64,000 nt of DNA. Source: Monosporascus cannonballus. Its lineage: Eukaryota; Ascomycota; Sordariomycetes; Xylariales. The notes under the pieces are model-generated. The model was not told the origin of the DNA. It saw only the letters and a list, made by a program, of their open reading frames with translations, and did no database searches. The stretch is taken from the NCBI GenBank assembly GCA_004154925.1, contig QJNS01000028.1, positions 186,001 through 250,000 on the forward strand, given 5' to 3'. Of this stretch, positions 1 to 64,000 are shown in pieces (position 1 is the first letter of the stretch; each line of letters starts with the position of its first letter). The translations under genes were made by a program, and so were the position numbers.

Positions 1-1355
1 TATATGGCATGTATTTTGTCTTATCGATTAGAGGTTTAGGGACAGACTTTTTCTGTCCAATTTTGGTATTTGTATAAGTATCCTTAAAACGCTTCTTATT
101 ATATTCGCGATATTTATTAAATTAACTTCCTGGCTTTTTTTATTCCCTACTGGACTTTTCGCCATGGGAGATCTAGTATATTTTTAGGCTGAATTATGTT
201 ATTAAATTTGCTTTCGTTTTTTTGAATTTTTCTAGATTATCCTTTAGGTATAGGTTTTCAGTTATTTTAACAGAGGTTTTTAGGTACCTTATATCGCGTT
301 ACCTTACGCTTTATATAGTTTCAATTAAAATATTTGATTTAGTCTTAATTCTTTTTATAAGTGGTTGCTAGTTTCATAGGCCCTGGTTCCGTGCAGTAAA
401 AAATGTTATTACGTCGAAAGGTGCTGGTATTAGCAGTATATCGGGATTTGTTATTATTTTTTCCTTTGGTGCCTTTAATACGTTAGGTATATTATCGATC
501 GTTAATCTTAATTATTATCGCGATATAATCCGATAAATATTAAAGCCGATTAAATTTAAAAACTTCTTTTTATATTTTTTTAAACCGTCGAAAAATTTAA
601 TTATTACTACTTTTTATTTTTAATTAAGCTTAACGGATAATTGAATTAACCTATTACCGCAACTAAACATCAATTTTTTATTACAATTATTAATTATATA
701 TTTCGGCTTTTATTTGTTCGTTTATTCTTTCGAAAAGTGTTATTAATATTTATTCGCATTATTTGTAATTGTTATAAATTTATATTTTTTCCGAATTCTA
801 TTTTTCGATTAATAAAATAACGTATTTCTATAACGGGTTTATATTATATAATTATATTACTAGTATGTTATTCGATTGTGAATGTAATTTATATAATAAA
901 CTTAATAAGTTAAATACGAAAATACCTGAAATATATTCGGCATTAAATTAAAAACAATAATAATTTCATGGAAGTTCTGTAAAAAAGTTCTAGTTTAAAA
1001 AGTTTAAAAACTTTCTTTGGTTTCTTAATAGAATTTACCTAAATAACTCAGGTTATTTAAAAAAACGTTTCAATTTCAAAAGCTTTTTTTTCTTAAATTT
1101 CTTATAGGCGGCGTAAAGGGACGTCGTAAGATTATTATTATTTTTCTTAAGCTGAAAAATACGTTTATTTATGGTATCCGGGCGTCGGAGAACTTTTTCG
1201 GAAGAAAAGCGAGGCCTTTTTCTTTTCCGACTTTATTCCAGTGTTCGGATTATCAGAGACCTAGTAAATGGGCTATTCGGGCTGCTCGCTAGTAAGCATA
1301 GCGTCGGTAATATTACTTAAAGTCTAACGGTATTACTGAACAAAAGCTTATAACG
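1..1355 (-). mobile_element. Ty3/gypsy relic, gag end, cut by window edge
   Basis: This is the 5' internal part (gag side) of a minus-strand gypsy element whose 5' LTR follows at 1356. The first bases of the window match, in reverse complement, the stretch near 29340-29430 of element C, and the distance to the LTR is the same in both. It is AT-rich with stops in every frame, as expected from RIP. The remainder of the element lies left of the window. Confidence 0.75.
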
Positions 1356-1732
1356 TATAACGGCTAGGCGGTTTAAATAAATATAAAACCTTAATCGTAC
1401 TGATTTATATTACTAAAAGTATTATAAAAAATAAGCAATAAATATAATACTATATTATATTTCGTAATTTTAAATGTATTTTTGACAATAATATTATATT
1501 ACAAATTGAAATTATCTAAATTATAGATAAAATATATGTATGTATATTGGTTTTTGGTATTATTATTTATATTTGTTTAACTAAATTTAGGGAAATTTTG
1601 CTGAAGAGTTGCTTAGTGCTAATTATTCGTGTTTAACAGATTTTTGCTGAATATTCATCACGTGACTTAAGAGGTGGTCCTTGTTATCCTCGTTAACTGT
1701 TTCTTAAGGCCGAAGCTCGTTATGTCGTAATA
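1356..1732 (-). repeat. gypsy LTR (5' LTR of the element at the left edge)
   Basis: The start, tataacggctaggcgg, is the RIP-mutated form of the TGTGACGG LTR start seen at 7189, 14474 and 35493. The first 180 bp or so follow the family consensus; the 3' part ends gtcgtaata, like the LTR ending at 35872. The TSD cannot be tested because the other LTR is outside the window. Confidence 0.7.
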
Positions 1733-2391
1733 ATTAACAACTATAAGTAATTATTCTCTGTGTTTCGAAATTTTTTAAATATATGATGTATTTAAGTAAG
1801 TTTCTAACGAATGCTTATAATATGCGAAATTTTTAATTAATTATATCGATAATTATTTAATTTATTTACGTACTAGAAAGAGTAACGATTTTAAGCTCGG
1901 ATAAGATAAAATTTCTTTATAAAACTGAATAACAAATGTAAATACATAACAATTTTTCAATAACTCAAATGGCTTAAATCTTGTTAGTTATATTTCAAAT
2001 TTAAGAAAAATTATACTTTTTACTATAGAAGTCGAAAGATACGGTTTAAAAAACGTATTAAAAACTGTTATTATCAAGTATTAATGAGGTCAAAAAGCTG
2101 CTATAAATATATAGATCGTTATTATACTAATCACATTGCCAAACAAACTAGAAAATAATAATGTTTCTTTTTACAGATAAATTATATTATTTAAAAAACG
2201 TTAAAAAACGTTAAAATAAAATTATTCAAAAATCTTTAAATTTAAAACCTTATATTACGCGAAAAAGGAACCACGTAATTAAATTAAAATTGTGTTTTAT
2301 TACAAATTATATCGTTGAATATCATAATTAATTTAAGAATAAAAATCAATTTTTTTACTTAATAGTAACAAAAAATAATGAACGCGTTAGA
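1733..2391. other. AT-rich degenerate sequence, no gene seen
   Basis: This stretch between two LTRs is strongly AT-rich and has stops in all frames. I recognise no coding motif. It is probably a RIP-degraded repeat of unknown class. Confidence 0.5.
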
Positions 2392-2751
2392 TGTTACAAT
2401 CTAACAGGTCCAGGTCTGCGGAAACGGTCCCAACGACAAGGATAATATGACCCACCCTGTAACTTGAATAATAAGTGATTTCTGATACGTCCGTAATTAC
2501 TAGTGATTATAATTACTATAGACGACAAAATTAAAAGTAATTAATGAATGATAAAAAATTATATATACGTTTATTCTTTTCAACATGTAAATAATGTAAA
2601 CTTAAATTCTAGTTTCGTTGTTTAAAATATTTTTAATATTATATAATATAATCCGTAATTATACTTATGATTTAAAACTCTACGACATTCTTATTTATTT
2701 AATCTCGCAGAACTTAAATTTAATAATTAATTAAACCGCTTAATTATTATA
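2392..2751 (+). repeat. gypsy 5' LTR, plus strand
   Basis: It begins tgttacaatctaacagg, resembling the start of the element C LTR at 27676. It ends taattattata, corresponding to the end of C's left LTR at 28060. The following bases (cgttgtaaac...) match the post-LTR primer-binding region of C. Confidence 0.7.
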
Positions 2752-5700
2752 CGTTGTAAACTTTTAATTCATATTGCCGTTAAACTTTAAGAAATACACT
2801 TTCATATTATATTAATTAATAAATAATTCCTTTTTTAAAACTTTAATTCCGACATAAGATTTAAGAATTAAAATCTATAATACACAATTTTACGTTAAAT
2901 TTGACGCAAATAAATATATCAAGATTTAAAGTTAAACAATTTTAATTTTGCAATAAAAAAGTAATTTATAAAGTCCTTTATTGAGATAAAAATATATCTT
3001 AAGTTTTAAGAATTCAAAAAATCAACAGACCGGACTTTTACCATCACTGTCTTTTAAGAGAAAACGCTTTTAATTAGTTTAAAGTTATTATAAGAGGTTA
3101 TTTGGAATATGTAAAAACCAATTAGGAAAATATTTATTAAGATGTTTTTTTGCAATTGTATTAATTTCGAAAATCTCAACCAAAAAAGTATAAAAATATA
3201 ATGAATCTTTTAATGCAATTTAAACCATCGGAAATTTAATATATATAATAATATTCAAAAGCCTTATAATTAAAGTCAGATAAAACGAGGAAAATAAAAA
3301 TACTTATATTAGAATATTCTACCAAGAATTAAAAAACAATGTAAAAAAAAGTATTAAATTATCAAAATTTAAAATGTTAAATCGATATATTACCAAAGCT
3401 ATGAAGATAAATAAGAGATTATATGAACGGCATCTAGAAAAAGAATGACAATATATTTTAAAATATGTCACAATATTCGATTAATTAGAAAGAAAGTATA
3501 ATATATTATTTAAATATTATTATATGACAATAGAAATTATAGAATTTGGAACAACTTAATCTGAAAATAAAAGTTAAATTAAACATTAGAATTAAAATAA
3601 AATAAGATATTATTAAAGTACTTATAAATATCTAAAAGAACAACGATAAAATAAATAAATATTTATATTAAAAATAACTTATAAATAAGAAATAATAATG
3701 AAGTTAGTAATACATTTTAAACTTAATACAAATAAAGGCTATTATAATAAAAAACCGATATAAAATACGAAAGGTTCAGATATTAACTTAAAAAATATTA
3801 AAAAATACTACTCCGCCCTAAAGGAATAACCAAAGGAATATTAAAAATAAATCAGAAATATTAATCCTAGAATCCTTTATAAATATAACAAAATATACGT
3901 AATATATTCTAGATAACGAAATGACTTAATACATGATATTTGAAAAAGTTTATTTATTAACGTATTATACGTATATGTAAAATAGCATTCCATTTTTTTA
4001 ATTAAATCGAAAGTAACAAAATAAGCTAATTATAATATTTATATATTAAAATTATTACCTTTTAAATGAATATCGATAAACGAACAATTTTATAAAATTA
4101 ATGTAAGATAAGCGAGAGTGCGACACTAACTACAAGATCAAAAGATCAGCAATTCCAAATCCCTAATTGGGGTTTGGGCACCTAAATGCACCTTATAAAG
4201 ACTAGCTGTGCATATCATCACAATTAAGTAAAACAAATACTACTTGTAAAAAAAGCCGGTTTTTGATAATTAATATAATTATGAATCGGTAAAAAGGTTA
4301 ATTTAATATACAGTGAAAAAGCGATTAGTGAAATATTATTATATATTTTTATATTTAATTTGTATGAAATATAAACTCGATAAAGAAATAAGTTTTAAAA
4401 ACTGGATGCGACAATTTCCTTAAGAATTTTACTAAAAAATACTATAGGCAATAGAGGGTTTAATAGACCGTTATACACTATATAAAATATATTTTATTTT
4501 ATAAGATTAAAAGTTATAAATTAATTAGGAGAGGTAGATATAAATTAAAAGGTAAATATGTTAGTAAAAATGATAAATAAAATACTTTAGCACATTATAC
4601 GAAAAGATCTAAATAAGGTTCGATAAATTCAAAGAAAGATTAAAAAAACGTTATTTCTAAATAGTCTACAAAATAACCAAATTTTAAGGAATTAAAAAAA
4701 ACCTTTTGAAAAAGGTTCTAAAGGTGACGACAAAAACCGTTAATAACTTTAGCCTTTTAGAAATATGAATCAGAACGTATTAAGATATCGTAATAATGTA
4801 TTATGAAGCTTTAGACGAAAATTATATTATATCGAATATTATTAATATATTATATTACCAGAAAAACAGAACTTAAAATCTTATATATATAGAAATATTC
4901 AAAATCAAACCTTGATTTATAATAACAAATTCTTATGCAAAATTAATTATTTCGATATCGTTTTATTTGGAAATTACCATATAATTTTAGAAAAATTATA
5001 ATATAGCAGTATAAATCTTTGATCGATGAAAAGATTAATTAAGAAAAATTCGGTTTATATCTTATCGATATGGAAAATACAAAAATAGTAATTTAATATT
5101 ATATTGGAAATATTAATAATTATAAGTATAAGAATATAACAAATATCTTGTTATATAAAAAACAAAATATAAAAGAATTAAATATTAAAAATAAAAACAA
5201 TATATTATTATAATTATTGCAAAAAAGTTTAAGTTATTAAATAGCGACTTAGAATAATACCTTCAAAAGTTAAAACAGATTTAATTAATATAATGCTATA
5301 ATATTCTTAATATGAGTAATTTTTAAAAAAAGACTTGTTATAAAATTAATAAAATATAACGAAACGAATTATGAAATAATTCTAAAAAAGGTTTATTTAC
5401 GTAGTTTTTACCTTATTAATAACTTTAACGAAAATATATTATACGTTTTTAAAAATATTTAAAAATCGATTGAAAAAATATATTTAATTGTCGCATTTTC
5501 TAATAAAATACTTTGTATTTTTCGTCTTTCGAAACAATAATAATGTACGCTATATAATCTATTACAGATAATTAAACGATATTATTTTTAAATATTGAAT
5601 AGTATTATTTTTAATTCTTAAGAAAAAAACAGATTTTATAAAATGTAATAATGCAAAATATTTAATTTTAAAAATAGATACAATCATATTAAAATTAAAG

Positions 5701-6550
5701 GAAATATGAATAAAACATAGTTTTTAAAACGAAAATTTAATTATTTAAAAATTTGGTTACGTTATTAAGAATTACAAACCTATTAATAATAATTCAACTC
5801 ATGGTAAACTATATATTATCAAAATATTGCGACTTTTACATAATATATTACCTCCACTACATTTTTATTTATTTGAAAACGAAAAAGATACCTATAAAAT
5901 ACATTTCTAAAATCTTTAAATTTTGAAAAATATTAAAATATTAATTAATATAAAAAGATTTAGTGTCCTGAATCAAAACTCAATCATGCAAAAAGTCTTA
6001 TATTATTTCATAATATGTCCTAATAAGTTTTAACCAAGATAGTGATAATTATAAAATATTACAAATTAAAAATAATTTAATAAAAATATTAATATTTTTC
6101 GAATTCTTTATTTTTGAAATATATCTTTAAAACCTTAACGAAATTATTATATTTTTAATTAAGTTTATAAAGAAGAATTATATATATATTATAAATAAAG
6201 GAAATAGTTTCAAATATCAAGGATGTAATTATCAATACGTTATTATCAGTTTTATACAATTTATAATATTTTATTAAATTAAAAACCGATATTTGAATTA
6301 TGCATTAAAAGTACTTATCTACTAACGAAATACTTCACGTAAATTATATTATATCGCATTTGTTTCCTATAAATTAAAAGAAACCGAACTTAATTACATT
6401 ATTTCGCATAGAAATCTATAATTATTATAACAAATATGCGAAAACATACATATTTTCTTTGAAAAAGATTTATTAGCCTAAAATATATGTGAATTATTAA
6501 TATCGAAAGTGTGGCGTTAAAAGAAATCCTAATCCTTTTTAATATTAAAA
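2752..6550 (+). pseudogene. RIP-mutated gypsy gag-pol, truncated
   Basis: This is the internal region of a plus-strand gypsy element. Around 6330-6410 an RNase H-like stretch can be read through stops (PIAF-like, then a KLKETELNY-like motif), about 3.6 kb from the LTR. That is the same spacing as in element C, where RNase H lies about 3.7 kb from its LTR. After about 6550 similarity to the other copies is lost, so integrase, chromodomain and 3' LTR are missing or unrecognisable. Every frame is interrupted and base use is extremely AT-rich. Confidence 0.65.
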
Positions 6551-6931
6551 TATTATTTCTTTTGGAATTTTTTACGAGAAAAAGATATAGCGAACAGAGA
6601 TAATACGTAAAATAAACGGAAAAGGTAAATAAAAATAAAAATAACGAGAAACCGAACGGAACGCATACGTAAAAAGAATAAAGCTATGGGCGCGAAAAGA
6701 AAAAGAAAAAAAGGTAAATAAGGCAAGGTTAAAAACGGATTATAATACGAAATTAAGCGGAGCATAATAAAATACGTAATATAATACGTATTAACTATTA
6801 CGGCAATTATTTATAATATAATATAACGGTAAATTATCGGCAAACATACGTAATCAAATTTACAAAACGTATTATATCAAATTAATAATAATATTATTAA
6901 GAATTAATAGTTTAAAAAGGAGGAATAATTA
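6551..6931. other. AT-rich stretch with a short open frame, unassigned
   Basis: A 70-codon open frame on the minus strand (6553-6765) would encode a hydrophobic peptide. The opposite strand reads as a very basic peptide broken by stops. I see no family match. It is most likely a chance frame inside a degraded repeat. Confidence 0.35.
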
Positions 6932-7188
6932 TGAAAATATAACTTTAATAAGGATAAGGTTGGTAACCAACCAGCTACCGATTAGCCACGGACCTACTTA
7001 TTAATATAAATCTACCATCTGGCAGCTGGTAGGAAACGCCAGATGGAAGTAACCTAATATACTTATTTCTTGGAATCTGCTTTACGACTGGTCGGAGATC
7101 ACCTTACCTAGCTTATAGCTATCCATTATCTTACACCCACTTACTAATATAAATCCACCATTTGGCAGCTAGTGGGAAACGCCAGATG
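6932..7188 (+). repeat. Repeat D, left part (split by element A)
   Basis: A moderately GC-rich repeat starting tgaaaatataac. Its body (ccatctggcagctggtagg...) is tandemly duplicated: a unit of about 150 bp beginning near 6990 starts again near 7137. The second unit is interrupted at AGATG (7184-7188) by element A and resumes at 21173. A reverse-complement copy lies at about 8240-8458. It could be the LTR of a low-copy element or a MITE-like repeat; the class is not determined. Confidence 0.7.
7184..7188. repeat. Target-site duplication AGATG, left copy (element A)
   Basis: The five bases before the LTR start at 7189 are AGATG. The same five follow the far LTR end, at 21173-21177. Host repeat D is continuous when everything between is removed. 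Confidence 0.9.
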
Positions 7189-7605
7189 TGTGACGGCTTG
7201 GCGGTTTAACCAACTATTAAATCTTAGTCGTACGGGTTCATGTTGGCAGAAGTATCATGGGAAACTGAGCAATAAATACAATAACGTATTACGTCTCGTA
7301 ATACCAAAGGTATTTTGGATAGCGATATTATATTGCAAGCTAAAGTTATTTAAACTATAAAAATAATAAGCGTATATACCTTGATGCGGTATAAATATTT
7401 TAAACTAGCTTAAAAATATTTAATTAATTAAGTTTTCTTAAACCTTTTTAAGCTTTTTTCTAGCTTAACTTGGTTTAATATCTTTAAGCCAATAGTAGCG
7501 TTTAAGTTTATTAAGTTAGTTACGTAACCTTTTGGCGTAAATCGGGGCTGATTTTTCCCTAGGGCCCGATTGTCCGTAAAATGCCAAAACCGTTAAGTTA
7601 TAACA
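7189..7605 (-). repeat. Element A 3' LTR (417 bp)
   Basis: It starts TGTGACGGCTTGGCGG and ends AAGTTATAACA, with TG...CA termini. Its length matches the reconstructed 5' LTR. It is partly RIP-mutated; stretches around 7550 remain GC-rich. Confidence 0.88.
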
Positions 7606-7782
7606 TAATTTCTCTTTTCCCAGAATATTTGGACCTAAAGATCAAATTATTCGTTTATCATTTTTAGTAAATAATTTTCTTTTTTTATACTTATTATATT
7701 AAGTCGTATCGAAAAACGTTGTTATTGTAAACGTACTAACGTTTTAATTTTTTCAGAATGCATTAATTATTTTGGTTTTACT

Positions 7783-8215
7783 ATGTTATTAAATTTTTTC
7801 TATTTGCGTTACAAATTTAAATACAAAATTTGTAAGGCTTATTACAGCTCGGGAAAATATATATGCTATATTAAATACGAAGGTCCTTATAACTTTTTGA
7901 GTTTTTCCGAATTTGAACATATTAAATTTATTGCAAAAAAGGATCGCCTAAAATTAAAAGAACGTATTATTGAAAAAAATTACTGAAAACTTAATAACGT
8001 TTAAATAAAATATTTAACCATTTAAACCGTTTGCGAAAACAGAAAAAAAAATGCGTAACCGTAATATCGAGATATTTCGTTAAGGTATCCAGGGTACAGA
8101 AATTATAAAAAGGTTTAAACGTTTAAAAAGAGAACAAATGCAATTAAAGGCCGCCGTTACGGTTATTACGTTAGCGCAGGTTACGGCCGATTAGCCCAAT
8201 ATCCCGATTACTAAC
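7783..8215 (+). pseudogene. Relic antisense frame of gypsy element A
   Basis: The frame lies between the pol end and the 3' LTR and reads opposite to gag-pol. A 67-codon open stretch (7783-7986) is followed, through a few stops, by an LRKQKKKMRNR-like segment at about 8020-8090. Element C has the matching LRKQRKLWANR segment in the same antisense position. Similar hypothetical proteins are commonly annotated in fungal gypsy elements. Function unknown; Cys-rich N termini and basic helices are typical of the group (from memory). Confidence 0.6.
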
Positions 8216-8237
8216 TGGTCAATTATTAACTGGAACG

Positions 8238-8460
8238 TACTTATCATTATTAATATAAGATAATGGATAGCTGTGAGCTGAGTGAGGTGATCTCCGACAA
8301 GTCGTAAAGCGGATTCCAAGAAGTAAATGTAATAGATTACTTCCATCTGGCGTTTCCCACTAGCTGCCAGATGGTGGATTTATACTAGTAAGTGGGTCGG
8401 TGGCTGATCGGTGGCTGGTCGGCTACCAGCCTTATCCTCATAGAGGCTGTATTCTCATAA
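8238..8460 (-). repeat. Repeat D copy inserted in element A
   Basis: This is the reverse complement of repeat D: it contains ccattatcttata..., the ccatctggcagc core and the gagaatacagcc end, in inverted order. It interrupts the noncoding stretch between element A's antisense frame and its pol end; elements B and E lack it at that position. The exact ends are unclear because both flanks are TTAAT-rich, so a duplication of TTAAT or ATTAAT is possible. It is much less RIP-mutated than its surroundings. Confidence 0.65.
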
Positions 8461-11400
8461 TTAATAAAAACTTTTTTACAAGCGTTAAGCGCTAATAAGA
8501 TTTTTAGCAGGTTCCTAAATATTTTCAGAATGCGAATGCTTTTCTCATTTGATCAAATATTAGGTAAATCCGTTTTGTTTTCGTATATCGAAGATTTTCT
8601 TTATTTTATATATTTATTCGTTTTTCATTTTTAGATTGTTTTATGCGGTATGTACTTTGGTTATATTTATTATTATCTTTAATAAGGAAACGTAAAAGAT
8701 TAGAATAAAATTAACCTTTAGTGGAAATTTTAATTAATAATTATTTTCTGAAATTTTCTTAGCGATTTTAAGTAGATCGATATATTTGAAATCGAGTTTT
8801 TTGTTAAAGTTTTTATTTAAATGTTTTTGGTAGCGAAAAAAAACCATTTTTTCATTTTCGAAAGTTCATTTGTTTAACCTTTTTTGGTTATAGTATTTGC
8901 TTATTTGATTTTATATGAATTTTAATTCTGTTTTTATTTTTTAGTGCAACTATCGTAATTATTTTAATATAAGGATTATTTTAACATTAATTGAATCGTT
9001 ATTACGTTTTTTCTTTATAAACCTTTAAAATAAAACCAGAATTTACATTCGTAAATATTATTTTAATACTTTCGTAATAGCTAGTATTATAAGTTAGTTA
9101 AATAATAAGTAACTTTTTAATTTACTTATTTTGTTCGTAATTAATATAATATCGTAAGTAAACTTTTAAGGTTTAATTCGTTCGTTTTATTATTTTTATT
9201 TAAGATTTAAATACGTTGCATAATTTGTAATTTAAACCGATTTATATTATTAAACCTTATTAAAAGTTAGGTACGAATATCGATGCTTTATTGAAGATAA
9301 TTTTTATTAATAATTTATATATATTGAAAATATGTTTAAAAAAAAATGCATGTTATTTATTCGGCGTTTATATCCTTAAAATATGTTAAAAAATAGAAAA
9401 GTTTTGTAAATCGATCGACGATAACGAACATATTATCGTAATGTATTCCTTAAATTAAATTTTTTGATATAGGAAATTTTGTAACAAAATCGAATATAAT
9501 TAAATATTATGGTAGTTTTGTAATTGATAATAGTTATAGTTGTTCGTATGGCTTATATCGTCGAGTTTTCGTTTTGGCGTAAATATTACATTATAATATG
9601 ATTTTTTATATTATTAATTTTATTTTAAGAAAAAACATATATACGTTACAGCCTTTTTAAGGTTTTATAAATCCTTGAATATCTGTATAATTAATGTTAC
9701 TATATTTTTCGTATTAAAGTTTTTGATATTTTTTTGAAATTTATATTTTATCCGTTTTTTTTATTTTTCAGAAAACCGTTATTATATTGCTGGATTTTCT
9801 GGTATATATCGAAAGGTATTGTCCGAATTATTGTAATTTGTCGTAAATGTAAATATTCTTTTATAATAGTACCGAAAATTATATAATTAACTTTAACTAA
9901 TTTTTCCTCGAAATCTAGTTGCTTATTTAAGGTATTTATTTTATTATTTTTAAGCCCTTTTTATAAATAATAACGAAATCGAAATTTGCTAATTTTTCCG
10001 CGTAACGAAATTATCGTCCTGTAAGTTCTTTGGTTATGGCAAATCGGGTAAAACTTTGATAATTCGTATAAACTTTAATTTAATACAAGTCTTCCTTTAG
10101 AAAGTGCCTGAATTTTCGAAATGCCATAATATTGGCCATAAATTCCTTATTTAGAATGCAGTAATTAAATTCGATTTTTTAACTTATACGAAAAAGATAT
10201 AATAAGGTGCAATTTGTTTTAATTATTTCGCTATCCGATTATTATATTTAATAAGTAATTCGAAATATCAAATTTATTTTAAAATAGCGGTATAAATAAT
10301 GTATAAATAATATTAATTTATTAATAATCGTATTTTTAATATTTTAAAATACTTTTTTTGTATTTAACGTCCATTTGAACTTTTTTCCTTTTTCGTAAGG
10401 TTCGTTAAGAATATGGTTATCCTGTTAAATTTCGAATAAATTTCCTATAGCAATTGGCGAATCCAAGAAATGCCTGTATTTTCTTAATTATCGTTAACAT
10501 TTGTTACTTTATAACAGCAGCGATTTTCTTAAAGTCCATTCTAATATGTCCTGGAATAATAATATATCTTAGATATTTTATTTTCTAAGCGTAAAATTAT
10601 TATTTTTTTGCCTTATTAAGTAATTTTACGTTTTAAAAAATTTGAAAAAATTTATAAATATATCTTATATATACCTTTTCCGTTTTTAAGAAAATAAAAA
10701 TGTTGTCGAAATAATATATAACGAAAATATCGAGATATTCTCGTAATATATAATTTATTATTCGTTTTAAAGTTATTAGTACGTTCGTAAATCCTATTAA
10801 CGTAATTAAATACTTAAATAATCTATATTTCGTTTTAAAAGCCGTTTTTTATTTGTATTTTTTTTTCATTTTAATATGGTTATATCTATTTTTAAAATTA
10901 AACATTATAAATTATTAGGCTCTGTAAAGTCGGTTTTTTATTTTTATAATTAAGGATAATAATATTTAATTTTTAACAGTAATATTATTTAATTGTCAGC
11001 AATTAACTATAAGTTGTAATTTTCCGTTCTTTTTAAATACAAAGAATATAAGATATCCTGCTGGTAATTTCGAAGGTCGAATTTACTTTTTTTATAATCG
11101 ATTTTCCAGGTATTTTTTAAAAATACATAATTCGTTTCCGCTAAGGTTATAAATAAAGTAAAACTTCGTTAAAAACTTTTCTTTAAGGATTATCTTATAA
11201 TGTTATTCGCTATATTTTAGCAATTTCGTATTAAGCTTTTTCCTAAAGAGCTCTTCGTATTTGTAGTATTATAATAACATATTGGTTAAATTTGCTAATT
11301 TTTAGAGCTGTTATTTTAAAGCGTTATTTAGTTTCTTTAATTTCGCTTTAATAATAATAACCATACGTCGTATTTTTCACTAATGCCCATTTTCTTTCTT

Positions 11401-12000
11401 ATATTTTGTCCCTTTGGGTAATAAGGTTTTTATCATATCCTTATACCTATATTTGTCGCCATTTTCGATCGAATATTAAGATCTTAATTTTTTATCCGTT
11501 ATTAAGATATAATATAAATTTTACCTAGTTAATCCTTTTATTAATCAAAATTTCGTATTAATATATTTAAAATAACGCTAAGATTATATGGCAATTCACA
11601 ATATAATAATATTAAAATTAAGTATTTAGCATCGTCCTTAAATAAAAACCTCGAAATAATTAATTTCGCATATGATTTTTTCGTTATCGTAAGCGAATTC
11701 CTGATTTTCGCCATTTGTTACTATATAAGGTTTTAACTTATATCTCCATAATAATTTAAGCTTATTAACTATATCTGGTATAATATAATTCCCGCTTAAA
11801 GTTCCGTAATCTATTATTACGATATATTAATATATTCCGATTCCTATATTTAAAATAATAAGATTATTAACGGTTTTTACCGTCGCGTTTAAAGCCTTTT
11901 TTAGAAATCTCTTTTGAATTTTTTAGGTTTCGTTATTTTGTAATTCTTTTATTTATAACTTTTTTCTTTTAATTTTTATTCGAATTTATCGAGCCTTCTT
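8461..12000 (-). pseudogene. Element A pol relic (RT, RNase H, integrase, chromodomain)
   Basis: In element direction, RT lies at about 11500-10260, RNase H at about 10260-10060, integrase at about 9900-9000 and the chromodomain region ends near 8480. Assignments rest on alignment by eye to element C, where the motifs are clearer. The RT box on the minus strand near 10710 reads YFDN where YFDD or YLDD is expected. Stops occur throughout from C-to-T and G-to-A changes. Confidence 0.65.
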
Positions 12001-13943
12001 TATGTTTCGGTATTTTACGCGTTAAATTATTGTATTTATCGTTATTGTCGGCGTACTTTATTTTCGAATTATATTAATTATTTTTAAATTTTGTTATAAT
12101 TCTTTTTCTTATCGAATAAATCATTTTCTTATGTTTGCGATTATATCTTATTATGGGTCGTTTTGATTATCGTTTCAGAGTTCTTTTATAAATTAACATA
12201 TTTTTTCCATAGTAATCCTTTTTTCGTAAAGATTTGTAATAAATTTTTACTGAAAATAAAAATTCGTATTAACTTTCTAATAATATATTTTTCCTTTATA
12301 CTAAATTAATTCCCTTTTTATTTGATAATTACATTATTAATAATAACAAAATACGTTTTTCTATTAGCATTATTGTTTTCGGGCTAACTTTCTATTTCGG
12401 CTAATTATTAAATATTTCCTGAAATTAAAAATCGAAAATATCGATATTATTATTTATAGTTTTTATTATCTCCGGTACGGCTTGGGAAATCGTATCCCTT
12501 ATAATATATACGGATAATCCGCCTATAAATATATTATTTTTATTTTTCGTAATTAAGATATTCTCGCCGTCGACAATATATGGCGTACATTTTTCCGTAT
12601 CTATCAGAAGTTCTGGGACAAACCTTTTCTGTCTAATCCTAATATTTACGTAATTATCCTTTTAGTATTTTTTATGATATTCGCAATATCTATTAAACTA
12701 GCTTTTTAGCTTTTCGTATTCCTTATTGAACTTCTCGTCATAAAGGACCTGGCATATAATGAAACTAAATTATATTAATAAATTTGTCTCCGTTCTTTTG
12801 GTTATTTCTGGATTATCCCTTAAATATAGGTTTTCAGTTATTCTAACGGAATTTCTTAAATACCTTATATTACGCTACCTTATATCTTATCTTGTTACAA
12901 TTATAGCATTTGGTTTCGCTCTAATTCTTTCTATAAGTAGCTTCTAATTCTATAAGTCCCGGTTCTATATCCCAAAAAATATTATTACGTCGAAAAATAT
13001 TGCTATTAACCGTATATCGGAATTTATTATTATTTTTTCCTTTAATGCCCCAGATACGCGAAATATATTATTAATCGTTAGTTTTAACAGCTATAACGAT
13101 ATAATCTAACAAATACTCAAGCCGATCGAATTTAAAAAAATATTTATATCTTTTTTAAAGCCGTTAAAAAGCTTAGTTATTAATATCTTTTATTTTGAAT
13201 TTAATTTAACGGTTAACTAAACCAACGTATTACTGTAATTAAATATTAACCCTTTTTATTGTAATTATTAAATCTATATATCGGCTTTTATTTTTTTGTT
13301 TATTATTTCGAAAACCTTTATTAATATTTATTCAAATTATTTATAATTATTATAAATTTGTATTATTTTTGGGTTTCGATTTTTAATTAATAAGATAATA
13401 TGCTTTTTTATTACGGATTCGAACTAAATAACCGTATTTTCAATAAATCGTTTAATTGCGAACTCGATTCGTATAATGGGCGTAATAAGTTGAATAAGAA
13501 AATACCCGAAATATATTCGGCATTAAATTAAAAACAATTATAACTTAGTCAAAATTCCGTCGAAAGGTTCTGGCTTAAGAGGCTTAAAAACCTTTCCTGA
13601 TTCCTTGGTAGTATTTATCTTGATAACCTGGCTTGTTCGAAAAGATTTCCCGGTTTTAAAAGCTTTCTCTTTTTTTCTTAAGTTTTTTATGGGCTGCTTA
13701 AAAAAATATCGTAAAATTATTATTATTTCTTTTTGCTAAATAATACGTTCGTTTATGGCATTTAAACGTCGAAGAACCTTTTCGCGAAAAAATCAAGGTT
13801 TTTCCTTTTTTTTTCGGATTCCATTCTAATATCCGAGTAATTAAGGACTTGATAAGTAAGTTATTCGGGCTGCTTATTGGTAAATATAACATCGGTAATA
13901 TTATTCAGAATTTAACGGTATTACTAAAGAAAAGCTTATAACG
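12001..13943 (-). pseudogene. Element A gag relic with zinc knuckle
   Basis: On the minus strand near 12865-12905 the reading KCYNCNK is a partly preserved CX2CX4HX4C zinc knuckle, the nucleic-acid-binding end of gypsy Gag. In element C all three cysteines of this motif have become Tyr. The remainder is AT-rich with frequent stops. Confidence 0.6.
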
Positions 13944-14473
13944 TATAACGACTTAACGGTTTAACCAATTATTAAACCTTAATCGTACGGGTTTATGTTA
14001 ATAAGAATATCGCAGAAAACTAAGTAATAAATATAATAACGTATTACGTTTCGTAATACCAAAAATACCTTAGATAACGATATTATATTGCAAACTGAAA
14101 TTATTTAAATTATGGAAATAATAAGCGTATATATTTTGATCCTGCTTAAGTATTTTGGATTAATTCAAAGATATTTAGTTAAATAAGTTTACTTAAGCTC
14201 CTTTAAGCCCTTTCCTGGTTTAACTTGGCTTAATGTGTTACGGCCTGGTCACCCGTAATGTCTTCCAACATGTACGAGTACATATAGACAGCTGTAAGCA
14301 CTAGGATGGTCGCCACAATTGCGATCATTCCACCGATCTTTTGCCCTGGTGGCATAATGGTATGGTGCAGCCATAACATAATGTCCCTGAGCCAATGGTA
14401 GCGTTTGAGCCCATTGAGCCAGTTACGTGACCACTTGGCGTAGGTCGGGGCTGGTTTTCCCCCAGGGCCCGAC
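13944..14473 (-). repeat. Element A 5' LTR, proximal part, containing a solo LTR
   Basis: It begins tataacgacttaacgg, the RIP form of the 3' LTR start. It is interrupted by the 143-bp solo LTR at 14236 and then by element B at 14474. The last 90 bp before B (14384-14473) are not RIP-mutated, unlike the homologous bases near 7485-7568. Confidence 0.85.
14231..14383. mobile_element. 143-bp solo LTR, unmutated, with TAATG duplication
   Basis: The LTR proper is 14236-14378. It starts TGTTACGG and ends CCATAACA (TG...CA), with TAATG immediately before (14231-14235) and after (14379-14383). Element A's 3' LTR lacks it at the homologous site, so it is an insertion. Base composition is normal, in contrast to the AT-rich surroundings. 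It could be a solo LTR left by intra-element recombination or a TRIM-type end. The internal region of its parent is not in this window. Confidence 0.85.
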
Positions 14474-14861
14474 TGTGACGGTTATGCGGTTTAACCAACT
14501 ATTAAACCTTAGTCGTACGGGTTTATGTTGGCAGGAGAATCATAGGAATCTAAGCAATAGATATAGTAATCGTATTACGTTTCGTAATGTTAAAAGTACT
14601 TTAGGTAACGAAATTATATTATAAGCTAAAATTATTTAAATTATAGAAATAATAAAAATATATATTTTATTCCTATTAGCCTGATTATTACCAGTAAATT
14701 AGTAATCCGGCTTACTGGTTTATTATTAATAAGTTAGTAATCCGATTTATTAGCTTATTATTAATAAGTTGGTAATTTATTACGTAACCCGTTTTACCGC
14801 GCATTTGTGGTTGGATTATGGCAAACCGTTTTTAAAGGCCGTGGTTCGTTAGATTATAATA
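14474..14861 (-). repeat. Element B 3' LTR (388 bp) with extra tandem unit
   Basis: It starts TGTGACGGTTATGCGG and ends gattataata, the RIP form of the GGTCATGACA end at 21132. It carries one more 35-bp unit (centred on the aagttagtaatccg motif, about 14700-14770) than the 5' LTR. Confidence 0.85.
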
Positions 14862-15061
14862 CGATTTTCCCTTTTACAAATTTTGCCTTTAAGATTTCTT
14901 TTTTCGGTAAACCTTTATATTTGTTTAATATGTTTTCCGGTATATCTATGCCTTGTTTTCGAAAATCCGAATAACGACTTGCTTTAATTAATTTTATTAA
15001 ATTTGAAGATTTTAATACCATATTTTGTTTTTTTTATTTTGTTCGGTAGCTTAATTATTAA

Positions 15062-15337
15062 ATGATGGACGGGGTTTTTCGTTGTAAAAAATACGTTCGT
15101 CGAGGACGTTCGTGTAATAAAATAAAAGCTTCTATTTTTATAATTAATTATTATATTATAAAATCGAAAAAATTAAAAAGAGAAAAGTTAACGGCCGAAA
15201 AATCTTTATTTAAGGCTTTTACGCGTTTTTTTATATACGTTATTAATGTTATTATTATTAATCCCAGGGTGCGAAATTTGTTAATTATGCCCTTTAATTT
15301 TTGGACGATTTTAATAATTCTACATAGTTGGAATTAA
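15062..15337 (+). pseudogene. Antisense open frame of element B
   Basis: A 91-codon open frame runs opposite to gag-pol between the pol end and the 3' LTR, in the same place as the antisense frames of A, C and E. Its start carries a Cys/Arg-rich segment (RCKKYVRRGRSC) that suggests a zinc-finger-like N terminus typical of this class. The rest does not match the LRKQ motif of the C copy, so it may be a diverged or frameshifted version. A functional product is doubtful inside a RIP-mutated element. Confidence 0.4.
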
Positions 15338-15399
15338 AGTTTGTAATCGAAATATAAGCCTGAAGTAAGGTGGATGTTATTAATTGGAATACGGTAAAT

Positions 15400-18300
15400 T
15401 AAGGATGTTTTTGGATTTTATAAATTAGAATATTATTATTTCGGATGGTTTTGTCGTTATTAATGAAAATCTTTTAATAAGCATTAGGTGTTAATAAGGT
15501 TTTCGGCAGGTTCTTAGGTGTTTTTGAAATCTGGATATTTTTTTTATTTAATTAGGTATTAGGTAAATTTATTTTGTTTTCGTATATTAAGGATTTTTTC
15601 CATTTCGTATTTTTATTTTTTTTTTTTACTTTTATGTCGTTTTGTATCGTATGTACTGTAATTATATTTATTGTTGATTCGAATAAAGAAACGTAAAAAA
15701 TTAGATAGAATTTAACTTTTGGTAAAAATATTAATTAATAATTGTTTTTTAAGATTTTTTGGCGAATTTATATAGACCGATATATTTGAAATCGAGTTTT
15801 TTGCTGGGTTGTTTTGTTTAAATATTTTTTGTAATAAGGAAAATTATTTTTCCTTTTTTGAAGGTTGGTTTTTTTAATTTTCTTTGGTTACAATATTTAT
15901 TTATTTAATTCCGTACAAATATTATTTTTATTTTTATTTTTTTGATATAACTGTTATAATTATTTTAACGTAAGGATTGTGTTGATATTAATTGGATTGT
16001 TATCGCGTATATCTTTTATAAATTGTTGGAATAAAACCACAATTTGCGTTCCTAAATATTGTTTTAATACTTTTGTAATAGCTGGTATTATAAGTTGGCT
16101 ATATAATTGGTAATTTTTTAACTTACTTATTTTGTTTGTAGTTAATGTAATATCGTAAGTAAATTTTTAAGGTTTAATTTATCCGTTTTATTTATTTATT
16201 TGTTTAAGATTTAAATGCATTGAATAATTTGTAATTTAAGCCGATCTGTATTATAAAGCTTCGCTAAAGGTTTAATACAAATGTTAATTCTTTATTTAAA
16301 ATAATTTTTATTGGTAATCCGTATATGTTAAAAATGTATTTGAAGAAAATATATGTTAGTTGTTCGGCGTTTATATTCTTATGATATAATAAGAAATAGA
16401 AAAATTTCGTTACTCGGTCGACGAATATGAAAATGTTATCGTAATGTATTTTTGTAACTGGATTTTTTGATATAGAAAATTTTGTAATAAAATCGAATGT
16501 AACTAAATATTATAGTTATTTTGTAATTAGTACTAGGTGTAATTTTCTGTATAGCTTATATCGTCGAGCCTTTGCTTTAACGCAAATATCGTATTGCCGT
16601 ATGATTTTTTTATATTATTAATTTTATTTTAAAAAAGGAATATATACGTTAAAGTCATTTTAAGGTTTTATGAATTCCTGGATGTTTATGTAATTAATAT
16701 TTATATATTTTTCGTATTAAATCTTTTTGGTGTTTTTTTTAATACTTATATTTTATTTATTTTTTGCTTTTTTGAAAAAGTATTATTATATTATTAAACC
16801 TTCTGATATATGTCGAAAGGTATTCCCCGAATTATTGTAATTTGTCGTAAGCGTACATATCCTTTTATAATAATATCAAAAATTATATAGATAATTTTAT
16901 TAATTTTTTCGAAATTTGGTTTTTACTTGAAATATTTATTTTGTTATTTTTTGAATTTCTTTATAGATAATAACGAAATCGAAGTTCGCTAATCTTTTCG
17001 TATATTTTAATTATTATCCTATAAATTTCTTGGTCGTGGTAAATTGGGTAAAATCTTTGTAATCCGTATAAATCTTAACCTTATATAAATTCCCTTTTAG
17101 AAAATACCTGAACTTTCGAAATGCCATAATAATGGCTATAAATTCCTTATTTGGAATACCGTAATTAAATTTGGTTTTTTTTAATTTATACGAAAAGAAT
17201 ACAATAAGGTATAATTTGCCTTAATTATTTTATTATCCGATCATTACGCCTAATACGTAATCCGAAGTATCGGTTTTTAATTTAACAAGGCGGTTTAAAT
17301 AGTACATAATTAATATGGGCTCGTTAATAATTGTATCCTTAATATTTTGAAATGTTTTTTCCGTATTTGGCGTTTATTTAAATTCTTTTTTTTCGTAAGA
17401 TTTAATAGGGGTATAGTTATTCTGCTAAAGTTTCGAATAAATTTCTTATAATATTTAGCAAATCCAAGGAATATTTGTACCTTTTTAACTATCGTTAATG
17501 TTTGTTATTTTGTAATTGTAACGATTTTTTTAGGGTTTATTCTGATATGTCCTAAAGTAATAATATGTTTTAAATATTTTATTTTTTATGTATAAAATTT
17601 ATTTTCTTTTGCATTAATAAGTAATTTTACGTTTTATAAAGTTTAAAAATTTTTATAAACGTATTTTGTATATATTTTTTTGGTTTTTGAAAAAATCATA
17701 ATATCGTCGAGAGAGCACATAACGAAAATATTAAGGTATTTTCGTAATACGTAATTAGTTATTTGCTGGAAAATTATTAATATATTCGTAAATCCTATTA
17801 ATATAATTAAATATTTAAATAATCCGTATTTCGTTTTGAAAAATATTCTTTATTCGTATCCTTTTTTAATTCTAATAAGGTTATATTTATTTTTAAGATC
17901 GAATAGTATAAATTATTTAGTTCTATAAAATTGGTTTTTTATTTCCGTAATTAAGGATAATAATGTTTAATCCTTAATAATAATATTATTTAGTTATTGA
18001 TAATTAATCGTAAGTCATCATTTTCCGTTTTTTTTAATACGCAAAATATTAGGTGTTTTATTAATGATTTCGAAAGTCGAATTTAATTTTTTTATAATCG
18101 TATTTCCAGGTATTTTTTGAAAGTACATAATTATTTCCATTAAGGTTATAAATAAGGTAAAACCTTATTGAAAAACTTTTCTTAAAGATAATTTCGTAAT
18201 TCTATTCGTTATATTTTTATACTTTATATCGAATTTCTTCTTAAAAAGCTATTTATATCTATAATATTATAGTAATATATTAATTAAATTTTCTAACCTT

Positions 18301-20779
18301 TAAGATTATTATTCTTTTTTTAAATCATTATTTAATTATTTTAATTTTGCTTTCATAATAATAACGATACGTCGTATTTTTCTTTAATACCTATTTTGTT
18401 TATGGTTTATTTCTTTGTGCAATAAGGTTTTTATCGTATTTTTATGTTTATATTTGTCGCTATTATCAATTCAATACTAAGATCTTAATTTCCTTTTTAT
18501 TTTTTAATAAGATATAAAATAAACCTTATTTCGCCAGTTTCTTTATTAATTAAGATTTCGTATAAATATATTTATAATAATCTCAAGATTATATCGTAAT
18601 TCACGAATAAAACGATATAAAAATTAATTCTTTAGTATTATCCTGTAATAAAACTTTTAAACTAATTAATTTCGCGTAAAAATTTCCTGCTATCGTAAAC
18701 GAATTCTTGATTTTCGGCATTTGTTATTATATAAAAATTTAATTTATTTTTTTATAATAATATAAACTTCTGAAGTATATTTGGTATAATATAATTCCTG
18801 CTTAAAGTTTCGTAATTTACTATTACGATATATTAATACGTTCCGATTCGTATATCCAATATAATAAGGTTATTAACATTTTCTATGATTACGTTTAAAA
18901 CCTTTTTTGGAAATCTTTTCTAATTTCTCTAGCTTTCGTTATTTTGTAGCTTTTTTATAGGTAACCTTTTTTTAACTTTTATATAAATTTATTAAGCTTT
19001 ATTTATATTTTTTTATTTAACGCGTTAAGCTGTTATATTTGTTGTTGTTACCGGCATATTATTTTTTCGAATTATATTAATTATTTTTAGTTTTTTTGTA
19101 ATTTTTTCCCTATCTAAAAAAATATTTTTATACCTACAAAAATATCCCATTATACGTTATCTTAATTATGCTTTTAATGATTTTTTATAAATTAACGTAT
19201 TTCCTTTTTCAGGTTTTTTTGGGGAAATTTATAATAAATATTAATTAAAATAAAAACTTGTAATAACTTTCTGGCAATATTTTTTATTATACGTTAAATT
19301 AACTTTTTATCCGTTTAATAATTATATTATCCATAACAATAAAAAAGGTTTTTTTACGGATATTACTTTTTTTCGGGCTAGGTTTTTATTTCGGCTAATT
19401 ATTAAATATTTTTTAGGGTTCTGGTTCGAAAATGTCGATATTATTTCTTATTATTTTTATTATTTCCAGTACAATTTGGAAAGTTAAATCCCTTATAATA
19501 TATACGGGTAATTCGTTCGTAAATATGTTATTTTAATTTTTCGTAATTAGGATATTCTCGTCGTCGACAATATATAGCGTATATTTCGCCATATCGATTA
19601 AAAATTCCGAGATAAACTGTTTTTATCCCGTTCTAATATTTGCGTAATTATTTTTATAATGTTTTTTGTTATATTCGTAATATATATTCAATTAACCTTT
19701 TAGTTTTTCGTATTTCTCGTCAAATCTTTTATTATAATGGTCCTTATTAGACCTTTTGCCATAAACCTAATATATATTTGGCTTAAATTATGTTAATATC
19801 TTTGCTATCGTTTTTTTAATTATTTTTAAATTATCCTTCCGATATAACGGTGTAGTTATTTTACCGTAATTTCTTAGGTTTTTTGCATTTATAAACTTTA
19901 TGTCTAATTTTATCATAATTACAATACTTAATTTGCCTCCACTTTAATTTATAGATAACGTCAAATTCTATAAGTTCTAACGCCGTTTTATAAAAAATAA
20001 AAATTATATTTCGTTTTTTCCCCTAATTAAATTTATTATATTCCGAATGTAAAGTATATTATCCTTTTTTTATTTTTCAAATTATTAATTATCGATTTTA
20101 ATTACTCTTACGATATACCAATTTGAGGCAATTAATTATTTAATTTGAATAATCTTATTTTTATATTATCTTTTAGTTTTTTATAAAATGTATTAATAAA
20201 TGTATTATTTTTATTAATCTTTTATTTTACTTTAATTACAAAGGTTTTGAATATTACAGCGTATTTAAATATAAATTCTTTTGTTAAAATTATAAAAGTT
20301 ATTAAGCCGTAAATCGTTTTTTATCCGGATTACCGAAATTATTATATATTTTATTTTCGAAATTAGTATAAAACAAAAATATTTTATTACAAAAAAATTT
20401 ATTTAATTTGTTAATTTCCAAAAAATGTCTTATAATAAGCTTAAATTAATTTCTCGTATTTTCCATTAAGTATATTTTTATTATTAGGACGATATCCGCT
20501 AAATCGCTAAAGTCCAAAAAACAAAAGTAAATTCGTACCTAAATCAAAAAGGTTTAAAATTTGTTTTTTTATTATAGGGTTCCAGCCTTTTAGGCTTTAT
20601 GCAGGCGAAAAGAATTTAGGTAAATAACGTAACCCTAAATTATCGAACTTTTTTTTTCCAATTTCCGAATTAGAACTTAAAATTATTAAATAAATATTTT
20701 TTTATATATTGGTCGATATTTTAACAATATTAAATATTGTTTAAAGTTTAACGATATTATTAAATAAAGATTTATAACG
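15400..20779 (-). pseudogene. Element B gag-pol relic
   Basis: In element direction: gag at about 20750-19000, RT at about 18600-17290, RNase H near 17290-17160, integrase at about 16700-15950, and a chromodomain-like end near 15450. Positions come from comparison by eye with elements A and C. Many stops. The RT catalytic LDD near 17690 is preserved. Confidence 0.6.
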
Positions 20780-21132
20780 TATAACGGTTATACGGTTTAA
20801 TTAATTATTAAATTTTAATTGTACGGATTTATATTACCAAAAATATCATAAAAATCTAAGTAATAAATATAGTAATCGTATTACGTGTCGTAATATTAAA
20901 AGTACCTTAGGTAATAAAGTTATATTACAAATTAAAGTTATTTAAATTATAAAAATAATCAACCTATGCATTTTATTTTTGCTAACCGGATTATTACCAG
21001 TAAACTGGTAATCCGGCTCACTAGCTTACCACCAGTAAGTTGGTGATCCATCACGTGACCCGCCCTACCGCGCACTTGTGGTTGGATAATGGCAGACCGT
21101 TCTTGGAGGCCGTGGCTCGTTGGGTCATGACA
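20780..21132 (-). repeat. Element B 5' LTR (353 bp)
   Basis: It starts tataacggttatacgg and ends GGGTCATGACA. The last 140 bp or so (20990-21132) are GC-rich and unmutated, and contain an inverted/tandem motif around ccagtaaactggtaatccgg. Confidence 0.85.
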
Positions 21133-21137
21133 CCGAC

Positions 21138-21172
21138 CGTCCGTAAAGGGCCAAGACCGTGAGGTCATAACA
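21138..21172 (-). repeat. Element A 5' LTR, distal 35 bp
   Basis: These bases (cgtccgtaaagggcc...gtcataaca) continue element A's LTR after element B. They align to 7571-7605, differing only by RIP-type transitions. They are followed by AGATG, the right copy of A's target-site duplication. Confidence 0.85.
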
Positions 21173-21290
21173 AGATGGAAGTAACCTAATACACTTATTT
21201 CTTTGAATACGTTCTGCGACTAGTCGAAGATCACCTCACCCAAGCTCACAGCTGTCCATTATCTTACACGCGCTTGCTAGATAGCTCTCT
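21173..21290 (+). repeat. Repeat D, right part
   Basis: This continues the second tandem unit of repeat D after element A (gaagtaacctaatacac ... ccattatcttaca). It matches 7044-7135 closely. Sequence after about 21275 is unrelated. Confidence 0.7.
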
Positions 21291-22065
21291 TTTTTCTTCA
21301 TCGTACAATAACAGAATATCTTCCAGAAACCCAAGAGACATACAGCGCCGTGACAGAAAGTTTTAAAATAAATGTTATGAAGCTATTCGGACAAATATTT
21401 ATTTTTATAATCGAAATCAAATTATTTTTTTATATAAAGGGTTAAAAATCATTTTTAGTTTCAAATAAATCATAAAATTAGAAATTAATTTAAAAATAAA
21501 CCTGTTAAATATATAATATAACAATTTATAAATTGCGCGGCTTAATAACGTGAATATTGTTTTTATAAAGAAATTACAATATTTTCATATATATAATTAT
21601 TAATTACGAAAAATAATCGAAATTTTTAAATAAAATAAATTATATATTTATAAATAATATATTAATAAATAGATTAACGAATATCTTAATACGAAATATT
21701 TTTAAGCATTTTTAAAAAATACTTAAAATTAATAATATTAAAAAAACATTTAAATAACGCAATATTATTTTTCGAATAATTTATTTAAAAACATTAATTA
21801 AAATTTTCAAAATCGAGAAAAAATAATTGCAATTTTAAAATGTAATAAAAAGTAACGATTAACGCCTTAAATGCTTTAAGGCGTTAAGGGGTATATTAGC
21901 TAGCTAAGTATACTATAGCATATCAAATACGAAAAAGTTACCTTTTGATCGGAACATATATATTCCGTTACTAGGCTACATAAAAGCTATACGCGTTACG
22001 AAAGCGTACGCAATTAGCTGAATACAATAACGCAACTAATGTCTCTTATCCCCTTAAAGGCCACA
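21291..22065 (+). mobile_element. Ty1/copia 3' fragment with LTR
   Basis: The stretch at 21370-21893 parallels 34550-35129, the C-terminal RNase H end of the copia element at 22987, including the polypurine segment and the LTR start tattagctagc (21894). The LTR then follows the copia LTR (gatcggaacatatat...) but is diverged and ends indistinctly near 22065. The 5' part is missing; the fragment abuts repeat D. Confidence 0.6.
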
Positions 22066-22986
22066 GGGCGCTAGTCGTAACAATTTTTCGCTAGCTTCTC
22101 GGCGACATTTTTTATTCGCCCAGCTAACCCAATCATCTTTCGAAAAAAAAGCTACCTTTAGCCACGCCTATTCTGCATTATGATACAAGTACTAATACCG
22201 GTCATTGTTACAAATTGTAATACTGCATTCTAAATAACGAAACGTTGTATATCGGGCTAGCTGCCGATTCGCAATACCATCACCTGCAATTTAAAGCCTT
22301 ATTTGCCGCGTACTGCAATAAAAGTACCCCAGATAAGCCTAATACCTTAAAAAGGATTTCCCTAAGACTTTCAGGTACTGATTAATAGGGATTTCTATAT
22401 TACTAGCACAATAAAAGCTCTCCGAAGCTTTTTAACGTCCGTTAAAAAAATAACCCGAAATGTCGAATACCTTTATTAATTAATGTTCTGCGAAAAAAAA
22501 TTGCATTTCGATATGATTTCCAAACAGGTTTGCCTTATTTTTGCAATAAGAAATTATTACTAATAATAACGTAAAGCAAAAAGTTATACATAAAGGCCTG
22601 CGCTGCATTACGTCGAAATCTGTAATCCCATTTGAAATTAAACCTCCGTTAATCACCAAAATTAATGCTGTTTATATTAAGGTTGCATTTATAAGCAATT
22701 CAAAATATCATGATTATTTTTTTCGCTTTATCTCCGAAAAGATTACGGGTAACAATTTTGTATTTGCTTCCTGCTTTAAGTTTCTTTCGAACTAACGGGA
22801 TTTTTTCTATCGCCGTCCACCTAGTACTAAGAAATAAAGCGATAAAATTATCAGCCCAAGCGATTTAATTTACCTTACTATTAGGCGTTAAGAATTCCAC
22901 CGTTTAATTAAAAGACAAAATAACATTTTTAGCTTTTTTTAAATTAATTAGCTATTTCGCCATCCCGGACCTTTTTCTGGTTATAC
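22066..22986. other. Moderately GC-rich unassigned segment hosting the copia insertion
   Basis: This is less AT-rich than the RIP-mutated elements around it but broken by stops in all frames. The segment continues after the copia element at 35298-35492, because the TATAC duplication joins the two. I could not assign a protein family. It may be the remains of a DNA transposon or of an old gene. Confidence 0.4.
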
Positions 22987-23148
22987 TGTCAGCTAGCAGA
23001 GGGTGTTCTAGCACCACATATACGGAAGATTTCCTCTGATCGGAACATATATGTTTGGGACTAGATCACCTTAAATTACAATGCCCGTTTCAGAGCACCT
23101 GCAACAAGTTATCAATATATACATAACTGATATCTCTTATATCTGACA
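22987..23148 (+). repeat. Copia 5' LTR (162 bp)
   Basis: It starts TGTCAGCTAGCAG and ends TTATATCTGACA. It is short and mostly spared from RIP compared with the internal region. It matches 35130-35292. Confidence 0.85.
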
Positions 23149-26100
23149 ATTAAAAGTTTTATTCGCTTAATTAAGGCATATATTAATTAATCAGCTGTTA
23201 CTAAGACGATATAACCTATATATCAGTTATAATTATCAAAATACGTTAATAATAATAATGACGACCGTACCGTTAACGTCCTTTGTTATTTATAAAAGAC
23301 CTAAGGACTTGGATCGTTTCAAAAACGAATACCAATTTAAAGTATACGCGTTTGATAATTGGAATTATATCGATCTTAATTAAAACCTTTAGTAACTTAT
23401 CAAACCTATAGAACTTAATATAGTCTTTTACTTAAAAAAACGAATCCGTTATACGATATTAATTAATACCCCAAATGGTTTTTCGTCTATATTTACATTT
23501 TCCGGAGGAATTACCGAAAAAATCGATTATACCAGTTATTTAACGAATACTTTTAAGATATCGACCGAAAGTAGATACACTTATAATTAGGATTTTACGA
23601 CATATATTTATAAGGATCGGAAATACAATACCTTTCGTAAAAACAATAACGACCTTACGAAATAAGTTTTAAATTCGGTATTTTTAGCGATTAAAAAAAT
23701 TAGCTTTCTTTTAGAAAAAAACTTATAAAAGTAATATACTAACCTAGGCGAATCCGACAAAATATACGATAGCAAATTTTTAATTAATACTTAACGGAAA
23801 TATTGCAAATAATTAAAGTAAGTTTCGAAATTAATAAAAAGGTTAAACGAATAAATAGTAAAATAATAAAAATTTATGGCCTAGAAATAACGATATAATA
23901 TTTTAGAAACGAAAATAATGATTATATAAATTAATAACTTATATATAATATTAACCCTGATTATCGAAACCTGGATGGTTATTTTTCAAAAAATAAAAAA
24001 AACCGAAATTAATAATAATACAATTAGTTATTAGAAAATAATAACGACGTTATTAAATTATTAAATTATAACGAACTTATAATAATTATTAAAAAATATT
24101 AAGGTAACGTTTTTAACGTTTTACAGAATACTTATAAATTCTTTTAATCAGGATAATTTTAATTAGAAAAATCCTAAAAATATTAATTTTTAACTATAAG
24201 GAAAATTCCCAAACCGTGGGCCGAAACGAAGTAACCGTAAAGGTTTTTATACGGACCGAAGCGGTAATAAGCAAAAGCGTTAAGAATTAAACGTATAGGG
24301 TATTCGTTATAAAGCGTACTTAATTAGTTACCATCTATTATCTAATTGTTATTATGTATTTCTTAGAAATATCCTAAAAGGTTTTCGCTTTAACGATAAG
24401 GTGGTAATATATGTTTAAGAATGAATTTCCGACGATTAATCTTTAAAGGAAAAAATCGACCCTTTATCGAAAATTATAGAAAAACTAATTATATAAAAAC
24501 CAAATAAATTTTTAAAAAGAATATAACGAATATTAACATATTTTGTAATTATTAATTAACGTAACGTTATAAGTATTTTGTTTTACCCCTTAAGGAATTT
24601 AACCATTTTGGATTTAGGGTTTACGATAAATATTTTTAATTTAATTAGTAGATTTCTGAACTTTAAACTTATTGTATAAGGTAACGGGATATACGTAAGT
24701 AATAGTTTTGTCCCGATTTAGGGATACGAAAAAATTAATGTAATTTTTCGAAGCCCTAGCAGTACAAAAGTATTACGTTTATACGACGTAATTTATTGCG
24801 AGAATTTCGCATATAATTTGGTATTATTCCAGTAGTTCCGAAAAAAAAGCTATAATAAAATAATAAACAAATTAATAATTATATTTCAAATAAATATAAT
24901 TAGGTAGTTATCACGTTAATAAACAAGGTTAATTAATTCGTTATCGAAAATATTAACGTAATAATATTTTATATAACTTTACTTATTTATAAATAAAACG
25001 TTAATATAAAGATAACAAAATTATTAAGAACCGGTAACGATATTATATAGCATTTAAAATTAGGCCATTTAGGTCCCGAAATAATCGTTTAATTATAATC
25101 ATATACAAAAGGAATTTACTTGAAAGGTTTTATATTAGTTAAATATTAAGTATATAATAAGGCGAAGGTTAAAAGATTAATACGTTACGAATTAAAAAAA
25201 AGTATTCCGATTAGAATAAAAAACAATTATCGATTTTACAAACTTTAAAAAAAACCCTTAAAGAATATAAATACGTTATATTTGGTACCGACAGATATTT
25301 AGATTTTATTTAGGATATTTATCTTAAGAACCGAAAGCAGAATATATTAATTATAACGTTTCCATATTTCTTAAAAGTTTTAAAAAAAATAATACAAGGT
25401 TGTTTTAAAAGTAATCAAATATAATAACGAAACTTTGAAAAATTATTAATTTCGAGATATTTTCCAGTTATTTCCTTTTGATATTAGATTTAAACTCTTA
25501 ATACTATATATCTAGGCTCAAAATAAGGGTGCAAAACGTTTAAAAGGTGTAATTAAAGAAAAAACGATTATAATGCGAAATAGCGTTAAGTTATTTTTGT
25601 TTTTAATCGTATATATTTTTAAAGCGACAATGTACCTATATAATTGTATCCCTAAATACGCATTGTTTTGACAAAGTTTATACGAGGTTTATTATATTTA
25701 TCTAGTGTATAAAAATCGCGTTATAATGTTTAATCGAAAGCTTTAATAAGTTGATTTACAAATGTACGGCTATATGGCTTATATTATAATAATTATCGCC
25801 ATAAAGAAAAAATAAAGATTTTAAAAATTAAGTTTTAAAGTGTAAATCGGTAATTTCTTCGATTATCGATTTACGAATATTTATAAGATCTGGAATTTAT
25901 TAATTAATAAAGTTACTGTTATTCGAAATATGTAGTTTAACGAAAAGGTTATTTTTTTAAGTAATATTAAAAACTTAAAAAATTTTTGTGTGTATATTAT
26001 GGAAAAGAATTATAAAAATTATGCCGATATGTAAAAATACATAATTAAATACATAATGATTTAATTAATATATAAGAAAAAAATAAATATTTAAGTAAAA

Positions 26101-27675
26101 TAATTTAATTACTGGCTAAATAGGAAAAATAACTTTAAAAAGATATTATTATAAAATACGTACGAAAAGAGGAAAAATAGGCTTATTTTGAAAGGATTAA
26201 TTATTTTTATATAATCGTTATATTTAAATTATTTCTGGCTTTTAGATTATTATTGTTATTAACTTTTACTTCAATAATTGTTATAATTATTACGTCGACG
26301 AAAGAAAAATAAAAATAGCCCTAAAATTCTTTTATATTGTTTAACTTACATTAACGGTAAAAAACCAAGGTACCTTATGTGTAATAAACGTAGGTTCCTT
26401 ATTTGTTCCGTATTAAGAAGGTATTATCCCAAACGAATACAAAGTATGGAAAACCGGATTTAATGTAGGGCGTTTAACCTTTTTTATAGTTGCGTACGAT
26501 AACCGGCCGGTAAATTACAAAAATTTAAAGAAGTTAATTACCCGAAATACGTATTACTTTAATCGGAAAAGTAATAATATTTTAACATACAAAAAGGTAT
26601 TTAGGTTATAGAACCGGGTGTATAGGCGTAATTTACTGCCATTGCCGCAAGGCCATAAAAAGCTAAGTATATATCCGTTAGAAAAGATGTTTCGTAAAGC
26701 GTAAAAGACTTATTTGTAAAGCCATAAAAAGATGCAATATTAAAACACGGTTAATTAGTTTTTTGTTAAAAGGAAACAAATTTTGAAATATATGTAAATA
26801 TACGTTTATAAGTTTAAAAAATATAACTAGTTTTAAAAGTATAAGGCGCGTTTTGTCGTACGAAGCGATTAATAACTTAAAATTACTTATAATAATATAT
26901 ATATAATTACCCTTACTAGAAAATCGTATTAAGCTTTAATCGTTATTACGGCTAAATTTGACTCAAAACTTGAGTAATATAATTCTATAAACGCCTTTAT
27001 AAATATTAACTTATCTTACGAAATATATATAAAAACGCCTTTTGGATACCCGTAACGTAATAAGATTTTTCTAATTAGGAAAGCATTATATAAATTAAGA
27101 GAGTTACTTTTGTTATAACAAAAGACCTTTACTGGAACGTTTAAAAAATTAGAAGTTAATCTCATTTTTTACGAATTTTGTTATTTTATTTGTTAAAGGG
27201 TACTTATTGTTTTTCTAGACGATATTATTATAATATATTATAAAAAGAGTTAAGATTTTATCGATTAATTAATATAATATATATAAAAACGGTATACTTT
27301 AATAAGGGATAAAGATTTATAATAGTTTTTCGGTATTGAAATAATTAAAAATAAATTGAAAAAAAATTAATTATCTTAATCCGACTTTATAAATAAGTGA
27401 AACAACTTAATATTTTAAAAAAAAATCTAAATAGCTTTTTAAAAATACCCATAACTAGCATTAAATTATTGCCGAATTTTAATTTGGCCCATTTAGGCTT
27501 TATTAACAAATATTAGAAAAAAATCATTTTTATTTTTTTTCGTGCTAGTTAATACGCGATCCGATATATCTTTTGCGGTATCCCGATTTGCCCAATTTAA
27601 CCTGAACCCTAGCGACGCACATTATAAACTGCCAACCGAATTATATTATACCTAATCGGAATCAAAGTGCTAGCG
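23149..27675 (+). pseudogene. Copia gag-pol relic, proximal part
   Basis: The integrase segment around 25050-25320 contains an HLRLGHLGPE-like GAG-pre-integrase motif followed by IDFTNFK and GTDRYLDFI, with stops. RT around 26930-27260 reads like LIAITAKFDLKLE, then KALYGLRESLLLW, then VFLDDII, with the catalytic FLDD intact. RNase H starts near 27550 and is cut at 27671-27675 (TAGCG) by element C. Confidence 0.8.
27671..27675. repeat. Target-site duplication TAGCG, left copy (element C)
   Basis: TAGCG precedes the LTR start at 27676 and recurs at 34540-34544 directly after the right LTR. Confidence 0.85.
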
Positions 27676-27758
27676 TATTATGGCCCAACAGGCTGCGGCC
27701 TCGGGAAACGGTCGCAACAGGAAAATGACTAAGCCATATGGGTCATGTCACGTAATGG

Positions 27759-27830
27759 CTCGACAGGATCGTTCGTAAAACTTATAAAGCTAAATTCGAC
27801 AGAATCGATCGTAAAACCCATAAAGCCAGG
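27759..27830 (+). repeat. 36-bp tandem repeat, two units (left LTR of C)
   Basis: Two consecutive 36-bp units start ctcgacaggatc and ttcgacagaatc. A partial third follows (tttaacagggtcgg). The right LTR has four full units. Confidence 0.85.
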
Positions 27831-28060
27831 TTTAACAGGGTCGGAAAAATCAAAATATATACGTTTATTATTTTTATAATTCAGCTAACTTCAAAGTATA
27901 ATATTTATTAATATTAATCGTTTATAATATAACATTTATACTATTAGTATTAAAAAATGTACTTAAGTTATTTTATTACTATAAAGTTCTATAATATTTT
28001 TGCCAATATAAACCCGTACGACTAAGATTTAATAATTGATTAAACTGCCTAACTGTTATA

Positions 28061-31000
28061 CGTTACAAGCTCTTATTCAAAAGTACCGTTAAACTCTGAA
28101 CAATATCGCCGAGAATATATTTATTAATAAGCAGCCCGAATAGCCCATTTACTACGTCGCTAATTACCCGGATACTAAAATGGAATCCGAAGAAAAAAAG
28201 GAAAAACCTCGTCTTTTTTGCGAAGAAGTTCTTCGACGACTAGATGCCATAAACAAACGCATTTTCCAGCTCGAAAAAAACAATAATAATTTTACGACGT
28301 CCCTTTGAACCGCTTATAAAAAAATTAAGAAAAAAAGAAAAGTTTCCGAAATTAGGAAACATTCTTAAATAAACTAAGTGATTTAGTTAAATTTTACGAA
28401 GAAATTAAAAAAAGTTTTTAAGCTTTTTAAGTTAAAACTTTTTAACGAAAATTTGATTAAGTTATAACTATTTTTAACTTAATGCCGAACATATTTTGGG
28501 TATTTTCCTATTCGACTTTTTCGCTTATTATACGAATTAAATTCATAATTAGATAACTTACGAAAAATACGGTTATTTAATTCGAATTAATGATAAGGAA
28601 ATATATTATTTTCTCAGTTAAAAAACGAAACCTAAAAGTAATACGAATTTATATAATTACGAATAATTCGAATAAATATTAACGAAAGTTTTTCGAATAA
28701 TAAATTAAAAATAAAAACCAAAATATAAATCCAGTAATTATAACAAAAAAGGTTAATATGTAATTACGGCAGTACGTTAACTTAATTAGCCGTTAAGCTA
28801 ATCTAAAAATAAAAGACATTAATAGCTAAGTTTTTCGACGGCCTAAAAAAAATGCAAAAAAGGTTTTTTACGCTATATTGACCTAATTACCTATTAGATT
28901 ATATTATTATGGCAGTTAAAATTAACGATCGATAATACGCATAACGTATTAAAGGTACTAAAAGTAAGAATAATAACAAACCCCGATATAGGGCCAATAT
29001 TAGCGTTTTCCGATACAGTAACATTTTTTACGACATAGAACCAGAATTTATAGAATTAAGAATTACGTATAAAAAGGACTAAAGCCAGACCAAATATTAT
29101 AATTACAACAAAATGGGACATAAGACAATATAATATAAAGCATCTAAAAAGCTCCGTCAAAGCGACTGGAAACCTGTACCCGAAGGATAACCTAAAAAAA
29201 ACCAAAGAAACGAAGGCAAATTTAATAACATAATTCAACTTAAATATATACCAGGTTTCCCATAATAAGAAATTTAACAAAGAATGCGAAAAGCTAGAAA
29301 GTTGGCTTAACAGATATCGCGAGTATAACAAAAAGTATTATAAGGATAATTACGCAAATACCAGAATTGGACAAAAAAAGTCTGTCCCGAAATCTCTAAT
29401 CGATACGGCAAAATGTACGCCATATATTGTCGACGACAAAAATATCCCGATTACGAAAAAAGAAAACGATATATTTAGGAACGAATTATCCGCATGTATT
29501 ATAACGGATTCGATTTTCTAAACCGTATTCGAAATAATAAAAACGATAAATAATAATATCGATATTTTCGATTTATAATACAAGAATATATTTAATAATT
29601 AGTTAAAGTAAAAAGGTAGTTCGAAAAAAAATAATACCCGTAAAAAAACCTTTTTAGTTATTTTTAATAATATAACCACCAAATGAAAAAAAGTTAATTT
29701 AGCGTATAATAAAAAAATATTGCTAAAAGATTATTATAAATTTTTATTTTCAATTAATATTTATTATAAACCCTTACGTAAAAAAACCTATTAAAGAAAA
29801 AATACGTTAATTTATAGAAAATCTTTGGAACGAGAATTAAAATAACGCATAATAAGATGTAATTGCGAATATAAGAAAATAATTGATTCGATAAGAAAAA
29901 CAATTATAACAGAATTAAAAATAATTAATATAATTCGAAGGAATAATACGCCGGCAGTAACGATAATTATAATAACTTAATACGTTAAATGAAAAAAATA
30001 TAAATAAGGTTCGATAAATATAAATAAAAATTAAAAGAAAAAGGTTACCTATAAAAAGGCCGCAAGATAACAAAACCTAGAAAAATTAGAAAAGGTTTCC
30101 AAAAAAGGCTTTAAATACAGCGATGAAAACCGTTAATAATTGTATTACTTTGGATATACGAATCGGAATATACTGATATACTATAATAATAAATTGTAAA
30201 ATTTTAAACAGAAATTATATTACAGCAGATATAATTAATAAGGTTAAATTACTATAATGATAGAAGTTAAAATCTTATATAACGACAAATATCGAAAGTT
30301 AAGAATTCGCCTACGATAACGAAAAAATTACTTGCGAAATTAATTACTTTAAGATTTTTATTTAAAGTTAATACGAAATTTTAATTAACGAAAAAATTGG
30401 CTAGGTAAAATTCGTTTTACTTCTTATTAATAAACGAAAAAAAAGAAATTAAGATCTTAATATTCGATCGATAATGGCAACGAATATAGGCATAGGGATA
30501 CGATAGAAACCTTATTACTCAAAAGGACAAATACAAAAAAATAGGCATTAAAGAAAAATATAATGTATTATTATTACCATTAAAGCGAAATTAAAATAAC
30601 TAAATAACGATTTAAAATAATAACTTAAAAAGTTAAAATATTTAATTAATATGTTATTATAATATTATAAATATAAATAGCTTTTCAGGAAAAAGCTCGA
30701 TACGAAATTATTAAAATATAACGAATAAAATTATGAAATAATTTTTAAAAAGGATTTTCGATAAAATTTTACCCTATTTACAATCTTAGCAGAAATAAAT
30801 TACGTTTTGTTAGAAAATACCTAGAAAATCGGTTATAAAAAGGATAAATTCGACTTTTGAAATTATTAGCAGGATATTTTATATTTGTCGCACCTATAAA
30901 AAAGCGAAAAGTTACGATTTATAATTAATTATCGACAACTAAATAATATTATTGTTAAGGATTAAATATTATTATTTTTAATTACGGAAATAAAAAAACC

Positions 31001-33535
31001 AATTTTACGGAGTTAAATAGTTTATATTATTCGATTTTAAAAATAAATATAACCTTATTAAAATTAAAGGAAAATAAATGAAAAAAATAACCTTTAAAAC
31101 GAAATACGGAGTAGTTAAGTATTTAGTTATATTAATAGGATTTACGAACGTATTAATAACTTTTTAACAAATAGAAAACTATATATTACAAAAATACCTC
31201 GATATTTTCGTCGTTTGCTATTTCGACATTTTTATTTTTTTAAAGACGGAAAAAATATACGGAAAATACGTTCATAAAGTTTTTTAAGTTTTATAAAACG
31301 TACAGTTACTTATTAACGCAAAAAAAATTTAATTCCATAAATAAAAAGCAGAATATTTGGAACATATTATCACCCTAAAACATGTTAGGATAAACTTTAA
31401 AAAAATCATTATAATTACAAAATGGAAAACGCCAATTACAGTTAAAGAAATATAGGTATTCCTTGGATTCGTTAATTATTATAAGAAATTTATTCGAAAC
31501 TTTAACAAAATCGTTATAACCTTAACGAACTTTACGAAGAAAAAAAAGTTTAAATAAATGCCAAATACGAAAAAAAACATTTCAAGATATTAAGGATGTA
31601 ATTACCAGCGAACCAGTATTAATTAAATACGATTTAAACCGTTTCGTTAAGTTAAAAATCGATATTTCGGATTACGCGTTAAACGTAATAATCGGATAAC
31701 GAAATAGTTAAGATAAATTGCATCCTATTGCATTTTTTTGTACAAATTAAAAAAAGCCGAATTTAATTACGGTATTTCAAATAAAGAATTTATGGCTATT
31801 ATTATGGCATTTCGAAAATTTAGGTATTTTCTAAAGAGAAATTTATATTATATTAAGGTTTATACGGGTTATCAAAATTTTACCCGATTTATTATAAATA
31901 AGGAACTTATAAAACGATAATTTCGTTACATAAAAAAATTGGCGAATTTCGATTTCGTTATCATCCATAGAAAAAGCTTAAAGAACGGCAAAGCAAATGC
32001 CTTAAGCAAGTAACCAAATCTGAAAAAGAAATTAGTTAAAATTAGTTACATAATTTTCGATACCACTATAAAAAGATATTTACGCTTACGATAGATTGCA
32101 ACAATTCGGGTAGTACTTTTCGATATATATTAGAAAATCCAGCAGTATAACGACGGTTTTCCAAAAGATTAAGAAATAAACAAAATATAGATTCTAAAGG
32201 AATACCGGAAAAATCTAATACGAAAAATATACAAATATTAATTATACGGATATTCAAAGATTTATAAATCTTTAGAACGGCTTTAATATATATATTCTTT
32301 TTTTAGAATAAATTTAATGATATAAAAGATTATACAGTAATATAATATTTACATTAGAACGAAAATACGACGATATAAATTTTACGAAAAATTACAGTTA
32401 TTATTAATTGCAAAATAACTATAATATTTAATTATTTTCGATTTTATTACCAAATTTCTTATATTAAAAAATCTAGTTATAGGAATATATTACGATAACA
32501 TTTTCGTAATCGTCGACCGATTTACGAAATCTTTTTATTTTTTACTATATTACGAGGACATAAGCGTCGAATAAATAGCATATATTTTTTAGATATATTT
32601 TTAATATATACGGATTATTGATATAAATTATTTTATATAGAAAATCGATATTTATATTTAAATTTTAAGCTATCCTTATAATATAAATCGGCCTAAATCA
32701 CAAATTATTTAATGTATTTAAAGCTTAAGCAAACGTATAAATAAATTAAATAAATTAAACTTTGGAAATTTATTTATAATATTACATTAATTACGAATAA
32801 AGTAATTAGGTTAAAAAATTACTAATCGTATATCTATCTTATAATATCAATTATTATAAAATTATTAAAATAATACCAATAAACGTAAATTTTGATTTTA
32901 TTTTAAAAATTTACGAAAAAATACATAATAACGGTTTAATTAATATTAAAGCAATTCTTACGTTAAAATAGTTACGATAGTTACTTTAAGAAATAAAAAC
33001 AGAACTAAAATTTACACGTAATTAAATAAGCAAATATTATAATTAAAAAAGGTTAAAAGGATTAATTTTCGAAAAGAAAAAAAATAATTTTCTTCGTTAT
33101 CAAAAAAATTCAGATAAAATAACTCAATAAAGAACTCGATCTCAAATATATCGGTCCATACAAAATAGCCAAGAAAATCTTAGAAAATAATTACCAATTG
33201 GAATTTTTACTAAAAATCAAATTCTATCTAATTTTTTACGTTTTTTTTTATTCGAGTTAACAACAGATATAATTAAGGTGTATACGGCATAAAACGACGT
33301 AAAAATAAAAAAGGAATAAGCATACGAAATAAAAAAGATCTTCGACATACGGAAACAAAACGGACTTACTTAATACCTAATCAAATAGAAAAACCACCCG
33401 TATTCTAAAAATATCTAAAAACCTGCCAAAAACTTTATTAGCGCCTAACGCCTATTAAAGAACTTTTACTAATAACGCCGAAATCGGCAAAATCGAAAAT
33501 CCCTCAATTAATAAACGACCGGTTTGTAGATTTTA
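28061..33535 (+). pseudogene. Element C gag-pol relic
   Basis: The gag zinc knuckle at 29092-29136 keeps the CX2CX4HX4C spacing, but all three cysteines read Tyr and one other codon is a stop. RT: YRQLNNIIVKD near 30940. The RT active site near 31220 reads YFD without a second Asp. RNase H: DISDYALNVIIG near 31660 and a 60-codon open frame (31738-31920) reading AEFNYGISNKEF. Integrase: DFITKF then VIVDRFTKSF near 32440-32530. GPY/F-type segment (LDLKYIGPYKIAKK) near 33140, then a chromodomain (YEIKKIFDIRKQNG) at about 33320-33470. Order RT before integrase with a terminal chromodomain identifies a chromovirus. Confidence 0.82.
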
Positions 33536-33539
33536 GGTT

Positions 33540-33940
33540 GGACCAGTCGAAAGAAGGTGCGGCCTCTGTCGTTATAACCTTGGCAGCTTCCAGTTCGCTG
33601 TTTTTCTTAACGTTCCAACTTATCCAACTCCTCCAGGGACCGAAACCCACGAAACAGCATATATGCTACACGGTTGGCCCATAATTTCCTTTGTTTTCGA
33701 AGATTGCAAACCTTGGCCTACGCCTGTTCCGTTTTCTCCTTAGCCTTTTCGAATTCCGTTTTAACTTTAAAATGGTTGGAAACGAGGTTTTCAAATTAAA
33801 AAAAATAAAAAAACCGTTAACGTTACAAAGGCCTTGGTTCCGCATTACGTATTTTTCGTACTGAAAGAAATCCGACAAAAAAATACGATAAAATAACAAC
33901 TCGTAACGAGTATAATAAAAACATACGGATATGTCCATAA
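33540..33940 (-). pseudogene. Antisense frame of element C (LRKQ / RSLEELDKLE motif)
   Basis: Read opposite to gag-pol, the best-preserved part (about 33590-33710) gives NLRKQRKLWANRVAYML followed by FRGFRSLEELDKLER and then a stop. A 90-codon open frame (33666-33938) overlaps it in another frame. The region is GC-rich and only lightly mutated. A related segment lies in the same antisense position in elements A (about 8020-8090) and E (about 36280-36370). Predicted product: a small basic helical protein; function unknown. Confidence 0.6.
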
Positions 33941-34082
33941 TTCGAAAAGTAATTAACTTAAATAAGTTATTTCGCTTTTTCGTTTTTCTGTTAATCGGTT
34001 TTTTAATACAACCCGATATGATAACTAAAGGAGGACTTACAAAAGAAATTTTCGGGACGAAAATTATGAAAAAAGAAAATCG

Positions 34083-34539
34083 TATTATAACTTAACAGAC
34101 TGCGGCCTCGAGAAACGGTCGTAACAGGAAAATAACTAAGCCATATAAGTCAAATTATGTAATAGCTCGACAGGATCGATCGTAAAACCCATAGAACCAG
34201 GATCGACAGAATCGATTATAAAACCTATAAAGCCAGATTCGATATGATCGATCGTAAAGCCCATAAAACCAGGCTCGACAGAATCGATCATAAAGCCCAT
34301 AAAGCCAGGCTCGATAAAGTCGGAAAAAATTAAAATATATATACTTATATTTTTATAATTCAAATAATTTTAATTTGTTACATCTATTAGTATTAATCGT
34401 TTATAATACGATTTTTATACCTTTGGTATTAAGAAACGTAACTAAATTACATTATTATTTTAAAGTTCTACGATATTCCTATTAACATAAACCCGTACGA
34501 CTAAGGCTTAATAATTGATTAAACCGCCTAGCCGTCAAA
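34083..34539 (+). repeat. Element C right LTR (457 bp) with four 36-bp units
   Basis: It matches the left LTR along its length and carries four full 36-bp units at 34166-34309 against two in the left LTR. It ends ccgtcaaa and is followed by TAGCG. The repeat units give a spurious open frame of repeating 12-residue peptides on the minus strand. Confidence 0.88.
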
Positions 34540-34544
34540 TAGCG

Positions 34545-35129
34545 TTAAAGTTCGAAAGTAAATATTTATTAGATATTTAAAAAAACACCTTTTTTATAAA
34601 TAATACAATTAATCGAATAAATTCCTAAACTTACGTTATAAAGTTATTTGGAAAAATAATAAGATAACGGGCGAATAATTAAAACATAACAAATATTTTT
34701 ATAATAAAAACCGAATTATTATTTTTTATATAAGTTATAAAAAAGCCTACGATAATTAATAAATAATATAGCTTATTAATATTAATATTATTTTAGTAAT
34801 AACGAAATTACGATATATAAATATATATATTTATTAGTTTTAATAAGCCGTAAAAGAGATTTAATTAAAATATAATATATATTTATAGGTAGGATATTAA
34901 TTAATAATTTAACGAATATTTTATTACTTAAATTTTTAAAATATTTTAAATAATAATTAAGATTAATAAATATTACGGAAACATTTAATTAACGGAAAAA
35001 CGCCTTATAAAAATTTTTAAAAAATTTAATTAATTAAAACACATTAATTACCGAAAAGAAAATAAATAATTATAACTTTAGGAATTATAATAATTAATAT
35101 CGTAAATGCTTTAAAGTATTAAAAGGGTA
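34545..35129 (+). pseudogene. Copia RNase H, distal part
   Basis: This resumes the copia RNase H after element C. Readable through stops are a YNKNRI / SYKKAYDN-like region (about 34700) and a KLRYINIYI-like remnant of the TKLRHVDI motif (about 34800). The 3' LTR begins at 35130. Confidence 0.65.
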
Positions 35130-35292
35130 TATTAATTAGCAGGGGGTACTTTAGTACTTCATATACGGAAGATTCCCTTTAATCGGAACATATATGTTCC
35201 GGAACTAGATCACCTTAAAATGCAATGCGCGTTCCAGAGCACCTGCAACTAGTTATCAATACACACACAACTGATGTCCCTTATATCTGACA
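35130..35292 (+). repeat. Copia 3' LTR (163 bp)
   Basis: It starts tattaattagcagg and ends TTATATCTGACA, followed by TATAC. It is nearly free of RIP in its second half. Confidence 0.85.
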
Positions 35293-35297
35293 TATAC

Positions 35298-35492
35298 TTA
35301 TTGCTACCAGACTTTTCTTACGTAATTGCAAAAACAACTGTGTCGAAAAGAAAAGGTTATTAACGAATATATGATACGAGAAGTTATAAATATTCCTAAG
35401 CTTATCCACGAGGTAAATAACTATACGCTAAATTGGATTTAACAGATTATCACTTTTTCTTTCGAATTTTCTGATTTTTCACCCGTAAAACG
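35298..35492. other. Continuation of the unassigned host segment
   Basis: Joined to 22066-22986 when the copia element is removed. One frame is open for about 45 codons before a stop but gives no recognised motif. It ends at the LTR of element E. Confidence 0.35.
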
Positions 35493-36049
35493 TGTGACGG
35501 CTAGGGGTTTAACCAACTATTAAACCTTAATCGTACGGGTTTATGTTGGCAGGAATATTATGGGAATTTGAACAATAAAAATAATAACGTATTACGTCTC
35601 GTAATACCAAAAGTGCCTTAGGTAACGAATTGTTATTATAAGCTAAAGCTATTTAAATTATGGAAATAATAAATATATATTTTTTAATTTCTTTATTACT
35701 GCTTGTCTTTATATAGCAAAGCTTTATTAAGCGATTACTTAATGCTATTTAATCGTATTTAATCGTATTTAATTAAGATCTGTTAAATATTAATCACGTA
35801 ATCTTAAATTAACGTAATTTTATAATTTTAATTAGGCCGTTTTCGTAAGCTTAATTAATTTAAGTCGTAATACGATTTCCTTTTTCTCCAAGTTTTACTC
35901 TTAAGACTTTTCTTTTTTTTTAGTAAACCTTTTTCCTTTAAAATGTTAACCCGTATTATTAAAAATTATCGTTAAGTATTTTCGTTTACTGCGCAACGTC
36001 AAAATCTGCTTTTTATTTTTAATAATTTTAATTTTAAAGTTATGTCGTA

Positions 36050-36420
36050 TTTGCTATTTATTTTTAAAAGTTAAAAATACGAAATAATAAAGAACGTTTT
36101 CAAATATAAGGCGTACGTTAAATATAAATATTCTTATAATAATAATAACGTTTTTGTATTTTCTTCAAAAAATATTTATACCGAAAATTAACGTTTAAAA
36201 TACGAAAAAATGCTTATGGAAAAGCGTGTTTTAGAATTGCAAAAACGTTATTAGCAAAAAATAAATAAGGTTATTATGTGGTTAATTCGTTTTCGAAAGC
36301 AAAAAACGTTTTTTCGTTTAAAAAAGATAAAATAGTATAATAAGAATTGCAATCGCTAAAGGAGTTAAAAAAATAAAAGCGCTAGAAATAAGTTAACGTC
36401 AAAATTTCTTTAACCGTTTT
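36050..36420 (+). pseudogene. Antisense frame relic of element E
   Basis: Readable through stops: KYKAYVKYKYSYNN (Cys-to-Tyr-like changes), then a WLIRFRKQKTFFRL segment near 36280-36330. This parallels the LRKQRKLW motif of element C. It sits between the pol end and the 3' LTR. Confidence 0.5.
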
Positions 36421-36489
36421 AACTTTCTTTCTTAAACTATTTAATATTATTTGGCCGTTAAAAAACGTTAATTGGGATATAATTATTTC

Positions 36490-39400
36490 CGGTAATTCCG
36501 CCCTTATTAATGGAAATCTTTTAATAAGCGTTAAGCGTTAATAAGGTTTTTAGCGGATTTTTAAATGTTTTTGGAATCCGAGTGCTTTTTTGTACTTAAT
36601 TAAGTACCAGGTAAATCCGTTTTATTTTTGTATATCGAAAAATTTCTTTATTTCGTATATTCTTTTATCTTTTATTTTCGTATTATTTTATATTATACGT
36701 ACTTTAATTATATTTGTTATTAATTCGAATAAGAAAAAATGAAAAATCAAATAAAATTTATTTTTTAGTAAAAGTTTTAATTAATAATTATTTTCTAAAC
36801 GTTTTTTAATACTTTTATATAAATTAATATATTTAAAATCGAATTCTTTATTAAGTCGTTTTATTTAAATATTTTTGATAATAAGGAAAACTATTTCCTC
36901 GTTTTCGAAAGTTAATTCCTTTAACTTTTTTTGGTTGTAATACTTATTTATTTGGTTTCGTACGAATTACTGTTCTATCTTTATTTCTTAATGTAATTAT
37001 TATAGTTATTTTAACGTAAAGATTATTTTAATATTAATTAAACCGTTATCGCGTATTTTTTGATAAACTTTTAAAATAAAATCAAAGTTTACGTTTGTTA
37101 ATATTATCTTAATACTTTTATGGTAATTAGTATTATAAGCTTATTATGCAATTAGCAATTTCTTAACCTAGTTATTTTATTTATAATTAATATAATATCG
37201 TAAATAAAGTTTTAAAATTTAATTTATCCGTTTTATTTATTTATTTATTTATGGTTTAAATACGCTGGATAACTTATAATTTAGGCCGATTTATGTTATT
37301 AAGCTTTGCCAAAATTTAGATATAAATATTAATCCTTTATTTGAAATACTTTTTATTAATAATCCGTATATATTAAAAATGTATCTGAAAAAATATATGC
37401 CATTTATTCGGCATGTATATCCTTATAATATAATAAGAAATATGAATATTTCGCAAATCGATTAACGATTACGAAAATGTTATCGTAATATACTTTTGTA
37501 ATTAGGTTTTCTGATATAAAAAGTTTGGTAATGAAGTCGAATATAACTAAGTATCATGGTCGCTTTGCGACTGGTAATGGCTGTAATTTTCCATATAGTT
37601 TATATCGTCAAATTTTCGCTTTGGCGCAAATATCGTATTGCTATATAATTTTTTGTATTATTAATTTCATTTTAGGAAAAACAATATGTACGTTAAAATT
37701 ACTTTAAGATCTTATAGATCCCTAAATATCCGTATAATTAATATTCGTATATTTTTCGTATTAAATCCTTTTCGTATTCCTTTAAAATTTGCATTTTATC
37801 CGTTTTTTAATTTTTTAGAAAACCATTATTATATTATTAAATCCTTTAATGCATATCGAAAGGTATTATCCGAATCGTCGCAATCTGTTATAAACGTATA
37901 TATCTTTTTAAAATAATATTAAAAATTATATAGTTAATTTTAACCAATTTGTTTAAGGTTTGGTCGTTTGCTTAAAATATTTGGTTTGCTATTTTTTAAG
38001 TTCTTCTTATAGATAATAACGAAATCGAAATTCGCTAATTTTTCTGCGTATTTCAATTATCGTTCTATAAATTCTTTGGTCGTAATAAATAGGATAAAAT
38101 TTTAATAATCCGTATAAACCTTAACCTAATATAAATTTTTTATTAGGAAATACTTAAATTTTCGAAATGCCATAATAATAGCCATAAATTCTTTATTTGA
38201 AATACCGTAATTAAATTCGGTTTTTTTTAATTTGTACAAAAAAAATGCAATAGGATGCAATTTACCTTAATTATTTCGTTATCCGATTATTACCTTTAAC
38301 GCGTAATCCGAAATATCGGTTTTTAATTTAACGAAACGGTTTAAATTGTATATAATTAATATTAATTCGTTAATAATCGTATTCTTAATATCTTAAAATA
38401 CCTTTTCCGTATCTGGCATCTTTTTAAATTCTTTTTTTTTGTAAAATCCGTTAAGGGTATAATTATTTTTCTAAAATTTCGAATAAATTTTCTATAATAA
38501 TTGGCGAATCCAAAAAATACCTGTACTTCCTTAACAGTTATTAGCGTTTGTTATTCTGTAATTATAGCAATTTTCTTAGGGTTTGTTGTAATATCTCCTG
38601 GGGTAATAATATATCCCAAATATTTTACTTTTTATATATAGAATTAATTTTTTTCCGCGTTAATAAATAACCTTATAAACCTATCTTACATATATTTTTT
38701 CCGTTTTTAAAAAAATAAAAATATTGTCGAAATAATAAACGACGAAAATATCAAGGTATTTTCGTAATATATAATTTATTATCCGTTAAAAGGTTATTAA
38801 TACGTTCGTAAATCCTATTAATATAATCAAATATTTAAATAATCCGTATTTCGTTTTAAAAGTTATTTTTTATTCGTATTTCTTCTTAATTTTAATTAAG
38901 TTATATCCGTTTTTAAAATCAAATATTATAAATTATTTAGTTCCGTAAAATCGGTCTTTTATTTTTATAATCAAAAATAATAATATTCGATCTTTAATAA
39001 TAATATCGTTTAATTATTGGTAATGAATTACAAATCGTAATTTCCCGTTTTTTTTCGGTACGAAAAATATTGGGTATTCTGCTATTAACTTCGAAAGTCG
39101 AATCTATTCTTTTTATAATCGATCTTTTAGATGTTTTCTGAAAATGCGTAACTTGTTTCCCCTAAGATTGTAAATAAAGTAAAACTTTGTCGAAAATCCT
39201 TTTTTAAGGATTATCTTATAATCTTATTCGTTATATTTTAATAACTTTATATCAAGTTCCTTTTTAAAAAGTTGCTTATATTTATAATATTATGGTAATA
39301 TATTAATCAAATTTTCTACTTTTTAAAATTATTATTCTTATTATTTTAAATCGTTATTTAATTGCTTTAATTTCGCTTTAATAATAATAACGATATATCG

Positions 39401-41799
39401 TATTTTTCTTTAATACCCGCTTTTTTTATATCTTATTTTTTGAGGTAATAAGGTTTCTGTTATATTCTTATATTTGTATTTGTCGCCATTATTGATCGAA
39501 TATTAAAATCTTAATTTTCTTTTTTTTATTTATTAATAAAGCATAAAATAAACCTTATCTAGCCAATTCCGCTATTAATTAAAACTCCGCATTGGCATAT
39601 CTATAATAATCTTAAAATCATATCGTAATTCCCAAATAAAATAATATCGAAATCAATTATTTGGTAGCGTTTTTGGATAAAAATCTCGAAATAATTAATT
39701 TCGCATATGGTTTTTTAGTTATCGTAAGCAAATTCCTAACTTTCGACATTTATCGCTATATAAGGTTCTAATTTATATCTCCATAATAATTTAAATTTAT
39801 TAATTACATTCGGTATAATATAATTCCCGCTTAAAGTTCCGCAATCCATTATTGCAATATATTAACACGTTCCAATTTGTATTTCTAAAATAATAAAATT
39901 ATTAATATCTTTTATCGTCACGTTTAAAACCTTTTTTAAAAATTCTCCTTAATTTCTTTAAATTTCGTTATCCTGCGGCTTTTTCACTAGTAACCTTTTT
40001 CTTTTAACTTTTATTTAAATTTATCGAACCGTATTTATATTTTTTCGTTTAACTTATTAAGCTGCTATATTTGTCGTTATTACCGGCATATTATTCCTTC
40101 GAACTATATCAATTATTCTTAATTTTATTATAATTCTTTTCCTTATCGAATTAATTTAGTTTTTTTATATTTACAACTACATTTTATTATATATTATTTT
40201 AACTATCATGCCAAAAGTCTTTTATAAATTAATATATTTTTAATAACTTTTTCTTTCTGAAAATCTATAATAACGTTCTGGCAATGTTTTTCCATTATGC
40301 GCTAAATTAACTTTTTTTCCGTTTAATAAGTATATTATCTATAATAATAAAAAAGGTTTTTTTACGGACATTATTTTCTTTCGGGCCAATTTTTTACTTC
40401 GGCCAATTACTAAATATCTTTTAGAACTATAATTCGAAACTGTCAATATTATTACTTATCATCCTTATTATTTCCAGTACGGTTTAAAAAATCGAATCCC
40501 TTATAATATATACAGGTAATTCGTTCGTAAATATATTATTTCCATTTTCATAATCGAGATATTTTTGTCGTCGACAATATATAATATGCATTTTGTCGTA
40601 TCGGTTAAGGATTCCGGAATAAATTTCCTTTGTTCAACCTTAATATTCGCGTAATTATCCTTATGATATTTTTTGCTATACTTGCAATATTTATTAAGCC
40701 AGCTTTTTAACTTTTTATATTTTTCGTTAAAAAATTTATCATAATAACTTTTATTGGACTTTTTGTTATAAACCTAATATATATTTAACTTGGATTATAT
40801 TAATAACTTTGTTATCATTTTCTTAATTATTTTTAAACTATTCTTTCGGTATAAGTATTCAATTATCATACCGTAACTTCTTAGGCTTTTTATACTTATA
40901 AGCCTTATATCCTATTTTGCTACAATTAAAATATTTAATCTGGTTCCAATTTTATCTGTGGGTAACGCCGAATTTCATAAATCTTGGCGCCGTTCCATAA
41001 AACATAAAGGGTATATCTTATTTTTTCCCCTGGTTAAAGTTATTATATCTCGAACGTAAAACATATTATCCTTTTTTTTCTTATCATTTTTCAAATTATT
41101 AATTATTAATCTTAATTACTTTTGCAATATACCGGTCCAAGGTAATTAATCGTTTAATTCGAATAATTTTATTTTTTATATTATTTTTTAACCTTTTATA
41201 AAACATATTAATAAAAATGTCGGCTTCGTTATTTTCTTATCCGGGTTTAACTGTAAAACTTTCAAAGGTTATAATATATTTAGATACGGATCCTTTTTAT
41301 CGTAATTATAAAAATTACTAGGCCGTAAATCGTTCTTTATTTAGATTATCGAAATTATTGCGTACTTTATTATCGAAATTAGTATAAAATAAAAAAAAAT
41401 CTTATTAATAAAATCTTTTTTATCTAATTCTCCTATTTCCAGGAAATTTCTTACAATAAATTCAAATTAATTAGCAGCGTTTTCCGTTAGACATATTCCT
41501 ATTACTAAAACCTAATCCGCCGGATCGCTAAAGTCTAAGAAACGAAAGTAAATTCGTGCCTAAATCAAAAAGGTCTAAAGGTTGCCCTTTTTATCGTAAG
41601 GCTTTAGCTTTCTTAATTTCATACGGGCGAAAAAAACTTGGACAAATAACATAGCCCTAATTTGTCGGATTTCTTTCTTTAATTCTCGAATTCGAACTTA
41701 AAGCTGTTAAATAAGAGTTTCCTAAACGCTGGTCGATATTTTAACAATATTAAATATTGTTCAAAATTTAACCGTATTACTAAATAAAAACTTATAACG
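36490..41799 (-). pseudogene. Element E gag-pol relic
   Basis: Same layout as elements A and B. A 76-codon open frame at 37686-37916 on the opposite strand is a shadow. RT box near 38725 reads YFDN. Stops throughout. Confidence 0.6.
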
Positions 41800-42162
41800 T
41801 ATAACGGCTAAACGGTTTAATTAATTATTAAACCTTAATTATACGGGTTTATATTAATAGGAATATCGTAGGAATTTAAGCAATAAATACAGTAATCGTA
41901 TTACGTCTTATAATTTTAAAAGTGCTTTAAATAACGATATTATATTACAAGCTAAAATTATTTAAACTATGGTAACAATCGTATCTTTATATACCGTTCA
42001 TAGTTTCTTAGCGATCCAAATTCGCTGGACTTATTAACGACCCTAACGATCCAAACTCGCTGGACTTGCTGGCGATCCTAGCGATCCTTATGGTCACGTG
42101 ATCCGGGATGTCTCCACTTCCTTGACTGTTTCTGGTCGTGCCAAGCGTGTTGGGTTATGACA
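41800..42162 (-). repeat. Element E right LTR with short tandem motif
   Basis: It starts tataacggctaaacgg. From about 41990 it is GC-rich and unmutated. It contains a repeated motif (gatccaaattcgctggactt and gatccaaactcgctggactt, about 36 bp apart) and ends GGGTTATGACA. Confidence 0.75.
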
Positions 42163-42912
42163 GTTTTCCGCCGAAAAGGTTTTTGATATATTATTTTTTT
42201 TGAAATAAAAAAATTCCGTTTATTACCTAAATATGTACAACCCCGATATAAAAAAACCGGCCAGACGCAAATATTTTGGGGTGGTATCCGGTATGGAAAA
42301 CGGAGCTTCTTAATAACCTTTAATAAGGACCCTAAGGCCGTCCGAGGCGGAATAACCAGCTGCGTTTATCGTAATTACCTTGACGAATATCTTCCCGAAT
42401 GCCTTAATAATGATTTTATTTTTATGCAAAATAATGTTTTCGTTTATACCGCCCGAATTGTAAAGGAATGGCTTTACAGGCAGGCCGTCGAAATGTTAAA
42501 ATGGCCCCTATATTTGCTCGATTTAAACCTTATCGAAAACGTATAAAAGTTATTAAAGGAGTATATCTAAAAGAAGGAACCGAAACTTAGGTTATTCGGC
42601 AATACGTAGAAAGTATTGGATTTACTTATTGCTATTATAATTGTTATATAAGAAGAGTTTATAAAAAGTATGTTAAATAACTTAATAAATAATATGCTAA
42701 GGCGGATCGAGGCTATGATTACAGCTTAAAGCTGGTATACGAAATATTAAAGTAGCTTACCGTATACGCAATTCATTTATTTACAAGTGATTAAAATTGC
42801 TAGCAATTTTATTAAGAATTGGTGGAAAAACGTATAAGTGAAGTTGTGAAGGTAATGGTTGGAAATATGGGATGTGGAGACTAAACCGAGACTTTTGCAC
42901 CCCGACTGTAAA
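42163..42912 (+). pseudogene. Tc1/mariner transposase relic, 5'-truncated
   Basis: From about 42271 to 42543 one frame is open and reads WGGIRYGKRS, DFIFMQNNVFVYTAR, VKEWLYRQAVEMLKWP and LYLLDLNLIENV, then stop. This is the DDE domain of a Tc1-type transposase. The usual FMQDNAPVH is FMQNNVFVY and DLNPIEN is DLNLIEN; all differences are C-to-T or G-to-A. The right end carries gcaccccgactgta, a plausible terminal inverted repeat end at 42912. No matching left repeat is seen. Confidence 0.8.
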
Positions 42913-43513
42913 TCACCCAGATCACTTTAGAAAGCCCAACTTCCTTGGCCGGGATTTAACCATAACGCATCCCGCGTTCGCTCACAAAAGTAGGTCCTTG
43001 AGGCGAGAACCCCTGTTCTCGTAACACAAGTATCACTTTCCACACCTTATGCAACCTTATCTTCCGGTCAGCTTAACTGTGACATGTTACGCCGGCGTCG
43101 TTATGTGCAAAATAGCCTGTGGGGTACATTGCATTACATTCAAATCACAGCCAAGGACTTTAACCTCTGGCAAAGGTGTTCGCCCCAGTCAGGCGGAACA
43201 GGAGTCTAAGCAGATTCGCGGTCTCTCGAGAGCCATCATCAATTTAACCATGAGCAGCCTGAAACGATACACACCCGAAATGAAATGTGTGTCGCCCTTC
43301 ACAACTCCATACCAACCCTTAGATACGAAGCGCTGAGCGAAAGTATGTGCAAGAAGAGAAAGGGGGCGCACGGGTTGTACAAGTGAAGCAAGCCACTCGC
43401 TCACCGCGACGGGTAAGGTAACAGCTACCCCAAAGGTCCAAGGAAAAAGACTCAAGCCCCAAAAAGGTATGTACAAGAATGTGCATACAAGCGTACATCA
43501 ACCGCATCAATCC
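42913..43513. other. Intergenic, edge of the gene island
   Basis: Base composition switches from AT-rich to balanced here. Overlapping open frames of up to 95 codons exist on both strands, but none has a recognisable motif. I see no gene. Confidence 0.5.
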
Positions 43514-44637
43514 TCACTGAGATTCATAGTGCGCGACGTAGGCGACCTCCATCATGTTGCCCCACCAGTCCCAGGTCTGGTCGTTCGGCGCGCCGGGCCA
43601 GTTCCCGCCGACGGCGACGTTGAGGATGAAGTGTAGAGGCCTGGCGGCGAGGGACTCCCAGATGCCCTGACCGAGCTCCCGGGCGGCGACGCGGTGGAAC
43701 TGCCGGCCGTCGACGAACCAGGTGAGTGATTCGTCGGCCCAGTTGCCCGGCCTGCGGTCCCACTGCACGCGCCACGTGTGCCAGCCGTTGTCGAAGAACT
43801 CCACCGAGGCGCCGCGCCCCTGGGGCTCCCGGCACGCGCCGCCCGGGTACACGTCGCAGTGAATCGTGCCGTAGCCCGTGGTGGGGCCGTTGACACGCTC
43901 CATGATGTCGATCTCGCCGCACGCCGGCCAGTTGACACCGCGTCGGACCGAGTCACCGATAATCCAGAAGGCGGGCCAGATGCCTATTTTGCGGGAGTCA
44001 GCAGTTGTCTCATCAAAAGCGGCCAGGGGGGGATCTAGCGACATAGGGGCATAGATGCATAGATTCACACGTGGGAGAACACCGCCTTGCGCGAGCGCTA
44101 CTGACCTTGCTTGTTGCCGTACGGGGCATCGCCGAAGCGGATCTTGGCTTCGGCCAGTGTGACCTTACCATCGGTCGGCGTGAACGTGTACCACGACTCG
44201 ACACGGCCCGAAGTCCACTGGCCGGTGGCATGGTTCAGCACTGGGACGATCTGCAGCGTGCCGCCGCCGCTGATCTGCATATTCTGCGTGGACCGCGTGT
44301 ATTTTTGCCACTCGTTGTTGACGTTGATCTCGGTTATGATCTCCCAGTTGGCCTCGTTCACCATCTGGCCGGCGTTTCCCCAGAACGGCTCCTGCCACTT
44401 CAGGTTGAATCCGGCATAGCCCGGGGACCACTCGTTGATAACGGGGAAGTCATCGCTCGAAGTAGCGTTAGGACTCGGCTTGATCGGAGTCGTATAGATA
44501 GCCTCGGCGTGAGACTTGTCCACAGGAACATCGTCGCCTCCACGAACGAGAAGAGATCTCGCCGACACCGTCGCAGCGGCGAAGAGCGCAGAGCTCAGAA
44601 CTCTAAGCGACATGGTAAAACCTTGTAAGGAGCGCAA
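43514..44637 (-). CDS. GH16 family endo-beta-glucanase-like secreted enzyme
   Basis: Glycoside hydrolase family 16, the clan of beta-1,3(4)-glucanases (laminarinase type) acting on beta-glucans outside the cell. Two exons: 44637-44106 and 43983-43514. The 122-nt intron (GTCAGT...ATAG) joins GNKQ to GIWPAFW in phase 1, exactly across the expected family motif. The second Met (44613) is the likelier start: it is followed at once by a signal peptide (hydrophobic LSSALFAAATVSA), giving 325 residues. From that start the catalytic motif GEIDIME places the nucleophile at Glu193, Asp195 between, and the acid/base at Glu198; WPAFW precedes it and NVAVGGNWPG follows, both typical. No C-terminal carbohydrate module or GPI signal is visible. 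Precise substrate cannot be read from sequence. Confidence 0.9.
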
Positions 44638-47246
44638 GGCAAAGCTTATACCGCTGTATAAAAGTCCAAAAGGAGCGTAGGAGGTAGGTACCTTGGAACG
44701 TGCTGGAGTCCATCACTTGATGAGGAGATGATCTTCACTCTTATATCATCAGAAATGCCTCGCTCCTCTTCTCAAGGCGAGGCGCCGGTAGTTAGGGGAC
44801 GTAATCCTCGTGGCGCCCCTATTGGGAAGGTAGCCATCGTTAGACACGCAACGGTTCATCCTATATCAGGCGTATGAGAGGACCCAGTGCACGTGTGGAA
44901 ACCACGGGTAGACGCTAAATCGAGGGAGGATGCTCTGTTGACATTACAGAGCCATCGGCCAGACGAGTAAGCAACTAGGGCTCAAGGACGAGCTCGAGCC
45001 GGCGACTGCCAAGTAACATTACCGCATTGAGTATCCGGGCTCCCCGTCGTTGGGATGGTTGCCAACCGAGGGCATGGCACCCAAGAACTAGTCTCCATTG
45101 GATTACTGTGTGACCCTTAACGGTGATTAACGGCAAGGGGTGCATGTCCGAAGGCAAGCTCGACAGATCGGGACTTGGAATATCTGATTAATAAAGTGGT
45201 AGTGATATCCATTCATAGCAGACAGAAGCGACGTGGCATCCGGAATCGGTAGGGGTAACATTGAATAACCTTCTAATTTGGTCACGACCGTGGGGTTCCG
45301 GCTTCGAGAAGGCTTCTGTGGCCTTCCCTGTGCGATACATTCAGATAGCAGAAGGAATCAAAATTTTGTCCCTGGATGCTAAGGAAGTCGTGGTAGCTCT
45401 AATACCTGGAACGGTGGCCGAGCCGGGCGTGTCCGATTCCCCGCCTCTCCAGAGCAGGGATCGAGGGCAAGCGATACCATCTGGGCCATCCTCGCTATAT
45501 CGCAGAGGGAAGCCTACTCGTAGTCTGACTATGAAGGTATGCGGGTATATCACAGCACCTGCTTAATGCGGAGCGCCGGTCATGTGGTCGTTGGGTTATG
45601 TGGAATAGACAGCCAAAGTTCACCTTGTGCCGCAAAAAGAAAGCGTAATGTCTCTTTCATGTAAGACATGGGCAGCAAGGATCATGGATAGCTGGATACT
45701 AAGAGATCTTTGGTATTGGATAAGGGCAACACCTCCTCCTGATCTAATGGGGACTTGCGTGCAGCCCGCATGGCTTGGAACCCAGATCAGCAGAGCGCAG
45801 TCATACGTACAGAGAATGTCTCAAGCCCCACAAACCCACCAATATGGTAAGCAGACATGACACTGCATCTGCACCCCATACTAAAGCAAGTTTCATCTTG
45901 AGAACAAAAGACGTGTGCCGAGAGATATGTATCAGGTCGCTGCGCTCTGCGTGGAAAGTTGATATCTGGTTGATGCTTTGGAGCGTCGCAATCAGACGGT
46001 CGCATAATAGACGCCTTTGAATCTAGAAGCGCAGCTTGGTTACTGATTGGGACGAAGGATTACTTAGCCCTGGGCCGATTTAAAAAGGTACATATGTCCT
46101 ATACCCCTTGTAGGATAAAGCTTGATGGGCCACTTGCCCAGTGAGGAACCAAGATGCCATAAGCGCCTGATCACACCTTGATCGGTGCAACTTCAGATGA
46201 ATAGGGAGTGTACTGGAGTTGAATTTTTGTGAGGTCAAAAGGAAAGGAGCTTTCTGACCGGGTGGTGTAATTAAGTCTCATGAGCAAAGCTCATTCACGG
46301 AATCTGAGAGGTGGCCGAAGAAGGGCCGCATATACATAGTATATCAAGGCAATTAAGTGCTAATAGGCTGCCGGCTGGACGTGCACGCGACGAGGTCTTG
46401 GTGGTAGGCAAGGAAGCATACTAGTTAGCTATGCCTCCCGCGTCTCGGGCGACTTGCTGGATTGGGAGCAGGCTGCCTTGGTAGTCGTTTTCCAGAGAAG
46501 AGTGCTTATACACTCAGTGTTCCCTGTTCTTTTTCGGCGCGTGCCTTTTGTGATGCTATTCGGAGAATATGATGGGGAAAGTGATCGACGTAACGTAGCG
46601 TCTTATCTATCACAGGTTTGACACCTGGGTCTCCAAGTAACCGCTTAGCCTAATCGGTCCCTCGAGCTATGGCGCGGTGCTGATTATGGAGTGCAGCAGC
46701 GCAAGGGCTGGTAGATCTCGAGGTGCGAGCTACATTACCTCCCTAACTACCTGTACCTACATCTTGGTGATATCCTGTCTGACCTGTTCCAGTCTAATAT
46801 CCAGCCTCAGTATCTTCCAATATTCGACTGCCCAGGTGCCCAACGATCAGTCCAGGTGGTCATCCGGTTATGTCTCTTAAGAAAAATTCGGCTTGCGTCG
46901 AACCCTGCAGATACTCATCTACTTACATAAACAATGTTGTTTGCTGCCAAGTTGCTCATGAGAGTGTAGGTCAACCGATACCTACTTTATTTTAGCTGTA
47001 TTATCCTACTTGGTATTACTATGCATCCAAATTCTAGTCCACCGCTCAAGAGATCTAGACCGGAAGATGGATCTTCGAATCACGTGGTGATATAGTTTAT
47101 GGAGACCTTCATGAGCGAGAACCGCGGATACATCCACTTGATCTGTATTGAACAATGAGGCTGATCCACAGTAGTAATGCTTGTAAGGCCACAGATTCAC
47201 TGTTCAGCAGTATCCTAAACAGGTAGCTTCTATATACTCAGCGGTC
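44638..47246. other. 2.6-kb intergenic stretch, no recognisable gene
   Basis: Balanced composition. Open frames of 60-101 codons occur on both strands (for example 45261-45566 plus, 45341-45553 minus, 47006-47200 minus), but none shows a domain, a splice pattern extending it, or repeat structure. The first 100 bp hold the GH16 promoter. A decayed gene or a non-coding transcript is possible but unsupported. I found no tRNA box pair. Confidence 0.5.
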
Positions 47247-49221
47247 TCAGCTTCGGAAAAGCCGAAGGCCATCCTCTTCGACCGAGATGCCGCCCATTTC
47301 CTGGTCGGACACCGCTTCCTCGTCGAGCTCCATCTTCTGCCCAAAGAGGCTGCCAAAGAGCCGGTCGATGGCGCTCTCTTCCCAGGTTCGGCGGTCTTCG
47401 GGCGCCATGAAGTTCTGCAGCTTCTCGTGGACGTTGAAGCGCATCTTCCTGCCCTTGCTGGCCTTGGTATCCACGTGCCTCTTCGCCTTGGCTTCCTTCA
47501 CAGCCGTAAACCGTATCATCGCCGCCGATCCAGCTCCGCCCGAGGTATCCGCGGCACGCTGGTCGACGAGCTCCTTGAGTAGTAGCTGGTAGAAATCAGC
47601 ATCGTCGTAGATACTAGGGTCCTCGTTGGCCTTCTTGGCGACTTGCGCTGGCGCGCAAGATCGCGGTGTCCGCGTCCGTTTGATGAGTCGCTCTGGTGCC
47701 TCGAGTTCCTCTTCTAACCTGACGGTGAGAGGCTTCTCTACGCTACCACTGAACTTGCGGGACGACTTGTCGACGGCTCGCATGTTCTTTGCCTTCTGCG
47801 ACCAATTTTCTAAAACCGCCTTGCGTCGGATTTTAGCCTGTTTCTCGGTGTCTTGCATGCTCTCCCAGATTTCTTTGCTGGAGCTGGTAGCATCCACAGT
47901 GCGTTTCCTCTTCTGACCAGATTGCGCTGCCGCACCAGACTGGATGCTGGAGCGGAACCCTTCAATAGCGTTCCACAACTTGAGCGCGGCCGCTTCGGCT
48001 GCCTCATATGGCTCTGATTGATGCTCAGCTTCCTCCAGGGTGTTAAGCGAGTTGATGGCGACCAGTGACTTCTGCATCCGAATTCGAATGTTCAGTAGCG
48101 CATCGAATGCCTTTTGTTGTTGCCGTACAGAGAGACCTTTCGCGACGTCTTTCTGAGCCGCACTTGAAAGAGACTCGGCCACGGAGCGCTGCCCCGCTTG
48201 CACCATGTCTAAGAGCGACGCACGGTTGGCATCCCCTTTTGCTCGATCCCGCTGTTCGTCATCGCTTTCATCATCGTCTTCTTCGTTCTCTTCGTTGCCC
48301 TCGTCTTCACCTTCATCCGCACCACCTAGGCCATTCCCATATTCGAGCCCGTCAAGCTCTTCATCTTCGTGGTCCTCTTCATCCTCGCTTTCCTCTGCCT
48401 CATCATCTAGAAAAGCAGAAGCAGGGCCATTTCGCAAACCGTATTCAGAGTCAACGTCCTCGTCGGACTCTCCCTCTTCCTCTTCTTCGTCTTCGAGGTC
48501 GTCCTCCCCACTTTCCCCCTCCTCCTCTTCGTCGGAGCCCATGAAGTCCGCAGCTGTCGGGCGCGTTACACGCTTCCCTCTGTGGGGCAAAGTCTGAGAG
48601 CTACCGCGAAAGGTGAAGCCCTTGAACTTTTCCTCGTCGCTTTCGCCCAATGCGTTGTCGCTATCAATCTCGCCGTCCTCGTCGTCATTCCGGTCCGCTT
48701 CGAGGTCGGCATTTTCGGGATCGTCGTACTCGCTAGAGATGCCATCTAGATCTTCACGGGCATCCTCGAAGTTATCGGAGGGCTCATCACCGCTTTCTTC
48801 CTCTTCGTCATCTTCGTCATCGTCTTCCACTTCAAGGTCGGCACGGCTCACTCGCGCGCCTCGGTACTGCGAGCCGAGGGCCACGGGGTCTTTCCGGCGG
48901 AGCTTGCTTTCGCTACGAGAAGCCAGTCAGTAAGCCGCCTTTTCTTCTTCCAGCCGGACGCGGGTGTGAAGGTCGCATACCCAACGTTGACATAGTGTTC
49001 CGTGGCCGCCTTCTCGTCGGCGCTGTCCTCGCTGTCGGCGGCGGAATCGCTGTCGCTGGGAACATCGGCCTCCGGGTCATAGTCTGCAGATCAATCGCAT
49101 TGTTAGCTCTCTGGGAAACATTTCATAAGAGATCCGATGGGTTCTTTCGCATACCCTTAGCCGGACGGGCTTCCAAGTCGGAAAACTGCCGAGCGCGACC
49201 TCCCGGTTTCGCAGACGGCAT
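47247..49221 (-). CDS. BFR2: BFR2/AATF ribosome biogenesis protein
   Basis: A nucleolar small-subunit processome factor: yeast Bfr2 (human AATF/Che-1) is needed for early 18S pre-rRNA cleavage, working with Enp2 and Lcp5 (known for the family). Three exons: 49221-49155, 49083-48981, 48912-47247, 611 residues. The two short introns (71 and 68 nt) both have GTATGC donors. Splicing gives RPAK-DYDPEAD and HYVNVG-ESKLRRKD, which match the conserved Bfr2 N terminus, so the ATG at 49221 is chosen. Residues about 65-280 are a long acidic, Glu/Asp/Ser-rich tract. An AATF domain follows (about 280-400, with RASLLDMVQ and AFDALLNIRIRMQKSL). A C-terminal TRAUB domain is near 560-590 (RTWEESAIDRLFGSLFGQ). 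Divergent from IND1, with a 477-bp shared upstream region. Confidence 0.93.
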
Positions 49222-49698
49222 TGTCCCTTTTTTTCGTTCCGGCGAGCAACGACTCCAAGACCTTCGTGATAGGCAGTAAGAAGTTTGAATTGAAGGTAGT
49301 TCAGCGACAGGCCCCACGCTAAAGCAAAACTTCTGGAAATTTTTGGCGGTGCATGACGGCAGTAACGGTGCTTGGTCTTGGCTCCCTGCGTCCTCTCCGG
49401 TGCTACTGGTCTGAGGCCCCCCACCTGCAGCACTTTTTAGCGGCGGCGCCGGCTCTATGCAGCTAACTAGCAGACCACGGAGATGGTACACAGCATACAT
49501 ACATACATACGCGCATCTTACTACCCATGATGTTCACACACCTTTCCATTGACGACATCATGTCTTCCATAAAGAGTTAAATATTATAGAGAAGCCAGCT
49601 AGAATGACTCTCTCGTTCTCATCTGCCTAAATCTGTTTGAGCTTCTCAGACCCCTCGTGTTCTCGACTCTATCAAGGCCACTCACTAAACTCATCATA
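49222..49698. promoter_or_regulatory. Shared upstream region of BFR2 and IND1
   Basis: A 477-bp divergent intergenic region that must hold both promoters. A short catacatacatac microsatellite lies near 49493-49510. No clear TATA box is seen for either gene, as usual for housekeeping genes. Confidence 0.5.
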
Positions 49699-50813
49699 AT
49701 GAGACCAACAACCCCCCGGCTGTTTCAAGCCCTCGGAACTCTCCAGCACGAGAACCCCCTGGGTCTGCCGCGGACGGGTACGGTTCCCCGGATGCAGCGG
49801 GGCCTGCCCGAGCGGCGGAAGATAAAGGACGTGGCAAAGGTGGTCGCCGTATCCTCGGCAAAGGGGGGCGTCGGAAAGAGCACAGTAGCCGGTTCGTAAA
49901 GATATATAAAAGATTATGAGCTTTACGGTTATATATGAACTAATAGCATCCCCTTTCCCACGCACACAGGGAACATATCGCTAGCGTTCGCGAAACTGGG
50001 CTACCGTTCCGGCATCCTGGACACGGATATCTTCGGGCCGTCTATACCGACCCTCTTCAACCTATCCGGTGAGCCGAGGCTGTCATCCAGTGAGTAGAGT
50101 CCTTCCGCCCGTTCCGTGCCTTAGTTGCTAGTCTGATTGGACGGAAACCTCTAACCTCGGAGTAAAGACAACCAGCTACTCCCGTTGTCGAACTATGGCG
50201 TCAAGACCATGTCGATGGGCTATCTAGTGGGCGAAGAGGCGCCCGTGGTATGGCGCGGCTTGATGGTAATGAAAGCCCTGCAGCAGCTGCTCCACGAAGT
50301 CGACTGGGGCGGTCTGGATATCTTGGTACTGGACTTCCCACCGGGCACCGGCGATACGCAGCTTAGCGTTACGCAGCAGGTCGTGCTTGACGGTAAGCGC
50401 AGTTTGAAGGGAGGATATCCGGATATTGCCGACCGGGCGTGGCTAATTATCATGTAGGCTCCCTGATCGTGACTACACCCCACACTCTGGCGGTCAAGGA
50501 TGCAGTGAAAGGCATCAACATGTTCAAGAAAGTCAAAGTGCCACTACTCGGACTCGTACAGAACATGTCACTGTTTAACTGCCCGCACTGCCACACTGAC
50601 ACGGCTGTGTTCGGATCAAATGAGAGGGTGCAGGAAGTCTGCCAAGAGCATTCAATCGACCTCATTGGTGAAATTCCGCTAGACCAGAATATCGGAGATG
50701 ATGGCCAGCGGGGAAAACCCACCGTCGTGTCCGAACCGGAGAGCGATAGGGCTAAGGCTTTCATGAAGATTGCCCAGCAAGTCAGCTCGAAGATAGGGCT
50801 GGAGAATATCTGA
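49699..50813 (+). CDS. IND1: IND1 mitochondrial Fe-S assembly P-loop NTPase
   Basis: Mrp/NBP35-family ATPase that carries an iron-sulfur cluster; the mitochondrial branch (Ind1, human NUBPL) delivers clusters to respiratory complex I. Four exons: 49699-49891, 49970-50089, 50168-50392, 50458-50813, giving 297 residues. Introns are 78, 78 and 65 nt; the first uses a GTTCGT donor, forced by frame. The N terminus ([13 protein letters not shown], Arg-rich, few acidic residues) looks like a mitochondrial presequence, which separates it from cytosolic Cfd1/Nbp35. The deviant Walker A KGGVGKS is at residues 55-61. [13 protein letters not shown] and [13 protein letters not shown] are family hallmarks. 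The CPHC pair Cys221/Cys224 binds the bridging cluster between subunits. An upstream in-frame ATG at 49657 would add 14 residues. Yeasts lacking complex I lack IND1, so its presence implies complex I. Confidence 0.93.
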
Positions 50814-51270
50814 GCAAGGCAAGATCTTTATATACTGTAAGACGAGCAATTTACACAGAAGGCAACCGCCCAGATACATACCTGATGCTGGGCAAATCAA
50901 TCCATACCCCACGGTAGAGGTTGCGCTGCTTGCACGAGTAGCTAGCGGAAGATAGTAAACAAAAGAGTCACGGAATCCTGCTTTGGAGAGACAAACTTTA
51001 GTAAACAAACTCCCGAGCAAGGGTTCATAAGAGCTGAGAAAACTCGGTTTCAATTGAATACTTGCTGATGCTCACAGGTGGGCTAATGACACCTCAACAC
51101 TGACGCGAGCGGAAAACTCAAGACCACGTTAGCCTCCGTCAATGTCATTTGGAAAGAAGGGGGGGTCAAAGCTTGAACTCCATCCCATGCCACCAACGCC
51201 TTTCCATATTGTACCATATTCCACGTAATTGCGCTTCTCATGCAGCGATAGAAACCTCCTGTGGGTAGCA
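50814..51270. other. Convergent intergenic region, IND1 and SPF30
   Basis: This holds the 3' ends of two tail-to-tail genes. Nothing else recognised. Confidence 0.5.
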
Positions 51271-52264
51271 TTAGTCCAGCTCCTCATTAGTCTGGTATAT
51301 GTGACGGCTTCTTGTTGGGTCCTTTCGCATGGCCTGTCCTGAACCAGTAAACCCCACTATAGAAAAGTCAGCTTGGACCGCAAAGAATGCAGTGATAACT
51401 GACCTCTGCCATGAACTCCTTCCGGCGTGCGAAACATACTCTCCTTCTTACCCTTATGAGCCTTGGCGAACTTGGATTTGGTATTGAATTCCTGCCACTT
51501 GCTCTTGCCAGCCTCTAGCTCCTTGGTTGCCTTGATTTTCTTGGCTTTAGGTTTTACCTCGTCACCATTATTTAGAGCAGCTTCTCTGTTCTTCTGGGCA
51601 AGTTCAAGATTGATGCTAGCTACGGCAGAGATGACACCTGGGTTTGATGGTGTTGAGGCAATCGGTGGCTGCGGAGAGGCCGTGGATGGTGCTGCATTGT
51701 TCGCGGGCGTGCCATCAACTTTCCTCTTCTGCGCGACTGGTCTGAGGTCTTTAGATCGTAGTTGTTCGGTCGTGTCATAGTTCTTGAACTTCACGATGTA
51801 GATCGGATCCGTAGAAGAGCCGGTGATGGAGGTGATACGCGCTGGATAGAAGGCTCTGTCTCCGGTGACCCACTTTGCCATGACGTTGTCATTCACCTTA
51901 TAATTGACGGGTCCTTGATCTGCCTCCTTCTCCTCTGGGGCGGGCGCTTTCTTGAAAGCGGGGTGGTTCTCTCGTGACCATTTCTCCTGGACCGGTGGTG
52001 GTGATGGAGACTTGGGCTTCGGCGGTGGTGCCTTGGTCGGCTTCAGTTCAGCAAGAGTCTCATCCAGAAGACCGATCGCATCATCTAACTCTTGTTTCAG
52101 GGCAAGCAGCTCTGCATTACCGGGGTCATCTTTGAGACCAGCATTGACGACGTCAAGCTATATCACGTTAGCACGCGAACAAAGGGATGAGGAACGCGTG
52201 AAAGATGTCGCACCTGCTCCTGATACTGCTTGATATCGTTCTCGATGCTTGTGATATCGCTCAT
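51271..52264 (-). CDS. spf30: SPF30/SMNDC1-like Tudor-domain splicing factor
   Basis: The survival-motor-neuron-related splicing factor 30 family takes part in spliceosome assembly; its Tudor domain binds dimethyl-arginine on Sm proteins (family knowledge). Three exons: 52264-52214, 52157-51404, 51356-51271, with introns of 56 and 47 nt; 296 residues. The start MSDITSIENDIKQYQEQ is a short coiled-coil lead that splices in frame to LDVVNAGLKDDPGN. The Tudor domain spans about residues 104-158 (KVNDNVMAKW, RAFYPARI, YIVKFKNYDT). A Lys-rich stretch follows (KPKAKKIKATKEL). The C terminus (KKESMFRTPEGVHG, then after the last intron VGFTGSGQAMRKD) is characteristic of Spf30 and would be missed without that small exon. 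Confidence 0.93.
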
Positions 52265-52960
52265 CGCGGCGGACTTATTCAGGTGATGATCAATAGTATG
52301 GCAAATGATGGCAGAGTAAGGTAGATGTTGGCTGCGCAACAGTAGTGGGTAGGCAGGTAGTGAGCGGAGCGGCAAAGCGATAGGAAGCTGGATCCAATAG
52401 TGGGCGTGGCGGAGATAAGACAAGAGCCTCAGAAAATGATATCAGCCTTATCGAGCTGAGGCGCATTCATTTGCAGGTGTTACACTCGGTTATATCGGTA
52501 AGGCACAAGTCCTATGCAATTTGCATTTAACGAAGTCTTCTTTGTGAAGTTTTAATATAACGAATATACACTTACAATATACTTTAGATTTTCATTATTT
52601 TGACTAAATTTATATTATACATTGTTATCTATTAGACTTTACAAAATAACTTTGCTTTATATAGTTCTAATTTTATATAATATTAAATATATATAAATTA
52701 CACAGCTTAGGTTTAAGCGTTATATATTTTTTACTTTTGAAAACTAACGAATAATTCTGTTTTGTATATTTCTCGCAGTAGCTTTTTTATTCTATTCTCT
52801 TTTTTACTCTAATTCGGTTTTGCTTGTCTTCCAAGAACAGTTTATTATTTCCACGCCAACTGTTATTAAAACCACTTCGGCCTTGACCTTAGCTAGCTCA
52901 GGCATTTACTGGTTCGTTCTCTAAACGTGAGGCTACCGCGTCGCCGCGGTAAGCACAATA
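52265..52960. other. SPF30 upstream region and a short AT-rich patch
   Basis: The SPF30 promoter occupies the first 200 bp or so. About 52540-52800 is very AT-rich (for example tatataaattacac) and may be a degraded repeat. No gene seen. Confidence 0.5.
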
Positions 52961-53524
52961 TGCCCTCGTTTTAATAAAGTTAACCGTACGTCGATCATAT
53001 GTCGACCATGCATGCCGGCCTTTGGCGCATGACGGCTGGCTCGGCCTGCTGGCGCAGGCTTCGTAAGCCGTTATACGCCACCGGCCGGGGGGGCTTGGCC
53101 CCCCCTCCTTCCGGGGTGTTAACGATACGGTTAGCCAGGTCGACGGGCAGCTAAGTTAACGATAAGGCCAGGTTCAGACCTAGGGCTTCCAGGGCTTCCA
53201 GGGCTTTCAAGTCGACGGGGAGCTAGGTCGACGATAAGGTCAGGTCAAAAACTAAAGCTTCTAAGGGCTTCAGCGCATTGCCAGGTCTCGCACCGGCCAC
53301 ACAAATTACCAGGGGTCTTAAAGACGGGTCCATATGCACGGATCACATAATGCGCTTACCTTTACTTTCCTATTTGGGCGAACCAAGTTCCAAATGCGGA
53401 AGTAGGCTCTAAGGGAAACGGAATTTTCGACACAATAACCCTCCCTCGTTCACTTCGTTCGCGAGCTAACTACGTTAAAACGAGGGCACTTCGTTCGTAA
53501 GCTCACTACGTTAAAACGAGGGCA
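52961..53524. mobile_element. 564-bp non-autonomous TIR element with TA duplication
   Basis: The ends are perfect 14-bp inverted repeats: TGCCCTCGTTTTAA at 52961-52974 and its complement ending at 53524. TA lies just outside on both sides (52959-52960, 53525-53526), the Tc1/mariner/pogo target. There is no coding capacity. Inside: a C/G hairpin (GGGGGGGC-TT-GGCCCCCCC, about 53087-53106), two imperfect direct repeats of about 65 bp (near 53137 and 53210), and a duplicated unit at the right end (acttcgttcg...acgagggc twice). It is unmutated and GC-rich, so a short element that escaped RIP or arrived recently. Confidence 0.8.
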
Positions 53525-53591
53525 TATATTGGTGTATTACGCTGAGGATTAGCCAATCAAAGCCCACATTCCCGTAACGAACCAGCGAGGC

Positions 53592-54273
53592 CTAAGGGGT
53601 AGTTGCCATCTCTACCTTCCACTGGTTCTTATCGTAACGAGCCTCCATCAGTACGCCACCGTCCTCCGAGAATATCACCTTGCAGTGCGGACCTCCCACC
53701 GCAGTGAGACCGCTCCGAAGCCATATCTTGATGTGTCTGTTGCCCAGTGATCCCTGTGTCCACGATATTCCATCTTTGGTCCAAACATCCTGGAGGGTCA
53801 TATACTGGTCAACATAGAATAACATTACCTGATGGCCATATCAGTCATATTCTCTTCCTAGGTCTGCTATAGCAAGCTCGCTTACAACTTTGTTCCAGTA
53901 ACAAGCCGCGAGCGGCGCAAGAGGAACGTTATTAGAGCCCCTGATCCAACTGCCGCCGGGGTCTTTGACCGGATACGTCTGGAAGGTCGTCTGGTTTGCT
54001 GTGTAATTGGTTTTCGCCAGAGTGAGATTGAGTGTGTTGTAGTCGTAGTAGAAAACGAATAATTCGCCGGCCGGCGTGACAGTGGACGCAACCGAACCGC
54101 AACCCTATAAATTTCCATTTCAGTCAGAGACAATGTGAGAGGCATGAATAGGACGGAGGGTTGCTCATACTCTGAGGGGGGCCATTGTGGGGACTGTTTC
54201 TCGCCAGGACCCTTCTTGCCGAACGGGAGAGGGGTTTGGGAATATTAGATCACAGCGGTTCAGGACGCCTGTC
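53592..54273 (-). pseudogene. Lectin-like beta-propeller gene, 5' end unresolved (fragment or short gene)
   Basis: Three exons can be joined in frame: about 54273-54171, 54104-53886 and 53828-53592, with introns of 66 nt (GTATGA...ATAG) and 57 nt (GTAAGC...CAG). The product contains ELFVFYYDY, VMLFYVDQY, SWTQGSLGN and IFSEDGGVLMEARYD, a repeating Tyr/Trp-rich beta-strand pattern seen in fungal fucose-lectin-like propeller proteins. The most conservative start is the ATG at 54185 (ACAATGGC context), giving about 156 residues, far shorter than a six-bladed propeller of about 300 or more. No signal peptide or membrane anchor was found. Upstream the frame is blocked by a stop next to a possible acceptor at 54274. 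It may be a 5'-truncated remnant next to the TIR element. The family call is tentative. Confidence 0.45.
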
Positions 54274-55411
54274 TATGATTGGGATATGAACAGATACTTA
54301 TATGGTGAGTGGACGACACCAGATCTGATTTCTCCATTGTCTTCGTATGTCTTTGCCTAACGTCGGCTGAATATTCAGCCTGGCTCGGCCTACGGGGGAT
54401 GGTGAGTGGCCTTCGGTATTGATTGTTCAAGCGTAGGATGATTATTGACGACACGGCACCCGCAGAACTGCCGAGATTTGCTTCTCCAAAGACAATATAT
54501 TAATTTGAGACGAGGCAGACACCGCCCTACGGCCACGAACACTTCTACTTCAGGAAACACCGAGGTGTTTGTGGCTGCCTGAACCGTCTCTCACATCCGG
54601 ACATGCTGAGGAACATAGTTGTGTTATTGGCTCCTTTACGGGATCAGAAAATGGCACGTGTGATGAACCCTCTTATAAGCAGCCCACCACCGCAACATCC
54701 AGCCAAGGGTTTGACCTCTATTAGGAGCGGCCTGGGATTGAGCGGGTACGAAACCCGTCTCTGAATGTCTGTAGGAGCGTCAGAAGCATGGATTTCCGAG
54801 GGCGACAGCTGTCGCTCAATCAAACACTGTCTCGGTCTCCTTCAAACGATTTGCAGTCCTCTCAATTGATATCTGGCTATATATTCGACTACATGCTAAG
54901 TAGCAACCTCTATCCTACGCATGGATGGTTATCTGATCAATGCAGAGTTGTAATTTGCTTTGGCTTTTGTCCCCGCCAAGCCCAACTTAAAGTAGGCCCG
55001 GGTACGGCGCCGCGTGGTGGCGTGACCGTTATTATACTCTGGAGGCTTGAATGTTTCTCGGGCGGAAATGGGCCTCAAGGTTGAAGAGCGATCATCCCTC
55101 TCCTCCGGTCATAGTCGCATTGCGAGTTCATGCATCTGCAGAATTCCAAAAGAGCTCGTCAATGCAACTATGAACCCCCTTGAGTAACGGTAAATTATGT
55201 GATTGGTGAGGGCCAGCGGCTGCACAGTCCCATCGGTCAGAGTGACAAACTGTGTCTAGCAATGTGCACCTAGAGAGCCTCAAGGGGGAGTCGCACGCCT
55301 TTTTCAACTCGGGTTCGAATATCCACGTCTCTCCCATCCCACCAGCTCCAAGGTCGTGAGTCAAAGCATCTCGCCGCCTAAGAGAAGCACAGAGAGGCAG
55401 AGAAAACGAAA
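54274..55411. other. Intergenic region upstream of the gasdermin-like gene
   Basis: Balanced composition with no recognised coding region. Open frames up to about 118 codons on both strands overlap and lack motifs. The last 250 bp or so should contain the promoter of the plus-strand gene at 55412. Confidence 0.45.
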
Positions 55412-56260
55412 ATGCCGCCCAAACTCGTTGAGAACCCGACGTACATCCTCGCCCCGAACTGGACCTTCGTCCCCGGTGGCCCAATCGCCCTCGGCAATGT
55501 CATTGCCGACCCCTCTCGGCCGCATATTGTGCTGAAGAAGCCGCCTAAGAACCCCGCCACCCAGCCCTCTGTCCAGCAAGTCTCTGAGAAGAACTGGCGC
55601 CTCCACTTAAGCTCCCAACTGAACCTGTCGGCGAGCCTGTGGGCCCAGTTCGTCGAACTCGTGGGGCTCAAACTTGGGGCCAGCCACGGCAGGCACGCGA
55701 GGGCGAGCTACTCGATGAGGGAGCTCGAGACTGTATACTACGTGGAGATGCCGGACTCGGCTTTCGTCAAGGAGTTGATCAAGGACCCTGCTGTGCACGA
55801 GCTGATGCGCCTGGACAATCCATTTTCGCGGCCCGTGTACATGGTCACGGGGCTGAAGATTTCCAGAGGCTTTGTTCTATCCGTCGACAAATCCGGAGAC
55901 AACAGTGGTGGCCTGGGGGCATCGGGACCGGCTGGGCCTGCTACAGCTGGCGGAGGAGTCGATATCAGCGTCAAAAGCGAGAAAGGACTAGGCTTTGAAT
56001 CCGGGAATGACATTATATTTGCGTACCAGCTTGTCAGAATTGCTCCGAAGGGCTGGAAGGAGAAAACTTTCAAGCTGAGGGAATACGCTCCCTCAGCTGC
56101 CTTTCTGAGCGACGGCGATGACAAGGACGAACAGGAGATGGAGGTCGAGTCAGACTTCCTTGAGATGCAGGATTTGGAGGATCCAGGGATGGGTTTCTCA
56201 AGCACAAAGGTTCTGAACGGATCTATGGAGTACAGTTGTATCGCATTCGAGGATGAATAA
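55412..56260 (+). CDS. Fungal gasdermin-like pore-forming protein (HET-Q1/RCD-1 type)
   Basis: A single-exon protein of 282 residues starting in good context (CGAAAATGCC). No signal peptide or membrane helix. The features that suggest the fungal gasdermin-like family are its length, the middle PVYMVTGLKISRG (residues 141-153), a Gly-rich loop (161-182), GGVDISVKSEKG and DIIFAYQLVRI (about 181-210), and an early DPSRPHIVLKKP stretch (33-44). After residue about 225 the sequence becomes strongly acidic (DGDDKDEQEMEVESDF) to the end. In Podospora HET-Q1 removal of a roughly 5-kDa C-terminal tail by a subtilisin-like protease activates membrane pores and cell death. Here the next gene, 62 bp away and tail-to-tail, is exactly such a protease. 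The family call is from motif memory and context. Confidence 0.68.
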   Translation: MPPKLVENPTYILAPNWTFVPGGPIALGNVIADPSRPHIVLKKPPKNPATQPSVQQVSEKNWRLHLSSQLNLSASLWAQFVELVGLKLGASHGRHARASYSMRELETVYYVEMPDSAFVKELIKDPAVHELMRLDNPFSRPVYMVTGLKISRGFVLSVDKSGDNSGGLGASGPAGPATAGGGVDISVKSEKGLGFESGNDIIFAYQLVRIAPKGWKEKTFKLREYAPSAAFLSDGDDKDEQEMEVESDFLEMQDLEDPGMGFSSTKVLNGSMEYSCIAFEDE

Positions 56261-56322
56261 GAACAAGGCGAAATATGAAGCCTTGGTTAGAGTGCCTGTG
56301 GCTACTATCATAACCAATCCTC
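56261..56322. other. 62-bp convergent spacer of the gasdermin-protease pair
   Basis: The two stop codons are only 62 bp apart on opposite strands, so the 3' untranslated regions must overlap. Antisense overlap of the transcripts could couple their expression (inference). Confidence 0.6.
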
Positions 56323-58634
56323 TCATGGTAAGCCTGACATGACGCCCTCTACAACACCCACGCATCTCGCCCCATTGTTGGCAAATAGATCCCATACATG
56401 GAAGTAGTATCGGTCATTTCCTCTCTTGACCGCCTCGGCCTTCAACAGCTCACGTATGCCTGCCGTAGTGCACAGTTTTCTCCTTGCCGCCTTGTCACCA
56501 GTCTTGTATCCCACCCACTGCATGATCATGGCGACCATTCCAGCCATGATTGGTGTAGCCACGGAACAGCCTGAACCACTTTCTCCCAGCGCGTATGGCA
56601 CGTTCTGACCCAGAGTGCCACAGAGTGGGAGGCCTTCGTTCATGCGCATTGGCGGCGGATCATAAGCTCCCACAAAGCTTCCTAGGCTGTCAGTTCCTCG
56701 CACCGAGATGACCTCGTGCAGGTAGGCGGGAAACAGCTCCCGCTCGTTGGAGCCGTTGTTTGCTGCGGCAGCAAAGAACAAGACTGGTCGGCTCTCTCTG
56801 AGCTGGGCATCGAATATTGCCCTCTCGATGGACGGGATGGCCTCTCGAAACCCGAAGGACATGCAGACGATGTCCACATTCCAGCCCTCGGGATTCTGGG
56901 CGTGTTCAATGGCCTGGTGGAAGGACTCTTAATTCACTGCTCTAACTCGGCTGACTTCGATTGCAACGCACCTTTTTCACATTCTCCGCTGCAATCCCCA
57001 GCTCAGGAGCTGCCTTAGCGATGCGGGCAATGAATATTTCGGCGTTTCTAGCTGTCCTGAGGAGCAAGGATGATACCATCGTCCCATGCTTATTGAGGTC
57101 TTGGTCGATTGGTTTCGGGGAAGACCCTGCAAAGTCGCGCCAGTGTTCCTTCTGTATGCGTTGACGCTGCCCGGGATAGCTAAAGTAGCTCCCGTCGGGG
57201 CTGCAGCCGGTGTCGAGTACGGCAATCCTGATTGGATTCACATCTTTTGGCTTTGGAATCGATGCGATTAGTCGGTTCAATTCGTCAATCCTTCGGAGCC
57301 AAGCATCTGCTCCCTGCCTGCAAGATACAGTAGATTAGTAAGCGCAAACTATGTTCTCTGGAATAAAGCCCGCGGTTGAAAAGAGCAAGCAAGCGAAGGA
57401 TAATGGAAATATGTAGATGCGCTTACGTTCCACCAGCAAGAGCGCTCGCGTCTGGGTGACCTGTGCCAGCGTCACCAGAGGCTGAAAGATTTGACATCAG
57501 TTCCGAAACATCGTAATCGCCATCCTCCTCCGCACTCAATAATAAACTGGATACCCGGGCATGGTGATTCTCGTCGGCGAGAGTCAGGGGCGTCTTCTTG
57601 TCGTTATTTCTAGCCTTGCAATTCGCGTGTCGATCCAACAGCAACTTGACCACCTTCCAGTGTCCGTTGGCAGCGGCGAGATGCAACGGAGTAGAACCAT
57701 CCCTGCTAGTGGCTTCGATATTCGCCCCGTAGTTCAACAAGGTGTGAACGATGTTGGCAAACCCCTCGGATGCAGCATGGTGCAAAGCAGTCAAGGCGGC
57801 GCCGTCCAACTTTGCCTCCATGGGAGCGCCGTTGAGCAAAAGAAGCTCTACGAGAGGGTGGTGCCCATTTGTGGCAGCGATGTGAAGAGGCATACGTCCG
57901 TTGATGGAGTGTGCGTCCACACGACAGCCGCGTTCCAGGAGCAGCTTTGCCACGGCTTCCTTGCCTTCCCGTGCGGCTAAAAATAACGGCGTAAAGCCTT
58001 CGTTCGTCCGCTCATTGACATCGGCGCCGGCTTCGAGCAGCGCAGCGGCTGCTTCGACATGACCTACCTCCGCTGCCTTATGCAACGGGGTTCGAGTGTT
58101 CTCGTACAAAGCCGCGATATCAGCGCCATGCTGGGCGAGGAGCCTTACTACCAAAGCGTGGCCATTAAATGACGCGGCATGGAGAGCTGTCCAGCCATTT
58201 TCTTTGGAAGCATTGATATTAGGTCTGCGATCCAACAACACTTTCATGACAGCGATGTGACCTTTGCCAGCGGCGAAGACCAGCGGTGGGCTATAGCTGG
58301 GAGGACCTGCCTCGATATTGGCGCCGGCATCCAGCAAAGCTTCCACCACTTCGGGGTAGTTCCTGAGGCAGGCTTGCTGCAGGGGCGTTCTTTTCGATAT
58401 TTCGTTTTCCGTCTTGCTTTCAAATTCTCTTTCGAGGAAAGCGTGATGCTGGATGAGCAGCTTGACGATTGCTAAATGCCCGTTGAAGGCAGCCGAGTGA
58501 AGCGGGGTCCAACCCGCGGCCGTGTGGACGTCGGGGTCTGCACCTCCCTCTAGCAAGCGCTGCGCATGGGCGAGTCGACCGCTACGCGCGGCTATAAGCA
58601 AAGGGTTAGAAAGATCGACCACAGCTGATGCCAT
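56323..58634 (-). CDS. Ankyrin-repeat subtilisin-like serine protease (candidate gasdermin activator)
   Basis: Three exons, 58634-57427, 57317-56972 and 56925-56323, with introns of 109 and 46 nt, encode 718 residues. The ATG at 58634 (ACAATGGC context) is preferred over one 21 bases upstream. Residues about 10-370 are 11 ankyrin repeats (TPLHxAAxxGH...VVKLLL), then an acidic, Ser/Gly-rich linker to about 405. The S8 peptidase domain follows, with triad Asp438 (IAVLDTG), His480 (NKHGTMV) and Ser639 (GSGCSVATP) and oxyanion Asn574 or 575 (FAAAANNGS). The Ser motif has Cys where Thr is usual. There is no signal peptide, so it is cytosolic. It has no NB-ARC or NACHT domain: the ankyrin array probably senses or holds the trigger. 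Convergent with the gasdermin-like gene, as in HET-Q1/HET-Q2. Confidence 0.9.
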
Positions 58635-59100
58635 TGTGTGATGGCAGGGGCACAAGTCCTGAGGTGTGAATTTGAAGTGAAGGTCGAAAAGCCGATATTA
58701 CGGTAAAAGTTCGTGAAGCGCTATGGCACAATGAAGACGGCGAAGGTCCCCATGCCGACAGAGGGCAAGTTCAGGAGCCATCTAATAACACCGAGGGCTA
58801 AACATTGGGCACCAATAGCCAAGGAAGCTTGAAGTCGAACAGATGGGAGCGAGGTCGCGAAAGTAACGTCGTATTTGGCGTAGCGATGCAAGACGCAGCC
58901 TGTGGCGGCATCGCGCGGTAACTCTGGGGATCAGACACACTGTGTATCATTTATGGCTTAGTCCGCGTCACATACGGCGCTGAAAAGTGCAGCTCGTTTG
59001 AAAGGGGTTGCCGAGGACGGGTACGGCATCCGAAGGGGCGTATTCCCCCATTTCAATATATTTCGGCAAAACAAGGCTTTATGTGTGCGCCTCTTACAAA
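58635..59100. promoter_or_regulatory. Upstream region of the ankyrin-subtilase gene, edge of the gene island
   Basis: Balanced composition up to about 59090, then abruptly AT-rich. It must contain the promoter. No TATA box or repeated operator stands out. Confidence 0.4.
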
Positions 59101-60600
59101 GGAAATCTTCATATAACCATCGTTTCAATCAATAAACAATGTAATAATTTAAATTAAATACTCTAGGTGTTGGAATTTTAAGTTTGTAAACCGAATCATA
59201 TCTTATTTATTTTACTCTACTTTGTTTATTTTACTATTTCTATTATTTTATTTACGTATATAGCTTATTTGTTGTCTTAATATATTATATACGGCTAATA
59301 ATTATTGTTTCATTATAGCCTATACTTAGATTCGAACACTACATTAAATAATGTTTAGTAATTAATAACTTTAATTTTAAGAAAAATTTCCAGCATGAAA
59401 TACTTTTATATTTTTTTTATTAAAATTATCGGCTTTGCCTTATTTACTTACCTTTAATCAAAAAATAAAGCCGTAAAATATTAACAATAATTTTTAACCG
59501 CGGCAAAAGTACTTCGAAAATATAGGGGGCTATTATAACGAACCTGTTATACATCCACCTGGAGGTATAAGCAGTATCCGAAAAAGGTCTTAATTTGCAA
59601 GTAATAATAAGGCGAAAAATAATTTAATATATTCGTTAAGGAAATTTTAAGGTATTCCTTTTTTAATTAAAAAACGGTATAATTATTTTTAGCTAAGAAT
59701 TTAAATTAATAATTAAAAAGCGAAAAATTAAATAAATAATTATTTACATAAAAAACTTAAACCTTATATATCTTTTTTATTCTTTATATTTTTTATAATT
59801 TCTAAAGATTTCGAAAAATTATAATATTTATCGTTTACGAATTTCCTAGTATTTTTGGAGATTGATAAAGACCCGAGGTTTTATCCGATAAAAGGTGGAG
59901 ATCCCGAACGTCTCCAATTTCCTGGGCCTCCTTTAGGCCTAATGGAGTCCCTTTTGAGCGTAACATTATTCCTTCCTTTCCAGGATCTTTGTCCCCAAAG
60001 ATAAAAAAAGTAAGTCCTTAACCTTTTTTTTTTTTTTTGCGTTATAGCATTATATTTGACCATATTGGATAAATCTCGAAAACGTATCAAATTTTTTACT
60101 GAAAATTGTTACGAACTGATTAAATCGATTTTTTAATTTGGTTTTGAAATTATGCCGTATACGCGTTATTTCGAGAAAAAGTTTTTTTGCAAAATGTTAA
60201 AAGGTCGAAAAAGTTATTAAAACTATTTGGCGGCTAATATTTAATTTTGCAATAGGAATTATATTTCGCTTTTATCGTTTAAAAATATCCGGGCCGAAAA
60301 GTTCCGGATAAACCGAAAAAAACGTTTGATTATTTAATAATTCTAAAAATTATTTAATTATATTATTTAGTTGGATCGTTAATTTGAATAATTATATTTT
60401 AAAAAGGTGTTATTTATTTAAAGGAGACTTAAAAATATGGATAAATTAAAGGAACGAGAAAAATTGGATACGGAGAAAAATTGTAAAAAAAAAAAGCAAG
60501 CATAGTTTGCTTTAAAGCTAAATGCGTTAATGGAGGTATTTATTTTTTTCGATTAGAACGCCGTAAGGATTAATTTAAGTGGGGGACCGTTATTGCTTAC
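59101..60600. other. AT-rich RIP-mutated sequence, probably 3' LTR area of the next element
   Basis: Strongly AT-rich with stops in all frames, so likely the LTR side of the minus-strand gypsy element to the right. One GC-rich island at about 59875-60000 (ggtggagatcccgaacgtct..., ending in a run of about 16 T) stands out as unmutated. LTR borders could not be fixed. Confidence 0.45.
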
Positions 60601-63600
60601 GATTTTAGTTATATTAAAAACGGTCGGTCAGGATTCTGGCGGTAAAACGTCTTAATTAGGTTTATCGTATTTATTAAATAGTTAAATGGTTTTTACGTAT
60701 TTTTTTTAATATAAGTATTCTTTTTATTTAATTAGATATTGGATTTTACTTTTAATTATTTTAAAATCTAATATTTATTTAACTTCGTATTCGTCAGAAT
60801 TTTTTTCGAATTTTAAATTTATTTTTAACGGGGCGTTCTTAGGTATTAATTTAAATAAAGAAATATGGAAAACAGGGTATATCTTTATATTTTTAAGTAA
60901 TAACAATTTGTAATTAATTTTAGAAATAATTTCGTTAATTTTGAACAGTTTAAGCTTTTTAAAATTAAATTTATTATTAAGTTTTTTTATTTTGATTTAT
61001 AAGATATTCGAAATTACGTTTTGTTTTTGGCGTAATAAATAAACCTTATTTCCTTTCGTTAAAATTAATTTCTTAATTCTTTTTTTATTATAATACTAGG
61101 TTATCCGTTATTAAAAAAATCGCAATTTATTTTAAAGACGGGTCTGGATTATTTTGATTTTTATGGTTAATATTTTTGTTTTTGGGGTAATTATAATAAT
61201 TTTTAGTACTTTATTAAGCGGTTATTTAGGTCGTTTTATTTTTATATTATATTTATATATAATTATATAAAGAGATACGCCTATATTTTCGTTAATTAAT
61301 AAGTTATAAGCAATTTATATTAATAATAAAAGTTTTATTTAATTATTTTGCTAATAATTAACGTAATTTCGCAAATATTATTTTAAGGTTTGGTTTAATT
61401 TTTCGGTTTGGTTATCCGTTTAAAAATAATACGTTATTAAAAACTTAAATTTAATATTAATTTATTTAAAAAAGCTGGTACCGAATTTTGAAATAAATAG
61501 CGTATTTTGATTTGAAATAATTTTTTTAGGTATTTTATATTTATTAAGGTATTATTTAATAAAGGTATAAATTAATTATTTTGCCGTTATATTTTTTAAA
61601 AAAAGTAAAAAGTACTTATATTTAGTAAATTTGTTAATAATTATTTATATTTTGTCGTATTTAATTCCAATAATTAGATTTTTAAATGGAGGTAAATTTA
61701 TAATAAAATCTTAAGTTATAATATTTTATACTTTATTAGGAATGTTAGTAAATTGCAATAATCCGTAAGGCTTATAACGTATTGCTTTAGCCTTATTACA
61801 AACGTTGTAATTTTTAATAATTATTTTAACTATACGGCATAACTTAGGGAAGTTATATTTTTCTTGTAGCCGTTAAGTAATTTTAAAAATTTTTTAATAT
61901 TTATACAATAAGTTATTATAAAATTCCTTTACGAATTATTTTTATTAATCCTTAGGAACATAAATTTTGCCATAATATAATAATTAATCTTTGGGTTATC
62001 CTTTTAACTGCTAAATTTTTTTTTGTTTTTTTATATCATAGGAATTCCGGAACCGTATTAAGAGTTCGATGGTTAATTTTTTTATTATCTTATATAGATA
62101 TATAATTCTATCCTTATTATATTATAATATTTATATGCTTTTTTTGGGAATTTTAAAATCGTAATTTCCTTTACGATTAAAAATATCCGCTTAAATATTT
62201 TTTTTGATATAATATATTTTAAAGTTAAATCTAAATAAAAAAATCCACCATTTTTATGTCGTTTATTTAATTTTTAGGCTTTTATAAATCGCGTAAGATT
62301 TTTATGATTAAAGTAAATGTCGAAAGGTTTTTTTTGCTCCGCTAAAAAAAGGTTCTTATTTTTTGAAAATATTAATAATTGTTAATAACTTTTTGTCGTA
62401 AATTTGGTATTTAAGTTTTGCATTTCGGAATGTTTTAAAGTAATATATTACTGGGTATTATTTGCCGTTATTTTTTTGTTATTTTAAAATTACGCCTAAG
62501 GTATATTTTAAAGTATTTATTTTTAATTATTTCGTTTTATTTGGATTTGGCATCCTTACGATAAATCCGCTAATAATTATTTTTTTTAATTCTCGGAACG
62601 TTTTTTTTTATTTTTTCTAGAAATTTAAATTTTTTCCTAACGTATTTTTTAGTAATAAGTTTTATTAAAAGCTTAATTATATTTTTATATCCCTTAATTA
62701 GGCCGTATACGTAATCCGTAAATCCTAAAATCTATCGGATATTTGTAACGGTCGCCTTATTAAGGATAAGCCAGTTCTTAATTGCTTTTAACTTAAAACG
62801 TTAAATCTGAATTTATTCTAATATAAGAATAAATCCTAAAAAATTTAATTTCTAAATATACCATATATTTTTGGTAAGGTTAATTCGAATATTAATTTCG
62901 TTTAAAATTTTAAGTACTTAAGCGATATATTTTTTATGCTTCTTTAGGGTTTCGGAATAAATAAGGATATCGTCGAAATAGATAAATACGAATTTATCTA
63001 AGAATTATCGGAAAGTAATTATTATTAAGCTTTGAAAATTGGCGGAAGCGTTAATAAATCCTATAGGTATTACTTTATATTCGTAAAATCCATATATTAT
63101 TTTAAATACCGTTTTTTCTTTTTCTTTTTTAGCCATTTTGATACGGTAATAATTATCGCGAAAATTAAGCGCCATAAATTATTTAGCTTTGTTAGCATTT
63201 TTTTAAGATATTTATGAAAATTAAGGAATATTTATTTTTGATTATGATATTATTTAACTGTTTATAATCGATTATTTTTTGGTAAATAAGGTTTTTATCT
63301 TTATTAATTTTTTAATTGTTATTTTTGGTTTTTAATACTATAAGGATTAAATATCTAATAAAAGAATTAAAAAATTAAATATATTTTTTTAAATTTAATT
63401 ATATATTTTTCCATAAAACTTTTAACTTTTTTAAATTTATATAATAAATTTTGTAAAACTTAGGATAATTCCTTTTTTTGATAAATATCCGATAATTCTA
63501 TTAACCATATAACAATAGTTCGTAATTTCTTTTGTCCTTAAATAATTTTTTAAATTTTTGATATTCCGGAGGTACCGTAAAGATCTAATTAAGAACCCGT

Positions 63601-64000
63601 ATTTCCTTAATAATATAACAAATTTCTCGATTATTTTTATTTAATATTTCGTTTTAAGAAAATATTTGCTTTTTCCAATTAATCCGTAAATTACTGGAAT
63701 AAAGCTAAGGTATTTTTAGGATAATATCGTATCCGGGGGTGTTAACGGTATCCAGTAAAATACATTTTTAATATTTTTAAATTTATATTGGGAATTTTTC
63801 CGTTTTTCGAAAAATTCGTCCGTTTTTATAAGTAAATAAGTTGCCGTCCACCGTACGTAATTTATAAAACTTTAATTTGTATTTTTAGAAAATCTGATAT
63901 TTTTCCGTTATTCCAAAAAAAATAAAATTATTTTTTATTCCGGAATTAATTATGGCCTTAAATATTTTGCCTTTATATCGGAAGAAGATTTTAATTTAGT
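60601..64000 (-). pseudogene. Chromodomain Ty3/gypsy pol relic, minus strand, cut by window edge
   Basis: In element direction: RT with an intact YFDDILIYS box (62950-63005) and the following FLGF motif, RNase H region, integrase with TDNQTEKLNQTLK (about 61390-61440), a KKLGPFKI-type GPY/F segment (about 61020), and a chromodomain (EYEVK*ILDF) at about 60650-60800. Stops from RIP throughout. The sequence differs from elements A-E, so it is a separate chromovirus family. Its 5' half lies right of the window. Confidence 0.78.

Follow-up and report, generated by a model that had tools for sequence, protein, structure and literature searches.

A gasdermin gene convergent with an ankyrin-subtilisin gene in Monosporascus cannonballus: a predicted two-gene cell-death cassette

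Do two convergent genes within a 64,000-nucleotide stretch of the genome of the melon-root fungus Monosporascus cannonballus (in the following "the window") form a cell-death module, and, if they do, what do they add to the modules that are already known from fungi? One gene encodes a protein of 282 residues, the other a subtilisin-like protease with ankyrin repeats. The original prediction, made from the sequence, had read the pair as an allorecognition or immune cell-death system and had considered the ankyrin fusion to be its unusual part. As a predicted death module this reading stands, with a true gasdermin, an intact ankyrin-subtilisin and a conserved pair, while its strongest claim to novelty falls: according to the available text of three reviews, the protease partners of fungal gasdermins are frequently fused to WD40, TPR or ANK repeats (PMC12881547; PMC10197012; PMC10989679). 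Clusters of two genes, one for a gasdermin and one for an S8 or CHAT protease, are already described in the same sources, and PMC10197012 counts 18 architectures. As the original prediction stated, many fungal gasdermin genes sit beside protease genes; more than 80% are reported to be clustered in this way (PMC12881547). Since this kind of system has been described, the surprise for a specialist is modest; what is added here to the known gasdermin-protease pairs is a core that appears to be co-inherited and a predicted sensor that changes.

Two intact convergent genes

The ORF at 55412-56260 on the forward strand runs uninterrupted from ATG to TAA and contains both sequence motifs that had first drawn attention to it (Table 1). 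As a single sequence it matches RCD-1-2 with an E-value of 1.2e-6 (phmmer). The profile of its family matches RCD-1-2 (E 6.8e-18), RCD-1-1 (3.5e-16) and HET-Q1 (9uv9, 5.9e-9), and bacterial gasdermins are remote profile matches (E 1.3e-4 to 0.017). A Pfam search of the window gasdermin returned no family at E <= 10; the Pfam gasdermin model is built on animal proteins. The structural model is of moderate quality (mean pLDDT 75.5) and has a gasdermin N-domain fold: all 13 Foldseek matches with E <= 0.001 are gasdermins, with TM scores by query length of 0.24-0.44 in these best 13 rows. By sequence profile and predicted fold, the product is a fungal gasdermin (fGSDM), and the profile search and the structure comparison thus agree with the gasdermin-like character that had been proposed.

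In the model, the core ends near residue 215 and residues 216-243 are mostly of low confidence. Within this linker, L232 of an AAFL-x-D motif is the sole column beyond residue 210 that is kept in at least 90% of the sequences (structure alignment A1, using 71 of the 83 gasdermin matches), a conservation for which there could be structural reasons. The tail beyond the core comprises about 60 residues and is conserved, including the linker motif; the length, charge and predicted packing of residues 244-282 suit a C-terminal segment with a putative inhibitory role. A cut after residue 231 or 232 would, by computation, release a fragment of 5.6-5.7 kDa with 17 acidic and two basic residues.

Table 1. 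Positions in the window of the two genes, their parts and the neighbouring island genes.
Feature	Position	Strand	Basis
Gasdermin gene, 282 aa, intronless	55412..56260	+	ORF; RCD-1, HET-Q1 and bacterial gasdermin matches; predicted fold
Predicted pore-forming domain, residues 1-215; 18 D+E, 22 K+R, pI 9.3	55412..56056	+	model and composition
Low-confidence linker, residues 216-243, with AAFL-x-D (229-234); predicted cleavage region	56057..56140	+	model and alignment
Acidic C-terminal tail, residues 244-282; 11 D+E, 1 K+R; putative inhibitory segment	56141..56257	+	model and composition
Gap between convergent stop codons, 62 bp	56261..56322	.	ORF and splice model
Protease gene, three exons, 714 aa product	58634..56323	-	splice model; comparison with P0084
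Exon 1: 11 predicted ankyrin repeats and linker	57427..58634	-	splice model, P0084, predicted structure
Intron 1, 109 nt, GT-AG	57318..57426	-	splice model
Exon 2: S8 domain with D438 and H480	56972..57317	-	splice model, P0084, alignment of relatives
Intron 2, 58 nt, GT-AG	56914..56971	-	splice model; acceptor set by P0084 comparison
Exon 3: S8 domain with N570 and S635; stop at 56323	56323..56913	-	splice model, P0084, alignment of relatives
Glycosyl hydrolase 16	43514-44164	-	island gene
AATF/TRAUB protein	47247-48926	-	island gene
NUBPL-type P-loop NTPase piece	50397-50813	+	island gene
Tudor-domain protein	51357-52157	-	island gene

The window protease differs in three of 714 residues from P0084, an annotated protein of Monosporascus sp. 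MC13-8B, a strain named M. cannonballus in PMC7407469. Comparison with P0084 also makes the chosen acceptor of intron 2 the likely one; an acceptor 12 nt earlier would give a protein of 718 aa, the version on which the Pfam search was run. PF00082 (Peptidase_S8) matches with an E-value of 1.5e-18, and the matches at E <= 0.001 comprise ankyrin families, S8 and HTH_upst_double_PIN, the last below its cut-off. A NACHT or NB-ARC domain, by which an NLR would be recognised, was sought in the protease by Pfam and not found. At least 90% of 33 aligned relatives retain D438, H480, N570 and S635, which in this family belong to the S8 triad and the oxyanion hole. In the predicted structure (pLDDT 84.9), 11 ankyrin helix pairs extend to residue 371 and are followed by a low-confidence stretch (372-403) and the protease part; the pTM of 0.53 leaves the arrangement of ankyrin and S8 parts unfixed. 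Because the 50 Foldseek rows listed for the whole protease model are all ankyrin-type chains, the S8 assignment rests on sequence. A broken gene was ruled out, as both genes are open and the flagged stops fall within introns. Judged by its sequence, the product is an intact subtilisin-family protease with ankyrin repeats and conserved catalytic residues. The subtilisin-like character, the 11 repeats and the distance of 62 bp between the convergent ends, here measured between the stop codons, had all been predicted correctly; that the protease is cytosolic, as also stated, would presumably rest on the ankyrin repeats beginning at once.

Pairing and joint inheritance

The comparison covered near relatives, namely 83 gasdermins and 58 distinct S8 proteins (45 and 13 more). 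For most pairs, the pairing criterion was a contig of exactly equal length (one per cluster) rather than distance or orientation. For ten of the 58 S8 proteins, the contig is exactly as long as that of a gasdermin, an eleventh (P0089) includes a gasdermin in the same predicted protein, and the remaining 47 were not matched to a gasdermin partner within these near-relative lists. The ankyrin-S8 proteins are paired by equal-length contigs in six of seven cases, the window's included; for the seventh, P0095 of Madurella, a partner was absent among the 83 gasdermin matches. Consecutive locus tags connect the genes of two pairs (Orbilia TWF696_000446/447; Trichoglossum GP486_003622/003623), and paired genes occur in three classes of Ascomycota, with Orbilia belonging to the class Orbiliomycetes. 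The pairing on which the original prediction hinged is hence found in relatives, and the window protease, 62 bp from the gasdermin gene, lies within the 10 kb by which Q2-L proteases are recognised.

The genome that contains the window (88.8 Mb in 618 contigs) has at least three gasdermins (C223, which is the window's, C138 and C265), each beside an S8 match. The C138 pair is arranged in tandem (L003 216-5075, G000) and the C265 pair convergently (L022 1268-5455, G000). In both pairs, a DUF7580 match directly precedes the S8 part on its strand, and the DUF7580 and S8 matches are taken to belong to one putative gene in each case. DUF7580 is not mentioned in the literature searched; it may be one of the domains called "kinase-like" in PMC12881547, a guess on which nothing here relies. 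In Monosporascus sp. mg162, P0089 is one predicted protein in which a partial DUF7580 and an S8 domain are followed by a gasdermin without its first residues. Gene prediction has probably merged two tandem genes here, the alternative being a true protease-gasdermin fusion. The best matches of P0089 in the window genome reach 45% (gasdermin part) and 53% (S8 part) identity, and none is a close copy. A third DUF7580-S8 gene of the window genome, on C48 (L023 3379-6142, reverse strand), has no gasdermin match within the 8 kb examined; this gene, the unmatched S8 proteins and Madurella P0095 count against reading the pair as a cassette.

Gasdermin and S8 distances correlate with r 0.82 over 11 of the 12 pairs known at the time (the lgn pair P0066/P0112 was omitted, and the later C265 pair is not included). 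Leaving out one pair at a time gives 0.71-0.90, with the lowest values when either Orbilia pair is removed. The correlations with a rough taxonomic distance are 0.02 for the gasdermin and 0.13 for the S8 domain, on a hand-set rank scale for which lineage records were consulted afterwards for Monosporascus, Orbilia, Trichoglossum and Grosmannia. Given taxonomy, the partial correlation between gasdermin and S8 distances is 0.83, and none of 20,000 permutations was as high; with a cruder trimming of the S8 part, r is 0.85 and a single permutation of 20,000 was as high. In nine of the 11 pairs, the nearest relative is the same for both partners.

Apparent exchange and divergence of the predicted sensor part

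In the S8 tree (P0118 was too short for its first version), the proteases of the window, two Orbilia, Grosmannia and Xylaria form one ankyrin clade with support of 100/98. The gasdermin tree, which comprises 64 of the first 66 matches, C138 and the gasdermin part of P0089 (P0038 and P0064 were too short and P0067-P0083 omitted), has the same five in one group together with four rows without an assigned partner (SH-aLRT 99). There the window clade has its nearest paired relatives in two pairs with DUF7580, those of Nemania and Monosporascus mg162 (fork support 95), and in the S8 tree Nemania and mg162, together with Rosellinia and Madurella, join the window clade at 100/98-99. Uniting all seven ankyrin-S8 proteins in one clade was rejected (AU p 0.0066) in a tree that omits 11 long or distant rows and P0141, which was too short, and that includes P0129 of Trichoglossum, a 484-aa gene model starting inside the ankyrin part; with six rows, leaving out P0129, such a clade was not rejected (p 0.18). 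As the seven ankyrin-S8 proteins do not form one clade, the predicted sensor was exchanged, possibly by repeated gain or by gain with loss of the ankyrin part, either of which the tree fits. Joint inheritance of gasdermin and protease, apparent from these comparisons, is accompanied by change in the predicted sensor part.

In both proteins, the distance from the window to Orbilia is smaller than that to Nemania or mg162. We do not claim a horizontal transfer of the cassette, because a tree uniting the three Sordariomycete ankyrin-S8 proteins of the clade to the exclusion of Orbilia was not rejected (p 0.322). Old paralogy fits the nearness of Orbilia equally well.

The two Orbilia brochopaga proteins P0085 and P0086 are 55% identical in the ankyrin part, 38% in the linker and 86% in the S8 domain, the step in identity coinciding with the domain border, and the gasdermins of the two pairs are 83% identical. 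The ankyrin part is less conserved than the S8 domain in all 15 comparisons among six proteins, but in the 14 besides that of the two Orbilia proteins the gap is no wider than 3 to 15 points, and the window protease and that of MC13-8B differ at just three positions over their whole length. We regard the faster change as a lead towards immune-type diversification and not as proof, since ankyrin repeats may evolve faster in general and the Orbilia records may represent different species or paralogs. Ankyrin positions classed as surface-like after DARPin design diverge more than the remaining ones in all 10 pairs (odds ratio 1.7-3.4). This was not counted as evidence for positive selection on the ankyrin binding face, because every ankyrin protein has constrained framework positions and the set of positions was adopted from DARPin design. 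A real if lesser possibility is that gasdermin and protease constitute a fixed, co-inherited death core with exchangeable sensors, in which ankyrin arrays and DUF7580 have been swapped more than once and the ankyrin part has then evolved faster than the core in the manner of an immune receptor; on that reading, a single ankyrin molecule, the protease of the window, would serve both as receptor and as executioner and would sense an intruder directly, without an NLR.

Proposed mechanism, known systems and genomic setting

The two genes likely make up a cell-death cassette; the predicted task of the protease is to remove the acidic C-terminal tail of the gasdermin. How it would act, from the cue through cleavage to pores and death, we infer as follows. 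As permanent neighbours in cis in one genome, unlike the idiomorphs het-Q1 and het-Q2, which would not normally occur in the same haploid genome, the genes require a protease that is latent or silent. The protease would remain latent (or unexpressed) until the ankyrin array, as a natural lock and sensor, binds a cue, candidates for which are a virus, a bacterium, another intruder or a non-self fungus. Before cleavage, residues 244-282 of the gasdermin would be folded back as an inhibitory segment. The active protease would cut the exposed linker at about F231/L232 and free the tail fragment of 5.6-5.7 kDa, upon which the basic N-terminal domain may oligomerise in the plasma membrane and kill the cell.

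A close parallel is HET-Q1 of Podospora anserina. This gasdermin of 278 aa ends in a short C-terminal segment, and its S8 subtilisin partner HET-Q2 cleaves it at F238 with the loss of 40 residues, about 5 kDa (PMC10989679); the profile match between HET-Q1 and the window gasdermin family is given above. HET-Q2 is a protease of 388 aa (PMC10989679), whereas the window protease has 11 predicted ankyrin repeats, and het-Q1 and het-Q2 are idiomorphs (PMC12881547), whereas the window genes lie in cis, 62 bp apart. Being in cis, the window pair resembles a latent sensor cassette more closely than an incompatibility pair. In the Q2-L two-gene clusters (Clave et al, 2022, as presented in the reviews), a gasdermin likewise lies beside an S8 protease with ANK, TPR or WD40 repeats, and the window locus is not different in kind; new in comparison are the locus, overlap with the published survey aside, and the evidence on the evolution of sensor and core. 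Bacterial gasdermins share the fold and the clustering with protease genes (PMC12881547) but are remote in sequence from the window family. In the available text on an incompatibility locus of Aspergillus fumigatus, NACHT-ankyrin and CHAT are described and an ankyrin-subtilisin is absent (PMC11138114).

The closest solved structures to the window gasdermin are those of RCD-1 from Neurospora crassa, whose variants are also its strongest sequence matches. As RCD-1 is activated by the pairing of two allelic variants and not by proteolysis (PMC12881547), the window gasdermin might act without cleavage when unlike alleles meet after hyphal fusion, with the protease clearing or restraining it. We give this little credence: the window gasdermin family has a conserved tail of about 60 residues with a linker motif, as well as a conserved protease neighbour, its divergence tracks that of the S8 partner, and a near allele was not seen, the 90% cluster of P0001 consisting of one member sequence on three contigs. 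Strict allorecognition (heterokaryon incompatibility), with strain-specific forms that kill only after fusion, is the role of het-Q1/het-Q2 and of rcd-1 (PMC12881547), and repertoires do vary within the genus, as P0089 of mg162 illustrates. This role is unlikely for the window pair, whose genes are in cis and not idiomorphs and whose protease differs so little from that of MC13-8B that strain-level polymorphism is not evident in this one comparison. Incompatibility receptors often carry near-identical repeat copies, whereas the ankyrin repeats of the window have a mean internal identity of 0.33 and a maximum of 0.52. That the two genes are functionally unrelated chance neighbours, as convergent genes without a shared promoter might be, is strongly disfavoured and was rejected on the conserved pairing, which extends over three Ascomycota classes, and on a joint divergence that is independent of taxonomy; the proportion of fungal gasdermin genes adjoining a protease gene (PMC12881547) points the same way.

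Returning to the predicted cassette, what activates fungal cell-death sensors is regarded as a major open question (PMC12881547), and the window pair, compact, convergent and equipped with a defined ankyrin array, is a tractable object for it. Together with relatives in which core and sensor change at different speeds, it allows the sensor to be studied in isolation and a search for its ligand.

The pair belongs to a 52% GC island about 16.5 kb long, which is flanked by blocks of 22-26% GC (positions 1-42000 and 59100-64000 of the window). The ratios TpA/ApT and (CpA+TpG)/(ApC+GpT) serve as indices of repeat-induced point mutation; they are about 1.1 and 0.59-0.72 in the blocks and 0.81 and 1.19 in the island, and the low-GC blocks fit repeat-induced point mutation. 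The island genes between 43514 and 52157 are ordinary.
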